DNA of 64,000 bases from Lacticaseibacillus mingshuiensis. Its GTDB lineage: Bacteria; Bacillota; Bacilli; Lactobacillales; Lactobacillaceae. The notes beneath the pieces are model-generated. The model searched no databases and had not been told where the DNA came from. It saw only the letters and a program-made list of their open reading frames with translations. The position numbers and the translations under genes were made by a program. Numbering within the stretch: position 1 is the stretch's first letter; every line of letters begins with the position of its first letter. The stretch spans positions 1 to 64,000 of the forward strand of contig NZ_BOLS01000010.1 in the NCBI RefSeq assembly GCF_016861785.1, written 5' to 3'. Of the stretch, positions 1 through 64,000 are shown piece after piece.

Positions 1-450
1 AACGTTTTGACCATCCGTTGAGAAATTGATAGATCCTTCTAAGGATGAAGTATCTGTGAGGCCTAGTTGGATCGTTGATGTTCCAGAAATATTGCCTAAA
101 ACCTCTAACTGTAATTTGTTGGCCGAATAGGTATATTTTCCGACAACTTTTTGATTAGCATCAAGAATATTAGAATTGCTCGTCTCTTTCAGTTGCTGAT
201 TGTTAGAAAAAGATACGCAAACATCCTTATAAATACTTTCATCCGTCGAATTGTTTAATGAAAGTTGCAAATCAATGTCCCGTGAACCAGCAGTTTCCTG
301 GGTTGCCCCCAGAAGTTGAACCTTAGTAGCGTCACCGGCCGCACTGGATGTGGATGTAACAGCTCCCACAACTTGGGCTGATGATTGTAAGAAGAGCAAT
401 GATATCAGAATAAAAGAGTACGTCTTCTGAAGTAATTTCCTTTTTTTCAT
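1..450 (-). CDS. Secreted surface protein, N-terminal part (cut by window edge)
   Basis: The minus strand reads open from an ATG at 450 to the left edge, giving 150 codons with no stop. A GAGAGG ribosome binding site lies just upstream. The product starts with a classical signal peptide: basic MKKRKLLQK, then a hydrophobic stretch (about residues 11-24) and a likely cleavage near VVGA|VTS at about residue 31. The rest is rich in Ser, Thr, Asn and Gln (for example NNSTDESIYK, TDTSSLEGS), as in beta-sandwich cell-surface adhesins or pilin-like proteins of lactobacilli. The C-terminus, where an LPxTG anchor would be, lies outside the window. It is AT-rich compared with the genes after 2.4 kb, which suggests an accessory or acquired segment. 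The exported nature is clear; the family is not recognised. Confidence 0.75.
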   Translation of the reverse strand, partial: MKKRKLLQKTYSFILISLLFLQSSAQVVGAVTSTSSAAGDATKVQLLGATQETAGSRDIDLQLSLNNSTDESIYKDVCVSFSNNQQLKETSNSNILDANQKVVGKYTYSANKLQLEVLGNISGTSTIQLGLTDTSSLEGSINFSTDGQNV

Positions 451-1107
451 AACTTATAGCCTCTCAAAAATTCACTGTCCAATATAATTAAGAACATCAC
501 CATACTATTTGCGTCCGCGTAAACTGCGGTTGGAATAGAGCTGACTTTCCTCATCATTACAATATCTTGATGCTTGAAATAGGCGGGTAAAATTTAGAGT
601 CACTCAATGTATAAACTTCCAACTATAACACTTTAGAAGTGTACCACAAAAGTTGACGTTTTAAAATCTCGTTTTCAAATCCGGATGTAGAATACCTGGA
701 AGAATTCCAAAAAAGAAATGCATTAGGTACGATGAAATATTGCGATCTCCTAAAGCAAGTCACTTTGCCGCAATAGCAGCTGTTCTTGCCGTTGCCGTCG
801 ATGAAACCGAGGGTGTCGTTTGCAAACCGTTCTTCTTCAACCGTGGCGACAGTGTGTTTAGATGCGAGGGCGGGCGCAGAGATCCAACGACGAACTTATT
901 GCTAGCACGTTGCCCAGAATTTCCTATTGGCAAGATGCGTTCACTACTCGAATTGATAGATTGAGCTTTTTTTGGGGTACACCCCCCAAAAAAGCAGAGA
1001 CAGGCGATTTAAATGCAGTTTCAGCTTCCTTTTTGGGTCGTTTTTAATTCAAAATAAGAAATGAATATTGATGTATAAATTGAAACTACGTTTAGAGGTG
1101 GCAGTAT
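451..1107. other. AT-rich intergenic stretch, no convincing gene
   Basis: About 650 bp between the surface protein and the resolvase remnant. The short open frames here (about 60-74 codons) have no ribosome binding site and no recognisable product. The segment at 740-960 is locally more GC-rich and open in more than one frame; it could be a decayed transposon piece, but I cannot identify it. The one clear structure is the inverted repeat at 965-995, listed separately. Confidence 0.5.
965..995. repeat. Near-perfect inverted repeat (T-run/G-run arms)
   Basis: GCTTTTTTTGGGGT and ACCCCCCAAAAAAGC face each other across a 2-nt centre, forming a 14-15 bp stem with one bulge. It sits about 110 bp upstream of the resolvase remnant. 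It has no following U-tract, so it is a poor intrinsic terminator. It may be a transposon end or a recombination site belonging to the decayed resolvase element, which is inference. Confidence 0.55.
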
Positions 1108-1719
1108 ATGAGGATTGGATATGCAAGTGTTTCAACAACTGATCAAAACCTAGCTAGACAAATTGAGGCTCTATCTAAAGCGAGTGTCGAGAAGATTTTT
1201 CGAGAAAAGGCATCTGGTGCAAAGATTGCGAATCGCCTTCAGTTGGTTAAGATGCTAAAATTTATTCGTGAGTCAGACACCGTATACGTTCAGTCATTAG
1301 ACCGGCTTGGGCGCAACTCAAAAGACCTTTCTTTAATTCTGCAGCGAATTAAAGATGCAGGTGCAAATTTTCAGTCATTGGATTTGCCTGATTTTAGTGC
1401 TGTTCCTGACGAAAATTTGCGTAACATGTTGACTAACATTGTTTTAACTGTATGCCAATATCTTGCTGAACAAGAGCGACAGGCAATTAGGGAGCGACAG
1501 GCACAAGGTATCAAACTAGCAAAAGAACGCGGTGTTTACCATGGCCGCCCTGTTTTGTACTGTGCTAATAGTCGCAACTCTAAGTATCGACATGATTATA
1601 ATTAGATAGTTGAATACTTATGCAACGGATGGACCATTTCACAAATACATCGCGAATTAGGCGTTTCAAACAATACCATTTATCGAATTAGATCTGAGAT
1701 CAATGCGAATAAAAAGTAA
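1108..1719 (+). pseudogene. Serine resolvase/invertase, nonsense-interrupted
   Basis: This encodes a small serine recombinase of the Tn3 resolvase/Gin invertase type. The catalytic domain is clear: the start region has the YAxVSTTDQN motif with nucleophile Ser9, followed by LDRLGRNSKDL and an E helix ending QGIKLAKERGVYHGRP. An in-frame TAG at 1603-1605 stops translation after 165 residues. Reading through it, the same frame continues to a TAA at 1717-1719 and encodes the missing helix-turn-helix (WTISQIHRELGVSNNTIYR). The original gene was therefore about 203 codons, and the stop probably arose from CAG. A second lesion is Ser7 in place of the conserved active-site Arg of YARVS. With both changes the enzyme is very probably inactive. 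The ribosome binding site is GAGGTGG before the ATG. Confidence 0.88.
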
Positions 1720-2073
1720 TTAATTCAAGATTGTTGCGCTGAAAATTAAGTCACACACTTTGTTGTACAATTCTTAAATAGCCAATTTGTAAGTGTTTAA
1801 CTGTTAAGGCTGATCATTGCTTAAGTAAGCATGAAGTTATTAAGATTGAGGTGTGTATGCGGAATATACATTTAGATAGTGTGAAGCTTCATCGTTTCGA
1901 CAAAGACAGTAAGTAAGAAATATTTGTATGAATCGGTGAATCTCAAACACGGTAAATATCATGGATGCGTACAGTAAGAGCGTATGTGTGCTTGCGACAA
2001 AGAGATGGAGAATTAATAGTGATCTTCTTGTATTTGACTCTAGCATGTATGGGGCAAAGATACCTGTGATAAA

Positions 2074-2126
2074 AGATATAGAGCCTAATACGCTAGTGAT
2101 TTGTCAGCGTATTAGGCTCTATATCT
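2074..2126. repeat. Perfect 21-bp inverted repeat, 11-nt loop
   Basis: The 21 bases at 2074-2094 are the exact reverse complement of 2106-2126, with an 11-nt loop between. Plus-strand sequence after it is GTATTTTGAAGG, only weakly T-rich, so it is not a typical terminator. It belongs to no gene here and is unrelated to the 120-bp hairpin family found later in the window. It may be a terminator, a palindromic mobile-element remnant or an operator. Confidence 0.6.
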
Positions 2127-2394
2127 GTATTTTGAAGGTGGCACATCCGTGGCACAATCCAACGGTGTATTATTTAATATTATTGAATCCATCTGCGCAT
2201 AAAAGTGTGATATACCGCAGTTTAATGTTTTAGTCATTTGAGAATAATATTTCCCGGGAAATTTTTGCAACAATTTCGTCCTGGTCGTCCACGCAAAGAG
2301 ACAGCGAAAATACCGCGAATACTCACATATACCAATTATTGTCAAAAACCGGCCTCGAATCAGCGGTGCGGGATGCAACCGGTTTCCATTCAGG

Positions 2395-2400
2395 TATAAT
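2395..2400 (+). promoter_or_regulatory. Probable -10 box of galM
   Basis: A consensus TATAAT lies 34 bp upstream of the galM start. No good -35 box is visible 16-18 bp upstream, so the promoter may need an activator. The copies of AACCGG at about 2347 and 2377 could be part of an operator. Confidence 0.45.
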
Positions 2401-2433
2401 ACAAGGGAACATATATAAAGGAGTCGATCACAT

Positions 2434-3444
2434 ATGCAATCATTATTTGGCCAGATAAATGGTCAACCCGTTACCAAATATTCCGTGACGAACGCAAATG
2501 GTGTCACACTGTCCTGTTTGTCGTTTGGGGCAACCTGGTATTCGCTCACCGTCCCGACTGACGACGGCCCGCGCGACGTGGTTTTGCACTACCGCACCGC
2601 AGAAGAATACGACCAGGCCAGTTCTTTTCTCTGCAAAACAATTGGGCGGACAGCCGGTCGAATCGGCAAAGGCCAGGCGACACTGAACGGCCAGCTCGTT
2701 CAGGTCCCGACCAACGAAAACGGCAACACCCTGCACGGCGGCAAGCATGGCCTGCATGACCTCAACTGGGACGGCCGTGCTGAGGGGTCGCGCATTATTT
2801 TCACCTGCCACATGCCAAGCAGTGTGGACGGCTACCCGGGCGATCTGGACGCGCAGGTCGAATACCTGCTCGACGATAACGATACCGTCACGATCAGCTA
2901 CAGCGCCACCGCCAGCGAGGACACGCTGTGGAACCCGACTTGCCACATCTACTTCAACCTTGATGGCGCAGACAACACGATCAACGCGCAGGACATGCAG
3001 GTGCTTTCCGATCAGCGGCTTGAACTCGATGAGGCAAAAATTCCGACTGGCAACCTTCTGCCACTGGCGGACACCCCGTATGACTTCAAGGCTCCGGCCA
3101 ACCTCGGCGCCGCGATCGACGGCCTGCAGGATATTGACGAAAAAGGCATCGATGATGTCTATGTGATCAGCGAGCACGAGGAAAACGACCCTGTTTGCAC
3201 CCTGTGGTCCAGCGACAAAAAGGTGAGTGTCGCGCTCACCTCCCCGCGCAATGGGCTTGTCGTCTACTCCGGCAATCACTTCGAGGCTGCGGACGACTTG
3301 GAAGGCTATGAAGGCCGTCCATACGTCGGCATCGCCGTTGAAGCCCAGACCCTGCCAACCGCCGCAACAGACGACTCTGGCACCATCAAGCTGGCCGCAG
3401 ACGAACAGCGGGATGACTGGATCTCATATAAATTTACTTTTTAA
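2434..3444 (+). CDS. galM: Aldose 1-epimerase (mutarotase)
   Basis: Interconverts alpha and beta anomers of aldoses such as galactose or glucose in the cytoplasm. The 336-residue length is normal for GalM. Family signatures are present: NTLHGGKHGLHDLNW (sugar-binding N-x-LHGG segment), NPTCHIYFNLDG with the catalytic His of the (N)H-x-YFNL motif, NGLVVYSGNHF, and YVGIAVEAQTLP with the catalytic Glu of the E-x-Q motif. The ATG is preceded by AAAGGAG at suitable spacing. The gene is monocistronic and converges on the PTS gene, with a bidirectional terminator between them. A role with the fucose or galactose sugars released elsewhere in the window is possible but not shown. Confidence 0.93.
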   Translation: MQSLFGQINGQPVTKYSVTNANGVTLSCLSFGATWYSLTVPTDDGPRDVVLHYRTAEEYDQASSFLCKTIGRTAGRIGKGQATLNGQLVQVPTNENGNTLHGGKHGLHDLNWDGRAEGSRIIFTCHMPSSVDGYPGDLDAQVEYLLDDNDTVTISYSATASEDTLWNPTCHIYFNLDGADNTINAQDMQVLSDQRLELDEAKIPTGNLLPLADTPYDFKAPANLGAAIDGLQDIDEKGIDDVYVISEHEENDPVCTLWSSDKKVSVALTSPRNGLVVYSGNHFEAADDLEGYEGRPYVGIAVEAQTLPTAATDDSGTIKLAADEQRDDWISYKFTF

Positions 3445-3520
3445 AAAAGGCGTGGGACAGGGAGCCCGAGATCCCGGGATCTTCCAGTCTTCTCCGCACC
3501 ATTTCGCCATCCAAATGCGC

Positions 3521-3591
3521 AAAAAAACAGGCAGCAGCCGCGTCACCTCGGTGTTTTCCACCAGTGTGATGCGGCGCTGCCTGTTTTTTTC
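3521..3591. terminator. Bidirectional intrinsic terminator, galM / PTS
   Basis: A-run plus ACAGGCAGCAGCCGC pairs with GCGGCGCTGCCTGT plus a T-run across a 29-nt apical region. It has T-runs on both strands and lies between two convergent genes. Confidence 0.85.
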
Positions 3592-3608
3592 TTCTATTAT
3601 AGTAGTGG

Positions 3609-5621
3609 TTACTTCGTGGTAGTGCTCAGCACCAGTGTCTCAGCTGTGGCATCGCCGACAGCCTTGAACTTCATAATGCCGACCGCGTCCATGTTGGTGA
3701 TGATCACAATCATCGGCGTCTTCTTGCCTGCCGCGACGATCGCGTCCAGATCCGCGATCGCGACCACGTCACCATGCTTAACGGTTTGGCCAACTTCGAC
3801 TTTGACATCGAACGGCGCGCCCTTCAGCTCCACGGTATCGATGCCCATGTGAAGCAGGACTTCCAGGCCCGCATCGGTCTTGAAGCCGATCGCGTGCTTG
3901 GTTGGGAAGACTGCTTCGATCGTCCCGTCAACAGGCGCGGTGATCGTACCATTTGCCGGATCGATGGCAAAGCCGTCACCCAACATCTTTTGGGCAAAGG
4001 TCGGATCTGGTACATCGGCGAGATCCATGACGTGACCTTCTGCGACGCTGTAGAAGTTCTCAGTGACATCACGCTTGATGCCGGCTGGGACGTCCGCAAC
4101 AGGTGCTGCAGGCGTTGCATCGGCGGCGGCATCCTTGTCCGCAGTCGCGCCGCCCTGCAACGTGGCCAGCGGCGTCTTCGCATTTTCCAACTTGCTCAAG
4201 GCATCCGCAACGAATTGAACTTCGGTGCCGATGATGATCTGCAGGTTGTGATCATCGATCTTGTTGACGCCAGCCGCACCGGAATGCTTGATGGCGCCTT
4301 CGTTGATCTTGTTGGTATCAGAAAGTTGCAGACGCAACCGGGTCGTGCAGTTGTCGACCTCGGTCAGGTTTTCAAATCCACCCAAAGCGGCGTAGATCTG
4401 CTTGGCTTGACGCATATATTTGTCATCTTCGGCGGCGGCGGTGATGATCGGTTCGTCATCGGCGCTGTCATCGATGGCTTCACAGCCTGGGGTCATCAGG
4501 TTGAACTTCTTGATCGCCCAGTTGAAGCCGAAGTAGTAAATGACGGCCATCACAAGCCCTTGCAAGATCAGCATGTACGGCTGGTTCGCGATCGGGTTCT
4601 TGAAGCTCAGCACGAAATCGACCAAGCCGGCGGAAAACGCGAAGCCAGCGGTCCAATGCATGAATGCGGCAAAGGCCAGGGACAGGCCAGTGAAGATCGC
4701 GTGAATCACGTACAGCGGCCATGCGACAAACATGAAGGAGAACTCAAGCGGTTCGGTGACACCGGTGAAGAATGAGGCAAACGCCCCGGCCAACATCAGG
4801 GAGCCGACTTCCTTTTTCCGCTCAGGCCGCGCGTTCTTGTAGATCGCATACGCGCCAGCCGGCAGACCAAACATCATGACTGGGAAAAAGCCAGCCTGGA
4901 ACATCCCGGTGACCCCTTTTGGCCCCTGGGACGCGAGGAACTTGCCGATATCGTTGATGCCGGCGACGTCGAACCAAAAAACAGAGTTCAGCGCCTGATG
5001 CAGGCCGGTCGGAATCAGCAAGCGGTTGAAGAACCCGTACAGGCCAGCCCCGACTGCGCCGAGTTTGACGATGCTTTCGCCAAATGCGACCAATGCGGAG
5101 TAAACTGGCGGCCAAACAACGAACAACACGGCAGACACGGCCATCATCACAAACGCTGAAATGATCGGCACCGCGCGCTTGCCGCTGAAGAACGACAAGG
5201 CCATTGGCAATTTCACTTCATGGAATCGGTTGTACAGCGCCGCGGCGATGACCCCGGCCATGATCCCGATGAAAACATTGGTGATCTGATTGAACGCCGG
5301 GTTAACGGCGGTCACTTTAACGCCGGTGAACACCGCAATGTTGTCCGGCTTCAACACATTAACTGGCACTTCAAAGGCGACCAGCCCGGCAAACGCCGCG
5401 GCTCCGTCTTTATCTTTGGCCATGCCAAGCGCAACGCCCACTGCGAAAAGAATTGGCAGCTGGTTGAGAATAGCAAGTCCACCCTGAAGCAAGAAGTTGG
5501 CGATCGAGTTAGGCCCAAAAGAGAGCCAGTAGTTCGCGATGCCGACCAACAGCGCGGCTGCTGGCAAAACGGCGACTGGCAGCTGCAAAGAGCGGCCGAG
5601 TCGTTGCATGTATGACTTCAT
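3609..5621 (-). CDS. nagE: PTS permease EIICBA, GlcNAc/glucose family
   Basis: A membrane transporter that imports and phosphorylates a hexose using phosphoryl groups from HPr. Domain order is EIIC (residues about 1-375, many membrane helices, GLHQALNSVFWF substrate region, FFTGVTEPLEF), EIIB (about 400-478, phosphocysteine C425 in DNCTTRLRL) and EIIA (about 520-670, phosphohistidine H591 in LLHMGIDTVEL and supporting H575 in TKHAIGF). Length of 670 matches fused NagE/PtsG proteins. The conserved TPGRE segment at the end of EIIC reads TPGCE. GlcNAc specificity is inferred from overall resemblance to NagE and from two NagR/DasR-like operators upstream; glucose cannot be excluded. A cre-like box lies just before the start. 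The ATG has a G-rich Shine-Dalgarno (GGGGGGAT). Confidence 0.88.
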   Translation of the reverse strand: MKSYMQRLGRSLQLPVAVLPAAALLVGIANYWLSFGPNSIANFLLQGGLAILNQLPILFAVGVALGMAKDKDGAAAFAGLVAFEVPVNVLKPDNIAVFTGVKVTAVNPAFNQITNVFIGIMAGVIAAALYNRFHEVKLPMALSFFSGKRAVPIISAFVMMAVSAVLFVVWPPVYSALVAFGESIVKLGAVGAGLYGFFNRLLIPTGLHQALNSVFWFDVAGINDIGKFLASQGPKGVTGMFQAGFFPVMMFGLPAGAYAIYKNARPERKKEVGSLMLAGAFASFFTGVTEPLEFSFMFVAWPLYVIHAIFTGLSLAFAAFMHWTAGFAFSAGLVDFVLSFKNPIANQPYMLILQGLVMAVIYYFGFNWAIKKFNLMTPGCEAIDDSADDEPIITAAAEDDKYMRQAKQIYAALGGFENLTEVDNCTTRLRLQLSDTNKINEGAIKHSGAAGVNKIDDHNLQIIIGTEVQFVADALSKLENAKTPLATLQGGATADKDAAADATPAAPVADVPAGIKRDVTENFYSVAEGHVMDLADVPDPTFAQKMLGDGFAIDPANGTITAPVDGTIEAVFPTKHAIGFKTDAGLEVLLHMGIDTVELKGAPFDVKVEVGQTVKHGDVVAIADLDAIVAAGKKTPMIVIITNMDAVGIMKFKAVGDATAETLVLSTTTK

Positions 5622-5650
5622 GTTTATCCCCCCAAATATAAATTAAATAA

Positions 5651-5664
5651 TGCAATCGCTTTCC
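5651..5664. promoter_or_regulatory. cre-like box upstream of PTS gene
   Basis: On the minus strand this reads GGAAAGCGATTGCA, two mismatches from the CcpA consensus TGWAANCGNTNWCA. It lies 30-43 bp upstream of the PTS start codon, where CcpA would block transcription. Moderate support only. Confidence 0.45.
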
Positions 5665-5742
5665 AAAAGCGCAATCAAAAGGCGGTCATGTAAGCATTTT
5701 CGAGTTTACAGGGCGAACGAAAAAAACACAACCCCTCAGCGT

Positions 5743-5756
5743 TTGGTCTACACCAA
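5743..5756. promoter_or_regulatory. NagR/DasR-like operator (dre), proximal copy
   Basis: TTGGTCTACACCAA is a palindrome TTGGT-N4-ACCAA that resembles the TGGTCTAGACCA core bound by GntR-family GlcNAc regulators NagR and DasR. It lies about 125 bp upstream of the PTS permease. A second copy lies 46 bp further upstream. Confidence 0.6.
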
Positions 5757-5788
5757 TTATGAGAAAGCGCTGACGCGGTCCTTGTTGG

Positions 5789-5802
5789 TTGGTCTATGCC
5801 AA
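5789..5802. promoter_or_regulatory. NagR/DasR-like operator (dre), distal copy
   Basis: TTGGTCTATGCCAA repeats the TTGGTCTA half of the proximal site, with GCCAA as the other arm. Centre-to-centre distance to the first site is 46 bp. The paired sites support GlcNAc-6-P- or GlcN-6-P-responsive control of the PTS gene. No NagR gene is in the window. Confidence 0.55.
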
Positions 5803-6071
5803 TGAATGCGATACCAGTCGCCTTTAGCCGGTTTTCGTGCGTAATTGGCCCGTGTTGCGATAACAAATGAAAAAAATATTGGTCAGCTTTGACCGGCGAT
5901 CATGCCCCATATCCGGCGGGATCACCTTCGTCACTGCATACCAATTAACGCGGGAGGACTGCTGCGATTTTTCCTGAGGCCTCTATCTTTGCCTGGCGCC
6001 GGCCTGTTATGATGAGACAAGCGGCTAAATTTGCCGCTCGCACCGCCCCCACGAAAAGGAGCGATAATATA

Positions 6072-6632
6072 ATGAAAAAAATAGCGATCCTAACGCTGGT
6101 CGCCTTGTGTCTCGTGGCGACAGGTTGCCAGCAATCGACCACCAAGACCCATCCGGCCACGACGACCAGTTCCGCCGCCCCGACTTCCGTGGATGCCGCG
6201 GCGCCGGATGTGACGCTGCACGAAGCCTGGACGACCTTACTGCGCCAACATGGCGAGATCGCCGTGACCCAGGTAAAACTGGCAGATGGGCATTACACGC
6301 TGATCGGCCAAGATGCGAGCCGGGAGATCGAGTTGACGATCGACGCCACCTCGGGGAAAGTCCTGAAAACAGCCTCCGAGGAGATCACCGAAGATGAGCT
6401 TGACGACGACCGCGACGCCGTGATCGAGCGACAAAATCTCCTGACCCAGAGCAAGGCCGTTGCCGCCGCCACGCCCCATGCGACTGGCAAGCTGACCAGT
6501 TGGGAGATCGAAGAAGACAGTGGCCGCATGGTGTGGGAACTTCAATTCAAAGACGGGAACAAAGAGACCGAGGTCCAGCTCGACGCCTACAACGGAACCG
6601 TGCTTGGCGTCGACGAAGATGAAGACGACTGA
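6072..6632 (+). CDS. PepSY domain lipoprotein
   Basis: A 186-residue exported protein, probably lipid-anchored on the outer face of the membrane. The start was taken at ATG 6072 because AAGGAGCG lies directly upstream and the product then begins with a lipoprotein signal (MKKIAILTLVALCLVATGC, Cys19). A low-complexity Ser/Thr/Ala linker follows, then two PepSY-type repeats at about residues 47-105 and 120-183. Each ends in a pattern like TIDATSGKVLK or QLDAYNGTVLGVD. PepSY domains are generally thought to modulate peptidases or sense the envelope; the partner is unknown here. The tail is acidic (DEDEDD). It stands alone, ending in a terminator shared with the convergent gene. Confidence 0.82.
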   Translation: MKKIAILTLVALCLVATGCQQSTTKTHPATTTSSAAPTSVDAAAPDVTLHEAWTTLLRQHGEIAVTQVKLADGHYTLIGQDASREIELTIDATSGKVLKTASEEITEDELDDDRDAVIERQNLLTQSKAVAAATPHATGKLTSWEIEEDSGRMVWELQFKDGNKETEVQLDAYNGTVLGVDEDEDD

Positions 6633-6655
6633 CCGTCCCAAACTAGGGGCCATAC

Positions 6656-6686
6656 AAAAAGGCAACGCACGCCGCGTTGCCTTTTT
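6656..6686. terminator. Bidirectional intrinsic terminator
   Basis: AAAAAGGCAACGC pairs perfectly with GCGTTGCCTTTTT around a 5-nt loop. It serves the PepSY gene and the convergent NusG-II gene. Confidence 0.9.
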
Positions 6687-6695
6687 ACGTCTCGT

Positions 6696-7109
6696 TTAAG
6701 GTTGGACAAGTCCCCCTGCATTCGGGTCGTCACCTGCCTGAATCATAATGATCAATTTATGCGGCAGACAGATGCTTTGCTGCCCAGGTTTCGAGATCCA
6801 ACTGGTGTGGACCGCGATCTGATCTGGCGTGTTATCCTCTTTATCCCGGATTCGCGCGCCGTCAACTTCGATCACATTGTATTGGCCCGGCGCCGGATGC
6901 AGGGTGAATTGCGTGTGCGGTGTTTGCCTGCCCAGCTTGATGCGACGGACCTCCTGCCCATCGATCGAGATCACGGCGATCAGGTTTGAGGAAGGCTGAG
7001 CGGCTTGCTGGCGAGACCAGAGCCACCATGGCAAAAAACACAGCGGAATCAGGACGGCCAACAGCACATAATCAAATGGCCGCGTGTAATGCCTCAACCA
7101 ATGGCGCAT
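6696..7109 (-). CDS. NusG domain II-containing membrane protein
   Basis: A 137-residue protein with one N-terminal membrane segment (about residues 14-31, VLLAVLIPLCFLPWWLW) and an extracytoplasmic domain like NusG domain II (GQEVRRIKLGR, then YNVIEVDGARIR and ISKPGQQSICLPHKLIIMI). The pattern matches the small NusG_II proteins of Firmicutes, often near heptaprenyl diphosphate synthase component or FMN-binding genes; such neighbours are absent here. The precise role is unknown. The start ATG is preceded by a purine-rich GAGGAGGCGGGACGC. Confidence 0.8.
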   Translation of the reverse strand: MRHWLRHYTRPFDYVLLAVLIPLCFLPWWLWSRQQAAQPSSNLIAVISIDGQEVRRIKLGRQTPHTQFTLHPAPGQYNVIEVDGARIRDKEDNTPDQIAVHTSWISKPGQQSICLPHKLIIMIQAGDDPNAGGLVQP

Positions 7110-7190
7110 GCGTCCCGCCTCCTCATATCGTAATCAGTACGATATAAATAGTAGCACGTGCCTCATCGCTCGCCAACCACTTGCGACAAA

Positions 7191-7222
7191 ACAAAAGGCG
7201 ACCCCCTTCAAAGAGTCGCCCA
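7191..7222 (-). terminator. Intrinsic terminator of the GNAT-like gene
   Basis: On the minus strand GGGCGAC pairs with GTCGCC and is followed by TTTTGTTTT. It lies just after the stop codon of the gene ending at 7227. Confidence 0.7.
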
Positions 7223-7226
7223 TTAA

Positions 7227-8048
7227 TTACCGATCGATCGCCGTTTGCCGCAGCCTACCAACCCCGACACCAAGTTTGCCACCCTTCAACAGAAAGGTCT
7301 TCAGATTCCGCTGCAGGGTCGTGTGCTCCGGCCAGTCGATCAAGGCCGCTTTGGTGCGACCAAACACCCACTTGCGCACATCCTCATGGGACAGATCCGT
7401 GGCGATCACCTCAAAGTCATCCTGAAACTGGCGAATTTTCGATTCAGGCGGCAGGACCTCCGCCAGCCCTGGGGCCATCAACCAAGAATGGCATTCATAG
7501 GACTTCGCAGCATCACCCGGGAAATAATCGGTAAAGAAATCGCGGGCCGCGCGATAAGAGGCCTGCCGTGACGCGGTGCGCAGATCCGCATCGTTTGGAA
7601 TGTGGACCTGAATCGCCGTCTCGGTGCGCTCATACTCAAACGCGCCGAGCCGAAATTCACGCAGAGTCAGCTGCCGAATCGGCCACTGCAGATCATAGGG
7701 TGCCACGTCGATCGTCTGAGCGTCACTTTGCAGGATCCGCGTGAAAAAGCGCATGGTCGCATCGTAGATCGGCATACTGATGCCACGATGCGCATACCCA
7801 TTGTGCGCCAGCGCCGCCAGTTTCAGTAGCGCATAATAGCGTCCTCCAAAGCCCTCGCCACGTCCATCCCAGGGGGTCAGCTGGGTTGCCAATTCCTGAT
7901 CAGTTTGCCAGTTTGCCAACGCATCCAATTGCCCCTGCCAATAGGGTTCGTCATACTCAAAAGCGTACCGCGCGTCCATTTCGGTCATGGCCAGCGCGAT
8001 CGGTTTTGGGGTTTGAATGTGGGACATCAATGATTGAAGGGTGATCAT
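7227..8048 (-). CDS. GNAT-like acyltransferase-domain protein
   Basis: A 273-residue cytoplasmic protein. The start at 8048 (MITLQSLMSH) is chosen because AAGGAGGC precedes it; the open frame extends further upstream but without a signal. The sequence resembles the two-part NAT_N/GNAT_C acyltransferase-like family of Firmicutes: the central YALLKLAALAHNGYAHRGIS region and the C-terminal segment CHSWLMAPGLAEVLPP followed by IRQFQDDFEV. The substrate is unknown. It is divergent from the SGNH hydrolase, with about 150 bp between them holding both promoters. Assignment rests on remembered family patterns rather than a search. Confidence 0.62.
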   Translation of the reverse strand: MITLQSLMSHIQTPKPIALAMTEMDARYAFEYDEPYWQGQLDALANWQTDQELATQLTPWDGRGEGFGGRYYALLKLAALAHNGYAHRGISMPIYDATMRFFTRILQSDAQTIDVAPYDLQWPIRQLTLREFRLGAFEYERTETAIQVHIPNDADLRTASRQASYRAARDFFTDYFPGDAAKSYECHSWLMAPGLAEVLPPESKIRQFQDDFEVIATDLSHEDVRKWVFGRTKAALIDWPEHTTLQRNLKTFLLKGGKLGVGVGRLRQTAIDR

Positions 8049-8199
8049 GGCTTGCCTCCTTACATGCACCGTTATTTTACGCCATCCAGGCCGGTGGAAA
8101 ACAGTTTCTGGCAATTTCTCATCGAGTCTTTTCTTTTTTGCCATCCAGTGAGAAGATACCGGTGAAGCGTTTACAAATACAAACTTGGAGATGAGTTTT

Positions 8200-8865
8200 T
8201 TGCTTTTTAAAAAGAACACGAAACTTGTATTGACGGGCGATTCTGTCACTGATTTTGGCCGCGACCGGAATGGGTGGCCGGGCACCGAGCCATCATTGGG
8301 CACCGGCTACCCGCGTGTGATCTCCGCTGAGCTGGCGGCAGTCTATCCCGAGCTCAAGATCCTGACCATCAACCGCGGTGTCTCCGGCGACACGACTAAC
8401 GAGCTGGTCGCCCGCTACCAGGCGGATGTCTTGGACCTACATCCAGATGTCGTCTCGATCTTGATCGGGGTCAACGATGTGTGGCGCCATTTCGACAGCA
8501 CCTTCCTGCATCCCACCGACCTTGTTGACTTACCGCTATACCGCGAGCATTACCAATGGCTGATCGACCAATCGAAAGCGGCCGGCGCCCAGGTCTTAGT
8601 CATGAGTCCCTTCTTCTTTGAGGCCAATCACAACGATCCGATGCGGAAAATGGTCGACGAATTCACAGCCGCGGCCAAGGAGCTCGCTGCGACCAACGAT
8701 CTGCTTTACATCGATATTCAAGCGCGCATCGATGCGTATCTAAAAAACAATTCGCCGTACCTGCTCACGCCAGATCGGGTCCATCCGAATTACATCGGTC
8801 ACACCCTGGTCGCCAACGAATGGCTGCATGCGATCGGCTTTGATGCCGACCACCGGCAGGACTGA
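8200..8865 (+). CDS. SGNH/GDSL-type hydrolase
   Basis: An esterase-like enzyme of the SGNH superfamily, probably a carbohydrate or lipid deacetylase in the cytoplasm. Block I is LTGDSVTDFGRD with nucleophile Ser15, followed by RGVSGDTT (Gly block), IGVNDVWR (Asn block) and DRVHPN (catalytic Asp-His). No signal peptide is seen. The start is uncertain: ATG 8191 has GGAG touching it, while TTG 8200 has GGAG at 9-nt spacing and gives the usual N-terminus LFKKNTKLVLTGDS, so TTG 8200 is preferred. About 221 residues. A bidirectional terminator follows. Given the neighbouring glycan genes, removal of acetyl groups from sugars is a reasonable inference. Confidence 0.82.
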   Translation: MLFKKNTKLVLTGDSVTDFGRDRNGWPGTEPSLGTGYPRVISAELAAVYPELKILTINRGVSGDTTNELVARYQADVLDLHPDVVSILIGVNDVWRHFDSTFLHPTDLVDLPLYREHYQWLIDQSKAAGAQVLVMSPFFFEANHNDPMRKMVDEFTAAAKELAATNDLLYIDIQARIDAYLKNNSPYLLTPDRVHPNYIGHTLVANEWLHAIGFDADHRQD

Positions 8866-8892
8866 TCCACACCTAAATCGACAAGCACAACG

Positions 8893-8931
8893 AAAAAAAG
8901 CTGAGACCAGACGATCGGTCTCAGCTTTTTT
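8893..8931. terminator. Bidirectional intrinsic terminator
   Basis: AAAAAAAGCTGAGACC pairs with GGTCTCAGCTTTTTT around a short loop. It ends the SGNH gene on the plus strand and the candidate ncRNA on the minus strand. Confidence 0.9.
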
Positions 8932-9267
8932 GGTGTCTTCTCGCGGCGGCGCACAGGAGCCGCCGTTTCGAGGGCACAGCAAACAGGCCGAAGTCTCCTC
9001 CGACCTGCCAAATTTTAGGTTGGATCCCTTTCCCTCTTCATTTTCGAGATTCCTCCCGTCGGTGTTAGGGAACTTATTCAGTTTGAAATGCAGGTGGTAC
9101 ATTTTTCCGGTGCCTTTCAGCACTGGGTCCGTTTAGCCCTTTGGGTTACCCCCTTACTGCAGGTAACCGTCATTGCGTCGCTCGGGGTGGGTCGCGGGTT
9201 GTCTCCCGCCGGACTGACCGACGCTGGGAGAGAACTCGTGGCCAGCTCCTCCACGCCTCTCAGTGTC
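8893..9267 (-). ncRNA. Candidate structured non-coding RNA, about 375 nt
   Basis: A strong minus-strand promoter (9274-9302) is followed by about 375 nt without a credible ORF, ending in a strong intrinsic terminator. No minus-strand gene lies beyond it, so it is not an ordinary leader. Visible helices in transcript order: a long first hairpin closed by CGACACTG (from about 9268) with CAGCGTCG, enclosing CGTGG/CCACG; then GCGGG-N6-CCCGC; GGTTAC(C) with GGTAACC; GTGC-N5-GGCAC; AATG with CATT; and GGCGGC-N8-GCCGCC closed by CTCG/CGAG. Purine-rich GGAGG-like elements recur in the unpaired parts. It lacks the signature sequences of RNase P RNA, tmRNA, SRP RNA, T-box leaders and common riboswitches. 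The RNA class is unknown to me. Confidence 0.62.
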
Positions 9268-9273
9268 GAAATG

Positions 9274-9302
9274 AGTATAACGCAAGAAAACGTTCTCGTC
9301 AA
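9274..9302 (-). promoter_or_regulatory. Strong sigma-A promoter of the candidate ncRNA
   Basis: On the minus strand TTGACG is followed by a 17-nt spacer and TATACT, close to the sigma-A consensus. It is the best promoter in this part of the window. Confidence 0.75.
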
Positions 9303-9527
9303 CGGTTTTGTGAACCTATTTTGGCCCATTTTTGTAAAATATTTGTAACTAGTTGAATGTCGATCATCGCCCGAACGACCAGAAAATCAAAGCATTTTAC
9401 CGGGTTCAAGGCCTGCATCCTAGATACTCATCTGATTTTCGATTTATACAAATTTCACAAGCCAAATTACGTGACAAATAACAATATTCGGTCTAAACTT
9501 TTGGCAAACTGGAAAGGAATGACCAAA

Positions 9528-10349
9528 ATGGCGACCCCAAAACAGATCATCACGTTGTATGGCTGGGTTCTTGGCATCGTTAAAGCGGACATGATCGATC
9601 CTATGACCAGTCAAGTTACAAGCGACGTCTTTTTAGAGATCGGTGCCGACTGGATGCAAGCTGGGCGGGACGAGCCGCGCCTTCCAATCGACTCGATCAT
9701 CGTCTATGTCGCCGTCACCCCCGCCGTTCTTCGGACGGAGATCTTCAGGTTGGATATCGGCGGGATGAACAGCTTTACCGGTAAAGTCTCGACAGGCTAC
9801 CTATCAGTTTCAATGCCACAGACCAAATGGCGGCTGACGCACCAAGCAAGAACAGCAAAAGAATTGACGCGCATGGAAGCCAGCTGGCTCGGCCGGCTCA
9901 AGAAGTCAAAAGACCTGTCCCCACACGATCTCGCTCGGCTTGATGGGCTCTATCTCCGTTTCAAAAAATCCGAGCTGACCCTCGACCAACTCTATGATCT
10001 CCAAACGAAGATCACCAAGCCGTACCGAGGCGGTCTCGCACACGAGTTGGTCGCAAAACGGCGGGCCGAGCTCGGCCTCATCGAAGTGGATGATGCCAAA
10101 AACGGTGCCCCGGTGCCACTATTACTCAACACCAAGCCTGGCGACTGGCGCTATCAGGCAAAACTCGATGGGTGGGTAGATCCACATTTCTTTGAGGAAT
10201 CGAATCTCGACTACGAGACCAAGCTTGCCCATCTATTCGAGCGGCTGCAGGGCGAGGCCACTTACCGCGCGCGCAATCATGTCCCATTTTTCGAAGAAGA
10301 TGATCTGCCGCCCGATCTTGCGCAACATCATTTTCAGCCGCAAAGTTAA
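9528..10349 (+). CDS. Hypothetical protein
   Basis: A 273-residue protein I do not recognise. The start at ATG 9528 is chosen for its AAAGGA at about 9-nt spacing; the frame is open upstream, but that part has no ribosome binding site and falls in the promoter region shared with the divergent ncRNA. The product has no signal peptide or membrane helix. The middle is basic and helical (about residues 120-180: KSKDLSPHDLARLDGLY, RFKKSELTLDQLYDLQ) and the C-terminal part is rich in Asp, Glu and His (FFEEDDLPPDLAQHHF). The N-terminal part has mixed beta-like segments (DSIIVYVAVTP). Codon use and GC fit the neighbourhood. It ends 10 bp from the convergent phosphodiesterase gene, with no terminator evident between them. 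Confidence 0.7.
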   Translation: MATPKQIITLYGWVLGIVKADMIDPMTSQVTSDVFLEIGADWMQAGRDEPRLPIDSIIVYVAVTPAVLRTEIFRLDIGGMNSFTGKVSTGYLSVSMPQTKWRLTHQARTAKELTRMEASWLGRLKKSKDLSPHDLARLDGLYLRFKKSELTLDQLYDLQTKITKPYRGGLAHELVAKRRAELGLIEVDDAKNGAPVPLLLNTKPGDWRYQAKLDGWVDPHFFEESNLDYETKLAHLFERLQGEATYRARNHVPFFEEDDLPPDLAQHHFQPQS

Positions 10350-10359
10350 CTGCGCGACA

Positions 10360-11361
10360 TCAACTCAGAGGCGCATCTCCCGCTGACACCGGTTTGTTGC
10401 AGACCAGCCAAGTTGTGCGCTCCTCGACGGTCTGGCCGCCATGGTTGCAGCCGAGCCCGCCGTGATCGGTGGTCAAAATGATCAGCCAATCCTCCTGCGC
10501 CCGATTTGGCCGCTGGCGAATCGTCTCCAGCAACTGATACGCCATTTCATCTTCGTCCCGCAGCCCGTCGACATACCGGTAATTGGTGTTGCCAAAGCCG
10601 GTCTCATGGCCGTTATGGTCGGTGCCTTCCAGTGTGCAAAAGACCACATCGCACTCATCCGCAGCCCCAGCCGTCAGACAACGACGCACTTGCGCGAACG
10701 TCCCGCGATCATCCGCTTCTTCAATAAACCGCATCGGAATGGCCGGATGCGCTTTGAGATAGGCGATCTCGTCGACATAATTGACGTGAAAATGATCCGG
10801 CCAGGAGGCGACAAAGGCGCTCCGCAGCCCTGTCTCGGCGGCCTGCAGCATAAACGTCTTGGCGGAAATGTGCTTGGCGACCCCGCTTTTCGTCATGCCG
10901 TGGTCCACGCCCCAGCGTCCCGTGGTGATCGAGGCCCAGCCCGGGGCAGTACTGGTCTCCTGTTCGGTGGCCGTGCCCCGGATGCCGCCCGCAAAGGTCA
11001 GATACACGTGTGCACCGGCCGCGACCTCACTGCTGATGCCGCTACAGACTGGGCTTGGCGCGTGGCCGCTAAAATAGGTCGTTGAGGCGGCCGACTGTGG
11101 CGCATTGGCCGGAAGAATGTTGACGAGGGCATCGGCCCGCGCGCCATCATACCCGATCAGCGCCACTTTTTTGCGCCGGCCATCCGCACTGGGCGCCTGC
11201 AGAAACGCCATCACGAATTGACCGATCCGCTTCTGCGGCAGGGCCGTCGCCACTGTATTTTCCCAAAATGGGTACGTCGAAACGGCATCCAGATACGCCT
11301 GCCCCGCCGAGGTCACAGCAGTTCCATTTTCGTCACTCAACTCTGTTTTTTCCTTTCTCAT
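10360..11361 (-). CDS. Alkaline phosphatase-superfamily phosphodiesterase/hydrolase
   Basis: A 333-residue metal-dependent hydrolase of the alkaline phosphatase superfamily, resembling type I phosphodiesterase/nucleotide pyrophosphatase proteins. Metal and active-site elements are visible: YDGARAD (Asp72), the nucleophile region TAPGWASITTG (about 138-148), EGTDHNGHETG, and TTDHGGLGCNHGGQT near residue 297-310. No signal peptide, so it acts in the cytoplasm. The first codon overlaps the end of the sulfatase gene (ATGA-type overlap at 11358-11361), showing tight co-translation. Being last in a sulfatase-fucosidase operon, it may remove a phosphate or sulfate ester from an imported glycan; this is inference. 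Confidence 0.8.
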   Translation of the reverse strand: MRKEKTELSDENGTAVTSAGQAYLDAVSTYPFWENTVATALPQKRIGQFVMAFLQAPSADGRRKKVALIGYDGARADALVNILPANAPQSAASTTYFSGHAPSPVCSGISSEVAAGAHVYLTFAGGIRGTATEQETSTAPGWASITTGRWGVDHGMTKSGVAKHISAKTFMLQAAETGLRSAFVASWPDHFHVNYVDEIAYLKAHPAIPMRFIEEADDRGTFAQVRRCLTAGAADECDVVFCTLEGTDHNGHETGFGNTNYRYVDGLRDEDEMAYQLLETIRQRPNRAQEDWLIILTTDHGGLGCNHGGQTVEERTTWLVCNKPVSAGDAPLS

Positions 11362-12812
11362 TGCCCCGTCTGTCCCAGCACCGCGTGAATGTTCTCGACC
11401 GGCACCTGCACGAGCTGGCCGTCTTGCACAAAGCCTTCCTCACGTCCAGTCAGGGCCGTCACCAGCTGCGCATGATAATCGGCGAAAATTTTCTGTGCCG
11501 CCGGATCACGGCTCAGGTCATGCCTTTCGTCAGGATCGGCGTCCCGGTCAAACAGCTGAAACACGTCGCGTACCGGAAACCAGATCAATTTCCAGCGCGG
11601 ACCCACGATGAATTGGCTCGAGTCCGCGCCGAGGGCATGCTCGCCATGAAAGGTCTGCCGCCAGTCCACATTTTCGCCAAACAGGAGTGGCTTCACCGAG
11701 CGCCCATCCACGCCGGCCACCGCGTCGCCGCTTGCCAGGTCCACCAGCGACGGGAAAATATCCTGAAGCAACACGAGCTCCGGCACAGTACGGCGCGCGC
11801 CGGCCAAGAGCCCGCCTGCATTGTACAAAAAAGACGGAACATGGATGCTGCCTTGGTATGGATAGCCTTTGCGAAAAAGTCGGTGTTCACCGAGTTGATC
11901 GCCGTGGTCCGACACAAACCAGATCAGGGTGTCCCCCAGCGCGTCGAATTCGCCCAGCGCGGTCATGAAGCGGCTAAGCTGATGGTCGATCTGGGTGACC
12001 AGCCCCAGATAAGCCGCAACCATCCGCCGTTCGTCATCGTCTTTCAAGGTGCCGTCCATGGCCTCGATGTCGGGCACCCCGCCGGTTGGGGCCTCCCAGT
12101 CGCCAAGATGCAGATCGAGCTTGGCCGGCAGCCTGTCCATGTATATGTCAAAATAGTAAGCCGGTGGATCCAGCGGCGCGTGTGGTTTTTCAAACGACAT
12201 CTTGAGGAAAAACGGTACGGTCGGATCGCGGCGCTGCAAAAATTTGATCGACTCAGAGACGACCCAATTCGTTGGATGCAGCTGCTCCGCATAGGGCCAC
12301 GGCCGCGCCTCCCAGCTATTGCAGCCGATGCCATCGTCGGTCAGATCGGCCCCCGTACCCAGTTCGCCTTTGAGAAACGCGAGATAGTCATCCCCATTTT
12401 CAAACTGAGCACCGTATGCTTGGCCGTATTTGCGCTGAACATGCAGATAGCCATCGTGAAGTAGCACGTGATCATAGCCGAGCCGGGCGCGCGGCGGATA
12501 AACATGCATCTTGCCGACGCATTCCGTCTGATAGCCGCGATCGCGAAACGCCTGGGGCAGCGTCTGCGCGTAGTCCCAAGGCACCCGGTCCTGATACCCA
12601 ACGCGGCCGGTGTGATCGGCATCCAGGCCTGTCAGTAGCGACGCCCGCGCCGGCACACAGGTCGGGGTGGCCGAATACATGTTTTGAAAATTGACCCCGC
12701 TGGCCGCCATGGAATCAAGCGTCGGCGTACTGGCAAAGTGGGTGGCCTCATTGAGTGCCAATGCCTCTGCGCGCATTTGGTCCACCACGATCAGGATCAC
12801 ATTCGGTTTCAT
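11358..12812 (-). CDS. Sulfatase, S1 family (cysteine type)
   Basis: Hydrolyses sulfate esters. The 484-residue product starts at ATG 12812 (AAGGAAA upstream) with MKPNVILIVVDQMR, whose DQMR segment supplies Asp metal ligands. The sulfatase signature CVPARASLLTG starts at Cys52, the residue that must be oxidised to formylglycine. FEKPHAPLDPP and VSDHGDQLGEH are further S1 motifs. No signal peptide, so it is probably cytoplasmic. It follows the GH29 fucosidase in the same direction, separated by hairpin repeat A, and overlaps the phosphodiesterase. The substrate is unknown; a sulfated, fucosylated or GalNAc-bearing oligosaccharide fits the neighbours. No maturation enzyme (FGE or anaerobic SME) is present in the window. 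Confidence 0.88.
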   Translation of the reverse strand: MKPNVILIVVDQMRAEALALNEATHFASTPTLDSMAASGVNFQNMYSATPTCVPARASLLTGLDADHTGRVGYQDRVPWDYAQTLPQAFRDRGYQTECVGKMHVYPPRARLGYDHVLLHDGYLHVQRKYGQAYGAQFENGDDYLAFLKGELGTGADLTDDGIGCNSWEARPWPYAEQLHPTNWVVSESIKFLQRRDPTVPFFLKMSFEKPHAPLDPPAYYFDIYMDRLPAKLDLHLGDWEAPTGGVPDIEAMDGTLKDDDERRMVAAYLGLVTQIDHQLSRFMTALGEFDALGDTLIWFVSDHGDQLGEHRLFRKGYPYQGSIHVPSFLYNAGGLLAGARRTVPELVLLQDIFPSLVDLASGDAVAGVDGRSVKPLLFGENVDWRQTFHGEHALGADSSQFIVGPRWKLIWFPVRDVFQLFDRDADPDERHDLSRDPAAQKIFADYHAQLVTALTGREEGFVQDGQLVQVPVENIHAVLGQTGQ

Positions 12813-12840
12813 TTGCCGTTTCCTTTCCGCGTCGCCAGGG

Positions 12841-13014
12841 CGCTTAGCCGAGGCGGGCGCCTCACCCTTATACGCGAGCCTCCACACCCTATAGTTGGGT
12901 TCCGGCTCGCAGGGGTGGGACATTTAGCTGACCCAGGCACTCGATGGCAAGGGGCGCCATCAAGCACCCAGGCCAGGCTAACTGCCCACCCCAATACGCG
13001 AGCCTCCACACCCT
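12841..13014 (-). repeat. Hairpin repeat, locus A (one full unit plus one partial)
   Basis: A full unit of 123 bp (12892-13014, minus orientation) begins AGGGTGTGG inside the TAG stop codon of the GH29 gene and ends ACCCAACTA. Its arms pair: GGCTCGC with GCGAGCC, GGGGTGGG with CCCACCCC, and GATGGC with GCCATC near the tip. A shortened second unit starts right after it (AGGGTGTGG at 12890 going left to about 12841). Both lie in the GH29-sulfatase intergenic region and so in the operon mRNA. Confidence 0.8.
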
Positions 13015-14476
13015 ACAATCGTGCCACCCGCGCTTCCATCAAAGTCGGCGCGGCGCGAAACGCGGTGAAGCTGATCTTCACGGCACTGGTCTCAACGTCC
13101 TCAAAGCGCAAGATTCGACAATTGCCGATCGTCGTTGCGCGCGTCAGCTCATGCCACCCATCCGCCTGCAGGGCCATCACGACAAAGGCCTCGACGCGTT
13201 GCCCCCGGCTGATGGCTTCGCGCAGGGTCAGCGTGTTGACCCGCACCGGTTGCGCCCAAGTCAGCGTCACGGCAGGATTCGCATCATCCGGCGCCGCCTC
13301 CCAGGCCTGCTGAGCGGCCGGGGCGTCACCTACATCCCCAAAAATCGCAGCCGCAGCGTCACCTGCCCCGCCCGTGATCGCAAAGGGCGCCACAGAACTG
13401 GTCGCCGCCACCACGGCCGCCCCGCTCACATCCGGGTCAGTTAGCTGGGCAATTTTTTTACCGACCGCAACCAGCGCCGCCTGATCCGCGTCGCCGAACC
13501 GGCCGTGGCGATTCAGCGGCACATTCGACAAGAGTGCCGCGTTGCCGCCGACCGCCTTGCAGTACAGGTCAAACAACTCATCGCCCGAGCGCACCTGGGC
13601 GTCTTGGGCTTCATGGAAAAACCAACCCGGCCGGATCGACGTGTCGACCTCCGCCGGATACCACACGAGCGGCCCGTCATAATCGGCCAAGGCGGTGCGA
13701 CTGCCGAGGTCATCATCGGTGGACTTGAACTGGCGCGAAAACGCGGCATCATCGCGTTGCTGCGACAGCGCGGCAACCCGCTCGGCTTCCCTGAGCGCAG
13801 CCGGCACCACGCTCCACTCGCTGGCCCGGGTGTGGCCCGCTTCGTTGCCGATCCAGCGCACATCGGGGCCGCTGACGGCGATCACCGCATTTGGCTGCAG
13901 CGTCCGCATCACCTGGTAATACCGGTCCCAGTCATAGACCTGATGCTTGCCGTTTGGACCCTCACCGTTTGCCCCATCGAGCCAGATCTCAAACAGCGAC
14001 CCGTAATTGCTGAGCAGCTCCGTCAGTTGAGCGACATACAGGTCATCATAGGCCTTGCCCTGCCCATACACCGCTGCGTGACGGTCCCATGGCGACAGAT
14101 ACACGCCGAACTGCATCTGATGTCGCGCGCAGGCATCCGCAAACAGCCGCACCACATCTCCGCGGCCGTTTTGCCAGGGACTGGCCGCCACGGAATGCGT
14201 CGTCGTTTTCGTCGGCCATAGGCAATAGCCGTCGTGGTGCTTACACGTCAGAATCAGCCCGCGCATGTGTGCCGCCTGCATCGCAGCCACAGCGCGGTCG
14301 GCGGCGGCTGCGTCGAGTCCCGTAGGATCAAACAGCGCGGGGTCTTCCGTGCCATCGCCCCATTCGCGATCGGTCATCGTGTTCATGCCAAAATGGATAA
14401 AGCCGTAAAAGCCGAGCTGCTGCCAGGCAAGCTGGCGGGGGCTGGGGGTCACGTTGATCGCTTCAGCTAATTTCAT
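13013..14476 (-). CDS. GH29 alpha-L-fucosidase (type B-like)
   Basis: Releases L-fucose from glycans. The 487-residue protein has a TIM barrel with GFYGFIHFGMNT near the start, TCKHHDGYCLWPT (about 77-89) and the nucleophile Asp167 in FEIWLDGANG. The segment WYPAEVDTSIRPGWFFH around residue 272-288, including a Glu at 276 as possible acid/base, is typical of the alpha-1,3/1,4-specific GH29 subfamily. A C-terminal beta-sandwich of about 130 residues (VTLTWAQPVRVNTLTLRE, then VKISFTAF) resembles an F5/8-type module. No signal peptide, so it acts in the cytoplasm. The ATG has AAAAAAAGGAG upstream. It lies after the GH123-like gene and before the sulfatase in one operon. A small duplicated copy of its first codons lies just upstream. 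Confidence 0.87.
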   Translation of the reverse strand: MKLAEAINVTPSPRQLAWQQLGFYGFIHFGMNTMTDREWGDGTEDPALFDPTGLDAAAADRAVAAMQAAHMRGLILTCKHHDGYCLWPTKTTTHSVAASPWQNGRGDVVRLFADACARHQMQFGVYLSPWDRHAAVYGQGKAYDDLYVAQLTELLSNYGSLFEIWLDGANGEGPNGKHQVYDWDRYYQVMRTLQPNAVIAVSGPDVRWIGNEAGHTRASEWSVVPAALREAERVAALSQQRDDAAFSRQFKSTDDDLGSRTALADYDGPLVWYPAEVDTSIRPGWFFHEAQDAQVRSGDELFDLYCKAVGGNAALLSNVPLNRHGRFGDADQAALVAVGKKIAQLTDPDVSGAAVVAATSSVAPFAITGGAGDAAAAIFGDVGDAPAAQQAWEAAPDDANPAVTLTWAQPVRVNTLTLREAISRGQRVEAFVVMALQADGWHELTRATTIGNCRILRFEDVETSAVKISFTAFRAAPTLMEARVARL

Positions 14477-14525
14477 ATCGGGTCACTCCTTTTTTTGGCT
14501 TCAGCTAATTTCATCACGGGTCACT
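14457..14525 (-). repeat. Tandem duplication of the GH29 start region, making a coupled mini-ORF
   Basis: On the minus strand GTGACCCG plus ATGAAATTAGCTGAAGC occurs twice, about 38 bp apart: once at the true GH29 start (14476) and once immediately after the GH123-like stop codon. The upstream copy makes a 13-codon ORF (14514-14473, MKLAEAKKRSDPI) whose TGA overlaps the GH29 ATG as ATGA. The AAAAGGAG used by GH29 lies inside this mini-ORF, so the two may be translationally coupled. Confidence 0.7.
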
Positions 14526-16170
14526 TCTTATTGTGGGCAAGCACCGCTGCGGCCAAGGACGCAACGGCTTTTTCATGCAGGCGGGTCAGCCAGCCCGCAT
14601 CGGGTGGGTAATCGTCAAATTGCGGGACCATGCCGGCGGTCGCGTCGATCAATTGCTCGACAAACGGCCGGCCCTTGAGCGCTTCGAGTTGCTGCAAAAC
14701 GGCGAGGTCGCCAAAGCCCAGCCGCTGCACCTCGTTGCGCAGGCTGTTCAGCGGCTGGCCATCCGCCCCCGGATACACGAGAAACGGGTCGCCGGATGGA
14801 AAGGCCCCGCCGGCATCGGTCACGGCAAACGGATCGATTGGCCGCGTGGAAAGCTGCGCGTTGTAGAAGTTGAAGCCCCAGTGTAAAAAGCCCTGAATCT
14901 GATGACGATACAGCAGCACCCCGAGCACCCGGTTGTCATAACTGCGCAAGGCGAAAAAGCGATTCGGCACCGCCGTTGACTGGGCGCAACAATAATACGT
15001 CCACAGTGGCGCCGCGTCAGCCGCCAAAAACGGCGCCAGGGCATCATCGGCGACAACGGGATGCGGCACCAACCCATTTTCATAAAAGCGGACATCCGAC
15101 AGCGCATCGATCACCTGCAAGCCGTCCAGCAGATCCGCGACCTGCGCGCGGGCCGCCCGATACCCGTCCTCTGTCGACGCGTTGGGTTCATCGGCCAGGT
15201 GGAAAAATAGGTGGTCACGGTCATAGCCTTCCTCGGCCAGCACCGCCAAGAGTGGGGGCAACAAGGCCTGTAAAAACGCGCGATACGCCGGCGCGGTACT
15301 CGGCACATGCCAGCCAAACAGCGCGGTGCCGGCCGTATCCGTGATGGTTGGCGTCGCCTGCGCGCCCCACTGGGTAAATAAAGGCGGCATTTCCAGATAC
15401 GAAAACCCACTTTGCTGGGCCAGTTGACACCATTTTCGCAGGCGCGACCACTCAAACCGATATGGCATCCCCGGCAGGATCTGCACCAGCTGCACATTGG
15501 TCCGCGTTGCCCCCACCGCCGTATCCAGAGGCGGCGTGAAGATAGGCGTCAAAAGCGTGTCCATCAGTGCCTCGTCATGCGCAAACGCCATGAAATTGGC
15601 AATGATCGCCCATAACCGCGGCGTATAAGGCGCCTCGTGATAATAATCCGCCAGGCAATCCACCGAGAACCATTCCGTATGATGCAGGCGCGGCGGCTGG
15701 GCGACCACCGAAGCCACGGTCAGCGGCACCGTTTGGGCAAACACGATCTGTCCGCTGACCGTTTCAGTCAGCGTGATCGTCACGTCATGCCTTCCCGGTG
15801 TCAGAGACCCTGTCGGAATTTTCAACCACAGCGTCCGCACTTGGCCGTGATACGCGCGCACCGGCCCGGTCAGCGGCGTCAACAGATCCGGAAACAGCCC
15901 CGGCGTCGTGCGCAAATAGCGGGCGTCCGGATGCGGCCAGGTCGGCAGCTGGGACGGCACCTGGTTGATCTCAAAGCACTGCGCCGGCAGCTTGGTCGCC
16001 AGCGTCAGTTCCGAAAAGCTCGCATCGTCATCGCGCAGGCGCTGGTACGCCAGCTGAAGCACCAAGGGCTCGCCTTGCAAAACGGTCTGCGGCGCGGCGA
16101 CCCAAGCGTCCGGCACCTCATCGGCAAATACTTTGGTCAAGGGGTCGACCAAGCAAATCTGATAATCCAT
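14521..16170 (-). CDS. GH123-like/DUF4091 glycoside hydrolase
   Basis: A 549-residue protein with an N-terminal beta-sandwich (about 1-160) and a TIM barrel. Its C-terminal region contains PSGDPFLVYPG, the hallmark of DUF4091 proteins related to family GH123 beta-N-acetylgalactosaminidases. GH123 enzymes use a substrate-assisted mechanism with adjacent Asp-Glu; here FFHLADEPN supplies Asp327-Glu328. No signal peptide is present. The likely activity is removal of a terminal GalNAc-type residue from an imported oligosaccharide, but this is inferred from family and context. The gene lies 12 bp downstream of the AraC regulator and 44 bp upstream of the GH29 gene, so it is co-transcribed with both. 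Confidence 0.75.
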   Translation of the reverse strand: MDYQICLVDPLTKVFADEVPDAWVAAPQTVLQGEPLVLQLAYQRLRDDDASFSELTLATKLPAQCFEINQVPSQLPTWPHPDARYLRTTPGLFPDLLTPLTGPVRAYHGQVRTLWLKIPTGSLTPGRHDVTITLTETVSGQIVFAQTVPLTVASVVAQPPRLHHTEWFSVDCLADYYHEAPYTPRLWAIIANFMAFAHDEALMDTLLTPIFTPPLDTAVGATRTNVQLVQILPGMPYRFEWSRLRKWCQLAQQSGFSYLEMPPLFTQWGAQATPTITDTAGTALFGWHVPSTAPAYRAFLQALLPPLLAVLAEEGYDRDHLFFHLADEPNASTEDGYRAARAQVADLLDGLQVIDALSDVRFYENGLVPHPVVADDALAPFLAADAAPLWTYYCCAQSTAVPNRFFALRSYDNRVLGVLLYRHQIQGFLHWGFNFYNAQLSTRPIDPFAVTDAGGAFPSGDPFLVYPGADGQPLNSLRNEVQRLGFGDLAVLQQLEALKGRPFVEQLIDATAGMVPQFDDYPPDAGWLTRLHEKAVASLAAAVLAHNKK

Positions 16171-16182
16171 TTCACGTGCCTC

Positions 16183-17043
16183 CTACTTCGGGTCCGCATC
16201 CGGGTAATAGGTGCGATCGACCGCCTTTTTGCGCCGATACTCGCGCGGCGCGTCGCTGTAATACGACCGGAACTGGCGGGAAAAATGCAGCGCATCTTGA
16301 TACCCAGATTGCGCGGCGACCACCTCGATCGGCAGGGTCGTCGATTCGAGCAATTGCTGGGCATGACTCAGGCGCAGGCGCTGCAGGTATTGCTTCGGCG
16401 CCAAATTGACCTCGCGAATGAACAACCGGTACAGGTAGCTGCGCGAAATATGCACATGCGAGGCCGCATCCTGCACGCTGATCGGCCGGGTGTAGTTGGC
16501 GTTGAAATACGCAAGCGCCGCGGCCACGGTCTCGTCGTAATGCTCCTCGTCGCGCGTGGCCTGAACGACGCCGAGTCCCGTGGCAAAATCGTCGACAAAC
16601 GCGATCAGATCCCGGCTGCGCCGCAATCCCGTGTCGTGCTTGCGGTCTGTTTTCGAGACCCGCTCATGGGTGAAGGCCACGATATCTTTTCCGGCGGCTG
16701 GCGGCATTTCCGCGATCAAGAAGCCGCGCGCAGTGAGCGGTGCCAGGATGCGACTGGCCATTTGCCCGCCGAACCCCAGCCAGCAATATTCCCACGGGTC
16801 CTCAAGCGTCGGCCCATACTTGACCTTCACGCCGGCCGTCAGCAGGAAAAATTCGCCGCGCTGGACCGGATGGACCTGCCCGTCGATCTCGACCCAGCCG
16901 GAACCGGCGATCACATAATGGACGATCACGTCCCGCGCCACCGTGTAGTAATACGAATCAAGCGGGGTGCAGCGCTGCCAGCCGCATTCCTCCGTCAACC
17001 AATCGACGCCATACGACGCGTATTTTTGCCAAGCGTATTGCAT
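16183..17043 (-). CDS. AraC-family transcriptional regulator
   Basis: A 286-residue regulator. Start ATG 17043 is preceded by GAGGAGG; the frame extends further upstream but has no signal there. The N-terminal half is a cupin-like sugar-sensing domain (VIVHYVIAGSGWVEIDG, then VQRGEFFLLTAG). The C-terminal 100 residues are the double HTH AraC domain: ISVQDAASHVHISRSYLYRLF and the second helix pair ending AAQSGYQDALHFSRQFRSYY. It is the first gene of the operon with GH123-like, GH29, sulfatase and phosphodiesterase and is divergent from a sugar-binding lipoprotein, so it most likely activates both in response to the glycan. Confidence 0.9.
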   Translation of the reverse strand: MQYAWQKYASYGVDWLTEECGWQRCTPLDSYYYTVARDVIVHYVIAGSGWVEIDGQVHPVQRGEFFLLTAGVKVKYGPTLEDPWEYCWLGFGGQMASRILAPLTARGFLIAEMPPAAGKDIVAFTHERVSKTDRKHDTGLRRSRDLIAFVDDFATGLGVVQATRDEEHYDETVAAALAYFNANYTRPISVQDAASHVHISRSYLYRLFIREVNLAPKQYLQRLRLSHAQQLLESTTLPIEVVAAQSGYQDALHFSRQFRSYYSDAPREYRRKKAVDRTYYPDADPK

Positions 17044-17239
17044 TGCCTCGCCTCCTCGACCGCGACCCGCGACTGACGCCGGCCAGCCGTCTGCATCGCC
17101 TATTGGCCCATGTTTCCCATCATCCGTAGCGTACCGATTCGGGGCCAGCGATGAAAGCGGGTTCGGTTGCCAATGTATGGAAAAATGTTGCCACATTTTC
17201 GGCGGATTACGCAACACCGCCGCATGTTTGAAGTGACCC

Positions 17240-17268
17240 TTTTTGGCCATGAAAGCGCTTGATATAAA
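17240..17268 (+). promoter_or_regulatory. Promoter with overlapping cre box
   Basis: TTTTTG and TATAAA are separated by 17 nt on the plus strand. A palindromic cre-like box TGAAAGCGCTTGAT (17250-17263) lies in the spacer. It is positioned to control the SBP gene at 17505 and, by location, the divergent AraC operon, both under CcpA. Confidence 0.55.
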
Positions 17269-17348
17269 TAGCTTTATCACCGCCTGCTGCGCAGTTAAAA
17301 AACCAAATTCAGGTGTGTTTTCGGCGTCCCAACACGCTTTTGGCCTGC

Positions 17349-17377
17349 TTGACGAAACGCTGGCGGTCCGCCATATT
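17349..17377 (+). promoter_or_regulatory. Second promoter upstream of the SBP gene
   Basis: TTGACG, 17-nt spacer, CATATT. The same arrangement, GCTTGACGAAA(A)CGCT then CATATT, recurs at 19125-19155 upstream of the candidate small RNA. It would give a leader of about 120 nt for the SBP. Confidence 0.5.
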
Positions 17378-17504
17378 GAGCGAGTGAGCCAGGCCGGTTG
17401 GCGCGTGGATCGCGCGGATGCGATCTGACTTCCTGCGGGGCACCATTTTCACCGATGCTCAAAGGCCGGCCTGCTCGCAACATGTCCAATAAGGGGGAAG
17501 TAAA

Positions 17505-18974
17505 ATGCATTTTTGGCGAAAAGGGTTGGCAGTTGCCGCGACCGCCGTTTGCGCGACCACCTTGGCCGCTTGCGGAAACGGGTCATCCAGCGATGGGGGC
17601 TCATCCAGCGGCAAAGTGGTCGTCACCATGTATCGGCCTGGGGATCCACTGGATAACCAGACCGAGATGATGAAGATCGTGAACAAGGAGATTCAAAAGA
17701 CCTATCCGAAGATCGAACTACAGATCAAGCCGATCTCCTGGGGCGATTATTCCAGCAAGTTCAACGTGATGCTGGCCTCGGGCGAACCGTTTGACCTCGC
17801 GTTTGCGCAAGATTATGTCGCCGCGTCGCAAAAGGGTGCGTATGCCGACATGACCGAGCTGATTCAAAAATACGCCAAGAAGGCCTACAACGAGGTTGAC
17901 CCGGCGTATTGGAAAGGCGTGAAGGTGGATGGCAAGATCTATGGTTTCCCGACCAACGCCAACGTCTTTTCCCAAGAGCTGTTTGTTTTCAACGGCACCT
18001 ACACGAAAAAATACAACATCGACGTCTCCGGCGTGACCTCCCTACAAAGCGCGACCGACGCGATGGCGCAATTCCACAAGGCGGATAAAAGCGTGACCCC
18101 GATGGCGATCGTGTCGGGTTACCGCGCACCAACGCCGGGCTGGGAATACCCGCTCAGCAATGGCTACCCATTCGTCATCGATGAAAGCGGCAAGGACACC
18201 AAGGTGCAAAATCCGTACAACTTGGCGGTGATGCGCAAGAACCTGGCCACCCTGCATGACTGGTACGAAAAGGGCTACATTCCGCGGGATGCGGCGACCT
18301 CCACGACTCAGTACACGCTGGGCGACGACACCTGGTTCGGCCGCATCGAGACGAACGGCCCATTTGATTATGGCAACACGGCGCTGCTTGGCGCTCGCGG
18401 TGGCAAGCCGCTTGAATCAGCGGTGATCGCCAAGCCGTTCAAGAAGACCTCCGATACCCAAATGGCAATGTACGCGATCTCCAAGTCCTCGAAACATAAA
18501 AAAGAGGCCATGCAGGTCCTGAATGCCATCAATACCAACAAAAAGATCATCAACACGATGGTCTGGGGCATTGAAGGCAAGCAATGGGAATTCACTGACA
18601 AGGCCAATGGCAAGATCAAGACACTGAAAGGCTACAACGATAAGACCCATTACGGTGCCTGGATGACCGGCAACAACAAGAATCTTTATACCTTGGACAC
18701 GGTCACCGCCGCGCAGATCAAGGAACGCGATGAGGCGATCAAAAACACGCCGGAGTCAGCCACCCTTGGGTTCACGCCAAGCCTCACCAAGTACAAGACC
18801 GAGCTGACCAACATCGCCAACGTGATGAGTAAATACATCAATGTCATCAACACCGGTACCGGCGATCCCGTCCCAACCATCGAAAAGATGAATGCCGAAC
18901 TTAAGACAGCCGGCTGGGATAAGGTCCGCGACGAGTTGCAAAAGCAATACGACGACTTCCGGGCTGACAAGTAA
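17505..18974 (+). CDS. Sugar-binding lipoprotein of an LplA-type ABC importer (orphan)
   Basis: A 489-residue extracellular solute-binding protein. The N-terminus is a lipoprotein signal ending LAAC (Cys22) followed by a Ser/Gly linker. The body resembles the LplA/YtcQ group: PKIELQIKPISWGDYSSKF, ASGEPFDLAFAQDY, DGKIYGFPTNAN. The C-terminal 130 residues resemble the DUF3502-type end of these proteins (LGFTPSLTKYKTELTNI). Start ATG follows AAGGGGGAAG. It is alone on the plus strand, divergent from the AraC-GH123-GH29-sulfatase operon, and no permease or ATPase is adjacent. It probably delivers that operon's substrate to permeases encoded elsewhere, possibly those at 49-51 kb; this is inference. 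Confidence 0.88.
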   Translation: MHFWRKGLAVAATAVCATTLAACGNGSSSDGGSSSGKVVVTMYRPGDPLDNQTEMMKIVNKEIQKTYPKIELQIKPISWGDYSSKFNVMLASGEPFDLAFAQDYVAASQKGAYADMTELIQKYAKKAYNEVDPAYWKGVKVDGKIYGFPTNANVFSQELFVFNGTYTKKYNIDVSGVTSLQSATDAMAQFHKADKSVTPMAIVSGYRAPTPGWEYPLSNGYPFVIDESGKDTKVQNPYNLAVMRKNLATLHDWYEKGYIPRDAATSTTQYTLGDDTWFGRIETNGPFDYGNTALLGARGGKPLESAVIAKPFKKTSDTQMAMYAISKSSKHKKEAMQVLNAINTNKKIINTMVWGIEGKQWEFTDKANGKIKTLKGYNDKTHYGAWMTGNNKNLYTLDTVTAAQIKERDEAIKNTPESATLGFTPSLTKYKTELTNIANVMSKYINVINTGTGDPVPTIEKMNAELKTAGWDKVRDELQKQYDDFRADK

Positions 18975-19126
18975 CAATTTCGCTGCGTCCAGCAGCGGCG
19001 GCACCGCATACTCAAACGTTGCTTGCGCGCGCCGGTGGCATCCCCTGCCATTGGCGCCCCCCAAACGCAAGTAACACCCCTGCTTCTCCGGCCAATAAAT
19101 AGCGACCGTCACACAATTATTTTTGC

Positions 19127-19155
19127 TTGACGAAAACGCTTACATGGCTCATATT
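19127..19155 (+). promoter_or_regulatory. Promoter with cre box in the spacer
   Basis: TTGACG, 17-nt spacer, CATATT. CGAAAACGCTTACA (19131-19144) matches the cre consensus at all but its first base and overlaps the -35 and spacer, where CcpA would repress. No ORF with a ribosome binding site follows. Confidence 0.6.
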
Positions 19156-19161
19156 AGTGAG

Positions 19162-19346
19162 GTAGCCATTTATTCTAAAGCTATCCTGTATCACCCTGAG
19201 CCGGCCTGCGCCGGAAAACACACACGTAGATGTACGAGCAACTTGATTCCAAATCGGGCGTGATCGGCCCACCCTCCGTGGCGATCACCCACAACCCCGG
19301 CTGGATGCGAAACGGAGCTGAGACGAAAGATCTCGGCTCCGTTTTT
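19162..19346 (+). ncRNA. Candidate CcpA-controlled small RNA, about 185 nt
   Basis: The cre-containing promoter is followed by about 185 nt and a strong intrinsic terminator (19311-19346, AACGGAGC/GCTCCGTT with a T5 tract). In between is a strong hairpin GTGATCG...CGATCAC (19260-19288, with inner CCAC/GTGG) and a shorter CCGGC/GCCGG hairpin near 19200. The only ORF begins inside the promoter and lacks a ribosome binding site. This fits a small regulatory RNA, but could also be the leader remnant of a lost gene. Confidence 0.5.
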
Positions 19347-19375
19347 GCGTGTGCGGCATTTTTGCGCAGTCATTG

Positions 19376-19408
19376 AAAAAGAGCCGCCTCCGCTTTGAGA
19401 CGACTCTT
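19376..19408 (-). terminator. Intrinsic terminator of the 20054-19710 gene
   Basis: On the minus strand AAGAGTCGTCTC pairs with GAGGCGGCTCTT and runs into TTTTT. The hairpin repeats B lie between the stop codon and this terminator, so they would be in the 3' untranslated region. Confidence 0.7.
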
Positions 19409-19426
19409 AATTGTAAGATATAGGGC

Positions 19427-19710
19427 ATGTCGGTCGCCCGACCATCTCGCGGGCTTCCGCACCCTGTAGTCGGGCTTCGCGGGCCAGGGGTGAGTCATCT
19501 AACTGGTCCCGTCACTCGGGGCGAAGTGCGCCCCAAGCGCCAGGCCCAAGTTAGCTGCGCACCCCTAAACGCCCCGCTGCGCACCCTGTAGTCGGGCTCC
19601 GGTGCGCATGGTCGAGACAGCTAGGTACGCCAATCACTCGGTGGCAAGAAGCGCCACCAAGCGCTTGACTAGCCTACCTGCTCGACCATAAACACGCACC
19701 TCCGCACCCT
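19427..19710 (-). repeat. Hairpin repeat, locus B (two full units plus one partial)
   Basis: Unit B1 (19589-19710) begins with A of the TAA stop codon of the upstream gene (TAAGGGTGCGG) and ends GCCCGACTA. Unit B2 (19467-19587) follows after one base. A partial third unit covers about 19427-19465. B1 has stem ATGGTCGAG/CTCGACCAT-type arms and a GGTGGC/GCCACC tip. B2 has GGGGTG/CACCCC-type arms and a GGGGCG/CGCCCC tip, and is nearly identical to unit E1 at 33395. Confidence 0.85.
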
Positions 19711-20054
19711 TAATTTCGATGCAGGTCATCGTACTTTTCATCGAAATGGGAGGCGTTTGATTCCCACTTATGGGGCTTGGGATGCTTCTTTTGATAATGT
19801 ATTTCGATCAATTCCTCAATGCTCACGATCACGATCGCAGGCGGGCCAAATAGCATGAACCACGACAAAACATTCGACGTGAAAAACATCGCAAAATACG
19901 GAATCCACAACAGGATGTAAAACACCCAGCGGATGATGAGATCCCGCTTCCGTTTGCGTAACCACTTGAGATCCGCCGCACTTGCGACGATCTCTTGTTT
20001 TGCCTTCACAAGCTCAGTGGTCTCATCCTCTGAGCGACTTCTCACCATGGCCAT
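19710..20054 (-). CDS. Small two-helix membrane protein, unknown
   Basis: A 114-residue protein. The start ATG at 20054 follows GAGGTGATC at suitable spacing; a TTG start 18 bp upstream is less likely. The N-terminal third is charged and probably coiled (EDETTELVKAKQEIVASAADLKWLRKRKRD). Then come two membrane segments, about 43-60 (IIRWVFYILLWIPYFAMFF) and 67-81 (WFMLFGPPAIVIVSIEE), and a His/Lys-rich tail. No known family is recognised. It is monocistronic; its stop codon overlaps hairpin repeat B. Confidence 0.75.
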   Translation of the reverse strand: MAMVRSRSEDETTELVKAKQEIVASAADLKWLRKRKRDLIIRWVFYILLWIPYFAMFFTSNVLSWFMLFGPPAIVIVSIEELIEIHYQKKHPKPHKWESNASHFDEKYDDLHRN

Positions 20055-20201
20055 TTCGATCACCTCAACCAAAGGCTCAACGCATCACCTAGGTGGCGCG
20101 ATTTTCTGTATGTGACCTAAGTGTACCCCCCGCCACAAATTGGCAAAGCACCAGGCACCCGTCAAATGTTTCGCGTGAAACATCACGTCACGACCCGCCT
20201 G

Positions 20202-21737
20202 TCACTTACCTCCGCTGTTTTTCCGCCGGTAGCCCATCGGCGTCATGCCGGTCTCGCGCTTGAATAGCCGGGTGAAATACGAGAAGTTGGTATAGCCGAG
20301 CGACTCGGCGATCTGGTTGATCGGCTGGGCGGAGCTGGCCACCAACTCCTCGGCCATGGTGATGCGACGGCGAATGATGTAATTGGTCATCGAAATGCCA
20401 AACTCGTCCTTGAACAACTTGGCCGAGTAATCCGGATTGAGGTAGACGATCTCCGCGAGATTGTCGCGGGTCAGCTCCTCATTCAAGTGATGATCGATGT
20501 ATTTTTGCAACTGGCGCGCCACGCTGATGCTGGAATCGGCGAACTTGGCGTAGGAGAAGGCCTCCCCGCAGACATACGCGACAAAGTCCAGGAGCATCTC
20601 CACGCTGGTCAGCGAGTTGTAATACATCGTGGTGTAATCGCGGCTGGAAAATAGTTTGTGGGCCTGGACATTGTGGCGTTGCAACTGAACGTAGATCTGC
20701 TGGACCAGATCCTCGCGAAAATTGCGCATCGTGTGCTTACTCAGCCGGTGCTCGCGCTCACAGCCCGTCAGATACTCGCGGCAATACGCAAGCAGCGCCG
20801 CTTGATCCTTGCGCTCGATCTCCTGGCCGATCACCGCCAGCGACGGCTCCACGTATTCAACTTGGCTAGGATGATAGTCGCTCAATAAATTGATGCTATT
20901 GCGGTGCACCGCCATTTGCCGGACCATATTGGCCAGCCGGGCAACCACGGCGCGAATTTTGTCACGCGGGGTGATCGTGCTGATGTAGATCGCTGCGTTG
21001 ACGTTTTCTGCATTGATGGTGCGCTTGATCGCCTGACCCAGCGCCAGATGCCGGGTCTGAAGGTCTTGAAACAGCTGGTCGTCCTTGGCCATTTCGTAAA
21101 CGAAGATCAGCTGCTCGTCCCGTTCAAAAATATAGGTCAACGCATGCAGACCGTCGTGCTCCGGCGGCAACGCATTTTTATCCAGCAAATGATGTAGGAT
21201 CTGGCCATCGCGCTGGCGCTCCGGTTGCACCGCCGCAAACAGATAATACGAGGCATCATCCGGCAACAGTTGATCCAGCGGCTTGGTTGGCTCAAAGAAG
21301 ATCTGTTGCCAGCGCTGACGCACCTCGGCCTTGGATTCCCCATGCCGTTCTTTGTGTTGATCTTGCCGGATCTTGGCCACCGCTTTTTCGATGACCGGGG
21401 TGAATTTGGCCGGCACGACCGGCTTGAGATAATAGTCAAAGGATTTGAGCTCGATCGCCTTTTGCGCGTAATTGAAGTCGGCGTAATTGGTCAGGAAAAT
21501 AAATTCCGGGGCCGGGCGATCACGCTCGCGGACCCAGGCCAACAGGTCAAGGCCACTGCCCTGGGGCATCTCAATGTCCGAGATCACCAGGTCGATGTCT
21601 TCCCCTTCGAGCACCGCCTGGGCCTGGCGCATGTTGTAAGCGGTCAAGACGCCGCTAAACCCCAGGCTCGCCCAGTCCATCGTTGTTTTCATCACATTGA
21701 TCACGTAACGGTCATCATCGACCAGCAGCACTTTCAT
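20202..21737 (-). CDS. yesN: YesN-type response regulator (REC + AraC HTH)
   Basis: The cytoplasmic partner of the histidine kinase encoded upstream. The receiver domain occupies about residues 1-120: MKVLLVDDDR acidic pocket, phosphoacceptor Asp54 in VISDIEMPQG, and Lys of YYLKPV near residue 110. A long middle region of unknown fold follows, and an AraC-type double HTH at about 410-511 (LTRDNLAEIVYLNPDYSAKLF, then INQIAESLGYTNFSYFTRLF). Length of 511 is normal for YesN. Its start overlaps the kinase gene by 23 bp. It most likely activates the divergent phosphorylase operon beginning at 23684. Confidence 0.9.
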   Translation of the reverse strand: MKVLLVDDDRYVINVMKTTMDWASLGFSGVLTAYNMRQAQAVLEGEDIDLVISDIEMPQGSGLDLLAWVRERDRPAPEFIFLTNYADFNYAQKAIELKSFDYYLKPVVPAKFTPVIEKAVAKIRQDQHKERHGESKAEVRQRWQQIFFEPTKPLDQLLPDDASYYLFAAVQPERQRDGQILHHLLDKNALPPEHDGLHALTYIFERDEQLIFVYEMAKDDQLFQDLQTRHLALGQAIKRTINAENVNAAIYISTITPRDKIRAVVARLANMVRQMAVHRNSINLLSDYHPSQVEYVEPSLAVIGQEIERKDQAALLAYCREYLTGCEREHRLSKHTMRNFREDLVQQIYVQLQRHNVQAHKLFSSRDYTTMYYNSLTSVEMLLDFVAYVCGEAFSYAKFADSSISVARQLQKYIDHHLNEELTRDNLAEIVYLNPDYSAKLFKDEFGISMTNYIIRRRITMAEELVASSAQPINQIAESLGYTNFSYFTRLFKRETGMTPMGYRRKNSGGK

Positions 21738-23433
21738 CGCGATTCTCCCCCTTTACCGCGCGCTGAATCGGCAGCTCTAGCGTCGTGCAGGCGCCACCGT
21801 TTTTCAGATTCTCGAGCTTCAGATGATACGTGTGGTTGTAGAGCAGATCCAGCCGCGCGATCACATTATTGATGCCGATGTGATGCTCGGACAGATCGAT
21901 CTGGTGCTCATCCGCCACCGCCTGCAAGATCGCCGGCGGATACCCCGGGCCGTTGTCCGAGATCACCAGTTGTAAGAACTCCCCCTCAGTGGACATGGTC
22001 TGCGCCGCAGTCACCTTGATCAACGTTTTACTATCAAAGGAAACGGCGTATTTGACCGTATTTTCAACAAACGTCTGAATCGACAGCGGCGGGACCAGCA
22101 CATCGGCCGCCCGGGCGTCGATCTGAAAATCCGCCTGCAGGATATCGTCCCCGTAACGAATCCGCTGGATATTCAGATACTCCTTGGCATGCTCGACTTC
22201 CTGCGCCAGCGGAACCAGATCGTCGCCTGCATTTAATAGGTAACGCATATATTTGGTCGCCGACATGATCAGGTCCGACATGTGATCCATTTCGTTCATC
22301 TGAATCATGGAAAACAGCGTCGTGAGGATGTTCAGGTAAAAATGCGGGCGAATCTGAAGCTGCATGAACTGGATCTGGCTCTTTTTCTGCTGGATCTCAT
22401 TTTCATACAGCGACAGTTTCAAGCTGCGCACCTGGGTCATCAGCGTGTGGAACTGCTCATTGACATTTTCCAGTTCCTTGATGCGCGACGCATCGAGGTT
22501 TGGCCCGTCCGGATCGGCGGTCATCATTTTCACCGCGCTGGAGAATTCGCGCAACGGAATCGCGAAGTTGCGCCACAGATAGATCACCGCGAAGATCGCC
22601 CCACCGCCGATGATGGTGGTCAAGATCACCAAGATGATCTGCAGGACCGTGAACTTTTCCGTCTGGCTGTACTGATCGAGCTGCACGTTGAACGAGAATG
22701 GCAACGTGCGCGCCCGGTCGGTAGTCTTCATGTAGCGGGTGCCGGATTTGACCAGCGCCGGGTGCTTCCCTTTAATGAGGTCTTGGCCATCGAGGCGCAG
22801 ATAGGCAAAATCCTGCGGCGTCAGGTAGTCGTTTTGAATCGGGCCAGTCAGGGCACTGACGGCGATCACGCAAAACAGGACGGTATCCTGATAGCGCACC
22901 TCGTGGTAGAGGTAATATTTACCACTGACCACGATCGGCTTCCACGGCTCGGCGATGATCGTCGTCTTGGTCGCCCAGCCATCGACCAGCTGCGACTGGA
23001 TCTTGCCATAATCCTCATAGTCGACTTGCAGCGGCGACACATTGGTGAAATACCCGGTCTTTGAGGAAAAATAATAGAACTGATACGCCGTGCCGGTGGA
23101 ATATTGCTGATCGGAGACGCGCTGGCGAAACCCGTCCAGCGGTTTGATCATCGCCGCGATGTCCGTGGTCGGCGAGAGGCCAGCCAATTTTTTGAGATTG
23201 GGATCGTTGACCGTCGAATACACCATGAAGTGGTCGATCGCCTTGAAGCGAGTGGAAACGTCTTCAAGATAAATGCTGATGGTATTTTCGAGCCGCCGCA
23301 CGCGCTCGGCCCGGGAATAATGCACCGTGACCACCAATAGCACAATGTTGAGGACCCCCAGGAGCAACAAGCCGCCCATCAAAAAGCGGATATAGCGATT
23401 GATCGAATACCCCGTTTGCCGCTGTTCCGTCAT
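21715..23433 (-). CDS. yesM: YesM-type sensor histidine kinase
   Basis: A 572-residue membrane sensor. Two membrane segments (about 14-35 and 270-292) flank an extracytoplasmic sensor domain. A HAMP-like linker follows, then the LytS/YesM phosphoacceptor region and a GHKL ATPase domain (FVENTVKYAV N-box, ISDNGPGYPP G-box). The phosphoacceptor motif reads QIRPHFYLNIL rather than the usual QINPHFLYNTL, a mild departure. The start ATG follows GGGGGAGGGG. With YesN it forms a two-component system divergent from, and probably controlling, the ABC importer/GH65 operon. Confidence 0.9.
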   Translation of the reverse strand: MTEQRQTGYSINRYIRFLMGGLLLLGVLNIVLLVVTVHYSRAERVRRLENTISIYLEDVSTRFKAIDHFMVYSTVNDPNLKKLAGLSPTTDIAAMIKPLDGFRQRVSDQQYSTGTAYQFYYFSSKTGYFTNVSPLQVDYEDYGKIQSQLVDGWATKTTIIAEPWKPIVVSGKYYLYHEVRYQDTVLFCVIAVSALTGPIQNDYLTPQDFAYLRLDGQDLIKGKHPALVKSGTRYMKTTDRARTLPFSFNVQLDQYSQTEKFTVLQIILVILTTIIGGGAIFAVIYLWRNFAIPLREFSSAVKMMTADPDGPNLDASRIKELENVNEQFHTLMTQVRSLKLSLYENEIQQKKSQIQFMQLQIRPHFYLNILTTLFSMIQMNEMDHMSDLIMSATKYMRYLLNAGDDLVPLAQEVEHAKEYLNIQRIRYGDDILQADFQIDARAADVLVPPLSIQTFVENTVKYAVSFDSKTLIKVTAAQTMSTEGEFLQLVISDNGPGYPPAILQAVADEHQIDLSEHHIGINNVIARLDLLYNHTYHLKLENLKNGGACTTLELPIQRAVKGENRDESAAGR

Positions 23434-23554
23434 TTTCGCCCCTCCCCCGTCTGTGCTCCTTCAGTATAACGTGTTCTCCGCCGGCCGTTTGTCTCTATCC
23501 CGGCATTTTTTAACATTATCCGGATATCGGCTCCGTTTTGTGCATTCAAGATGA

Positions 23555-23567
23555 TTATCAGTGATAA
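23555..23567. promoter_or_regulatory. Palindrome TTATCA-G-TGATAA in the yesM / importer divergent region
   Basis: A perfect 6-bp inverted repeat around one base, between yesM and the importer operon. It could be a YesN operator. Support is positional only. Confidence 0.35.
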
Positions 23568-23638
23568 CCATCGCCGCTTGCGCTTTTTTGTCCTCATCCG
23601 AATAGTGCAAGAAATCCCCTTTTTAGTTATAGCCTCGC

Positions 23639-23652
23639 TGAAAGCGTCTACA
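23639..23652. promoter_or_regulatory. cre box upstream of the phosphorylase operon
   Basis: TGAAAGCGTCTACA differs from TGWAANCGNTNWCA at one position. It lies 32-45 bp upstream of the first permease start, a typical place for CcpA repression. Confidence 0.6.
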
Positions 23653-23683
23653 GTACGATAAGACCATGAAAGGAGGGGCAATC

Positions 23684-24646
23684 ATGGAGGCACAAGCGGC
23701 ATTAAGTATCAAAGACGATCCAGAGGTCATCGCGCATCGCAAGCTGTTGCGCCGCCGCAATCTCAAGCGGAGCTTACCGCTGTACGTCTTACTGTTACCA
23801 TCAGCCATTTTGTTGCTCATATTCGCCTATGTGCCGCTTTATGGGTTGGTGATGGCGTTTCAGAATTATTCACCGGCACTCGGGGTCTTTCACAGTCCAT
23901 TCGTCGGAATGAAGAACTTCATTCAATACTTCCATTCCTACCAGTTCCCGATCACCTTGAAAAATACGTTGGTGATCTCGATCTACAGTTTGGTCGTGAA
24001 CACCCCACTGCCAGTCGCACTGGCGATCTTAACGAACCAGATGCGCAAGCAAGGGTTCAAGAAAGTCTTCCAGGTGATCTCTTACCTGCCGCATTTCATC
24101 AGTACGATGGTCATGTGCGGGATGGTGCTGATTTTCCTGTCACCACAATCCGGGCTGTTCGCCAATATCTTCCACTTATTTGGCGCCAAGCTTCCGGATC
24201 TGATGTCAGACGCTGGTTCTTTTGCCCATGTGTATGTCTGGTCGGACGTGTGGCAGCATCTCGGCTGGAATAGCATCATCTATATCGCAGCACTTTCTGC
24301 GATCGATCCAACGTATTATGAAGCGGCGACCATGGATGGCGCCACGGCTTGGCAAAAGATCCGGCACATCGATATTCCAATGATCATGCCGACCGTCATG
24401 ATCATCTTGATCATGAGTGTGGGTAATCTCTTGAATGTCGGGTTCGAAAAAGTCTTGCTGCTGCAAAATCCATTGAACTTGGCCGGAAGTGAGATCATCT
24501 CCACTTACGTTTACAAAATCGGGCTGCAAAACTTCCAATACAGTCTGTCGACGGCGATCGGCCTGTTCAACACCGTCATCAACGTGATCTTACTGCTGGC
24601 AGTCAACTGGATCTCGAAAAAGACCACAGATACGACACTATTTTGA
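23684..24646 (+). CDS. ABC sugar permease, LplB type
   Basis: First membrane subunit of a CUT1-family importer. The 320-residue protein starts at ATG 23684, with AAAGGAGGGG upstream. It has about six membrane helices and the EAA loop YYEAATMDGATAWQKIRHIDIPM at about 207-230, where the ATPase docks. VPLYGLVMAFQNYSP and NPLNLAGSEIISTYVY are typical of LplB-like permeases for oligosaccharides. It is the first gene of the operon with a second permease, SBP, DUF624, two GH65 enzymes and pgmB. No ATPase gene is present, so an MsmX-like shared ATPase is expected elsewhere. Confidence 0.9.
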   Translation: MEAQAALSIKDDPEVIAHRKLLRRRNLKRSLPLYVLLLPSAILLLIFAYVPLYGLVMAFQNYSPALGVFHSPFVGMKNFIQYFHSYQFPITLKNTLVISIYSLVVNTPLPVALAILTNQMRKQGFKKVFQVISYLPHFISTMVMCGMVLIFLSPQSGLFANIFHLFGAKLPDLMSDAGSFAHVYVWSDVWQHLGWNSIIYIAALSAIDPTYYEAATMDGATAWQKIRHIDIPMIMPTVMIILIMSVGNLLNVGFEKVLLLQNPLNLAGSEIISTYVYKIGLQNFQYSLSTAIGLFNTVINVILLLAVNWISKKTTDTTLF

Positions 24647-24661
24647 TAAGGAGGGGGAAAA

Positions 24662-25585
24662 ATGGCAATGTCGCTTTCTAAAAAGCCGCGAGAAAAACAC
24701 ATGCACGTCAAACTGGCCGGCAAAGACTTGGCCTTTCAGATCATCATTTACGTTGTCGCTGCACTTATGATTCTCGCGATCATCTACCCGCTCTGGTTCA
24801 TCATCATTGCGTCGTTCAGTAATCCTGCTGATGTGGCCAACGGTGAGGTCTGGTTCTGGCCGCGGCAATGGACGTTTAAGGGGTACAACGCGCTGTTTGA
24901 ACAACCGATCATTTGGCGCAGCTATCTCAACACCATTTTGTACACCGCGATCGGCACGTTGTTTGGCCTGCTGGTCAACATTCCAGCCGGCTATGCGCTG
25001 TCACGCAAAGATCTGAGCGGACGCAAATGGTTGAACGTGTTTTACGTCATTCCGATGTTCATCAGCGGCGGGTTGGTCCCAATCTATTTGACCGTCAAAA
25101 GTGTTGGCTTGGTCAACAACTTCTGGGTCATGATCATTCCGTTCGCTGTCTCACCTTACAACATCATCGTGGCGCGGACGTTCTTCCAGTCGAGCATTCC
25201 TGACAGTCTCTGGGAAGCGGCCCAGTTGGATGGTTCAGGAACCTTCCGCTATTTTGCGCGTATCGTGTTACCGTTGTCTAAGGCGGTGCTTGCGGTCATC
25301 GGGTTATGGACGGCCGTCGGGATCTGGAATCAGTGGTTCAACGCGTTGATCTATTTGCAAAACGAGAACCTGCAGCCATTGCAGCTCATCTTGCGGCGCA
25401 TCTTGATCTCCAATCAGCAACTGGCCGGCAACACCACCGGGCAGCTGGCAGCCGAGCTTCAACAGTTGTCAGACATGATGAAATACGCGTCGATCGTGAT
25501 CTCCACCTTGCCGATCATGGCACTGTATCCATTTTTGCAGAAATACTTCAACCAGGGCGTTATGTTAGGTTCAGTTAAAGGGTAA
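24662..25585 (+). CDS. ABC sugar permease, YtcP/LplC type
   Basis: Second membrane subunit of the importer, 307 residues with six predicted helices. The EAA loop is LWEAAQLDGSGTFRYFARIV (about 180-199). The first extracellular segment IIASFSNPADVANGEVWFWP and the C-terminal YPFLQKYFNQGVMLGSVKG are characteristic of YtcP-like permeases. Start ATG follows AAGGAGGGGG, 15 bp after the previous gene. The substrate is probably a glucobiose or longer glucoside, given the downstream phosphorylases. Confidence 0.9.
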   Translation: MAMSLSKKPREKHMHVKLAGKDLAFQIIIYVVAALMILAIIYPLWFIIIASFSNPADVANGEVWFWPRQWTFKGYNALFEQPIIWRSYLNTILYTAIGTLFGLLVNIPAGYALSRKDLSGRKWLNVFYVIPMFISGGLVPIYLTVKSVGLVNNFWVMIIPFAVSPYNIIVARTFFQSSIPDSLWEAAQLDGSGTFRYFARIVLPLSKAVLAVIGLWTAVGIWNQWFNALIYLQNENLQPLQLILRRILISNQQLAGNTTGQLAAELQQLSDMMKYASIVISTLPIMALYPFLQKYFNQGVMLGSVKG

Positions 25586-25619
25586 TTAGGGAATTTCAAT
25601 TAGGGGAGGAAATACAGTC

Positions 25620-27185
25620 ATGAAATTGAGTAAGAAATTGCTCAGTGCCGGTCTTTTGGCCGCTGCCAGTGTGCTCATGCTTGCCGCTTGTGGCAACAAA
25701 TCCGCTGACAAAACGACCACTTCCGGTACGCCATCATATACGATCGCCACAGTCCGTTGGTCCGATTGGGGGAACGACTTCCTGAAGGGCTTTGTCGCCA
25801 AAACGGAAAAGGACTCGAAGATCAAGGTTAAATGGAATACTTATTTGAACTCCGATTGGGGCGACAAGAAGTCCGTTGTCATGTCCGGCGGTGATCTGCC
25901 CGATGCTTTCTGGGGCGATATCTGCTTGACCGACGCGGAAGTCGCAAAGAACCAGGACAGCTTTATTCCACTTGAAGATTACATCGACAAGGATATGCCG
26001 AATCTGAAGAAGGCTTTTGACAAGGATCCGGCTCTGAAGGCGATGGTCACCTCACCTGATGGCCATATCTACAGCCTGCCAAAGAAGTCCCCGATGCGGC
26101 CAACGATCACCAACCAGCTGTTCATCAACAAGACCTGGCTCGATAAGCTCGGCCTCAAGATGCCTGACACATATCAAGACTTCATTAAAGTTCTGACCGC
26201 GTTCAAGAACGACGATCCAAACGGCAACGGCAAAAAAGATGAGATTCCTTATGGCGCCGGCAACGATGACGCGATCTTGAACTTCATCCAGCCATTTGGC
26301 ATCACCTCGCCAAACACCTCTGCGCAAAACATGGTCATGGATGGCGACACCCCTGTTTATCAGCCGACCACGGATAACTACAAAGAGGGTATCTCCTGGA
26401 TGGCCTCTGCTTACAAGAACGGCTTGATCGATCCACAGATCTTCACGGAAGATGTTTCTCAGGCGCAAGCCAAGGCTCAGGCCAAGACCGCGATCGTTGG
26501 GGTCGCTGCTGGCTGGACCGCCGATGCGATCTTCGGTGCCAACGCGAGTCAGTATGTCGCATTGCCGCCGCTGAAAGGCCCTGATGGCAACCGCTACGTC
26601 AACTCTGACCCAGATCACTGGAACTATTCTCGTAACGAATTCCTTGTGACCACGCATGCCAAGAACGTCGACAAGCTGATGAAGTGGGCCGACAAGTACT
26701 ACACCAACGATGCCACGATTCAGACCTACTACGGCTCATTTGGCGTTGGGACCAAGAAACTCGACAACGGCGACATCCAAGTCCTCACCCCGCCAAAGGG
26801 TCAATCCAGTGATATCTTTGCCTGGACAAACTCCTTCCGCGACTTTGGGCCGAAGTACTCCGATCCTTCATTTGACAAGAAAGTCATCCTGCCAAAGGAC
26901 AACGGGGATTACACCAAGCTTCAGCTCGATGCGCAATACAAGCAGTATGCGCGTCCGGCCTTCCCGAATGTCACCTTCTCGCCTGAAGAACTGCAGACCA
27001 CGTCCCAGCAGTACACCGATATCAGCAGCTATGTTACCCAGATGTCCTCGAAGTGGGTCACCAAGGGCGGCGTTGATAAGGAATGGGATGGCTACATTTC
27101 CAAGCTGAATCAGATGGGTCTCAAGGACTTTGTCAAGATTCAAAAGACGGCTTATGACCGCTACGAAAAGACCATCAATAAGTAA
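25620..27185 (+). CDS. Sugar-binding lipoprotein of the phosphorylase operon
   Basis: Extracellular solute receptor of the importer, 521 residues. The lipoprotein signal ends LAAC (Cys24). The body matches LplA-like receptors: SGGDLPDAFWGD, ATSPDGHIYSLP-like VTSPDGHIYSLPKKSP, and a calcium-loop-like motif DPNGNGKKDEIPYG, also seen in the receptor at 51055. Start ATG follows GGGGAGGAAA, 34 bp after the second permease. A terminator lies about 30 bp after its stop codon, so expression of the downstream enzymes is probably attenuated relative to the receptor. Confidence 0.9.
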   Translation: MKLSKKLLSAGLLAAASVLMLAACGNKSADKTTTSGTPSYTIATVRWSDWGNDFLKGFVAKTEKDSKIKVKWNTYLNSDWGDKKSVVMSGGDLPDAFWGDICLTDAEVAKNQDSFIPLEDYIDKDMPNLKKAFDKDPALKAMVTSPDGHIYSLPKKSPMRPTITNQLFINKTWLDKLGLKMPDTYQDFIKVLTAFKNDDPNGNGKKDEIPYGAGNDDAILNFIQPFGITSPNTSAQNMVMDGDTPVYQPTTDNYKEGISWMASAYKNGLIDPQIFTEDVSQAQAKAQAKTAIVGVAAGWTADAIFGANASQYVALPPLKGPDGNRYVNSDPDHWNYSRNEFLVTTHAKNVDKLMKWADKYYTNDATIQTYYGSFGVGTKKLDNGDIQVLTPPKGQSSDIFAWTNSFRDFGPKYSDPSFDKKVILPKDNGDYTKLQLDAQYKQYARPAFPNVTFSPEELQTTSQQYTDISSYVTQMSSKWVTKGGVDKEWDGYISKLNQMGLKDFVKIQKTAYDRYEKTINK

Positions 27186-27213
27186 ACCAATACTGCTGTA
27201 AAGCGGACAGACT

Positions 27214-27263
27214 GGCGAGGCTGTGGACAAAACATTTTTGTTTTGAACCCGCCTCGCCTTTTT
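27214..27263 (+). terminator. Intrinsic terminator/attenuator after the SBP gene
   Basis: GGCGAGG pairs with CCTCGCC, enclosing an inner CAAAAC/GTTTTG helix, and is followed by TTTTT. It lies inside the operon and would leave receptor mRNA more abundant than the enzyme part. Confidence 0.75.
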
Positions 27264-27283
27264 GCAAGGTAAAGGCAAAGCGA

Positions 27284-27443
27284 CCTGCTCGACCATAAAC
27301 GCGCACCTCCGCACCCTTTTCACAGTCGGGCTCCGCGGGGCAGGGGTGAGGCATCTAACTGGGCCCGTCACTCGGGGCGAAGTTCGCCCCAAGCGCCAGG
27401 CCCAAGTTAGCTGCTCACCCCTAAGCACCCCGCTCCGCACCCT
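27284..27443 (-). repeat. Hairpin repeat, locus C (one full unit plus one partial)
   Basis: A full unit (27323-27443, minus orientation), nearly identical to units B2 and E1, and the first 34 bp of a second unit (27284-27317). It abuts the AGGAG that serves the DUF624 gene. This is the only locus where the element is antisense to the flanking genes. Confidence 0.8.
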
Positions 27444-27463
27444 TTTCAAATAGGAGATCAATC

Positions 27464-28096
27464 ATGAAACAAATTCTCTCATACAACAGCTCCTTCATGC
27501 GGCTTCTGGAAAATGTCACCAATGTCTGGCTCCTGCACTTCTGCATGCTGCTCACCAGCTTGCCAGTTGTGACGATCGGGGCCTCGCTCATGGCTGGCAA
27601 TGCTGTGATGGCGCGCATTTACGATAATCAGGAGACCAAGGTCATCCATGATTACTGGCACTATTTCAAGGCCAATCTGAAGCAAGGCGTTGCCTGGAGC
27701 CTGATTGTGGCGGCGGTACTGCTCGTTTTGTTCTTTGACCTGAAATATCTGATCAAGTTGCCAGTCGTGCTGCATCTCGTGTTCGGCAATCTCTTGATCG
27801 TCCTGGCGATTTTCGCCTTGGCGATCCTGAGCATGCTGCCGCCGTATCTCAGTCGATACGCCGAAACGATCGGCCACGCGACGCACAATCTGCTGATCAT
27901 CTTGCTGCATCACGTCGGCTGGTGCGCGCTATTGGTGCTTGCGTCTATTTTTCCGCTGATCTTATTGATGGCTGGCAGCGTCGGCATATGGACGTTGATC
28001 TTTTGGTTCACGTTCCTGGGCTTCGGCGTTTGCGTCTGGCTGCAGTCCCTGATCTTCAAACAGATCGTCGCGCGCGTTGAGCCAAGCGCAGTTTAA
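27464..28096 (+). CDS. DUF624 (YesL-type) membrane protein
   Basis: A 210-residue integral membrane protein with about five hydrophobic segments. The start is LENVTNVWLLHFCMLLTS-like, followed by GASLMAGNAVMARIYDNQE, and ends in VWLQSLIFKQIVARV. This pattern is that of YesL/DUF624 proteins, which regularly accompany YesMN regulators and LplB/YtcP importers. Their function is not established; an accessory role for the importer or sensor kinase is often proposed. The ATG follows TAGGAGATC. It is flanked by hairpin repeats on both sides (C upstream, D directly after the stop). Confidence 0.82.
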   Translation: MKQILSYNSSFMRLLENVTNVWLLHFCMLLTSLPVVTIGASLMAGNAVMARIYDNQETKVIHDYWHYFKANLKQGVAWSLIVAAVLLVLFFDLKYLIKLPVVLHLVFGNLLIVLAIFALAILSMLPPYLSRYAETIGHATHNLLIILLHHVGWCALLVLASIFPLILLMAGSVGIWTLIFWFTFLGFGVCVWLQSLIFKQIVARVEPSAV

Positions 28097-28097
28097 C

Positions 28098-28218
28098 AGG
28101 GTGCGAAGCGGGGCGCTTAGGTCTGAGCAGTTAGCTTGGACTGGGTGCTTGAGGCGTTCTTCGCCTCGAGTGCACAGTCCAGCTAAGTGTCTCAGACCTG
28201 CCCCGGGAAGCCCTACTA
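28098..28218 (+). repeat. Hairpin repeat, locus D (one unit)
   Basis: One 121-bp unit starting one base after the DUF624 stop codon and ending against the AGGAGGAG of the first GH65 gene, so it fills the whole intergenic space. Arms: GCGGGGC/GCCCCGG-type base, AGGTCTGAG/CTCAGACCT, and tip GAGGCG/CGCCTC. Confidence 0.85.
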
Positions 28219-28228
28219 GGAGGAGACA

Positions 28229-30412
28229 ATGAATTCGGATTGGCTATTTACACAGACCGGTTATGACCCCGAGGATCTCAATGGCTTGGGCAACCGGTTC
28301 ATGCTCGCCAACGGTTATATGGGCTACCGCGGCGTCCTTGAAGAGTATGGCAAAAAACAATTGGTCGCCTTGAACCTCGGCGGGGTCTATGACCGCAATG
28401 GCGACAAATGGCGCGAAACTGTTAACGCGCCAGACCCAATGGCGATCACCCTGACGCGCGGCGATCAGGCCTTCAGCGTGCTCAAGCAATCCCCGCTTGC
28501 GCACACGATGACTTTGGATTGCCAGCATGCCAAGGTGAGCCGCCACACGGTTTTCCAAGCCCCAGAAGGCACCGTGACGATCACCAGCGAGCGCTTCTTG
28601 AGTGCCGCTGCCACCCATTACGGCGCACTGCAATATCACATCGAGGCGGATTTTGCCGGGGACTTCACCTTGCGCGCCGGCATCGATCACGATGTGTGGG
28701 ACATCAACGGACCGCATTTATTCAACTACGCCCAGACCGTCCAAGATGACACGTTCTGCGTCTTCGCCCGCACCGGGGAAAAATGTGTCCCGATCGCCGT
28801 TTGGCAGAAGCAATTCCTGGATGCGCCGGCTGAAGCCAGCATCGAGCGCGCCACGACCGGCTTGTTCCGCAATTATCAGCTGCACCTGACGGCAAACGTG
28901 CCGGTCACCCTGACCGTCTTTTTCGGCGTCAGCGAGACCGAGCGCGACGACAACGCGATCGCCCTGGCGATGCGCGGGGTGCAGGCCAGCGATTTCGCCA
29001 CATGGCAGGCGGCGCATGAAGCCGTTTGGGCCAAGTGGTGGGCGCAAAGCGATATTGAGATCGACGGCCCGGTCGATGATCAGCGGGCCCTGCGCTACAG
29101 TCTGTATCAGCTGCTCGCGATCGCCCCGCATGGCGTCGCCGATCAGTCGATTCCGGCGCGCGGCCTGTCCGGGCAAACCTACAAAGGCGCCATTTTCTGG
29201 GACACGGAAATGTTCATGTTGCCATTTTTCCTGGCGACGGATGCCGAAACGGCCCGCAGTTTGGTGGGCTACCGAATCCGCGGGCTGCAGGCAGCAAAGC
29301 AAAAAGCGGCCAGTTACGGCTTCCAAGGCGCGTTTTATGCCTGGGAAAGCCAGGAGAATGGCTTTGACGCCACCTCCGATTTCAACGTCACCGATGTGTT
29401 CACGAAGCGGCCGATGCGGACGTATTTTCGGGACAAGCAGGTCCATATTTCCGGGGCGATCGCCTTGTCGATCTGGCAGACTGCCCAGTGGCTGAACGAT
29501 CCGAAACTGCTGCTGTCCGGCGGCGCCGAAGTGATTCTGGAATGCGCCCGTTTTTACCTGGATTACGTCAAGCAAGGCCTGCTGGATGACACGATCGTTT
29601 GCGATGACGTCATCGGGCCGGATGAATACCACGAGCGCGTCAACAACAACGCCTACACCAACAAGATCATCGAGGAGACTTGGCGCGCGGCGCTTGCGGT
29701 GATCGATTGGCTGCAAAAACAGGCGCCGTCCGCCCTCAAGACGATGCTCGGCCAGCTCCATTACGCCGACTTGCCGCAATTGATCGCGGCCAGCCTGCCG
29801 AAACTAAAGCAGCCGCTGGTCAAAGACGGCGTGATCGCCCAGTTTGATGGCTATTTTGGCCTCGAAGACACCACGGTCGAGGCCGTGCGCAGCCGGCTGC
29901 TGGATCCGCGTGAATATTGGGGCGGCGCATATGGTGTGGCCTCGCAGACACAGGTGATCAAGCAGGCCGATGTGATGATGATGCTCGCGCTTTTCCCACA
30001 AGACTATTCCCCTGAAACGCACCAGCAAAATTATGCCTACTATGAGCCCCGCACCGAACACGGCTCCTCACTCAGCTGGAGTATGTACGCGATCGAAGCG
30101 GCGCGGCTGGGCCTGGGGGACGCCGCCCATGACTTTTTCGTCAAAACGGCAACGGTCGATCTGACCGGGCAGTCCAAACAATGGGCCGGGTCGATCTACA
30201 TCGGCGGCACCCACCCCGCCGCAAATGGGGGCGCCTGGCTGGTCGCGATGCGCGGCTTTGCCGGGATGCAGGTGCGCGATGGGCAACTTGAATTCAAGAA
30301 CCAGCTCCCGCCGCAGTGGCGCGCGATGCGTTTTCACGTCGGCTATCACGGCCGGCATTACAGCGTCACGCTCAAAGCAGGACAAGAACAACCCGAAGTG
30401 GAGGAAAACTAG
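28229..30412 (+). CDS. GH65 disaccharide phosphorylase (first copy)
   Basis: Splits an alpha-glucobiose by phosphorolysis to beta-glucose 1-phosphate and glucose in the cytoplasm. The 727-residue protein has the GH65 layout: N-terminal beta-sandwich (GNRFMLANGYMGYRGVLEEY near residue 20-40), an (alpha/alpha)6 barrel with GAIFWDTEMFMLPFF, and a C-terminal beta-sheet. The general acid is Glu466 in GPDEYHERVNNNAYTN. Specificity (maltose, kojibiose, nigerose or other) cannot be read with confidence. It is followed by a second GH65 and by beta-phosphoglucomutase, which completes a phosphorolytic pathway. The ATG follows AGGAGGAGACA. Hairpin repeat D lies immediately upstream. Confidence 0.9.
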   Translation: MNSDWLFTQTGYDPEDLNGLGNRFMLANGYMGYRGVLEEYGKKQLVALNLGGVYDRNGDKWRETVNAPDPMAITLTRGDQAFSVLKQSPLAHTMTLDCQHAKVSRHTVFQAPEGTVTITSERFLSAAATHYGALQYHIEADFAGDFTLRAGIDHDVWDINGPHLFNYAQTVQDDTFCVFARTGEKCVPIAVWQKQFLDAPAEASIERATTGLFRNYQLHLTANVPVTLTVFFGVSETERDDNAIALAMRGVQASDFATWQAAHEAVWAKWWAQSDIEIDGPVDDQRALRYSLYQLLAIAPHGVADQSIPARGLSGQTYKGAIFWDTEMFMLPFFLATDAETARSLVGYRIRGLQAAKQKAASYGFQGAFYAWESQENGFDATSDFNVTDVFTKRPMRTYFRDKQVHISGAIALSIWQTAQWLNDPKLLLSGGAEVILECARFYLDYVKQGLLDDTIVCDDVIGPDEYHERVNNNAYTNKIIEETWRAALAVIDWLQKQAPSALKTMLGQLHYADLPQLIAASLPKLKQPLVKDGVIAQFDGYFGLEDTTVEAVRSRLLDPREYWGGAYGVASQTQVIKQADVMMMLALFPQDYSPETHQQNYAYYEPRTEHGSSLSWSMYAIEAARLGLGDAAHDFFVKTATVDLTGQSKQWAGSIYIGGTHPAANGGAWLVAMRGFAGMQVRDGQLEFKNQLPPQWRAMRFHVGYHGRHYSVTLKAGQEQPEVEEN

Positions 30413-30413
30413 G

Positions 30414-32714
30414 ATGGCAAAAATTGCAGACCGCTACTTCACCGTCGATCCCTGGACCGTCAGTGAAGCCGGTTTTGATCCAAAACACGGCCGCGTGGCG
30501 GAGTCGATCTTTTCACTCGCCAATGAATACAGCGGGGCACGCGGCTTTTTCGACGAAGACTACACAGGCGATTCGCTGATCAGCAGTTACTTCAACGGCG
30601 TCTATGAATACGGCGCAGAGGACCCGAGCATTCAGTACGCCGGGATTCAAAAACGCGGCCACTTCATGGTCAATGCGGATAACTGGCTGGCCATGAGCCT
30701 TGAGATCGACGGCGAGCGCCTCGATCTGCACCAGGCAACCGTCAGCGACTTCACCCGCCAGCTCGACCTGCGCAACGGCGTGTTGACCCGCAGCTTCGTT
30801 TGGGAGCTGGCAGACGGCCGCCAAGTCAAGCTGACCTTCACCCGTTTCATTTCCATGGTGGATGCCAGCAGTGCCTATCAGCAAGTCACCCTCACGCCGC
30901 TGAATTTTTCCGGCAGCGCGACCTTGACCTCACGTGTTGATTTTGACACCCGCCATGGCGCCGATCCCGATCCGCACTGGGAAGATGTGCGCGACTTCAA
31001 TGAGCTGACGGCGTTTGGCATTTTGGGCAAGACCCGCACCTCCCGCAAGCGCGTCTTCACCCTCGCCAAGGTCAGCTTCACTGGCGTCACTCCGACGACC
31101 AGCACCCCGCTTGACCAGACGCGCGTCGTCGGCACGGCGTATGAACTGCCCCTGACCGCCAACGAGCCGCTCACCTTCACCAAGCAGGTCACGAACATCG
31201 TTGAAAAAGACGAGGCGGTCGCCAACGACGCGATCTGGCAACGCGGCCTCACTACCAGCGCTGACCAGGCCGACTATGCAGCTGCGCTGAAAACGCAGAC
31301 TGGGTACTGGGATGATTTTTGGGCGAAAAATGACATTCAGATCGACGGCGATGTCGCCGACCAACAAGGCATTCGCTACTGTATTTTTCAAATGGCCCAG
31401 ACCTATCATGGCCAGGACCCGACCAACAACATCGGCGCCAAGGGCCTGACCGGCGAGGCGTATGGGGGCCTCGCCTTCTGGGACACGGAAACAATGTGCC
31501 TGCCATTTTACCTATTCAACGACCTCAAGGCGGCGAAAAATCTGGTCGAGTTCCGTTACTCGACGCTGGATGCGGCCAAGCGCCGGGCAAAAATGGTGGA
31601 TTGCGAAGGCGCCAGCTACCCGATCTCCACGATCAACGGCGACGAATCCACCTCCCTGTGGCAGCACGCCAACACCCAGTTGCAGCCTAGCACCGCGGTT
31701 GCCTATGCGATCTGGCATTACGCGCACCTCAGCGATGACACCGCGTTTCTCAACACCCATGGCATCGAGATGCTGGTTGAGATCTCGCGCTTCCTGTACT
31801 CGCGTGGCGCCTGGAACCGCAAGCACGAATTCAGCTTCTATGGCGTGATGGGGCCCGATGAGTTCCAAGTGATGACCAATCACAATGCCTACACCAATTA
31901 CATGGCGCTCAAGACCTTCGAATTCACCATCGAGACCGCCCAGCACCTGGCGAAAACAGATCCGGCAACCTACGCCGACCTGGTGGCAAAGACTGGCGTT
32001 TCCGATGAGGAGCTCGCCAACTTCCAAGACGCCAGCGATCACATGGTCTTTCTCGGCGACACCAACGGCATGATCGAGCAGCAACAAGGCTTTTATGACC
32101 TGCCGCACATCGATGTCGACAAGATTCCGGTCACCGATTTTCCGCTGTACGATCACTGGTCCTATGACCGCCTGTTCCGCAACGACATGATCAAACAACC
32201 AGATGTCCTGATGTTCCAGTTCCTTTATAACCAAGACTTCACGGCGCGGTCCAAGCGCCTCAACTACGATTACTACACCCCGCGGACCATCCACGAATCC
32301 TCGCTGTCCCCTTCCATTCACTCGATTTTGGCGCAGGAATTGCACAAGTTCGATGACGCGATCAACTTCTTTGGCTTTGCCACGCGCATGGATCTGGACA
32401 ACTTCAATCGCAACACCCGCGATGGCCTCCACACGACCTCGATCGCGGCGGCCTGGCTGAACATCGTGTATGGCTTCGGCGGCCTGCGCTCAGACGGCCC
32501 GGAACTGATCCTGAATCCGGGGCTGCCGGCCAGCTGGCAAGGTTATCAGTTCCGCATCAACTATCGCGGCGCAAACATTCAAGTAAAGGTGACCGCAGAG
32601 ACCGTCACCCTGACCGCCACCAAGCCGACGACCCTGACGCTGTACGGCAAGGAGACCACCCTGCAGGAAACACCGCTGAACGTCGCCTTACCAGCGGCTT
32701 GGCGGGCAAAATAG
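30414..32714 (+). CDS. GH65 family phosphorylase/hydrolase (second copy)
   Basis: A second, divergent GH65 protein of 766 residues, starting one base after the previous stop codon with GAGGAAAA upstream. Family features include FSLANEYSGARGFFDEDY, GLAFWDTETMCLPFYLFND and the catalytic region GPDEFQVMTNHNAYTNYM with Glu483. The residue after the conserved DE-aromatic is Gln instead of the His found in the first copy (DEYHE), which may mean different specificity. It probably handles a related linkage, such as a different glucobiose or a longer oligosaccharide from the same import system. Exact substrate unknown. Confidence 0.87.
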   Translation: MAKIADRYFTVDPWTVSEAGFDPKHGRVAESIFSLANEYSGARGFFDEDYTGDSLISSYFNGVYEYGAEDPSIQYAGIQKRGHFMVNADNWLAMSLEIDGERLDLHQATVSDFTRQLDLRNGVLTRSFVWELADGRQVKLTFTRFISMVDASSAYQQVTLTPLNFSGSATLTSRVDFDTRHGADPDPHWEDVRDFNELTAFGILGKTRTSRKRVFTLAKVSFTGVTPTTSTPLDQTRVVGTAYELPLTANEPLTFTKQVTNIVEKDEAVANDAIWQRGLTTSADQADYAAALKTQTGYWDDFWAKNDIQIDGDVADQQGIRYCIFQMAQTYHGQDPTNNIGAKGLTGEAYGGLAFWDTETMCLPFYLFNDLKAAKNLVEFRYSTLDAAKRRAKMVDCEGASYPISTINGDESTSLWQHANTQLQPSTAVAYAIWHYAHLSDDTAFLNTHGIEMLVEISRFLYSRGAWNRKHEFSFYGVMGPDEFQVMTNHNAYTNYMALKTFEFTIETAQHLAKTDPATYADLVAKTGVSDEELANFQDASDHMVFLGDTNGMIEQQQGFYDLPHIDVDKIPVTDFPLYDHWSYDRLFRNDMIKQPDVLMFQFLYNQDFTARSKRLNYDYYTPRTIHESSLSPSIHSILAQELHKFDDAINFFGFATRMDLDNFNRNTRDGLHTTSIAAAWLNIVYGFGGLRSDGPELILNPGLPASWQGYQFRINYRGANIQVKVTAETVTLTATKPTTLTLYGKETTLQETPLNVALPAAWRAK

Positions 32715-32727
32715 AAAGGAGAAACAA

Positions 32728-33396
32728 ATGCTCAAAGGTTTTGTCTTTGACCTCGACGGTGTGATCACCGACACCGCCCAATATCATTATCAGGCGTGGA
32801 AAGCTTGCGCCGCACGCATCGGTATCACGATCGATCCAACAGTCAACGAGGCACTGAAAGGCATCAGCCGCATGGAGTCCCTGGAAGTGATCTTGCGCCA
32901 TGGCCACCGCGAAAATGATTTCACCCCGGCCGAAAAAGAGGCGCTTGCCACGGAGAAAAACAACGAGTATGTCGGGCTGCTGGCGAATATGACCCCGGCC
33001 GACATTTTACCCGGCATGCAGGCCTTTCTCGAAGCGCTCAAGGCGGCGGATTACAAACTCGCCCTGGCCTCTGCCTCGAAAAACGCCCCGACGATTCTCG
33101 CCCGCCTTGGCCTGGCCGACTATTTTGACGCGATGGTCGACCCCGCCACACTGACCCACGGCAAGCCTGATCCGGAGATCTTCGTGAAGGGGGCCGAATT
33201 GGTCGGCATCAAGCCAAGCGAAGCAGTTGGCCTGGAAGACGCCGTCGCCGGCATTCAGGCGATCAACGCGGCCGGTGAATTTTCCGTCGGCATCGGCGAC
33301 CCAACGATCCTGCACGAAGCCGACCTGAACTTTGCCGCAACATCTGAAGTCTCCCTCGCCGCAATCGAAAACGCATTTGAATCAAAAAATGGCTAG
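32728..33396 (+). CDS. pgmB: Beta-phosphoglucomutase
   Basis: Converts beta-glucose 1-phosphate from the GH65 phosphorylases to glucose 6-phosphate. The 222-residue HAD-family protein has the nucleophile motif FDLDGVITDTAQYH (Asp8, Asp10), a cap domain with KGISRMESLE, ASASKNAP (motif II Ser), HGKPDPEIF (motif III Lys) and GLEDAVAGIQA (motif IV acidic pair). These match PgmB of lactic acid bacteria. Start ATG follows AAAGGAG. It is the last gene of the operon; its TAG stop codon is part of the first hairpin unit of locus E. Confidence 0.93.
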   Translation: MLKGFVFDLDGVITDTAQYHYQAWKACAARIGITIDPTVNEALKGISRMESLEVILRHGHRENDFTPAEKEALATEKNNEYVGLLANMTPADILPGMQAFLEALKAADYKLALASASKNAPTILARLGLADYFDAMVDPATLTHGKPDPEIFVKGAELVGIKPSEAVGLEDAVAGIQAINAAGEFSVGIGDPTILHEADLNFAATSEVSLAAIENAFESKNG

Positions 33397-33883
33397 GGTG
33401 CGAAGCGGGGCGTTTAGGGGTGAGCAGCTAACTTGGGCCTGGCGCTTGGGGCGCACTTCGCCCCGAGTGACGGGACCAGTTAGATGACTCACCCCTGCCC
33501 CACGAAGCCCGACTAAAGGGTGCGAAGGTGCGCGCTTATGGTCGAGCAGGTAGGCTAGCCAAGCGCTTGGTGGCGCACCTTGCCACCGAGTGCTTGGCGT
33601 ACCTAGCTGTCTCGACCATGCACGCCGGAGCCCGACTACAGGGTGCGGAAGCTCGCGGGATGGTCGGGCGGGTAGCTTGGCTCGGGTGCTTGAGGCGCAC
33701 TTCGCCTCGAGTACACGAGACAGCTAGACGTCCCGACCATGCGAGCTGGAGCCCGACTAAAGGGTGCGAAGGTGCGCGCTTATGGTCGAGCAGGTAGGCT
33801 AGCCAAGCGCTTGGTGGCACACCTTGCCACCGAGTGCTTGGCGTACCTAGCTGTCTCGACCATGCGCACCGGAGCCCATCTAA
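33395..33883 (+). repeat. Hairpin repeat array, locus E (four tandem units)
   Basis: Four head-to-tail units: E1 33395-33516, E2 33517-33639, E3 33640-33760, E4 33761-33883. E1 begins AGGGTGCG inside the pgmB TAG stop codon. Each unit ends GCCCGACTA or GCCCATCTA. E2 and E4 are almost identical; E1 and E3 differ but keep paired arms: CTCACCCC with GGGGTGAG in E1, CTCGACC with GGTCGAG in E2/E4, CCCGACC with GGTCGGG in E3; tips GGGGCG/CGCCCC, GGTGGC/GCCACC, GAGGCG/CGCCTC. A degenerate GTGCGG/CCGCAC hairpin follows at about 33885-33917. Confidence 0.9.
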
Positions 33884-33948
33884 AGCGGTGCGGCACGCCT
33901 CCCTAAGCGGCCGCACTCTCAGATGAAGGGGCCCGTTTCTCCCTAATG

Positions 33949-33998
33949 AATAGCGCGTCGTCACTTGTGCAATTTGCACAGTGGCGGCGCGCTATTTT
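33949..33998 (+). terminator. Intrinsic terminator of the phosphorylase operon
   Basis: AATAGCGCG pairs with CGCGCTATT, with an inner GTGCAA/TTGCAC helix, and runs into TTTTT. It lies beyond the hairpin array, so the array is in the operon's 3' untranslated region. Confidence 0.8.
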
Positions 33999-34009
33999 TG
34001 AGGATCTTG

Positions 34010-34774
34010 TTAATCTCGCGTAGGGTCAATTGCTTTCAGTAAATCTCGACGAAAGGTGTCGATCTGTTGTTCAAGGGTTGGATCTGCCACAGTCTCCGGA
34101 TCACATCCCTGATACGGGTTGGGTACGATCTGCGTAATTTGGTGGCTCGAGGCCGTCATCACTGCAATGTGGGTCGCACAACGTATCGCTTCATTCAGAT
34201 CATGGGTGATCAGAAAGACGGTGGTGTCGCGCCGTTTCCAAATATCGAGAACTAATTGTTGCATACGGGCGCGGGTAAACGCATCGAGCGCGCCAAATGG
34301 TTCATCCATCAACATCAAGGGCGGCTCGTTCGCCAATACCCGCGCGATCGCCACACGCTGCCGCATCCCGCCAGACAACTCAAATGTCTTTTTCTCGCCC
34401 TGACCAGACAAGCCCACGGTCTCAAGCAGATCAGTCACTCGTTTCTGAATGGCGTCACGGGAAAACCCGCGCACTTTTAACCCAAAGCCGATGTTATCGG
34501 CCACCGTGAGCCACGGATAAAGCGAGGCGTTCTGAAAGACCACCCCTCGTTGCCAATTTGAACCAGCAATGGCATCCCCAGCCATCGTCAGTCGACCCTG
34601 ATAAGGAATGAATCCCGCCAAAGCGCGCAAGATCGTACTTTTTCCGCATCCGGAAGGGCCGACAAGCGCAAAGACCTCGCCCGTCTCAACAGAAAAGGCC
34701 GCATTTTGGACGACCGGGCTTGGTGCTTCGGGATATTGAATCGTTAGATCTGAAGCTGTCACCAACGCTGTCAT
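34010..34774 (-). CDS. tauB: ABC transporter ATPase, taurine/sulfonate type
   Basis: Drives import of a sulfonate-type substrate. The 254-residue protein has Walker A GPSGCGKST (39-47), signature LSGGMRQR, Walker B LMLMDEPFGALD and the H-loop LITHDLNEAIR, all intact. It resembles the SsuB/TauB branch (VFQNASLYPWLTVADNIGFGL). The start ATG 34774 lies one base after the binding-protein stop codon, with GGGGG upstream. The order tauC-tauA-tauB in one operon is typical of such importers. Which sulfonate is carried is inferred from the binding protein only. Confidence 0.88.
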   Translation of the reverse strand: MTALVTASDLTIQYPEAPSPVVQNAAFSVETGEVFALVGPSGCGKSTILRALAGFIPYQGRLTMAGDAIAGSNWQRGVVFQNASLYPWLTVADNIGFGLKVRGFSRDAIQKRVTDLLETVGLSGQGEKKTFELSGGMRQRVAIARVLANEPPLMLMDEPFGALDAFTRARMQQLVLDIWKRRDTTVFLITHDLNEAIRCATHIAVMTASSHQITQIVPNPYQGCDPETVADPTLEQQIDTFRRDLLKAIDPTRD

Positions 34775-34775
34775 C

Positions 34776-35822
34776 TCACTTGCCCCCTGTATCAATAAAT
34801 GTTGAAAACTCGCTGAGTGTCGGTGCAGTGGATACGGTCTGCTGCTGATGCATAAACTGACCGGTACGCATCATCGCCCGTGTAAAAGCCCCGGGATGAG
34901 ATGGCGTCCCCAACCCATCTTGGCGATACATTTCGGCTTGAGTGAGCCAGGTGGTCCCCGCTACTTGCGTTTTGGCTTCGGCGACCGAAATTCCAGTCTG
35001 GGCTGCAGCTGCGGCGACGGCCTTGGCTGGGTCACTTGCGCGCAGACGATGCGCCTTCGCCACCGCCTCCGTGAATCGGCGCGCATCGTCCGGACGTTCC
35101 TGCAGAATCGCCTCACGCACAAGCGTAATGTTGCCGGTCTGGACGCCCTTTTTTCCCAAGTCACTGCTGTCGATCAGCACCTGCCCGTTTTTGAGCAGCT
35201 CGGTCAAAGTCGGTTGCCAAGTGTAGGCTGCATCGATGTTCCCTCGCTGCCAAGCGGCGACGATATTTTGCGTATCCATGTCCAGTAACCGTACCTTATG
35301 CGTCAGTCCCGCCTGCTTGAGTGCGATCATCAAGCTGTAGTGACTGGTCGAGGCAAATGGCGTTGCGATCGTCTTTCCCGCTACGTCTTCAAGGCAATGA
35401 ATCTTGCAACCATCTCTCGCCACCAACGCCTCATTGGCTCCGCAGATCTCATTGATCCACAGCAGCCGCACGGGAATCCCTGCCGATAACGCGACAACGC
35501 CATTTGTATCGCCCATAGTCGCAAAATCAACGCCGCCGGACATCAGTGCCTTATTAGCATCAACACCTGAGTCAAACGTGATAAACGAGATTTTGCGTCC
35601 CGGGAAGGCCTCCTTAAAGTATCCTAGGTGCCGCGCAACGGCCACATCGTTTGGGGTGTTCAGCACACCAATGCGCACTGGTGCATTTCCAGAGGCCACA
35701 TCATGACGCTGACAACCAACTAATATGAAGATGCTAAGGCACAAGAAGGCAGCAAGTACCCTTTTCATGAAGGAAGCCCAACCGGTTATAAAAACGCGAG
35801 AGCCTCGATTTCTATTGGTCAT
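34776..35822 (-). CDS. tauA: Taurine/sulfonate-binding lipoprotein
   Basis: Extracellular receptor of the importer. The region after MKRVLAAFLCLSIFILVGC is a lipoprotein signal with LVGC (Cys at about 37 from the first ATG). The mature domain resembles TauA/SsuA: NTPNDVAVARHLGYFKEA, FDSGVDANKALMSGGVDFA, GDTNGVVALSAGIPVRLLWI and AAYTWQPTL. Two starts are possible: ATG 35822, which directly follows the permease stop codon (TAAATG), and ATG 35768, which gives a standard-length signal peptide but has no good ribosome binding site. The first is used here because of coupling. Taurine is the best guess; other sulfonates are possible. Confidence 0.85.
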   Translation of the reverse strand: MTNRNRGSRVFITGWASFMKRVLAAFLCLSIFILVGCQRHDVASGNAPVRIGVLNTPNDVAVARHLGYFKEAFPGRKISFITFDSGVDANKALMSGGVDFATMGDTNGVVALSAGIPVRLLWINEICGANEALVARDGCKIHCLEDVAGKTIATPFASTSHYSLMIALKQAGLTHKVRLLDMDTQNIVAAWQRGNIDAAYTWQPTLTELLKNGQVLIDSSDLGKKGVQTGNITLVREAILQERPDDARRFTEAVAKAHRLRASDPAKAVAAAAAQTGISVAEAKTQVAGTTWLTQAEMYRQDGLGTPSHPGAFTRAMMRTGQFMHQQQTVSTAPTLSEFSTFIDTGGK

Positions 35823-36596
35823 TTACTCATGGCCTTTCCAGAAGACAATATGTCTCTCTAACACTCGCAAAAACCAATCCAAAAGGAGGCCAAGTCCGCC
35901 AAGAATGAAGATACCCAAAAACATAACGCTGCTCTTCAAATATTTGGAGGCATCGATCACCATCCAGCCAATGCCTGAAGTTGCAGCCACCATTTCGGCC
36001 GCGACAAGCGTCGAAAAGGAGACCCCCATGGCCGTCCGAATCCCTGTAAATATATCGGGTAACGCACCGGGCAGAGTCACGTAACGAAATGTCGTCCATT
36101 TTCCCGCGCCAAGGCTACGAGCCGACAATAGGTACTCATTATTCAAGTGGTGGACCCCTTCGACACAGGCCAAATAGATTGGCGCAAAAGCCGCCAAATA
36201 TAGGAGCAGTATCTTGGACCCTTCACCAATACCGAACCAAAGAATCAGGAGCGTATAATACGCGAGCGGTGGAATTGGCCGATAAAACTGAATCAGCGAG
36301 TCCACCGCGGCATAGATCTTCGGCGACACGCCAGAACCTAATCCGATCGGAACCGCTGTGAGAATGGCCAGCAGGAGGGCCGCGAACAAACGCCAAAGCG
36401 TGATTCCAAGGTGTTGCCAAAACGGAATCCCATTATAGCCATGTATTAAGACCCCAACAAAAGTCCGCCAGACAGCTTGCGGCGAAGGAATCAAAATCGA
36501 GGAGACCAGCCCTGTATTAGTTACCAAGATCCACAATACAAGTAGACAAAGCCAAACAGCACCCGTGATGCGGATCTCTGAACGCTTATGCGACAT
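35823..36596 (-). CDS. tauC: ABC transporter permease, taurine/sulfonate type
   Basis: The membrane subunit, 257 residues with about six helices. LIQFYRPIPPLAYYTLLILWFGIGEGSKI is the characteristic stretch of TauC/SsuC permeases, and the EAA-like loop is SARSLGAGKWTTFRYVTLPGA. It is the first gene of the tauCAB operon, starting after GGAGGGGAT, and lies 78 bp downstream of the CoA-disulfide reductase gene, separated by a terminator hairpin. Less GC-rich than the flanking sugar genes. Confidence 0.88.
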   Translation of the reverse strand: MSHKRSEIRITGAVWLCLLVLWILVTNTGLVSSILIPSPQAVWRTFVGVLIHGYNGIPFWQHLGITLWRLFAALLLAILTAVPIGLGSGVSPKIYAAVDSLIQFYRPIPPLAYYTLLILWFGIGEGSKILLLYLAAFAPIYLACVEGVHHLNNEYLLSARSLGAGKWTTFRYVTLPGALPDIFTGIRTAMGVSFSTLVAAEMVAATSGIGWMVIDASKYLKSSVMFLGIFILGGLGLLLDWFLRVLERHIVFWKGHE

Positions 36597-36627
36597 CGAG
36601 GTATCCCCTCCTTTCTAAATGCCAAAA

Positions 36628-36655
36628 CGCAGCTGATTACCAGCTGCGCTTTGAT
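36628..36655 (-). terminator. Intrinsic terminator of the CoADR gene
   Basis: CGCAGCTG-N5-CAGCTGCG is a perfect 8-bp stem followed on the minus strand by TTTTGG, just after the stop codon of the reductase. The T-tract is short, so read-through to tauCAB is possible. Confidence 0.65.
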
Positions 36656-36674
36656 GGTCAATTTGAAAAACATC

Positions 36675-38378
36675 TTATAACAAGTCGAAGCGATAATTGG
36701 TGACGATTGGCTTGCGCCCCGACACCTGGTCTTCGAAGTATTCGTATTCACAAAGCTCCAGGAAAGACCCAGAAATATTGACAACATTATCGTAACCCAG
36801 GTTGTTCAAAGCCCGGACCATGTTATAAGACCGCTGTCCCGACAAGCAATGAACGTAGACCGGCTTGTCAGCAGGAATCTCGTCTAAGCGTCGACGGAAC
36901 TGAGAAAGCGGAATATTGATGGCGGAGATAATGTGGCCTTCTGCAAACTCATCAGGCTCGCGGGCATCAATGATAAAGGAATCTTTTTCAACTAATTTGC
37001 GAACATCTGTGACGGGCACTTGCTTGTATTCACCGTTCAAGATGTTTTCCGCTACCAACGCAGCCATGTTGACCGCATTTTTCGCAGTCGAGAACCATGG
37101 TGAGTAGCAGACCTCTAGATGGGTCAGGTCCTCAACGTAGCCATGCATGGTGATCATAGTCGCAACAATATCGATCTGCTTATCGACGCCAGATTCTCCA
37201 ATTGCCTGAGCGCCAAGCACTTCACCACTCGGATAGCCAAAGACCAGCTTCATGTGCAGGGGGCGGGCATTCGGCATGATCCCGACTTTATCCTTAGGAA
37301 TAATGGTGACACTGCGATAATCGATGCCGAGGCGACGACATGTTGTTTCCGTCAGGCCTGTCGATGCAACGTTCAGGTCAAAGATATGGATCGCTTGTGA
37401 GCCGATCACACCACGATTTTGTACAGGACGACCGTACATGTGGTCCACCGCATCTCGTGCTTCCATTTGCGCCGGAAAGGCCAGCGCTAATCTGGTCTTT
37501 TCACGCGTGATGCGATGCGTCAACTCAATGGCATCACCAACCGCGTAGACGTGTGGCAGGCTCGTTTGAAAATGCTGATCAACTGAGATGCCGCCGGTCA
37601 GTCCGATCTTGCAGCCGATCTTTGTCGCAAGTGCCGTCTCAGGTTTCACGCCGATCGCGACAATGACCGCCTGCGCATCAACGGTTCGACCCGAGCCAAG
37701 GACAATATGGTCAGCTGTGATCTCAGCCAGCCCATCCTTAAGAACTACATCCACACCATGATCGTAGAGCGTCTTATGCACCAACTGGGCAAAATCATTA
37801 TCGATCGTGGCCAACACGTGATCCGCCGCTTCAATCAAGGAGATGTGCCGCTCGGTCTGGGCCAGATTCTCTGCTACTTCCAACCCAATAAAGCCGCCGC
37901 CGATCACCGCCACATCACTAACATGATTGACCTCGAGATATGTAGCAATCTTTTTGATATCGACAACGTTGCGAACAGAAAAGACGTTGTCTCGGTCGAT
38001 TCCCTTGATACAGCTCGGCATCACGGGCTCAGCCCCTGGCGAAAGGACCAGTTCATCATACTCGACGGTTGTCAGTTCGCCAGTATTCACATTTTTCACT
38101 GAGACTGTTTTCGCTAAAGGATCGGCATCGATCACTTCCGAGTTGATTCGAGCATCGATATTGTATTGATTTTTAAATTGATCTGGGTCCATCAGTACGA
38201 TGTTATCCGCATCTTCGATCATCCCGCTTAAATGATATGGCAATGAGCAGTTTGAAAATGAAACGTTTGGCCCTTTTTCAAACATGGTGATCTCTGCTTC
38301 TTCATCAAGCCGGCGAACACGTGCCGCAACAGACGCCCCACCAGCGACACCGCCAACAATCACAATTTTTTTAGCCAT
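36675..38378 (-). CDS. CoA-disulfide/persulfide reductase with rhodanese domain
   Basis: An FAD- and NAD(P)H-dependent enzyme that reduces CoA disulfide, CoA persulfide or polysulfide. The 567-residue protein combines a CoADR oxidoreductase (about 1-445) with a C-terminal rhodanese domain (about 455-555). Visible features: FAD-binding VGGVAGGASVAAR, catalytic Cys44 in FSNCSLPYHLSG, NAD-binding VIGGGFIGLEVAENL, AVGDAIE, and CYSPWFSTAKNAVN with the conserved Tyr425. The rhodanese Cys is C511 in VHCLSGQRSYN. It lies between a YeeE/YedE sulfur transporter (21 bp upstream) and the sulfonate importer. Its likely job is to handle sulfane sulfur brought in by the transporter. Confidence 0.9.
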   Translation of the reverse strand: MAKKIVIVGGVAGGASVAARVRRLDEEAEITMFEKGPNVSFSNCSLPYHLSGMIEDADNIVLMDPDQFKNQYNIDARINSEVIDADPLAKTVSVKNVNTGELTTVEYDELVLSPGAEPVMPSCIKGIDRDNVFSVRNVVDIKKIATYLEVNHVSDVAVIGGGFIGLEVAENLAQTERHISLIEAADHVLATIDNDFAQLVHKTLYDHGVDVVLKDGLAEITADHIVLGSGRTVDAQAVIVAIGVKPETALATKIGCKIGLTGGISVDQHFQTSLPHVYAVGDAIELTHRITREKTRLALAFPAQMEARDAVDHMYGRPVQNRGVIGSQAIHIFDLNVASTGLTETTCRRLGIDYRSVTIIPKDKVGIMPNARPLHMKLVFGYPSGEVLGAQAIGESGVDKQIDIVATMITMHGYVEDLTHLEVCYSPWFSTAKNAVNMAALVAENILNGEYKQVPVTDVRKLVEKDSFIIDAREPDEFAEGHIISAINIPLSQFRRRLDEIPADKPVYVHCLSGQRSYNMVRALNNLGYDNVVNISGSFLELCEYEYFEDQVSGRKPIVTNYRFDLL

Positions 38379-38399
38379 GATTTTGCCTCCTCTATCACT

Positions 38400-39671
38400 T
38401 TAGTAACCGTAAACACGTTTGGCAATGCGATTACCGCCAATCGCGCCGAGAACCAGCACAATTAAGAAAATCCAGCCAGAAAGCGAGAACTCTGCGATCG
38501 GACTGTACAAAGCCCCAACGTTGCAGCCGTTCGCCAGCCGGGTCCCAAAGCCCATTGTAAAGCCGCCAATGATATACATGACAGTACTTTTACCCGTGAG
38601 CCGCGGAATTGCGCCCATCGTCTCCTTAAAGAGCCCAGAGGACAGAATGAAGAAGACTGCGCCGAGGAAGATACCAAAGTTCTGGACGGTCACAGGGTTG
38701 CTTAACCAGGGATTAGAAAAGACTGCGGGTGCCTGATGCGTAAAGTTAGCAAGGCTATCCGCTGAGACCCCAACAAGATTAAGCACCTTGCCAAACCAGA
38801 AGCCATAAGGGGTCGATGCGCCCCAACCCGATTTGGTCAGGCCCATCAACAGCACAAAGACCATCATCATGCCAATCGCGCCTTGTTTCAGTGTCCAAGG
38901 CTTTACGAACAATGCATAATAGTTTTTCTCTGATCCAACAGCGAACTCAGCAATATCCTGTTTTGGGGCGTTCTCTTGAACTCGCTCTGATGGGACGCCC
39001 ACATAGGTCTTATTGTTGCGACGCATTTTCTCGTAGCGATAAGAAAGCCAGACCACGATGCCGGCAAAGATGATCGTCAGAATGATCGCGCCAAGATACC
39101 CGTTCAGGCCATCCCATTTGAACCAATCCGGCATAAACACGCCATTGGCAAATTTTGCGCCCGTGCTGGAAGTGAACCATGAGTCTTTTACCCAGCTCGC
39201 CGTTGCTTGAACTGGAAAACCAACAAACACACCCAAGCAGAAGAAGATCAACGTCACACCTGCACGTGGCGCATCGGTGGCCAGATCAGTCAAGACGCCA
39301 GATGCACAGCAGGACGAAAACGACATACCAAGACCGAATAAAAGGCCGCCAAGCAACAACCCCAAGTTGATTGGGTTGATCCACAGATCATAAGCCTTGA
39401 TATCTGGTGCAAGCACCAGAAAGGCCATGTTCGCGATTGCTGTGATCACAAACATAAACATCATCGTCCGCATCAGCGACGTAGAACCCGTCTTGTAAGC
39501 GCGGTTGACGCTGCCTGCAAACCCAGTGTAGGAACGTGAAAGGATGTACCCGAGGGCCAGCCCCAATAATAAGCGGATATATAGCATATTGGTTGCCAGA
39601 GCAAATGGCCCGCCAATCAACAGTACTGCCAGTAGCACAAATCCAGCAATGCAATCCAAATGTTTCATCAA
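38400..39671 (-). CDS. YeeE/YedE family sulfur transporter (TsuA-like)
   Basis: An inner-membrane protein of 423 residues with about ten helices, in two related halves. Each half carries the Cys motif of the family: FGLGMSFSSCCASG (Cys121-Cys122) and GTRLANGCNVGALYSP (Cys383). In characterised relatives (TsuA) these cysteines pass thiosulfate or sulfane sulfur across the membrane. The start at 39671 (MMKHLDC) has TTGGAGAGAAGG upstream. It is directly followed by the CoADR-rhodanese gene, as expected for a sulfane sulfur import and use module, and is divergent from a LysR regulator. Confidence 0.87.
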   Translation of the reverse strand: MMKHLDCIAGFVLLAVLLIGGPFALATNMLYIRLLLGLALGYILSRSYTGFAGSVNRAYKTGSTSLMRTMMFMFVITAIANMAFLVLAPDIKAYDLWINPINLGLLLGGLLFGLGMSFSSCCASGVLTDLATDAPRAGVTLIFFCLGVFVGFPVQATASWVKDSWFTSSTGAKFANGVFMPDWFKWDGLNGYLGAIILTIIFAGIVVWLSYRYEKMRRNNKTYVGVPSERVQENAPKQDIAEFAVGSEKNYYALFVKPWTLKQGAIGMMMVFVLLMGLTKSGWGASTPYGFWFGKVLNLVGVSADSLANFTHQAPAVFSNPWLSNPVTVQNFGIFLGAVFFILSSGLFKETMGAIPRLTGKSTVMYIIGGFTMGFGTRLANGCNVGALYSPIAEFSLSGWIFLIVLVLGAIGGNRIAKRVYGY

Positions 39672-39971
39672 GATACCTTCTCTCCAAATTAGTTATCCGA
39701 TCGCGCCTTACTCCCTCGATGCGCTCGGTTGTCGTCTTTACAGTAGCATAACTATATTTAATATAAACACCGTCAGACCACAGGATACGATGTTTTATAC
39801 TTGTGATTTTTGTAATTAGCCTTCACAATTCGCACCGCAAATTTTGTAGTTCTCAATGTATTCGGTGATTTATCGCCAATACTTAATTAGGAGTTTCTTC
39901 ACAATCTTTTCGTGATATTATATTTGTAAATAGGTTCATAGCTTTTGACTATAACGGGAGGTTTCTTACGA
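39672..39971. promoter_or_regulatory. Divergent promoter region, yedE-like / lysR
   Basis: About 300 bp, AT-rich, with no gene. It must hold the promoters of the sulfur transporter operon (minus) and the LysR gene (plus). TATGCT (minus, near 39745) and TTATAT (plus, near 39918) are possible -10 boxes. T-N11-A LysR-type boxes are likely, but I cannot single one out. Confidence 0.5.
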
Positions 39972-40805
39972 ATGTTCCATGAATTAACGATCTTTCAAAA
40001 GGTCTATGAGACTCGAAGTATCACTAAGGCTGCAAAGGCTCTATTTGTCACTCAGCCAAGCGTCTCCGTTCAATTAAAAAAGCTTGAGGAGGAACTTGGT
40101 GTCCAACTTTTCATCCGAAATGGTAACAAAGGCCTGATTCCAACTGAAAATGCGAACCGGTTTTATATGGACTCCCAAATTATTTCACGTAACTGGGAAA
40201 ACTCACTGAATCACCTTGTTAAGAAGCACCATAGTCGACGCATCCGCTGTGTGATCGGTGCCTCACCAACTACCGCAATGTATGTCCTTCCGCGGTTGAT
40301 TCTCAGTTTACGGCGGTATACAGATCACTTTGATTTTGAGCTGATCACCGCTGACTCTCGTAAGATCTTGGACGATATCATCAAACATGAGATCGACTTC
40401 GGCGTCCTCGAGAAGCCGTTTATGACGGAACACGTTGAACAGACAGCCTTTGCGTCAGACGAGCTCGTGCTGGCCGGCGACCCAGAAAACAACGCTTGGT
40501 TGATGGGTGCCCCAGGATCCACCCAACGCGAATACACCGAGAAGTACTTCACACTCCACCACCTAAGACCTACTCACATCATTCGCGTGCAAGATGATAC
40601 GCTGCTCAAACAGCTGGTGGTGATGGGTATCGGAAAAGCCATTATTTCCAAACGAGCAATCGTCGGCACTTTACTGCCCTATCAGCAGCTATCAGAGGAA
40701 TTTCACCGCGATTTTTACCTGCTAAATCCGAAGATTCCGACCTCGACAGATATCCAGCAATTGATCAACTTAAGTAAGACATTACTGCCGCAGTTTCGTT
40801 TCTAG
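39972..40805 (+). CDS. LysR-family regulator
   Basis: A 277-residue regulator. The N-terminal winged HTH is clear: MFHELTIFQKVYETRSITKAA, VTQPSVSVQLKKLEEELG, LFIRNGNKGLIPT. The C-terminal effector domain follows (IGASPTTAMYVLPRLI to FGVLEKPFMTEH). The start ATG 39972 follows CGGGAGG; the frame is open upstream only via a TTG without a ribosome binding site. Being divergent from the sulfur transporter, it probably controls it in response to a sulfur metabolite, as CysB/CmbR-type regulators do. It ends at a bidirectional terminator. Confidence 0.88.
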   Translation: MFHELTIFQKVYETRSITKAAKALFVTQPSVSVQLKKLEEELGVQLFIRNGNKGLIPTENANRFYMDSQIISRNWENSLNHLVKKHHSRRIRCVIGASPTTAMYVLPRLILSLRRYTDHFDFELITADSRKILDDIIKHEIDFGVLEKPFMTEHVEQTAFASDELVLAGDPENNAWLMGAPGSTQREYTEKYFTLHHLRPTHIIRVQDDTLLKQLVVMGIGKAIISKRAIVGTLLPYQQLSEEFHRDFYLLNPKIPTSTDIQQLINLSKTLLPQFRF

Positions 40806-40865
40806 TTTCGTTCCTAATCTGGGAGACGGACTTCACCTAGAACAGTGGGGACCTCAATTGAACGC

Positions 40866-40903
40866 AAAAACGGAGCCGACGAGAATTTGTCAGCTCCGTT
40901 TTT
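40866..40903. terminator. Bidirectional intrinsic terminator
   Basis: AAAAACGGAGC pairs with GCTCCGTTTTT around a 16-nt loop that itself contains TGACAAA-like pairing. It lies between the convergent LysR and AraC genes. Confidence 0.85.
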
Positions 40904-40934
40904 GTTATGTTTCACAAGAAACAATCCGGCATGA

Positions 40935-43175
40935 TCAGCTACTTTGGGCCACGCGATCCCCGGCATTATGCATGCGGCGATACTCGCCCGGCGTCACCCC
41001 GGTCATCTTCTTGAACTTGCGAGTAAAATTGGCCACATCGTAGTACCCATTTTGCTCAATGATCGACTTGATCGGCGCCGTCGTGGTGATCAAGGCGCGC
41101 TGAATGCTGAGCAGTCGGTGTTCCGTGACAAACGCCGTAAACGTCTTACCGGTGATCTCCTTGATATAGTGGCTAGTGTACGGCACCGAAAAGCCAAAGT
41201 GATCCGCCACATCGACCAGCGACAAGGTCGGCGAACAAGCGTGATCGGTCACATACTGTTTGAGCTGGCTGGCCACATCCTCCTCGCTGCTCGACGCGCC
41301 GGAATCAACTGTTGAGACTGAGGTGATGTCTTTGATCGCCGTCAGTAGGATCCCGTGCAACTGGCTCAACGACGAGATCGTGCGCAGCGAATGCACCAGC
41401 GTCTCATTGACCTCCGCGTGTTTTTCATAATCCGCCTTGAGCACCCGAGAGATCAGGTTGGAAATGCCGATGTCGAAGCGGTCCTGCGGGTCATAACTTT
41501 GGCTCGCCAAATTAAACAGCACCTCAAATGCCTCGCGCGCCGGTTCAAAATGGCCCTGAAGCAGGCTGTTATCCAGCTTCAGTTCGTTATTGAAGTCGAA
41601 CGGGTTTTCCGCATTGGCCGCCACATCGGCCGTCGCGGTGTAGCGCACATTGTCCCCTTCGGCCGGCCGCGCGGTGACTTGCATGGAAACCACTTCGATA
41701 TAGGCTTCATGCAGATCCGCCAGCTGGTCGATCGTGCGGCTGATAAACAGCGCCGTTTCGGCATGGACAAACGGCGTGCGGTCCCGAATCTCATCCAGCA
41801 GCGCCACCGGATCCTCGCCGCTGGCAAAATTCAGCAAGACCACCACCTGTGCCTCGCTGACACGGTGCATGAACAAGGCAGTGAAGTTAGTGCCCGCCAG
41901 CGGTTCGTCGCCCTTGCTGTTCCACTCGGCAGGCTGATCCGCCAGTGCGACGACGAAATGCGGATATGGCAAGGCGATCGCGCCTGTTTTCAAGAAGCGG
42001 CCCACGACTTCCGGATCCGTCACCCGCCCATTCAAGATCAATTGCAGAATCTGATTGCGAACAAAGGGCAATTGCGCCTTTGAGGCCGAGATCAGGCTTT
42101 GGTGATTGTTGATGTAATTCTCGATCGCCAGCTGAAGCCGTTTTTCCTCCGTCGCATCGCCTGCGCCATCGCCATTGAAGCCCGGGGTCGGGAGAATTTT
42201 TTCCAAGCCCGAGATCACGGCGTATTGGCGTTTGGCGAAAAATGAGATCAGCACGAGGCCGCCAGTCAGCAGGATGCCAAACAGCCAGAGATAATGGATG
42301 AAAAAGCCGCGCAATGGCACCCACAGGGACGGTGGCAAGGTGTAGGAGACCACCTCAAACAGGCCGGTACTGCTGGCCTTGCGGTGCACACTGAGCTGAT
42401 GGCCATCCGCCAAGCGGTAAGTCTGCTGGTATTTTTGCCCGAGCAGCCCCTTCAGCGGCGTCTCCGCAAGCGTCGGGCTGGACAGCTGGAGGGTCCGATC
42501 GTTGACGGTCAGACCGATCACCTGGCTGTCAGAGGAAGTCCCGCTGGTCAAAATATCGTGAATATCGACGGGATTCAGGGAAAAATACACGACCCCTTTT
42601 TGCTCGCCAGACATCGGCATCAGCGGCACCATCAGAGTCATTTGATCCTGTTGGCCTTCCGCAAGCGCCGGTGTGATAAACAATTCGGGATTGGCGTCGC
42701 GCATCATCGCCTGTTTTTGCCGGCTGGACAAATTAGTGGGCATCAGGCCGTATTTCGCCGCCGCGTCGTCCAGGCTATAGGTGCCCTTGACCGTGTACAG
42801 CGTCCCCGGCGTGCGAAACACATTGACCCAAGTCTGGTCGATCAGGCTGGACGACAGGTTGTAGCGTCCCAGCGCGTCCTGAATCGCCTGGTAGTCGGTC
42901 ACGTTTTGCGGAATCTTCGCAAAGCTGGGATCCAGCGCGATCTGATGGGCCGCGGTGATCAAGTGGGCCATGTTGTTATCCAGATTGCCCGCCACCTGGT
43001 TCAAAGCGCGGTCCTGGGCGGTGACCACCGCATTTTGCTGGCGCCGCGTTTCAGTGACGACCCAGTTGATGGTCAGCAGAATCACCGGTAGCAAAAAAGC
43101 CGCGACGAGAAAGACCCAGTACATCGTCATCAGCTTTTTGGGCTGCCATTGGGGCAAATGCTTAGACATTTTCAT
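40935..43175 (-). CDS. Membrane-anchored AraC-type regulator with extracellular sensor
   Basis: A 746-residue one-component regulator of the YesS type. It has a membrane segment at about 19-41 (MYWVFLVAAFLLPVILLTI), a long extracytoplasmic sensor domain, a second membrane segment at about 295-315 (YLWLFGILLTGGLVLISFF), a large cytoplasmic region and a C-terminal AraC double HTH (LSLVDVADHFGFSVPYTSHYI, then IKSIIEQNGYYDVANFTRKF). The start ATG 43175 has CGGGAG upstream and overlaps the end of the DUF624 gene by 14 bp. It probably senses an extracellular glycan and regulates the nearby GH20/GH18 and GH29-importer genes. Confidence 0.87.
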   Translation of the reverse strand: MKMSKHLPQWQPKKLMTMYWVFLVAAFLLPVILLTINWVVTETRRQQNAVVTAQDRALNQVAGNLDNNMAHLITAAHQIALDPSFAKIPQNVTDYQAIQDALGRYNLSSSLIDQTWVNVFRTPGTLYTVKGTYSLDDAAAKYGLMPTNLSSRQKQAMMRDANPELFITPALAEGQQDQMTLMVPLMPMSGEQKGVVYFSLNPVDIHDILTSGTSSDSQVIGLTVNDRTLQLSSPTLAETPLKGLLGQKYQQTYRLADGHQLSVHRKASSTGLFEVVSYTLPPSLWVPLRGFFIHYLWLFGILLTGGLVLISFFAKRQYAVISGLEKILPTPGFNGDGAGDATEEKRLQLAIENYINNHQSLISASKAQLPFVRNQILQLILNGRVTDPEVVGRFLKTGAIALPYPHFVVALADQPAEWNSKGDEPLAGTNFTALFMHRVSEAQVVVLLNFASGEDPVALLDEIRDRTPFVHAETALFISRTIDQLADLHEAYIEVVSMQVTARPAEGDNVRYTATADVAANAENPFDFNNELKLDNSLLQGHFEPAREAFEVLFNLASQSYDPQDRFDIGISNLISRVLKADYEKHAEVNETLVHSLRTISSLSQLHGILLTAIKDITSVSTVDSGASSSEEDVASQLKQYVTDHACSPTLSLVDVADHFGFSVPYTSHYIKEITGKTFTAFVTEHRLLSIQRALITTTAPIKSIIEQNGYYDVANFTRKFKKMTGVTPGEYRRMHNAGDRVAQSS

Positions 43176-43842
43176 GCGCGGCACTCCCGATCACGGTCTC
43201 AACATACTGGCAAGCATGCAGCGAGAACCAAACCATCGGCGTCAGATACAGGGGCACCAAGGCCACCAGCGACAGCGCGGGAAATAGCGTCAGCAGCGCG
43301 GTCGCCACGACGGTCCCAACGAGAATCGCAAGCGTGTCGCTGAAATGCGCGATCGAGATCACGAAGGCCTGGCGAAAATACTGCCAAAAATGTAGCTCAT
43401 AACGCCCGTAGATCGTCAAAATATACAGTGTGTAGATCATCGCCATCACGAGGAGCACGATCAGCCCATATTGAAGCGGTGCGGACTTGATCAAAACGCG
43501 ATTGACACCTAGATCCAGCCACAGCACAGCGAGTACCCCAAAATCCAGGTACAACAGCGCATTGGCCTCTTTGAAGGAGGCGCGCCAAAACCCGCCGAAT
43601 TCCGTATTCAGCGCCTTGAACGTCGCAGTGGGCCCCGTGAAATGGGCCATTGGTTTGCCCCCTGCTTCAAAGCGCCGAAGCAGGATCTTCACGGCACTGG
43701 CCAGCGCCGGAAACACCCCGGCAACGATCGCGCCGCGGAGCGTGTACGCGAGAAAAAGCACTTGCACCTTGATTGCAAACAGCAGGATGGTCCCCAGATT
43801 CAACGAAAATTTGACAATACCACGCGGCTCAGTCGTATGCAT
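43162..43842 (-). CDS. DUF624 (YesL-type) membrane protein, second copy
   Basis: A 226-residue membrane protein with about five hydrophobic segments (LGTILLFAIKVQVLFLAYTL, ALLYLDFGVLAVLWLDLGV, YGLIVLLVMAMIYTLYILTI and others). The pattern is that of DUF624. The start ATG 43842 is taken for its GAGGGGAAAGGGG; an upstream ATG at 43878 has no ribosome binding site. It overlaps the AraC regulator gene, so the two are translationally coupled, the same pairing of YesL and regulator seen in other LplB-type importer loci. Function not established. Confidence 0.82.
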   Translation of the reverse strand: MHTTEPRGIVKFSLNLGTILLFAIKVQVLFLAYTLRGAIVAGVFPALASAVKILLRRFEAGGKPMAHFTGPTATFKALNTEFGGFWRASFKEANALLYLDFGVLAVLWLDLGVNRVLIKSAPLQYGLIVLLVMAMIYTLYILTIYGRYELHFWQYFRQAFVISIAHFSDTLAILVGTVVATALLTLFPALSLVALVPLYLTPMVWFSLHACQYVETVIGSAAHENV

Positions 43843-43913
43843 TGCGTGCGCCCCTTTCCCCTCAAACATATCAGACATTATTTATTGATAACATTTAAAT
43901 TAGAATACAACCG

Positions 43914-43950
43914 TCTCAGTGGTCTATATAGTAAGTTTTTCCTACTGAGA
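43914..43950. promoter_or_regulatory. Inverted repeat CTCAGTGG / CC(T)ACTGAG with shared 16-mer
   Basis: CTCAGTGG and CCTACTGAG face each other across 18 nt upstream of the DUF624-AraC pair. The right arm extends into ACTGAGATGAGGTCAT (43944-43959), which recurs with one change at 63563-63578 upstream of another SBP gene. Possible operator of a shared regulator. Confidence 0.4.
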
Positions 43951-44041
43951 TGAGGTCATAAACCATTTTACTGTGGAAACCTTTTCAGTGTCAACTTAGA
44001 GCCTCGCAAAAATTAATTTTCGCTGCTTTGCCCCGCGCCGA

Positions 44042-45910
44042 TCAGACCCCGGACAGCTTGCTGACGGTGACCGTATCGGCGTATAGGCCGCGGCCGACCG
44101 AACTTGCGGTTGGTTGACCCAGTAATAATTGTGGCTCGTCCGGCTCGGCCAATTGGTCTACCCGGCCGTCGCACCACTGCGTAAGCCGCCAAGCCGCCGT
44201 CTCGCAGCTGAGAATCAGCCCGCCATAGCGCACATCCATCACTTCCCAGCCAAACGGCGAGTTGATGCTGAACCAAACGGCGCGGTGGGCCTGTTGCAGC
44301 GTGCGGTACTGGGCGGCCAATTCTGGCAGACGCGCTAGGACAGCTCGCATCGCCGCTTTGTCCCCGGCTTCATAGGCTTGCCGAGTCTGATCCATCACCG
44401 CCACCTTCGTCGCCAGCACCTGCGCCAAGGCACGGTAAAACGCGATCAGGTCGCCGTCGTCCGGGGTCGTCGTAGCCGCATCCAGCGCCTGCGCCAATTG
44501 GGTGTAGTGCCCAAGCAGGTCCACCTTTGCGAGATTTTTGGCAAACAGCGGGTGCAGTAAGTCTTCGTAAAGCACCACCTTGCTGGGATTCGTGGCGTCG
44601 GGATTGCCCGCCGTCAGTTCCGACAACTGGTCGAACTGATCCAACAGCAGATAGGTGGCCGCCGTTTTTTGCTGATAGGTCGCAAACGCAGTGGCCAAAG
44701 CGGCTGCACCCGGGGCCTCATGGTGATAGATCTGCTCCGCAAAATATTGAATGCCCAGTGCGCCTGCGGTAAATGGGGTCTCCCCGCCGTCGTCGCCCCA
44801 CATCGTCGCATAGACCGTATCCAGCCCCACATTTTTCGCCGCGGTCATGCCAGCCTTCATGGTCTGCATGGTCTTGCCGTAGTTCGGGGCCAGGCCGTTC
44901 CACGTCCAAACGCCGGTGGCAAAGCTCACCGGCACGCCCAGCTGCTGGTGCAGGCGGAAGACCGCCTCATAATTTTCCTGGGAATTGTTGTAATAATCCC
45001 AGTACATCAGATTCACTTTTGGAATCTGATCTTTGACCTTCGCCGGGAAAACAGTTTTCGGATCGCCGTAGCCATACCCAGCGGCGTTGAACCACATGTC
45101 ACTCCACATAATCGGCTCAAGCCCCATTTTTTCTGTGAGGGCGATCACCTTATTCACATGCTCAAGCATGATCGTGGTCTGATCGACCGGGCCGTGTTGG
45201 TCCTGATAGCGGCCGCGACCCAGCGCATGCGCCTCATCCATGCCGATGTGGATCTTCTTCGTGCGAAACGGCGCCATAGCATTTTTCAAAATAGTGGCCA
45301 AAAATTCGTAGGTCTTGTCCTCGCCGACCAGCAGGATGCCCGGCATGTCGATCATCTGATTCATGAACGGCCAGCGCATCGGGTTGAGCAAATGGCCCAG
45401 CGTTTGAATGCAGGGAATCAGCTCAACGCCTAGCGCATCCGCATAATCATCGGCGGCCTTTAACTCGCTCTGCGTCAAGCGGCCCCGCTGGTAACCCCAG
45501 TATGGATACGCTTTGACTTCGTAAACATCTTCCATATAGAGCAGCGATGAGTTGAGGCCAAGCTTGGCGGACAGGCGGATCATCTTTTTCAGCCCGGCCA
45601 GCGACAACGCCGCGTTGCGCGACATATCGACCATCAGGCCCGTCGTCGTGAACTGCGGCGTTTCGTCAAGGGTCAGGTCCGCCCCGTCGCGCGCAGCCTG
45701 GACCAGTGCGTTCAATCCGCGGAAAAAGGCGGCGCGGAATGGGTAGCCGATCGCGGCCTGCCCGTTTGTCAGCTGCACCGTCAGCGTCTGTGCCGGGGTC
45801 GCCGTAATGGCCAGCCCGGTCTCACCGATCCGAAACCCGATTTCATCCGCTAATTCGGTGGCGCCGGTGCGCAAGTCTTGCGGTAAAGCATCAATATTGA
45901 TCGTGACCAT
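44042..45910 (-). CDS. GH20 beta-N-acetylhexosaminidase
   Basis: Removes terminal beta-linked GlcNAc or GalNAc. The 622-residue protein starts at ATG 45910 with AAAAAGGAG upstream. A small N-terminal alpha/beta domain precedes a TIM barrel: FTTTGLMVDMSRNAALSL (about 87-104), IQTLGHLLNPMRWP (168-181) and the catalytic Asp225-Glu226 in HIGMDEAHALG. YWDYYNN and WGDDGGETP are further GH20 elements. No signal peptide, so it is cytoplasmic and acts on imported oligosaccharides. It is downstream of the GH18 gene in the same direction, with a small exported protein gene between them. Confidence 0.88.
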   Translation of the reverse strand: MVTINIDALPQDLRTGATELADEIGFRIGETGLAITATPAQTLTVQLTNGQAAIGYPFRAAFFRGLNALVQAARDGADLTLDETPQFTTTGLMVDMSRNAALSLAGLKKMIRLSAKLGLNSSLLYMEDVYEVKAYPYWGYQRGRLTQSELKAADDYADALGVELIPCIQTLGHLLNPMRWPFMNQMIDMPGILLVGEDKTYEFLATILKNAMAPFRTKKIHIGMDEAHALGRGRYQDQHGPVDQTTIMLEHVNKVIALTEKMGLEPIMWSDMWFNAAGYGYGDPKTVFPAKVKDQIPKVNLMYWDYYNNSQENYEAVFRLHQQLGVPVSFATGVWTWNGLAPNYGKTMQTMKAGMTAAKNVGLDTVYATMWGDDGGETPFTAGALGIQYFAEQIYHHEAPGAAALATAFATYQQKTAATYLLLDQFDQLSELTAGNPDATNPSKVVLYEDLLHPLFAKNLAKVDLLGHYTQLAQALDAATTTPDDGDLIAFYRALAQVLATKVAVMDQTRQAYEAGDKAAMRAVLARLPELAAQYRTLQQAHRAVWFSINSPFGWEVMDVRYGGLILSCETAAWRLTQWCDGRVDQLAEPDEPQLLLGQPTASSVGRGLYADTVTVSKLSGV

Positions 45911-46011
45911 GAGTGAGCTCCTTTTTGTTTGACGAAAAATCAGGATAGTAGAACGCAACTGAATTCGGCCTAGCGCCCAGTGACAGCAGTGCCTTGGGCC
46001 AAATGTCCGGG

Positions 46012-46476
46012 TCAGTTCGCCTTGATGAGATTGACCAGCAACGATTTTTTAATGTACCAAGCCCCGTCCTGGTTCACAAATTCAATCGTCGATTCTAGAA
46101 TCTGTTTCTTGCCTGTTTTGGTGGTGGTCTGCAGCTGATCGACCTTCGCCATCAGCGAGGTGCGCGTTTGCTTTTGCACCTTGAATTCCTGCAGCTTCAG
46201 CGTCGCGTCGCGCTTGGCCAGGGCTTTTGTCATTTGGGCCGCGGTCTCGGTGCGCTTGCTGGGCGGCACCGTCTCCAGATACTCAGAAACACTGCCGGCG
46301 TTGACCGCGTCGATATTTTTCACCAAGACCTGCTTGGCCTGGCGCCGGGCTTGCGTCACCTGGGCGTCTGTCATGCCTTGGACCACCACCTCGCGATCGG
46401 CGAAGGTGTAGACCAGGCCCATTCCCATAAACAGCGCAACCAGCAGCAAAGCCAAAAGTTTCGTTCGTTTGCGCAT
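46012..46476 (-). CDS. Small signal-anchored protein, unknown
   Basis: A 154-residue protein. N-terminal basic MRKRTK and a hydrophobic segment (about 7-25) indicate a signal anchor or signal peptide. The remainder is charged and Gln-rich, with helical stretches (TDAQVTQARRQAKQVLVKN) and an end like NTF2/DUF4878-type domains (ESTIEFVNQDGAWYIKKSLL). The ATG follows AAAGGAGGCGC. It lies 15 bp downstream of the GH18 gene and so is part of that operon. Function unknown. Confidence 0.72.
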   Translation of the reverse strand: MRKRTKLLALLLVALFMGMGLVYTFADREVVVQGMTDAQVTQARRQAKQVLVKNIDAVNAGSVSEYLETVPPSKRTETAAQMTKALAKRDATLKLQEFKVQKQTRTSLMAKVDQLQTTTKTGKKQILESTIEFVNQDGAWYIKKSLLVNLIKAN

Positions 46477-46491
46477 CCCAGCGCCTCCTTT

Positions 46492-47529
46492 CTACCGCGT
46501 GGCGGCAAAGACCGCTGCCGCCGCATCGACCAGCGTGCCGGTCAGATCCAACGAGGATTCCCAAAACATCAGGCCGCGCAAGCCATGGGCGACCACGTAT
46601 TGCGCCTTGGCCGCCATGGAGCGGGCATCATCATAGGAAGAAAAGCGGTGGCCGTCAAAATAATACGGGGCCTTGGCTTCCTCATCCCAATACACATTTT
46701 CTGGATGAGCCGAAAGCAGTGGCGCGAGCTCATTGTAGTTGCTGGTGTGATCGCCGAGGCTCTCCGCCGGCGTGGCCAGTGGCGCCGCGGTGCCTGCCGG
46801 AAACCCGGTCCAGTTGCGACTGTAAAACGCGGACCCGATCACCAATTTCTCAGCCGGCACCCCTTTGGCCAGCATGTAATTGACACTTTCCTGCGCCGAC
46901 AGCGTCCCGTTTGGCGCGGTATAACCCAGCAGATTGCTGTGGTGACTGGCCAAATGCGTCCAGCTGCCGCGCATGTCGTAGGTCATCAGATTGATGTAAT
47001 CGCAGTATTGCACATAATCGAACGCGCCATTTGGACTCATCGTCTCCAGCAGCGCCGGTGCCGCACCGACTGCGACCGTCAGGCGATAATCGCGCGCGTC
47101 TTGGGCGCCTGCTTCATCCAGCTGGTGCCGCAGTTCTTTGACAAAGGCCAGAAAATGCGTGGCGTCATCCGGCGTCGCCTTGATACCCGCGGTGTCCATC
47201 CCCGGATATTCCCAATCCAGATCGACCCCATCAAACTCATACCGGCGCATGTACCGAATGATATTGCCCGAAAAGCTCGCCCGCGTCTCATCCGTCTGCA
47301 CTGCATCGGAAAAGCCATCCGCGGTCCAGCCGCCGATACTGATGCAGGTTTTCAGTTCAGGCCGCGTCACCTTTATTTGGTTCACGAGGTGTATCTTTTT
47401 CAGCTCGCGCGTCAAGTTCAACCCGTCGATCTTGGCGAAGGCGTAATTGATGCAGTCAAGCTTGTCGATCTCGAGCTGATCGATCGTCCATTCTTTCCCG
47501 TCATCCAGGTAGGCCATCAGTTCATTCAT
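46492..47529 (-). CDS. GH18 chitinase-like glycosidase, cytoplasmic
   Basis: A 345-residue single-domain GH18 enzyme. The signature FDGVDLDWEYPG gives the D-x-x-D-x-D-x-E motif Asp100, Asp103, Asp105 and the acid Glu107. SIGGW (64-68) and INLMTYDMRG are the other conserved strands, and LRGLMFWESSLD closes the barrel. There is no signal peptide or chitin-binding module, so it probably cleaves imported chitooligosaccharide- or N-glycan-core-like substrates rather than chitin. It is the first gene of an operon continuing with a small exported protein and GH20. The promoter (47589-47617) and a cre box lie directly upstream. Confidence 0.87.
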   Translation of the reverse strand: MNELMAYLDDGKEWTIDQLEIDKLDCINYAFAKIDGLNLTRELKKIHLVNQIKVTRPELKTCISIGGWTADGFSDAVQTDETRASFSGNIIRYMRRYEFDGVDLDWEYPGMDTAGIKATPDDATHFLAFVKELRHQLDEAGAQDARDYRLTVAVGAAPALLETMSPNGAFDYVQYCDYINLMTYDMRGSWTHLASHHSNLLGYTAPNGTLSAQESVNYMLAKGVPAEKLVIGSAFYSRNWTGFPAGTAAPLATPAESLGDHTSNYNELAPLLSAHPENVYWDEEAKAPYYFDGHRFSSYDDARSMAAKAQYVVAHGLRGLMFWESSLDLTGTLVDAAAAVFAATR

Positions 47530-47568
47530 ACCCTCAACTCCAATTTAAATTTTCGCTTCCGTTATATA

Positions 47569-47582
47569 GGAGACCGCTTACA
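47569..47582. promoter_or_regulatory. cre box downstream of the GH18 promoter
   Basis: On the minus strand this reads TGTAAGCGGTCTCC, one mismatch from TGWAANCGNTNWCA. It lies just downstream of the promoter at 47589-47617, where CcpA would act as a roadblock. Confidence 0.6.
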
Positions 47583-47588
47583 TTTTTG

Positions 47589-47617
47589 ACTATACCCTGC
47601 GCGGCAAATTGTCACAA
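47589..47617 (-). promoter_or_regulatory. Promoter of the GH18 operon
   Basis: On the minus strand TTGTGA, a 17-nt spacer and TATAGT. The transcript would start about 50 nt before the GH18 start codon. Confidence 0.6.
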
Positions 47618-47655
47618 GCAAACCATAAGAACCACATACTTGAAAATCTCACATA

Positions 47656-47685
47656 TTGAAAGCGCTTAATTTCCCGGGTTATAGT
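47656..47685 (+). promoter_or_regulatory. Promoter with overlapping cre-like box, GH29-importer operon
   Basis: TTGAAA, 18-nt spacer and TATAGT lie upstream of the GH29 gene. TGAAAGCGCTTAAT (47657-47670) overlaps the -35 box and resembles a cre site at 12 of 14 positions. Together with the neighbouring cre at 47569, both divergent operons appear to be under CcpA. Confidence 0.55.
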
Positions 47686-47707
47686 CGGAGGCGAAAGGGG
47701 GCACACA

Positions 47708-49078
47708 ATGACTGAAGAAACGACCCCGCGAGCCGACATCGAGACCGCCAAAACAGCGGACTGGACTGAAGCCGACTTCGCGGATTATCCAGAATATCCC
47801 ACGCTACAAAAACGCTGGGATTGGTTTCAAGATCAAAAGATCGGGTTGTTGATGCATTGGGGCTTGTATGCCGTTGCGGGCATCGTCGAGTCGTGGCAAT
47901 TATCCGACGAAGACACATGGGCGCGCGGCAAGCATCCGTTCCGGCCGAATATGAAGCAGCTCAAGCATGACTACTGGGGGCTTGCCAAGCAGTTCGATCC
48001 GGAAAACTATGACCCGGCCGCCTGGGCCAAATTGTTTAAGGAAGCGGGCATCCGCTACACCATTTTGACAACGAAGCATCACGACGGCTTCACGCTTTAC
48101 GACACCCAGGAAAGTGACTACAAGGTCACCGCCCCTGGAATGCCGTATGCGAACGGGAAATATGCCGATCTGTTCAAGGCTTATGCAGAGGCGATGCGCG
48201 CGGCCGGCATCACGCCCGGCGCTTATTACTCCAAGGCGGACTGGCACCATGAGGATTATTGGCGCCACGATGACAAGCCAAAGGGGCGCGGTGCCGATTA
48301 TGACCCGAAGGCCGATCCGGCGCGCTGGCAACGGTTTGTCGATTTTGTCCACGCCCAGCTGCTGGAGATCGCCCGCAATTACGGCCCGCTTGGCATGTTG
48401 TGGCTCGATGCCGGCTGGGTCAACACCGACCGGGAGCCGCTGGACTTTGACACCTTGATGCCGAAAATTCGCGAAGCCCAGCCGGACATCTTGATCGTTG
48501 ATCGCACGCTCGGCGGCCGCTATGAGAATTACGTCACCCCAGAGCGCGCGATTCCGACCTTGGCCACGCGCCCAACGATGCCATGGGAAAGCAACATTCC
48601 GCTGAGTCATGACTGGGGCTATGTGCCGCATGGGGATTATAAATCGATCAATGAAGTCATTGACGATATTCTCAAGGTCGTCACCCTCGGCGGCAACATC
48701 GTCTTAGGCATCGGGCCAAAACCCGACGGCACCCTGCCGCGTGAAGGCGTGCGGCTGCTGAAACAACTCGGCGGCTGGCTCGCGATCAACGGCCAAGGCA
48801 TCTACGGCACCCGCGGCGTGGCGGATGCCCTCGTCGAAAATGCGCAGGCCCAGCGCCTGTTCATCACGCAGAACCAGACTCATTACTTCCTATTTCCACA
48901 GCGCAAGGTCCCGCAGCAAGCGATCGACCTCAAGGCGCTTGGCCTGGCGGATACGATCGGTGCCGCCCACCTGCTCGGCTACGCGGAGGCCGACCTGGTG
49001 ATCAAAGACGGCCTGCTATTTTTGCCAGGTGGGATGCGTCAAAAACTGACACAAGGCATTGCACTGATCAAAAAATAA
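47708..49078 (+). CDS. GH29 alpha-L-fucosidase (type A-like)
   Basis: Releases L-fucose from imported fucosylated oligosaccharides. The 456-residue protein has the GH29 barrel: QKIGLLMHWGLYAVAG (about 43-58), TTKHHDGFTLYDT (121-133) and nucleophile Asp234 in GMLWLDAGWVN. GNIVLGIGPKPDGTLP is the typical end of the catalytic domain, followed by a short beta-domain. No signal peptide. The start ATG follows AAAGGGGGC. It is the first gene of an operon with LplB and YtcP permeases and a binding lipoprotein, pointing to a fucosylated substrate for that importer. It is quite different from the GH29 at 13-14.5 kb. Confidence 0.9.
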   Translation: MTEETTPRADIETAKTADWTEADFADYPEYPTLQKRWDWFQDQKIGLLMHWGLYAVAGIVESWQLSDEDTWARGKHPFRPNMKQLKHDYWGLAKQFDPENYDPAAWAKLFKEAGIRYTILTTKHHDGFTLYDTQESDYKVTAPGMPYANGKYADLFKAYAEAMRAAGITPGAYYSKADWHHEDYWRHDDKPKGRGADYDPKADPARWQRFVDFVHAQLLEIARNYGPLGMLWLDAGWVNTDREPLDFDTLMPKIREAQPDILIVDRTLGGRYENYVTPERAIPTLATRPTMPWESNIPLSHDWGYVPHGDYKSINEVIDDILKVVTLGGNIVLGIGPKPDGTLPREGVRLLKQLGGWLAINGQGIYGTRGVADALVENAQAQRLFITQNQTHYFLFPQRKVPQQAIDLKALGLADTIGAAHLLGYAEADLVIKDGLLFLPGGMRQKLTQGIALIKK

Positions 49079-49100
49079 TTTATGAAAAGGGGTTGATCGC

Positions 49101-50072
49101 ATGGCTGCAATTTCTCCTGCTGAAACGCTCGAGTTGCCGCCAAAGGGTGGGGTCAAAAAGTCAAAGAGGCTCTTTTCTGTCAAACGGCTCAAAGAGAACT
49201 GGCAGCTCTATGTCCTCATACTACCGGCATTTCTCTGTATCTTAGTCTTTTCCTATTTCCCGATGTACGGGGTGATCATTGCCTTCAAGAACTACATGCC
49301 GTCCCTGGGCATCTGGGCCTCGCCATGGGTGGGGTTCAAGTATTTCAGCCAATTTTTTAATTCCTATTACTTCTGGGACCTCATTCGCAACACCCTGGGC
49401 ATTCAGATCTACGGCCTGATCGTGGGCTTCCCACTGCCGATCATCCTGGCCTTGGCCCTCAACGAAATGAAGGATGGTTTCTGGAAAAAATTCTCCCAGA
49501 CCATCACCTACGCGCCAAACTTCATTTCCGTCGTGGTCATGGGCGGCATGCTGATCGCCTTTCTGGATCCGTCGACCGGGATCATCAACCACGGCTTGGG
49601 CATGCTGGGCATGAAGCCGATCGCGTTCATGAGCGATCCGCGCTGGTTCAAGACCGTGTACGTGTTGTCCGGCGTTTGGCAAGGCACCGGCTGGGGTTCC
49701 GTCATCTACCTCGCCGCGCTCGCTGGGGTCGACCCGGCGCTTCACGAAGCGGCGATCGTCGATGGCGCGACCAAGCTCCAGCGGATCTGGCACATCAACT
49801 TGCCAGCCATCGTGCCTACGATGGTCATTCTGTTGATCATGAACGTCGGCTCCCTGTTTTCGATGGGGTATGAAAAGATCTTGCTGTTGCAAAATCCGTT
49901 GAACCTGTCCTCTTCCAACGTGATCGCGACCTTCGTTTATCAGCAGGGGCTGATCAACGGGGCGTACAGTTACGCGGCGGCGGTCGGCCTGTTCAACTCA
50001 TTGATCAACGCGGTCTTACTCATCGCCGTCAACCAGCTGGCCCGCAAAGTTTCCGAAACGAGTCTTTGGTAG
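49101..50072 (+). CDS. ABC sugar permease, LplB type (fucosidase operon)
   Basis: A 323-residue membrane subunit with six helices and the EAA loop LHEAAIVDGATKLQRIWHIN (about 214-233). VFSYFPMYGVIIAFKNYMPS and NPLNLSSSNVIATFVYQQG are typical of LplB. The start ATG follows AAAAGGGG, 22 bp after the GH29 gene. It pairs with the YtcP-type permease and the SBP that follow to import a presumably fucosylated oligosaccharide. No ATPase is encoded nearby. Confidence 0.9.
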   Translation: MAAISPAETLELPPKGGVKKSKRLFSVKRLKENWQLYVLILPAFLCILVFSYFPMYGVIIAFKNYMPSLGIWASPWVGFKYFSQFFNSYYFWDLIRNTLGIQIYGLIVGFPLPIILALALNEMKDGFWKKFSQTITYAPNFISVVVMGGMLIAFLDPSTGIINHGLGMLGMKPIAFMSDPRWFKTVYVLSGVWQGTGWGSVIYLAALAGVDPALHEAAIVDGATKLQRIWHINLPAIVPTMVILLIMNVGSLFSMGYEKILLLQNPLNLSSSNVIATFVYQQGLINGAYSYAAAVGLFNSLINAVLLIAVNQLARKVSETSLW

Positions 50073-50087
50073 AAAGGAGGCACAGTT

Positions 50088-51005
50088 ATGAACACAACGC
50101 TTGTCAAAGACACCAAGGCGGATAAGATCTTCAAGATCTTCCTGTATATCTTCATCGCGTTAGCCGTTTTGATCGTCATTTACCCGTTGATCTACATCAT
50201 CAGTGCCTCAGTTTCCGACCCGACCGCCGTGAACTCAGGCCAGATGTGGTTATGGCCCAAGGGCTTTACCATGCGGGGCTACAACGTCATCATGGATTAT
50301 AAGGACATCTGGCGTGGCTACGGCATGACCATCTTTTATACCGTCGCCGGCACGATCGTTTCCTTGGTGATGACCATCCCCTGCGCCTATGCGATCAGCC
50401 GCCCCGACTTTTCCGGGAAAAAATGGTTCACCATTTTCATGCTGATCACGATGTTCCTGTCTGGCGGCTTGATCCCGAGTTACTTGCTGATCAAGGCGTT
50501 GGGCATGCTGAACACCGTGTGGGCGATCATCATCCCAGGGGCCGTGTCCGTGTATAACATCGTGGTCACCCGCGCCTTTTTCCAGTCGAATATTCCCTGG
50601 GAAATGCAGGAAGCGGCCAAGATCGACGGTGCGTCTGATTTCCAGATCTTCTTCCGCATCGTGATTCCGCTGTCCGCCCCGATCATCGCCGTCATGGCCT
50701 TGTTCTATGGCGTTGGCATGTGGAACGGGTACTTCGGTGCGTTGGTCTACTTGCAAGACAAGAGCCTGTATCCACTGCAGATGGTCCTGCGCCAGATCCT
50801 GGTTCTTCAGGATATGCAACAAGGCGCATCCACTGGCGGCGGGGTGACGGCATCCACGGCCGAGCTGATGAAACAGCGCGCCGAGCTTGCCGCGATCATC
50901 AAGTACGGGGTGATGATCGTGTCGTCTCTGCCAGTCATTCTCATTTATCCATTCCTTCAGCGCTTCTTCGTGAAAGGCGTGCTGATCGGATCGCTCAAAG
51001 GTTAA
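50088..51005 (+). CDS. ABC sugar permease, YtcP type (fucosidase operon)
   Basis: A 305-residue partner permease with the EAA loop MQEAAKIDGASDFQIFFRIV (about 176-195), IISASVSDPTAVNSGQMWLWP near the start and the family end YPFLQRFFVKGVLIGSLKG. The ATG follows AAAGGAGG, 15 bp after the LplB-type gene. Homologous in layout to the 24662 gene in the phosphorylase operon. Confidence 0.9.
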   Translation: MNTTLVKDTKADKIFKIFLYIFIALAVLIVIYPLIYIISASVSDPTAVNSGQMWLWPKGFTMRGYNVIMDYKDIWRGYGMTIFYTVAGTIVSLVMTIPCAYAISRPDFSGKKWFTIFMLITMFLSGGLIPSYLLIKALGMLNTVWAIIIPGAVSVYNIVVTRAFFQSNIPWEMQEAAKIDGASDFQIFFRIVIPLSAPIIAVMALFYGVGMWNGYFGALVYLQDKSLYPLQMVLRQILVLQDMQQGASTGGGVTASTAELMKQRAELAAIIKYGVMIVSSLPVILIYPFLQRFFVKGVLIGSLKG

Positions 51006-51054
51006 GTCGTTCATTAGGGGTTTTACACAAAAAAGCGTTGAGAGGAGCATTCAC

Positions 51055-52716
51055 ATGAAGTTATCAAAAGCAGTACGCGTCGCCGCGATCACCGCAGTTT
51101 CTCTTTTGGCCCTGACCGCTTGCGGCACCAACAAATCCGCCGACACCACCACGACGAAGGCGAAAACGGACAGCAACGTGACGACCGAGGGCTTCCCTGT
51201 TGTCAAAAAAGAGATCACCATGTCGATGATGGCGCCAAACATGGGCTTTGCCGAATATAAAGACATGCTCGTGCTGAAAGACTACGCGAAAAAGACCGGC
51301 ATCAACTGGAAGTACAACACCCCGCCGCAAGCGGATTATGCGACCAAGTTGAACCTGGCCTTTGCCTCACAGGACCTGCCTGATGTGATCTATGCCTCCG
51401 GGACCTCAGTCATGACCCCGGCCAACGAAACCACTTATGGCAAACAGGGCCTGATCGTGCCACTTGAAGGCCTGCTGAAAAAATACGCGCCGAATTTCTA
51501 CAAACTGATGCAGGAAGACCCGAACATCAAGAAGAGCATCACCACGCCGGATGGCCACATTTATTCCCTGCCAATGATCCAGCGCGGCGCAACGTCGAAC
51601 TGGTACCTTGGCCCGATGTGGTACAACGGCGCCTGGCTGAAGAAACTCGGGGTCACCGAGCTGCCTAAGACTGTCGACGAATTTTACGATCTGATGGTTC
51701 GCTTCAAGAACGAAGATCCAAATGGCAACGGCAAGAAGGATGAAATTCCATACGCCGACCAGAAGGATTTCTGGAGCCGCACCTGGATCATGTCCGCGTT
51801 TGGCATGCTGTCCAACGACGTGCAAAACAACGGCGACAAGGTCGTTTATAACCCGATCACCAAGAACTACAAGGCGTATCTGACCTTCATGAACAAGATG
51901 TACAAGAACGGCCTGCTCGACAAGAACACCTTCACCCAAAGTGGCGATCAGCTGACCGCCAAGCTCAAGAACAGCCAAGTCGGTTTTGCCCAAGGCTACG
52001 GCCCAGGCTTCAACGGCGAAACAACCCCTGAGCAAAACGCCCAGAACCCAATGTGGCAACCACTGACCAGCTCCGTGTCGAAAAAAGCGGTCCTGCCTGG
52101 TAATCCACGAATCAACCGCGGTAATTTTGTCATCACGAAAAATGCCAAGAGTCCGGCCGCTGCGCTGCGCTGGGTCGACTACTTCTACACCCCAGAAGGT
52201 GCCACGTTCTTAGGCCAAGGCCCAGAAAACGGCATCTGGCACTACGAGACCACCGCAGACGGCGATAAGGCCAAGGTCTACAACAAGGGCATCGATGCCT
52301 CTAACGCCGGTGAAGCGACGGCCAAGATCACCCCGAACTACGGCACGACCCCGCCAATGCTGGCTGGCGAAGAAATGAAAGATCCATATGCCAACACGAT
52401 CTTGGAAAAGAAGACCGATGATCCAACCGGCGATGTGTACTCCAAGTTCGCGATCTCTGAAACTGAAAAGAAGATCGATCCATATGTTCGCGTCCCATAT
52501 CCGCTGGTTTATCTGACCAACGACGAACAGGACCTCGTTTCCCCGATCGCCAACGACTTGAAGACCTATGTGCAGCAGATGGAAGCCAAGTTCATCACCG
52601 GCGTAGAGCCACTGGCGAACTTCGACAAGTTTGTTTCCACCATCAAGGGCATGAACATCGACCAGTACGTGAAGGTCTACCAAGACGCCTATGATCGCTG
52701 GAACAACGCGAAATAA
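51055..52716 (+). CDS. Sugar-binding lipoprotein (fucosidase operon)
   Basis: Receptor of the importer, 553 residues. The lipoprotein signal ends LTAC (Cys23). Family elements include FASQDLPDVIYASG, TTPDGHIYSLPMIQRG and the calcium-loop-like DPNGNGKKDEIPYAD, shared with the receptor at 25620. The start ATG follows GAGAGGAGC. It is the last gene of the GH29 importer operon; a terminator lies about 120 bp downstream, followed by hairpin repeat F. Confidence 0.9.
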   Translation: MKLSKAVRVAAITAVSLLALTACGTNKSADTTTTKAKTDSNVTTEGFPVVKKEITMSMMAPNMGFAEYKDMLVLKDYAKKTGINWKYNTPPQADYATKLNLAFASQDLPDVIYASGTSVMTPANETTYGKQGLIVPLEGLLKKYAPNFYKLMQEDPNIKKSITTPDGHIYSLPMIQRGATSNWYLGPMWYNGAWLKKLGVTELPKTVDEFYDLMVRFKNEDPNGNGKKDEIPYADQKDFWSRTWIMSAFGMLSNDVQNNGDKVVYNPITKNYKAYLTFMNKMYKNGLLDKNTFTQSGDQLTAKLKNSQVGFAQGYGPGFNGETTPEQNAQNPMWQPLTSSVSKKAVLPGNPRINRGNFVITKNAKSPAAALRWVDYFYTPEGATFLGQGPENGIWHYETTADGDKAKVYNKGIDASNAGEATAKITPNYGTTPPMLAGEEMKDPYANTILEKKTDDPTGDVYSKFAISETEKKIDPYVRVPYPLVYLTNDEQDLVSPIANDLKTYVQQMEAKFITGVEPLANFDKFVSTIKGMNIDQYVKVYQDAYDRWNNAK

Positions 52717-52836
52717 GACGCACTCACTCTCCCTTGCGAGCCAATTTTAGAAAAAACAGTCATGTGTGCCCATCCAATATGGCTCGCGCACGATCATTGC
52801 TGACGCCCCCTCGCCAGACATGAAAATAGATAGATG

Positions 52837-52876
52837 CAAAAAGAGCCGAGACTGGATAACCGTCTCGGCCCTTTTG
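52837..52876. terminator. Intrinsic terminator after the SBP gene
   Basis: AAAAAGAGCCGAGAC pairs with GTCTCGGCCCTTTT (slightly imperfect base) around an 8-nt loop. T-rich on the plus strand and T-runs also on the minus strand. Confidence 0.75.
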
Positions 52877-52882
52877 CGAATA

Positions 52883-53005
52883 AGGGTGCGCAGCGGGGCG
52901 CTTAGGTCTGAGCAGATAGTTCGGCCTGGGCGGTTGATGGCGCACTTGGCCATCGAACGACTGGGACGACTATCTGTCTCAGACCTGCCCCGCGGAGCCC
53001 AACTA
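52883..53005 (+). repeat. Hairpin repeat, locus F (one unit plus a short start of another)
   Basis: One 123-bp unit beginning TAAGGGTGCGCAG and ending GCCCAACTA, followed by the first bases of a second (CGGGTGCGCAGCG). Arms: AGGTCTGAG/CTCAGACCT and tip GATGGC/GCCATC. It lies in the 361-bp gap between the SBP gene and the aldolase gene, which otherwise holds only two terminators. Confidence 0.85.
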
Positions 53006-53035
53006 TCGGGTGCGCAGCGAAGCCTCACCGAACGC

Positions 53036-53070
53036 AAAAAAAACAGCCGGCACCACGTTCTGCCAGCTGC
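53036..53070 (-). terminator. Intrinsic terminator of the aldolase gene
   Basis: On the minus strand GCAGCTGGC pairs with GCCGGCTGT and runs into eight T residues, just after the aldolase stop codon. Confidence 0.85.
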
Positions 53071-53077
53071 GTTTGTG

Positions 53078-53842
53078 TTACCCGCCAAATGTGACCCGAT
53101 TGACCTTTGGCAGCGGGGCCGGATGATCGACCACCGGCTGATCCGGCAGCGAGATCGCCGGGTGCGTCTCGTCTTCGGCCGGCTGATAATCCGCGCCACA
53201 CGACTGATACCCTTTCAACAACCCCAAGTGAATGAAGACAGTTTGCTGATACGCGATCTTCGCGTTCCATTCCAGCGTCTCAAGGATCCGCACCGCGATA
53301 TGCAGGTCTGTCGCCGTGATCACGACACCGTGACTGTTGAGCAGAAACACATTTTCCATCGCTCGGTCGCCCAGCTCTGCCAGTGCGTCGCTGACTGTTT
53401 TCGCCAGGGCCATGCTCGTCGCCGGCGCATAGGGCAAGGTGCGGATGCGGCCAAGCTCCCGCGTGCCTTCAGTCACATTGGGCATCTCAAGCCCGCTTGT
53501 GGCCCAGAACATCGACTCAGGGGCATGTGCGTGAAAAACGGTGCGGATGCCCGGATTGGCTCGATACGCGCCTTCATGCATGTTGATCTCGCGGGTCACA
53601 GTGCCCACGCCGTCCACTTTTTCGCCGGTCGCCATGTCGACCACCAGGATCTGGGCAGGCGAAAGCCGCGCGTAAAACGTTTCGGACATAAAACTCGGGG
53701 TGATCAGAATATACGCCTTCCCCGTTTCATCAAATACCTTCATCGAGACGTTCCCGCCAGCAATATTGGTGTCTTTGCGGTCGAACATCAAGCGGACCGT
53801 CTCGGCCAGATCTTGGCGCTGGGCTTCAAACATCATCAGCAT
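53078..53842 (-). CDS. fucA: Class II aldolase, probable L-fuculose-1-phosphate aldolase
   Basis: Splits L-fuculose 1-phosphate to DHAP and lactaldehyde. The 254-residue protein starts at ATG 53842 with GGGAGGAA upstream. It has the class II aldolase/adducin fold: phosphate-binding GGNVSMKV (29-36), zinc ligands His104 and His106 in VFHAHAPES, and a third His in LLNSHGVVI (about 166). The catalytic Glu is probably in the segment VTREINMHEGAY. Rhamnulose- or ribulose-phosphate aldolase cannot be excluded on sequence alone, but the adjacent FucI and kinase favour fuculose. It is divergent from the DeoR-fucI-kinase operon. Confidence 0.78.
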   Translation of the reverse strand: MLMMFEAQRQDLAETVRLMFDRKDTNIAGGNVSMKVFDETGKAYILITPSFMSETFYARLSPAQILVVDMATGEKVDGVGTVTREINMHEGAYRANPGIRTVFHAHAPESMFWATSGLEMPNVTEGTRELGRIRTLPYAPATSMALAKTVSDALAELGDRAMENVFLLNSHGVVITATDLHIAVRILETLEWNAKIAYQQTVFIHLGLLKGYQSCGADYQPAEDETHPAISLPDQPVVDHPAPLPKVNRVTFGG

Positions 53843-54084
53843 TGTTTTTTTCCTCCCTGTGTTGCGTCTTTCTTCAATTATAAAATGGTGCGATGCCGCG
53901 CGACCGGCTGGATGGCGTTTTTGGCGATTCGTCACCGAGCCGCCGTCAACGCGCCGCAAATCGCCGATTTCTCAAGCCGAGCGCCCGCCTGATGCGGATC
54001 CGGCCCGCGCGGCTTTCATCACCGGCGCAACCAAGTCAAAATCCACCCGAATCGCCAGATCGCGTGGTACGCTAAAGCTAACTA

Positions 54085-54097
54085 TGAAGCGTTTTCA
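54085..54097. promoter_or_regulatory. cre-like sequence before deoR
   Basis: TGAAGCGTTTTCA resembles a cre box but is one base short between TG and CG. It directly precedes the AAGGAGGTGG ribosome binding site of the deoR gene. Weak support. Confidence 0.35.
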
Positions 54098-54110
54098 AGG
54101 AGGTGGTGCC

Positions 54111-54866
54111 ATGCTTCAAAATGAACGATTAGAAACGATTCTTCAGATTCTTCAGCGCCGCAAACAGGTGACGACCGGGGAGCTGGCCAACTCGCTGTAT
54201 ATCAGCTCATCCACCCTGCGCCGGGACCTGATGGCACTGGAAAAATTGGGTAAGATCACACGCCGCTATGGCAACGTCGAACTGGTCAGGCCGGCAACGG
54301 TCGAGTTTCCCTATCTTTTTCGCCAGCAGGAAAACGAAAAGGCGAAGCGCGCCATTGCGGAGAGCTGCTCGACGTTTTTAGGTGATGGCCAGGCGCTGTT
54401 CATCGATTCCAGCTCGACGGCCTCGTTTCTGGCCACGTATCTGGAGCGGCTGGACAATATGGTGGTGATCACCAACGGCCTGCGCCTCGCCGAGAGCCTG
54501 GATGGCATGGCCGGGGTGAAAACGTTCATCACTGGCGGCCGCCTGCGCCCCGGGTCCGGCTCGATCTTGGGGGAGGTCGCCGTTGATTTTCTGGATAATT
54601 TCCGGGCGGATCTTGCCATTATTTCCTGCACAGGCATCACCGCAGACGGCATTTTCATGTCCAGCGAAGAGCAGTCCAGCATCAAGCGCAAGATGCTCGG
54701 TGCATCCAAGTCCACCCTGGTGCTAGCGGATCACACCAAGGTCGGCCAGCAAGCCTATTACCGCTTATGTGCCCCAGGCGATGTCAGTGCGATCATCACC
54801 GATATCAAGCCGCCAGCCGACATTTTGGCCGCCTGGGCAAAAGCAGACGTCGAGACCCTATATTAG
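54111..54866 (+). CDS. DeoR-family regulator of fucose genes
   Basis: A 251-residue repressor. The N-terminal HTH reads VTTGELANSLYISSSTLRRDL (about 19-40) and the C-terminal sugar-phosphate sensor domain contains the family motifs LFIDSSSTASFLATYL, VITNGLRLAE and TLVLADHTKVGQQAYY. The start ATG follows AAGGAGGTGG; the frame is open far upstream through the divergent aldolase region without a signal. It is the first gene of the fucI-kinase operon (12 bp before fucI) and very probably represses it and the divergent aldolase until a fucose phosphate intermediate appears. Confidence 0.9.
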   Translation: MLQNERLETILQILQRRKQVTTGELANSLYISSSTLRRDLMALEKLGKITRRYGNVELVRPATVEFPYLFRQQENEKAKRAIAESCSTFLGDGQALFIDSSSTASFLATYLERLDNMVVITNGLRLAESLDGMAGVKTFITGGRLRPGSGSILGEVAVDFLDNFRADLAIISCTGITADGIFMSSEEQSSIKRKMLGASKSTLVLADHTKVGQQAYYRLCAPGDVSAIITDIKPPADILAAWAKADVETLY

Positions 54867-54878
54867 GAGGAAAAAATC

Positions 54879-56660
54879 ATGACCACATTTCCAAAGATCG
54901 GCATTCGTCCCACCATCGATGGCCGCCGCCGCGGCATTCGCGAGTCCCTTGAAGCGCAGACCATGGCCATGGCGCACAGTGTGGCAGATCTTTTAGCCGC
55001 GAGCTTGACCTATCCAGACGGAACCCCCGTCGAATGCGTGATCGCCGACACCACGATCGGCGGCGTGCACGAGGCCGCGCTGGCCAAGGCCAAATTCGAC
55101 AAGGAAGCCATTTGTGGCACCATCACCGTCACCCCGTGCTGGTGCTACGGCAGTGAAACAATGGATATGACCCGAGACATCCCCCACGCGATCTGGGGCT
55201 TCAACGGCACGGAGCGGCCAGGCGCCGTTTACCTGGCCGCAGTCTTGGCCGCACACACGCAAAAGGGCATCCCGGCGTTTGGTATTTACGGCGAAGACGT
55301 GCAAGACGCCGATGACACCAGCATTCCAGCAGACGTCGCGGCGAAGCTGATTCGCTTTGCCAGGGGCGCGCTTGCAGTCGGCCAGATGAAAAACCGCAGC
55401 TACCTGTCCATCGGCAGTGTCGCGATGGGTATCGGTGGGTCGATCGTCGACGCCGACTTTTTCCAGGATTACCTCGGCATGCGCAACGAATATGTCGACA
55501 TGAGCGAGCTCGTGCGCCGCATCGATGAAGGCATTTATGATCCCGTTGAGTTTGAGCGCGCGTTTGCCTGGGCGAAAACCAACACCCCAGTCGGGCCAGA
55601 TCTGTACAACGAAGGTGCAGCCGGCCAATTTTCTGCGGCTGACAAAGAGGCGCAGCTGGCCTTTGCTGTGAAAATGACCCTCATCACCCGCGACCTGATG
55701 AGCGGTTCCCAGCGCCTCAGCGAACTCGGGTTTGAAGAGGAAGCGGGTGGCCATGAAGCGATCGCGGCGGGTTTTCAGGGGCAGCGGCAATGGACGGACC
55801 ATTTTCCAAACGGCGATTACATGGAGGCGCTCCTCAACTCCCAATATGACTGGAACGGCCAGCACGCCCCACACATTCTCGCCACGGAAAACGATGCGCT
55901 GAACGGGGCCTCGATGTTGTTCAACTACCTGCTGACCAACACCCCGCAGATCTTCGCGGATGTGCGGACCTATTGGAGTGCCGACGCCGTCCAGCGTGTG
56001 ACCGGCACTACCCTCAGCGGAAAATTGGCCGGTGGTTTCTTACATCTGTCCAATTCCGGCGCCCAGACCCTGGATGCGACCGGCGCCGAAAAACGCGACG
56101 GCCAGCCTGCCATCAAGCCGTATTGGGAGGTCACGGAAGCGGAAGCACAGGAAAATCTAGCGCGGACCCGCTGGATTCCGGCGAACATCGGCTACTTCCG
56201 CGGCGGCGGTTTTTCCAGCAATTACGTCACAGAAGGCGGTGCGGATGGCATGCCGGTGACGATGACACGGCTGAATCTGGTGCGCGGCGTGGGACCTGTT
56301 TTGCAGATCGCGGAAGGCTATGCGGTCGATCTGCCGGCCAACGTTTTTGACACCGTCAACCAGCGCACCGATCCGGGCTGGCCATCGACCTTCTTCGTGC
56401 CGACGTTGACAGGCAAAGGCGCGTTCACCAGTGTGTATTCGGTGATGAACAATTGGGGGGCCAATCACGGGGCGATCTCCTATGGCCACATCGGCGCGGA
56501 CCTCATCACACTGGCCGCCATGTTGCGGATTCCCGTCAACATGCATAACGTGGCCGATGCGGCGATCTTCCGCCCGCGGGCCTGGAGCAGTCTTGGCACC
56601 AGCGAGCCGGAAAGCGCCGATTTTCGCGCCTGCAGTACCTTTGGCCCGCTTTATCACTAA
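54879..56660 (+). CDS. fucI: L-fucose isomerase
   Basis: Converts L-fucose to L-fuculose using a divalent metal ion. The 593-residue length matches FucI. Metal ligands occur at positions close to those of the E. coli enzyme: Glu337 in ATENDALNG, Asp361 in FADVRTYWS, and His530 in NNWGANHG. Conserved stretches include [19 protein letters not shown] and [22 protein letters not shown]. The ATG follows TAGGAGGAAAA. It sits between the DeoR regulator and the sugar kinase, forming a standard fucose catabolic operon. Confidence 0.94.
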
Positions 56661-56672
56661 AGGAGGCGCCTC

Positions 56673-58178
56673 ATGAACGAGACAACGCTGATCGCCGTTG
56701 ACCTCGGTGCCAGTTCGGGCCGCGTCATTTCAGGTCAACTGACAAAAACCGGATTGACGCTCAAGGAACAGTTTCGCTTCTCCAATTTTCCAGTGACGAC
56801 CGGGCGTGACCTTTACTGGGATGTCCTCAAGATCGCCCAAGAGATCAAATACGGCCTGCAGCTCACCAGCCAAGATGGCCTCGTCCCGGAGTCGCTGGCC
56901 GTGGACAGCTGGGGGGTCGATTTTGGCTACCTGACCAGCCGCGGCGAATTACTCCTGCAACCGCATAGCTATCGCGATGAGCGAACGGCTTACACCGCGG
57001 GTCAGCTGAATAAGAAGCTTTCGCGCTGGCAACAGTTTCGACTCAGTGGCAATCAACCCAGTCCCATCAACACGTCCAGCCAGCTCTTCGCCGATCGGCT
57101 TCGCTATCCTGAGATGCAGCCGCTCGCAGACAGGGTGCTCATGATTCCTGGCCTCGTCACGTTCTTACTGTCCGGCAAAGGCGCTAACGAGTACACCATC
57201 GCCTCGACCGGTGGCCTGCTCACCGCGGGAACAACCAGCATCTCGCCTGAGATCAGTCGCGCATTGGCGATTCCGGACGAATGGCTTGCCCCAATCAGCC
57301 TCGGCGGTGAGCGTTTGGGTCCGCTTGTGCCCGAAATTCAGCGCGAGATCGGCTATGACGATCGCATGCAGGTCGTGATCGGTGCCGGCCATGATACCGC
57401 CGCCGCTTTGCTGGCCCTACCAAGTGCGCGCGACGAGGACGTGGCCTTCATCAGCTGCGGCACCTGGTCCCTGATCGGCCGCCAGCTCAGCAAGCCTATT
57501 TTGACACACGCCGCATTTGACGCCGGCCTGACCAACGAAGGCACCTTCAGCGGTCACACCCGCTTATTGAAAAATCTGACCGGCCTTTGGCTCATTCAGG
57601 AGCTTCAACGCGACTGGTCGCTGGCTGGCAACATGGTCGATTTTGGGAAAATGACGACGCTCGCCGCCGCCAGCACTTGCACCACGTCCTTTATCGATCC
57701 GGATGCCCCGATGTTTGCAAGCCCAGGTCACATGGAAGCGAAGATCCGATTTTTCTTGCGCCAGACCGGGCAGGCGCTACCTCAAACAGCCGGGGATCTG
57801 ATCCGCATCGTGTTGCAAAGTCTCGCTTGTTCCTACCGGCGGACACTGGGTGCGCTGGCCGAAACGACCGGCAAGCCGATTCGGCGCCTGACCATGTTTG
57901 GCGGTGGCATTCAAAACCAACTGCTGGTCCAACTCACCGCCGATCTCACCGGGCTGCCGATCGACGCCGGGCCGATCGAAGCCAGCGCCACCGGCAACAT
58001 GATCAGCCAACTGATGGTGCTTCAACAGTCGGCTTTTGATCGGGACGCCCTGCTGGCCCAGATCTATCACCCGCAACACATCCTGCCCGCTGTGAATCGA
58101 GACGCCGAATATCACCAGTTTGAAGCCATCGTCCAGAACCATGATGGCAAGGCGATCTCGTCGACCTTTTCCCGATAG
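56673..58178 (+). CDS. fucK: L-fuculokinase of the RhaB-like FGGY family
   Basis: Phosphorylates L-fuculose to L-fuculose 1-phosphate. The 501-residue FGGY kinase begins with the phosphate-binding AVDLGASSGRV and carries LAVDSWGVDFG, YRDERTAY, GAGHDTAAALLALP, ISCGTWSLIG and the C-terminal TMFGGGIQNQLLVQL. Sequence features are closest to rhamnulokinase (RhaB), so rhamnulose phosphorylation is possible; the position immediately after fucI argues for fuculose. The ATG follows AAAGGAGGCGC. It is the last gene of the operon, ending at a terminator. Confidence 0.85.
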   Translation: MNETTLIAVDLGASSGRVISGQLTKTGLTLKEQFRFSNFPVTTGRDLYWDVLKIAQEIKYGLQLTSQDGLVPESLAVDSWGVDFGYLTSRGELLLQPHSYRDERTAYTAGQLNKKLSRWQQFRLSGNQPSPINTSSQLFADRLRYPEMQPLADRVLMIPGLVTFLLSGKGANEYTIASTGGLLTAGTTSISPEISRALAIPDEWLAPISLGGERLGPLVPEIQREIGYDDRMQVVIGAGHDTAAALLALPSARDEDVAFISCGTWSLIGRQLSKPILTHAAFDAGLTNEGTFSGHTRLLKNLTGLWLIQELQRDWSLAGNMVDFGKMTTLAAASTCTTSFIDPDAPMFASPGHMEAKIRFFLRQTGQALPQTAGDLIRIVLQSLACSYRRTLGALAETTGKPIRRLTMFGGGIQNQLLVQLTADLTGLPIDAGPIEASATGNMISQLMVLQQSAFDRDALLAQIYHPQHILPAVNRDAEYHQFEAIVQNHDGKAISSTFSR

Positions 58179-58217
58179 CCCGCGAATTGTTGGGGGCCGC
58201 ATCCGTCCCCGCAACAC

Positions 58218-58256
58218 AAAAGGCGCGCAACCAGATCGAACGGTTGCGCGTCTTTT
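58218..58256 (+). terminator. Intrinsic terminator of the fucI operon
   Basis: AAAAGGCGCGCAACC pairs with GGTTGCGCGTCTTTT around a 9-nt loop. The last bases touch hairpin repeat G. Confidence 0.8.
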
Positions 58257-58375
58257 AGTTGGGTTCCGGCTCGCAGGGGTGGGATATCTAGCAGTCTTGT
58301 GCACTCGAGGCGAAGTACGCCTTAAGCACCCAAGCCAAGCTAGCTACCCGGCCATCCCGCGAGCCTCCACACCCT
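58256..58375 (-). repeat. Hairpin repeat, locus G (one unit)
   Basis: One 120-bp unit in minus orientation, starting AGGGTGTGGAGGCTCGCGGG at 58375 and ending ACCCAACTA at 58256. Arms: GGCTCGCGGGAT/ATCCCACCCCTGCGAGCC-type and tip GGCG/CGCC. It lies 63 bp after the stop codon of the minus-strand GH151 gene, most similar to unit A. Confidence 0.8.
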
Positions 58376-58438
58376 TTTTCGCCTTCCACGAGATCAATTT
58401 TGCTTGTGCCATGTGCCCGATTGGTTGGCTGCGGTCAA

Positions 58439-60421
58439 CTACGCCTGATACTGCACTTCCAGGACCTCATACCCGATCAGGCTCGGGACCCTGATCTGTA
58501 GGAGGCGGCCAATTTGTTGCCAGGCGATGCCCGCCCCATTGATCAAGCCAGTCACCGCCTTGACCGTTTGGGTGCGCACGGTCAGATCGATCGTCAGCTG
58601 GGCAGTCGGATAGGCCGGATCGACCGTGTAGAGCTTGCTGGCCTGCTTGGCGATCACATAATTGAGCAAATGGACATGGCTGACATGCCGGGCCGTATTG
58701 CCATTCACATACACCTGAAGCGTCGCTGGTCCATCATGATGGACCAATTGATTTGGCAGGGCCAGCCGCAGGAGATCCCGGAAGATCACCTTGAGCCAGG
58801 CCGGCCGATACTGCGCATAGATCGTGAACAGCGGGTGCGTCAGCGTGAACGTGTTGTCATATCGCCACAGCGCCGGTTGCCCCGCCTTTTCCGTGGCCGG
58901 TGCGTGTTGGTGCGAGATGAACGTTTTGCCTTCACGGTTAAAATACGGCCGCCGCGTTTCAAGAAGTGACGTTGCCCCTGCCGCTTGGACGGCGATCGCC
59001 TGCAGGTACATAACCAGCGGCTCCTTTGGCAGGGCCTGTCCGATCACGTCATTGCCCACGATGAAGCTGCGTTGCCAGCGGTCATCGCCGTGCCGCGTCA
59101 GGCCAAACAAGGTCGAGCGCTCATTTAGCATGCCCCCACCGCTACTGATGAGCGCCCCGCCGGTTTCCTTGAAGGCGCGCAACTTCAACGACAGCGCTTT
59201 TGAATACGTCACCCCTTCCGGCACAATGACCAGCCGGTATGGGGTCAGCGGCGTGTCCGCATCGATAAAATCGAATTGCACATTCAGCTCCGTCAGCAGG
59301 TTTTTGACCCCGATCACCGCCATGGCTACATCGATACCTGGCGGGACCGGCGGCATCAGCACCGCCGTTTCCACCGTCGGCACATCCCCCGCCAGATGCG
59401 GTGCCAAGGCCGCGACTTGATGATAGACCCCGCCGATCAAGTCATAGGCGGCCGGCGAAAGTTTTCCCGTCGGATCCATCTGATCGCCGATCGACACCGC
59501 GTCGACATTGAGTGCCAACATCAACTGCACCTCATAGGCAAGCGTACTTGCCTCCTTTAATGAATTGAAGTCCCCCCAATACGTGTGAAACTTGCCCGTC
59601 ATGCCCACAAGCGGCTTACCCAAAGTCCGCGCATAACGCGCCGTCACAGGAAAATGATCATAACCCCACCCGCCACTTGGCAGACTTTCGATCTCCAGGT
59701 GGGTGGTGGCCGCAAGATCCTGTTTCACAGCCGGCGAGATCGTCGAGCTGTTGAAAAAGATGCTGGCGTCCTTCACCCGGGTCTCGATCAGCTGATACAT
59801 CTCCATTTTAAAATCGTGCAGCATCTCGAGGCTATAAGCGAGGCGTGCCTCAGCGTCCGTGTGGTCAATGCCGCGGCGTGCCATCTGGGCCTGGCAATAG
59901 ACGCAATCGCACGGCACCGGCAACACGATGTCAAAGAAAAAGCCATCTACGCGCTCGGCGCCAACCACATCGATCACATCATGGACAAACCGTTTGAGAT
60001 AATCCCGATACGGACTGTTCAAGCAGATGAAATCATAGAAATTCGGCTCCGGAGTGTTTTGCATATTGATCGGCTCGCCGTCTGGATCCCGGCACAGCCA
60101 CTCGGGATGCTCGCGCATGATCACATGGTCCCACTGAACCGTGACATAGATCGGCGCCCGAATGTCGCGGGCGTGCAGCGCCTCGATCTGCTGAAGCAGC
60201 AGGTCCCGCTGCACCAGATGCGGGTGCACGATCTCGCCGAACCGCTCGGAGGGATAATAGATCCAGCCGTGATGATCGCGGGCAAACACAGTGACCGAAT
60301 TCACATCGGCGGCCTTAAAGGTGTCCGCAAATTCATCTGGATCAAACGCCGCGCCGACCTCAGGAATATACTGACTCGTGTGAAAATCCAGGTGGATCTG
60401 ACGTTGATTGAGCTTCACCAC
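58439..60421 (-). CDS. GH151-type alpha-L-fucosidase (GHL6 domain)
   Basis: A 660-residue protein with a TIM barrel of the hypothetical glycosyl hydrolase 6 type (about 1-340: FARDHHGWIYYPSERFG, YVTVQWDHVIMREHPEWL, VDGFFFDIVLPVPCDCVYC), then a beta-galactosidase trimerisation-like domain (about 350-500: TPYRLVIVPEGVTYS, LRAFKETGGALISSGGG) and a C-terminal beta-domain. This layout is that of CAZy family GH151, whose known members are alpha-L-fucosidases from Paenibacillus and Bifidobacterium. No signal peptide. It is co-directional with and 12 bp downstream of the MalG-like permease of an SBP-MalF-MalG importer, and beside the fucose operon. The Asp of FFFDIVLP is a candidate nucleophile. Confidence 0.75.
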   Translation of the reverse strand: MVKLNQRQIHLDFHTSQYIPEVGAAFDPDEFADTFKAADVNSVTVFARDHHGWIYYPSERFGEIVHPHLVQRDLLLQQIEALHARDIRAPIYVTVQWDHVIMREHPEWLCRDPDGEPINMQNTPEPNFYDFICLNSPYRDYLKRFVHDVIDVVGAERVDGFFFDIVLPVPCDCVYCQAQMARRGIDHTDAEARLAYSLEMLHDFKMEMYQLIETRVKDASIFFNSSTISPAVKQDLAATTHLEIESLPSGGWGYDHFPVTARYARTLGKPLVGMTGKFHTYWGDFNSLKEASTLAYEVQLMLALNVDAVSIGDQMDPTGKLSPAAYDLIGGVYHQVAALAPHLAGDVPTVETAVLMPPVPPGIDVAMAVIGVKNLLTELNVQFDFIDADTPLTPYRLVIVPEGVTYSKALSLKLRAFKETGGALISSGGGMLNERSTLFGLTRHGDDRWQRSFIVGNDVIGQALPKEPLVMYLQAIAVQAAGATSLLETRRPYFNREGKTFISHQHAPATEKAGQPALWRYDNTFTLTHPLFTIYAQYRPAWLKVIFRDLLRLALPNQLVHHDGPATLQVYVNGNTARHVSHVHLLNYVIAKQASKLYTVDPAYPTAQLTIDLTVRTQTVKAVTGLINGAGIAWQQIGRLLQIRVPSLIGYEVLEVQYQA

Positions 60422-60433
60422 AGTCTCATCCCC

Positions 60434-61252
60434 TTACCCTTTGATGGCGCCAGCCGCGATGCCATTTTCGATGCGCTCCTGGAAGAAAATATAGAGAATG
60501 AACGGCACCGAGATGGTGATGCTGATGGCCGCCATCATGGGCCCATAATCCGTCCCGTGTTCGCCGCTAAAGTTCAGCAAGCCAAGCGCAACGGTCTTCA
60601 TCGACGGATCATTGATGAAAAGCAATGGGAACATGACGTCGTTCCACACCGACAGGAAGTTGAAGATCGCGACCGTTGACAGCGCCGGCCCACTCATCGG
60701 CAGAATCACTCGCCGGTAGATCGCAAACTTCGAGGCGCCATCGAGCACCGCCGCTTCCTCGATCTCAACTGGAATCGCCCGCATGAAGTTGGCCAGTACC
60801 GCCGTTGTGAACGGCATGGCAAAGGCGATATACAGCAACATCAGCGCGCCGATATTGTTTTTCAGATCCAAGTTGCCGATGATCCAGGAGATCGGCACGA
60901 TGATAGCATGCATCGGAATCATCATCCCCATCAGGAAAAACGACAGCAGTGGCTTGTTGATGCGGAAGTTGAACCGCGAGATCTCGTACGCCACCATCGA
61001 CGCGACGATCAGAATCAGCGCAACGGAGCCGATCGCCAAGCCGAAGCTGTTGAGCAGATAGCGCGACATCCCCGCCGAGCTCCACGCGATCTGCCAGTTC
61101 TCAAACCGCCAGATCTTCGGCAACGAAAATGGGGCGGAAAAGATCTCATTATTGTTTTTGAACGACGAAATGAAGGTGAACAGCATCGGCAGCACAAACG
61201 CCAGCACCATCAGATACAAAAAGGCGTATTTGATCCACTTCAGACTACGCAT
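60434..61252 (-). CDS. ABC sugar permease, MalG/LacG type
   Basis: A 272-residue membrane subunit with six helices, starting MRSLKWIKYAFLYLMVLAF. The EAA loop is EIEEAAVLDGASKFAIYRRV (about 156-175), and the C-terminus ends FFQERIENGIAAGAIKG as in MalG-like CUT1 permeases. It overlaps the MalF-type gene by 8 bp and precedes the GH151 fucosidase by 12 bp. The substrate is probably a fucosylated oligosaccharide. No ATPase is nearby. Confidence 0.9.
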   Translation of the reverse strand: MRSLKWIKYAFLYLMVLAFVLPMLFTFISSFKNNNEIFSAPFSLPKIWRFENWQIAWSSAGMSRYLLNSFGLAIGSVALILIVASMVAYEISRFNFRINKPLLSFFLMGMMIPMHAIIVPISWIIGNLDLKNNIGALMLLYIAFAMPFTTAVLANFMRAIPVEIEEAAVLDGASKFAIYRRVILPMSGPALSTVAIFNFLSVWNDVMFPLLFINDPSMKTVALGLLNFSGEHGTDYGPMMAAISITISVPFILYIFFQERIENGIAAGAIKG

Positions 61253-62201
61253 GCGTCTTCACCCGCTTTCGCGCGATCCACTTCGGCACATACTGGGTCA
61301 AAAGCGTCAGGGTCATGGCCAGCACCAACAGAATCACGCCCACAGCCGAGCCTAACCCGTAGTTGTCATACCGAAACGCCTCATAGTAGACCAGCGTGGT
61401 CGGTAGATTCGTCAACCCGTTTGGCCCACCGCCAGTCATCACGAAGACCAAGTCAAAGACCTTGATCGTGCCGATGATATCCAACACCAAACAAAGAAGG
61501 ATGGTCGGCCGCATGATCGGCACGGTGACCCGGAAAAAGATCTGGACCGCCGATGCGCCATCGATGCGGGCCGCTTCGTAGACATCCTCTGGAATGTTTT
61601 TTAAACCGGCCAGCAAAATGATCATGTAGTAGCCGATTCCAGCCCAGATGTTGACGAAGATGATCGTCGGCATGGCCGTGCCCGAATCAACCAGCCAGCC
61701 CCGGGCCCAGGAACCCAGGCCCAGATTGGTCAGTGTTGTGTTCAGGGCGCCGGTCGGCATGAAGATGAAATACCACAGCAGCCCGGTCGCGATCAGTGGA
61801 AAGATCGTCGGTACAAAGTAGATCATTTTGAAAAATCGTTTGCCCCGCACCTTGGTGTTCAGCACCGCCGCCAAGACCAGCGCGATCGGGGTATGAAACA
61901 GCACACTGACGGTCACCATCAGCGCCAGATTTTTCATGGACGTCTGGAACAGCGGACTCGCAAAGGCGCGGGCAAAATTCTGCCAGCCCACATATTCAAG
62001 CGGTGCGCCCTTAATGCCGTTCCACGAGTGAAACGAGAAATATAGTGCGATGAAGATTGGAATGACCAGAAAGGCCGTATAGATCACGATCGCCGGACTC
62101 GACATCGCGACTAGCTGGACCTTGTCGCGCGTCGTCAATAGCGCGTGCGACCGCCTTCTGGGATTGGGCTTTAACGGCTTTGAAGCGGCAGTTTCCTCCA
62201 T
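61245..62201 (-). CDS. ABC sugar permease, MalF/LacF type
   Basis: A 318-residue membrane subunit with a basic cytoplasmic N-terminus (KPNPRRRSHALL), six helices and the EAA loop VYEAARIDGASAVQIFFRVT (about 209-228). FHSWNGIKGAPLEYVGWQNF is typical of CUT1 MalF/UgpA proteins. The start ATG follows AAAGGAGGG, 14 bp after the SBP stop codon. It forms the importer with the MalG-type permease and SBP in this operon. Confidence 0.9.
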   Translation of the reverse strand: MEETAASKPLKPNPRRRSHALLTTRDKVQLVAMSSPAIVIYTAFLVIPIFIALYFSFHSWNGIKGAPLEYVGWQNFARAFASPLFQTSMKNLALMVTVSVLFHTPIALVLAAVLNTKVRGKRFFKMIYFVPTIFPLIATGLLWYFIFMPTGALNTTLTNLGLGSWARGWLVDSGTAMPTIIFVNIWAGIGYYMIILLAGLKNIPEDVYEAARIDGASAVQIFFRVTVPIMRPTILLCLVLDIIGTIKVFDLVFVMTGGGPNGLTNLPTTLVYYEAFRYDNYGLGSAVGVILLVLAMTLTLLTQYVPKWIARKRVKTHA

Positions 62202-62215
62202 ACGTGACCCTCCTT

Positions 62216-63532
62216 TTATTTACTGTTATCGATCTCCTGTTGAATCGTCTCGGCTGCCTTTTTCGGCGAGTCGCCTTGAAGGACGCCGACCAGCGCGTTA
62301 CGCGTCACATCCTGCATCGATTGCAGCGGATCCATACCGAAGACATCGACGCCGACATTGGTGGATGTCTTCGCCAATTCAACATTCTCACGGAACAGCG
62401 GGGTGGACTTGTCTGCGGCCACCGTGTAATCCGTCCGCGGGAAGATCTGGTTGGTCTCGTTCGCCATCTTGGAGGCATAGGCTTCACTGCTTAGCGCCTT
62501 GGCCAGCTCGATCGCCATCTTCTTCTTTTCACCGGTCAGATCGCCGCGAATCTGGATGGCTGAGATCGCCTGCATGTCATTATCCTTGAACTGCGGCTCA
62601 TCCTCGAAATACGGGAACTTGGCAAACGCAAAGTCCGCCGTCAGCTTGGTCTTGCTCTTATCCTGCATATTCGGGATATCCCACGGCCCGGTGATAAACA
62701 TCGCGGCCTTCCCTGTCAAAAAGTCGGTGAAGGCGGATTCACGGCTGATCCCAGCCGAATCCGGGGCGAAGGCCTTCATGTCATTGAGTTCCTTGACCTT
62801 TTCGATCGTCGCCACGATCTTCGGGTCGGTCCACTTGATCTTGCGCTCGCCTAGCTCCTTGGCGGCATCGACGCCGACCATGTGATAGAAGATCAGGTTA
62901 TGAATGTGGCCAATACTGTAGGAGTCTTTTGCCCCAAGGCCGATCGGGGTGATGTTGAGGCTTCGGATCTTCTTGATCGCCGCCTCAAACTCCGAGAACG
63001 TCTGTGGAAATTCGTTGTACCCCGCGCGCTTGAAGATCTCCTTGTTGTAATACACGCCGACGAGCCCGGATTCCTGCGGGACGCCCCAGGTGCCCTTAAA
63101 CCCCGGGACCTGCAGATAACTTAGCGCGCCCTTGCTGAGGCCGTCGCCCCATTTCGGGTCCGCCTTGATGATCGGGTCAATGTTAGTGATCAGCCCGGCC
63201 TTGATATATTCAGAAAGGTTTGCGACCCCTTCCACGCGGAAAATATCCGGCAGATCATTGGAGGCGCGGCTCGTCTTGAGCAGATTGTTGTAGGCATTTT
63301 CGTCGGCGATCGAGCTGTCGACGATCCTGACATTCGGGTGATCTTTTTCAAACTGCTTCAGCGCGGCGAAATAGATCGCGCTGGTCGCAAAACCCTTGCT
63401 GTTGCGCGTCATCGTGCGCAACGTGATCTTGCCATCGCTGGAAGTCGTGCTGCTTTTGCCGCTGCAGGCCGCCAGTAGTAGTGCCGCGGCCAACGCAGCC
63501 AGACTGCCCAGTAGAAGCTTGCCAATTTTCAT
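62216..63532 (-). CDS. Sugar-binding lipoprotein (GH151 operon)
   Basis: A 438-residue receptor of the SBP_bac_1 family. The lipoprotein signal ends LLAAC (Cys23). Elements include KQFEKDHPNVRIVDSSI, LPDIFRVEG, GTWGVPQESGLVGVYYNKEIF (a CUT1 receptor hallmark), and GKAAMFITGPWDIP. The start ATG follows GAGGAGGAGACACA. It is the first gene of the operon with MalF, MalG and GH151. A full cre match lies about 70 bp upstream, and a 16-mer shared with 43.9 kb lies in the leader. The adjacent DeoR gene is upstream in the same direction. Confidence 0.9.
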   Translation of the reverse strand: MKIGKLLLGSLAALAAALLLAACSGKSSTTSSDGKITLRTMTRNSKGFATSAIYFAALKQFEKDHPNVRIVDSSIADENAYNNLLKTSRASNDLPDIFRVEGVANLSEYIKAGLITNIDPIIKADPKWGDGLSKGALSYLQVPGFKGTWGVPQESGLVGVYYNKEIFKRAGYNEFPQTFSEFEAAIKKIRSLNITPIGLGAKDSYSIGHIHNLIFYHMVGVDAAKELGERKIKWTDPKIVATIEKVKELNDMKAFAPDSAGISRESAFTDFLTGKAAMFITGPWDIPNMQDKSKTKLTADFAFAKFPYFEDEPQFKDNDMQAISAIQIRGDLTGEKKKMAIELAKALSSEAYASKMANETNQIFPRTDYTVAADKSTPLFRENVELAKTSTNVGVDVFGMDPLQSMQDVTRNALVGVLQGDSPKKAAETIQQEIDNSK

Positions 63533-63600
63533 TGTGTCTCCTCCTCAAAATGTGTGTGTGCCACTGAGATGGGGTCATCATATAGGACGAAAAAACAGAA

Positions 63601-63614
63601 TGGAAGCGGTTTCA
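63601..63614. promoter_or_regulatory. cre box of the GH151 importer operon
   Basis: TGGAAGCGGTTTCA agrees with the CcpA consensus TGWAANCGNTNWCA except for G at the W position. Located 69-82 bp upstream of the SBP start, near the expected promoter (TTGACT at about 63635 on the minus strand). Confidence 0.65.
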
Positions 63615-63675
63615 CTTTAAATGGTAATTAGTCAACGCGAGGTGGTCGAATTTGCTCAAACTGCGTCAGGAATGT

Positions 63676-64000
63676 TCACTCGGGAAAAAGCACCTCAGCC
63701 GGCGTCTGATTCCAGGCGGTCAAGATCTCGGGCGCGGGTTCACGATCCGTGATCACCGCCGTCAGCTGGGCGACAGGAATGAGCCGATAGTAGCCATCCA
63801 CGCCCACCTTGGTATGGTCGGCCAGCAGCACCGCCTGCTTGCTGAGAGCCAGCATTTGCTGTTTCACGCCCGATTGACTGGTGCTCGCCATAAACACCGT
63901 TTCGGCGGTCACCCCAGAACAGGAGATGAAGGCCAGGTCGGTCTGAAACTGATTGAGATACGCCTCGGCGCCCGTCCCAAGCAAGGCGCCAGTGCCTGCG
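63676..64000 (-). CDS. DeoR-family regulator, C-terminal part (cut by window edge)
   Basis: The minus strand is open from the right edge (64000) to a stop at 63676, encoding the last about 107 residues of a DeoR-type regulator. Typical sensor-domain motifs are present: DLAFISCSGVTAETVFMAS, KQAVLLADHTKVGVDGYYRL and a final ITDREPAPEILTAW. The N-terminal HTH lies beyond the window. It is upstream of the GH151 importer operon in the same direction, and is probably its regulator. It resembles, but is not identical to, the DeoR protein of the fucI operon. Confidence 0.87.
   Translation of the reverse strand, partial: AGTGALLGTGAEAYLNQFQTDLAFISCSGVTAETVFMASTSQSGVKQQMLALSKQAVLLADHTKVGVDGYYRLIPVAQLTAVITDREPAPEILTAWNQTPAEVLFPE

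Follow-up and report, generated by a model that had tools for sequence, protein, structure and literature searches.

The window, i.e., the whole stretch of DNA analyzed here (64 kb, 55% G+C), carries eleven full units of a hairpin repeat at seven loci, and all of them were located exactly where the sequence-only reading had placed them, with lengths of 120–123 bp. Their alignment occupies 123 columns with a mean column identity of 80%, and they score 106.6–134.3 bits against the covariance model R1, which was built from these same eleven units. Four units lie in tandem on the forward strand (33395..33515, 33517..33638, 33640..33759 and 33761..33882). The first two bases of the first unit complete the TAG stop of ORF 32728-33396, which we take to encode a beta-phosphoglucomutase-like protein; the other three units were covariance-model matches, and a very short remnant of a further unit (33887..33893, forward strand, model positions 3–9, 11.9 bits) follows them. 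The final residue of this ORF matches that of the L. absianus (G008) orthologue, and by eye the L. jixianensis (G014) orthologue runs on for about two more residues and the L. kribbianus (G006) one stops about four residues short. Since the orthologue ends vary by a few residues, the ORF is best described as not markedly truncated, rather than as an exact match.

Three of the other loci lie on the reverse strand and end in a truncated unit. The full unit 12892..13014 completes, with its first two bases, the stop codon of ORF 13013-14476 and is followed, after a 1-nt spacer at 12891, by a 3′-truncated unit (12861..12890, model positions 1–30) that closes the array. At the next locus, the first base of the first of two full units (19589..19710) completes the stop (TA|A) of the small ORF 19710-20072; the second unit (19467..19587) and the 3′-truncated unit closing the array (19436..19465, model positions 1–31) were both found as model matches. 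The full unit 27323..27443 lies 20 nt upstream of ORF 27464-28096 and is accompanied by a 3′-truncated unit (27283..27317, model positions 1–35); the spacer between them, TGAAA (27318-27322), repeats the flank preceding the first unit. On the forward strand, the full unit 28098..28218 begins 1 nt past the TAA of ORF 27464-28096 and precedes GGAGGAG and ORF 28229-30412. The full unit 52883..53005, also on the forward strand, lies 7 nt beyond a terminator-like hairpin with TTTT and is followed by a 3′-truncated unit matched by the model (53008..53018, forward strand, model positions 2–12). For the last full unit (58256..58375, reverse strand), the nearest same-strand ORF ends 63 nt away. Several partial units had been mentioned in the sequence-only reading, and these proved to be mostly 3′-truncated further units, because most arrays end in such a unit. 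Based on our own ORF calls, genes are overlapped at three of the seven loci: by 34 nt at 12892 (2 nt at the stop codon and 32 nt at the start of the next ORF), by 1 nt at 19467 and by 2 nt at 33395.

One protein encoded in the window, of the GH65 type, shares 98% identity with a protein of Lacticaseibacillus yichunensis 33-1 (L059), which places the window in Lacticaseibacillus close to that species. G021, taken to be L. yichunensis, was compared with the window's own genome (G000). In L. yichunensis, the array at 33395-33882 has five units in another order and of other subtypes with the same left boundary, and six full units occupy the place orthologous to 52883..53005. Only an 18-nt 5′ fragment remains at the site of 27323..27443 (L059/G021). 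No unit was detected in G021 at the places orthologous to 28098..28218, where a short remnant resembling a 3′ end is visible by eye, and 58256..58375.

The conserved feature of the family is its fold, namely paired ends, a long stem, fixed bulges and loops, and a nearly constant length. Six of the eleven window units were folded singly, giving energies of −73.2 to −83.3 kcal/mol with z-scores of −6.95 to −9.00, and none of 200 dinucleotide shuffles was as stable as the folded unit. Across the eleven units, 96.1% of the paired cells are complementary, against 82.8% after shuffling and 31–41% when the partner is slid, and 25 of 47 pairs have changed on both sides. The paired arm changes between subtypes, described from the letters alone, are real; one of five measures, the number of further pair types in the same eleven units (37), did not exceed the shuffles (37.3). 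When 54 units drawn from the window genome and eleven others were aligned, double changes were found in 32 of 37 pairs.

A covariation test, proposed together with that description, was run on 176 distinct units, comparing an APC-corrected G statistic with 60 structure-free alignments simulated along the reconstructed tree. Of the 7140 column pairs, ten rose above this phylogenetic null at E = 0.05, and all ten are Watson–Crick pairs of the hairpin. Below this level, helix pairs are intermixed with off-helix pairs from rank 14 onward; the off-helix pairs are read as linkage of subtypes. The two unit ends also pair with each other (columns 1-122, 2-121, 3-118, 4-117, 6-116 and 7-115), with compensated variants at 2-121 (G-C 160, A-T 4, C-G 3), 4-117 (G-C 172, A-T 3) and 7-115 (C-G 139, T-A 26). 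Between 7-115 and 11-111 lies a conserved 3 × 3 loop (G8, A10/G112, A114), and T5 is unpaired. These bulge and loop bases are fixed, with frequencies of 0.99 for T5 and 0.98 for both G8 and A114.

In 36 orthologous unit pairs between G000 and G021, stem sites show 3.2% substitutions and unpaired sites 11.1%, and a stricter set of 21 pairs of equal length gave 66/1944 (3.4%) and 63/586 (10.8%), i.e., stems evolve about three times more slowly than loops at orthologous sites. The 60 nt upstream of orthologous units differ by 6.2% between these genomes. Among the one-sided stem changes, pairing is preserved in 36, disrupted in one of the two species in 42, and absent from both species in 6. The covariation test, the divergence of stems and loops and the pair counts together support the earlier suggestion of selection on the folded form.

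It is highly improbable that this covariation is purely mutational, with quasi-palindrome correction copying one arm from the other without selection. Templated repair would be expected to give double changes, and in the 36 unit pairs, 8 base pairs were altered in both arms with pairing retained, against an expectation of about 1.6 double changes. However, such correction should erase the bulges, yet T5, G8 and A114 are fixed; it should not push stem divergence below that of loops, while stems are the slower part; and doubly changed pairs make up only 10 of the 94 changed ones. Very unlikely, too, is a DNA-level element, a cruciform or double-stranded site bound by a protein or belonging to the nucleoid. 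Long inverted repeats and indifference to gene orientation would suit it, but the constant non-complementary bulges and loops, together with the compensating arm changes, suggest recognition of a folded single strand.

In the window's own genome, R1 gave at least 150 matches (the best 150 of 1500 candidates scored). Over the window and 80 further stretches, it gave 243 matches, of which 190 were kept at ≥44 bits after removal of reverse-strand echoes. These 190 matches fall at 108 loci of the genome; 55 loci hold one unit and 53 are multi-unit, with two (33 loci), three (12), four (7) or five units (one). Units are 117–126 nt long, gaps between them are mostly 0–5 nt, and tandem units share one direction. 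Since several contigs begin or end at these repeats, the copy number in G000 is probably underestimated: draft contigs C12, C17 and C29 (at their first bases) and C6 (near its end) begin or end inside or beside them. In contiguous contigs of G021 chosen as unit-bearing (391.6 kb), 30 arrays with 54 units make up 1.8% of the sequence, from which a total of about 360 units was extrapolated.

It should be noted that a separate, nearly uniform 118-bp hairpin subfamily, starting with AGTGGGACAA and ending with GGCCCACGACAC or similar, gives weak R1 matches and contributes a few of the 190. Seven copies were found in the G000 stretches analyzed, none of them in the window (L139, L155:4490-4607, L191:3418-3535, L196:2839-2956, L203, L206:327-444 and L216:2243-2360). 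Behind most of them comes a conserved tail that contains an inverted repeat, and the L203 copy has an extra insert. Mixed strands occur at 2 of the 108 loci, both through this subfamily. Leaving aside these two loci, four of the subfamily and one without an upstream flank, 101 loci remained; three of these had no 40 nt downstream, giving 98 arrays, and 94 arrays had a predicted gene on each side.

The arrays are mosaics with a ragged right end. Neighboring units are mostly of different subtypes, their mean identity being 72.6% against 68.9% for all pairs. In 83 of the 98 arrays, a further unit was found past the array; 4 of these were full units missed before and 79 were 3′-truncated, some very short, and 61 of the trailing fragments end at model positions 10–44. 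With the first ten nucleotides excluded, the trailing fragment has an identity of 0.76 to the first unit of its own array and 0.70 to others. Local tandem duplication as the sole origin of the arrays was therefore rejected, because neighbors differ in subtype and the trailing fragment is barely closer to its own first unit. Nevertheless, identity reaches 90% or more in 13 of 75 neighboring pairs, which shows that local duplication contributes as well. The nine bases before a unit are A/T rich and poor in C. Among spacers of 3–7 nt, 25 of 68 copy at least 3 nt of the upstream flank of their own array, against a mean of 5.5 and a maximum of 17 in 2000 shuffling trials. Separately, contig C6 carries two arrays at a distance of about 11.6 kb (L175:2380-2749 and L176:2380-2746) whose outer units are about 95% alike, which suggests that one was copied from the other.

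The left end of the arrays is placed with base precision relative to genes, which were called here with a home-made ORF caller. Among the 94 arrays, 43 have a same-strand gene upstream, and 26 of these 43 start between −2 and +5 nt from its stop codon, where 5.8 would be expected from uniform placement in the gap (P ~7e-18). In 16 of the 26, the stop codon extends into the unit, which supplies its last one or two bases. Of the remaining 17 same-strand arrays, 13 are preceded by a T-run within 15 nt; with a stricter criterion, a hairpin with a T-run stands directly before 16 of 106 arrays, four subfamily loci included. The mirror faces show nothing comparable, a start codon being abutted by 0 of 51 arrays and a convergent stop by the 3′ side in 0 of 48. 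In the relative G021, which has no unit at L199, the stop there falls by eye on the same codon.

Similar placement was seen elsewhere. Among 33 arrays from other Lacticaseibacillus genomes and a further genus, 8 begin −2 to +5 nt from the stop of an ORF of at least 60 aa and 11 are preceded by a T-run, with 0 on the mirror side in both cases. In a further set of 58 arrays (13 from the same genus and 45 from other genera), 21 lie at stops of ORFs of at least 80 aa, with one on the mirror side; T-runs were not enriched in this set (8 of 58 at the left end and 6 at the mirror end). A counter-example is found on an L. paracasei plasmid, where a unit sits between two PTS-operon genes on the other strand with its 3′ side 10 nt from a stop.

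These data bear on the suggestion, made from the sequence alone, of a structured 3′UTR RNA motif. Its link to gene ends holds for the 26 of 43 arrays at stop codons, but a purely 3′UTR motif is insufficient, because in 51 of the 94 arrays the gene upstream is encoded on the opposite strand and a T-run precedes 13. As a rival explanation, it assumes a cis-acting RNA that is not mobile, is copied by ordinary recombination, slippage and gene conversion, and is kept for mRNA stability or processing. The stems are indeed constrained in place and arrays do start at stop codons, and the loss or gain of units between repeated stretches of spacer and AGGGTG can be host slippage. Nevertheless, the orientation of arrays relative to flanking genes (29/24/22/19) is near that of element-free gaps (42/33/29/32), 22 arrays lie between divergent genes, the T-run arrays have to be accommodated, and species-specific ends and about 100 dispersed loci need a copying process. 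We consider this explanation unlikely.

Turnover was assessed at the 46 of 108 loci comparable with G021, 45 of which were analyzed unit by unit (the mixed-strand locus #20 was omitted). Full units are present in both species at 39 of the 45 sites, G021 has a fragment at three (18, 62 and 73 model positions), and no unit was detected there at the remaining three. No clean insertion at a new site was found among these 45 orthologous sites. The 39 sites hold 66 and 88 units in the two species, of which 41 and 44 are shared. Unit numbers are unequal at 24 sites: the left side has changed at 6, the right side at 6 and the interior at 4, and 8 changes are unplaced. Numbers are equal at 15 sites, and at 5 of these every unit is orthologous. 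The single sites #33 and #100 had made it look likely that arrays grow in a polar way at their left end, but this was rejected, as turnover overall has no polarity. The closeness to copies elsewhere averages 0.901 for single-species units and 0.905 for shared units; since the former are no closer, differential loss fits better than recent copying. Because most sites are common to both species and single-species units are no closer to copies elsewhere, most dispersal seems to be older than the split of G000 and G021, while the exchange of units within fixed loci seems to continue.

The search of Lactobacillaceae that had been recommended showed the family to be widespread. R1 found it in 24 of 30 genomes of the same genus, the window's own included, and in 2 of 90 others; a second model, R2, added G009 and G022. 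With R2, units were found in at least 151 of 397 Lactobacillaceae genomes, again with the own genome included, representing 18 of 40 genera. In a sample of the phylum, which doubles as a rough specificity control for R2, 2 of 398 genomes were positive: the own genome and, as the single one among 397 others, G714, which belongs to the same class. Nine candidates were scored per genome under strict filters in the R2 surveys, so that negative genomes may still carry units. In G714, a distant member of the class, the hairpins are 119–120 nt long, stand in tandem and resemble the present units in their tip and end motifs (L283-L285, L297 and L308), making them a candidate sister family; 25 matches were obtained once more candidates were scored. 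Similar units occur on plasmids of Lacticaseibacillus paracasei and rhamnosus and of Pediococcus acidilactici and inopinatus, and one with about 80% identity on a Ligilactobacillus salivarius plasmid; the window units or the G714 pair as queries gave no plasmid match, and the one query searched against phages gave none.

Comparison with Rfam, also recommended, revealed no known RNA family at the gathering score. The window had no match at that score, and the 12 matches up to E = 1 among 20 related loci were all below it; these, several of them to microRNA hairpins, are taken as chance. A REP-like element mobilized by TnpA-REP, another of the early suggestions, did not hold up, since the Y1 search showed no REP-associated Y1. 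The own genome has three Y1 matches, two cut off at contig ends and a complete one beside a TnpB-like ORF, presumably TnpB of the IS200/IS605 type. Y1 was absent from G001, G006, G011 and G014, four relatives rich in units (at least 25, 30, 30 and 29 matches, respectively, among 30 candidates scored in each). Mobilization of a REP/BIME-like repeat by a Y1 (RAYT) transposase would agree with the high copy number, folded form, extragenic position and species-specific variants, as well as with the three Y1 matches as such. Given the setting of the complete Y1 gene, the unit-rich relatives without Y1, and units of about 120 nt arranged head to tail rather than inverted pairs of 20–40 nt, it is mostly refuted and extremely improbable. 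As a separate observation, the end of an IS200/IS605-like element (TnpA with a TnpB-like ORF) abuts a truncated unit (L009:145-200, L148), which is taken as insertion of that copy next to the unit.

PF00078 reverse transcriptase gave no match in G000. A group II intron or reverse transcriptase route, hinted at by the GTGYG 5′ end and the terminator sites, was rejected on this result and because the 5′ motif is not conserved in other species; routes through Y1 and through reverse transcriptase are both unlikely, as Y1 is missing in unit-rich relatives and PF00078 in the own genome. The end sequences of the units are species-specific, and in some species the units end by eye in GACGA, which is CGTC on the other strand. 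Integron attC sites were dropped on the end sequences, by eye.

Based on the above results, we think it rather probable that the family is an old, non-coding, folded dispersed hairpin repeat of about 120 nt in Lactobacillaceae, which spread with a precise left end and then came under selection on its fold. Its dispersal would have followed the manner of a miniature non-autonomous mobile element, yielding single units or head-to-tail arrays. Weighing against this reading are the searches for a mobilizing gene (Y1 in unit-rich relatives, PF00078 in the own genome), which were negative, the 45 orthologous sites without a clean new insertion, single-species units that are no closer to other copies than shared ones, turnover without polarity, the 51 of 94 arrays lacking a same-strand gene upstream, the T-runs that are not enriched in the more distant set, and the occurrence of local duplication. 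We infer that copies spread by oriented insertion or copying, precise at the left end and leaving a short duplication, that most of this spread is old, and that arrays now mainly gain, lose or exchange units. If transcribed, the hairpin may act close to the 3′ termini of mRNAs, for instance by impeding 3′-to-5′ decay, as its position and constraint suggest; this would explain the constraint on the stems.

A more specific version, which we put forward tentatively and regard as distinctly unlikely, is a new kind of mobile repeat that is added, always in the same orientation, behind genes or transcription units at their 3′ ends by an enzyme that is neither Y1 nor a canonical reverse transcriptase. 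The left end would join base-precisely in or just after a stop codon, or a few nucleotides from a terminator T-run, and synthesis would end raggedly in the last copy, giving arrays of n plus a fraction units. Messenger 3′ ends are expected at terminators and at ribosome-dependent cuts in stop codons. The left-end positions coincide with these, so the substrate could be the transcript end or DNA opened there.

The directional placement of the arrays, with a precise left end and a ragged right end, is a new observation. If our preferred reading of an old dispersed repeat is right, lactic acid bacteria in wide use harbor a repeat family that has apparently not been described before. It takes up about 1.8% of the L. 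yichunensis contigs sampled, and its position would mark the ends of genes and transcripts at base precision. It would also offer a natural test of how structural elements spread and are retained, and of whether stop-codon hairpins control mRNA decay. As arrays vary between close relatives, they could serve as typing markers.

Among known tandem intergenic repeats, the MIRU of mycobacteria adjoin stop and start codons; they are coding-capable and are not known to form hairpins. In the literature searched, mainly freely readable papers, no description of the present family in lactobacilli was found; the part of a 2008 survey consulted lists three stem-loop clusters for Lactobacillus johnsonii (PMC2267715). 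The BOX, RUP and SPRITE repeats of pneumococcus are likewise small folded Gram-positive repeats, BOX with tandem internal modules, and spread in the past but only slowly now (PMC3049150). They differ in the modular build of BOX, in the IS-like repeats at the ends of RUP, and in their over-representation between convergent genes; the passages of that paper concerned do not mention precise abutment on stop codons (PMC3049150).

REP/BIME sequences share high copy number, folding, extragenic position and species-specific variants with the present family, but they are 20–40 bp long and mostly form inverted pairs, whereas the units here are 117–126 nt and head to tail (PMC2817692, PMC3733652). According to the sections of these papers on REP groups, the GTAG group is tied to Y1 transposases and the CGTC group has no known transposase (PMC2817692, PMC3733652). 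The CGTC at the reverse 5′ end of some units may point to a distant tie to the latter. ERIC/RU-1 (127 bp) is close in length, folded and intergenic, and can affect mRNA stability if co-transcribed; unlike our repeat, it is enterobacterial, and ERIC has a 7-bp terminal inverted repeat and TA at its ends (PMC2229807, PMC3049150, in the parts concerned).

By analogy, the nearest described element is YPAL/RU-2 of Yersinia, which in the section treating it is about 168 bp long, palindromic, not A+T rich, intergenic and with a contiguous open reading frame (PMC2229807). Both empty and filled sites are reported there, unlike for the Lactobacillaceae repeat, and that section is silent on mosaic head-to-tail arrays, a truncated last unit and abutment on stop codons (PMC2229807). 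Its target duplications measure 3–26 bp, its targets span or adjoin dyad symmetry, and an effect on upstream transcripts has been proposed (PMC2229807). As far as this section of the source goes, the two elements are alike in being palindromic, not A+T rich and intergenic and in the proposed influence on upstream transcripts, and they may also share a variable target duplication and targets with dyad symmetry (PMC2229807).
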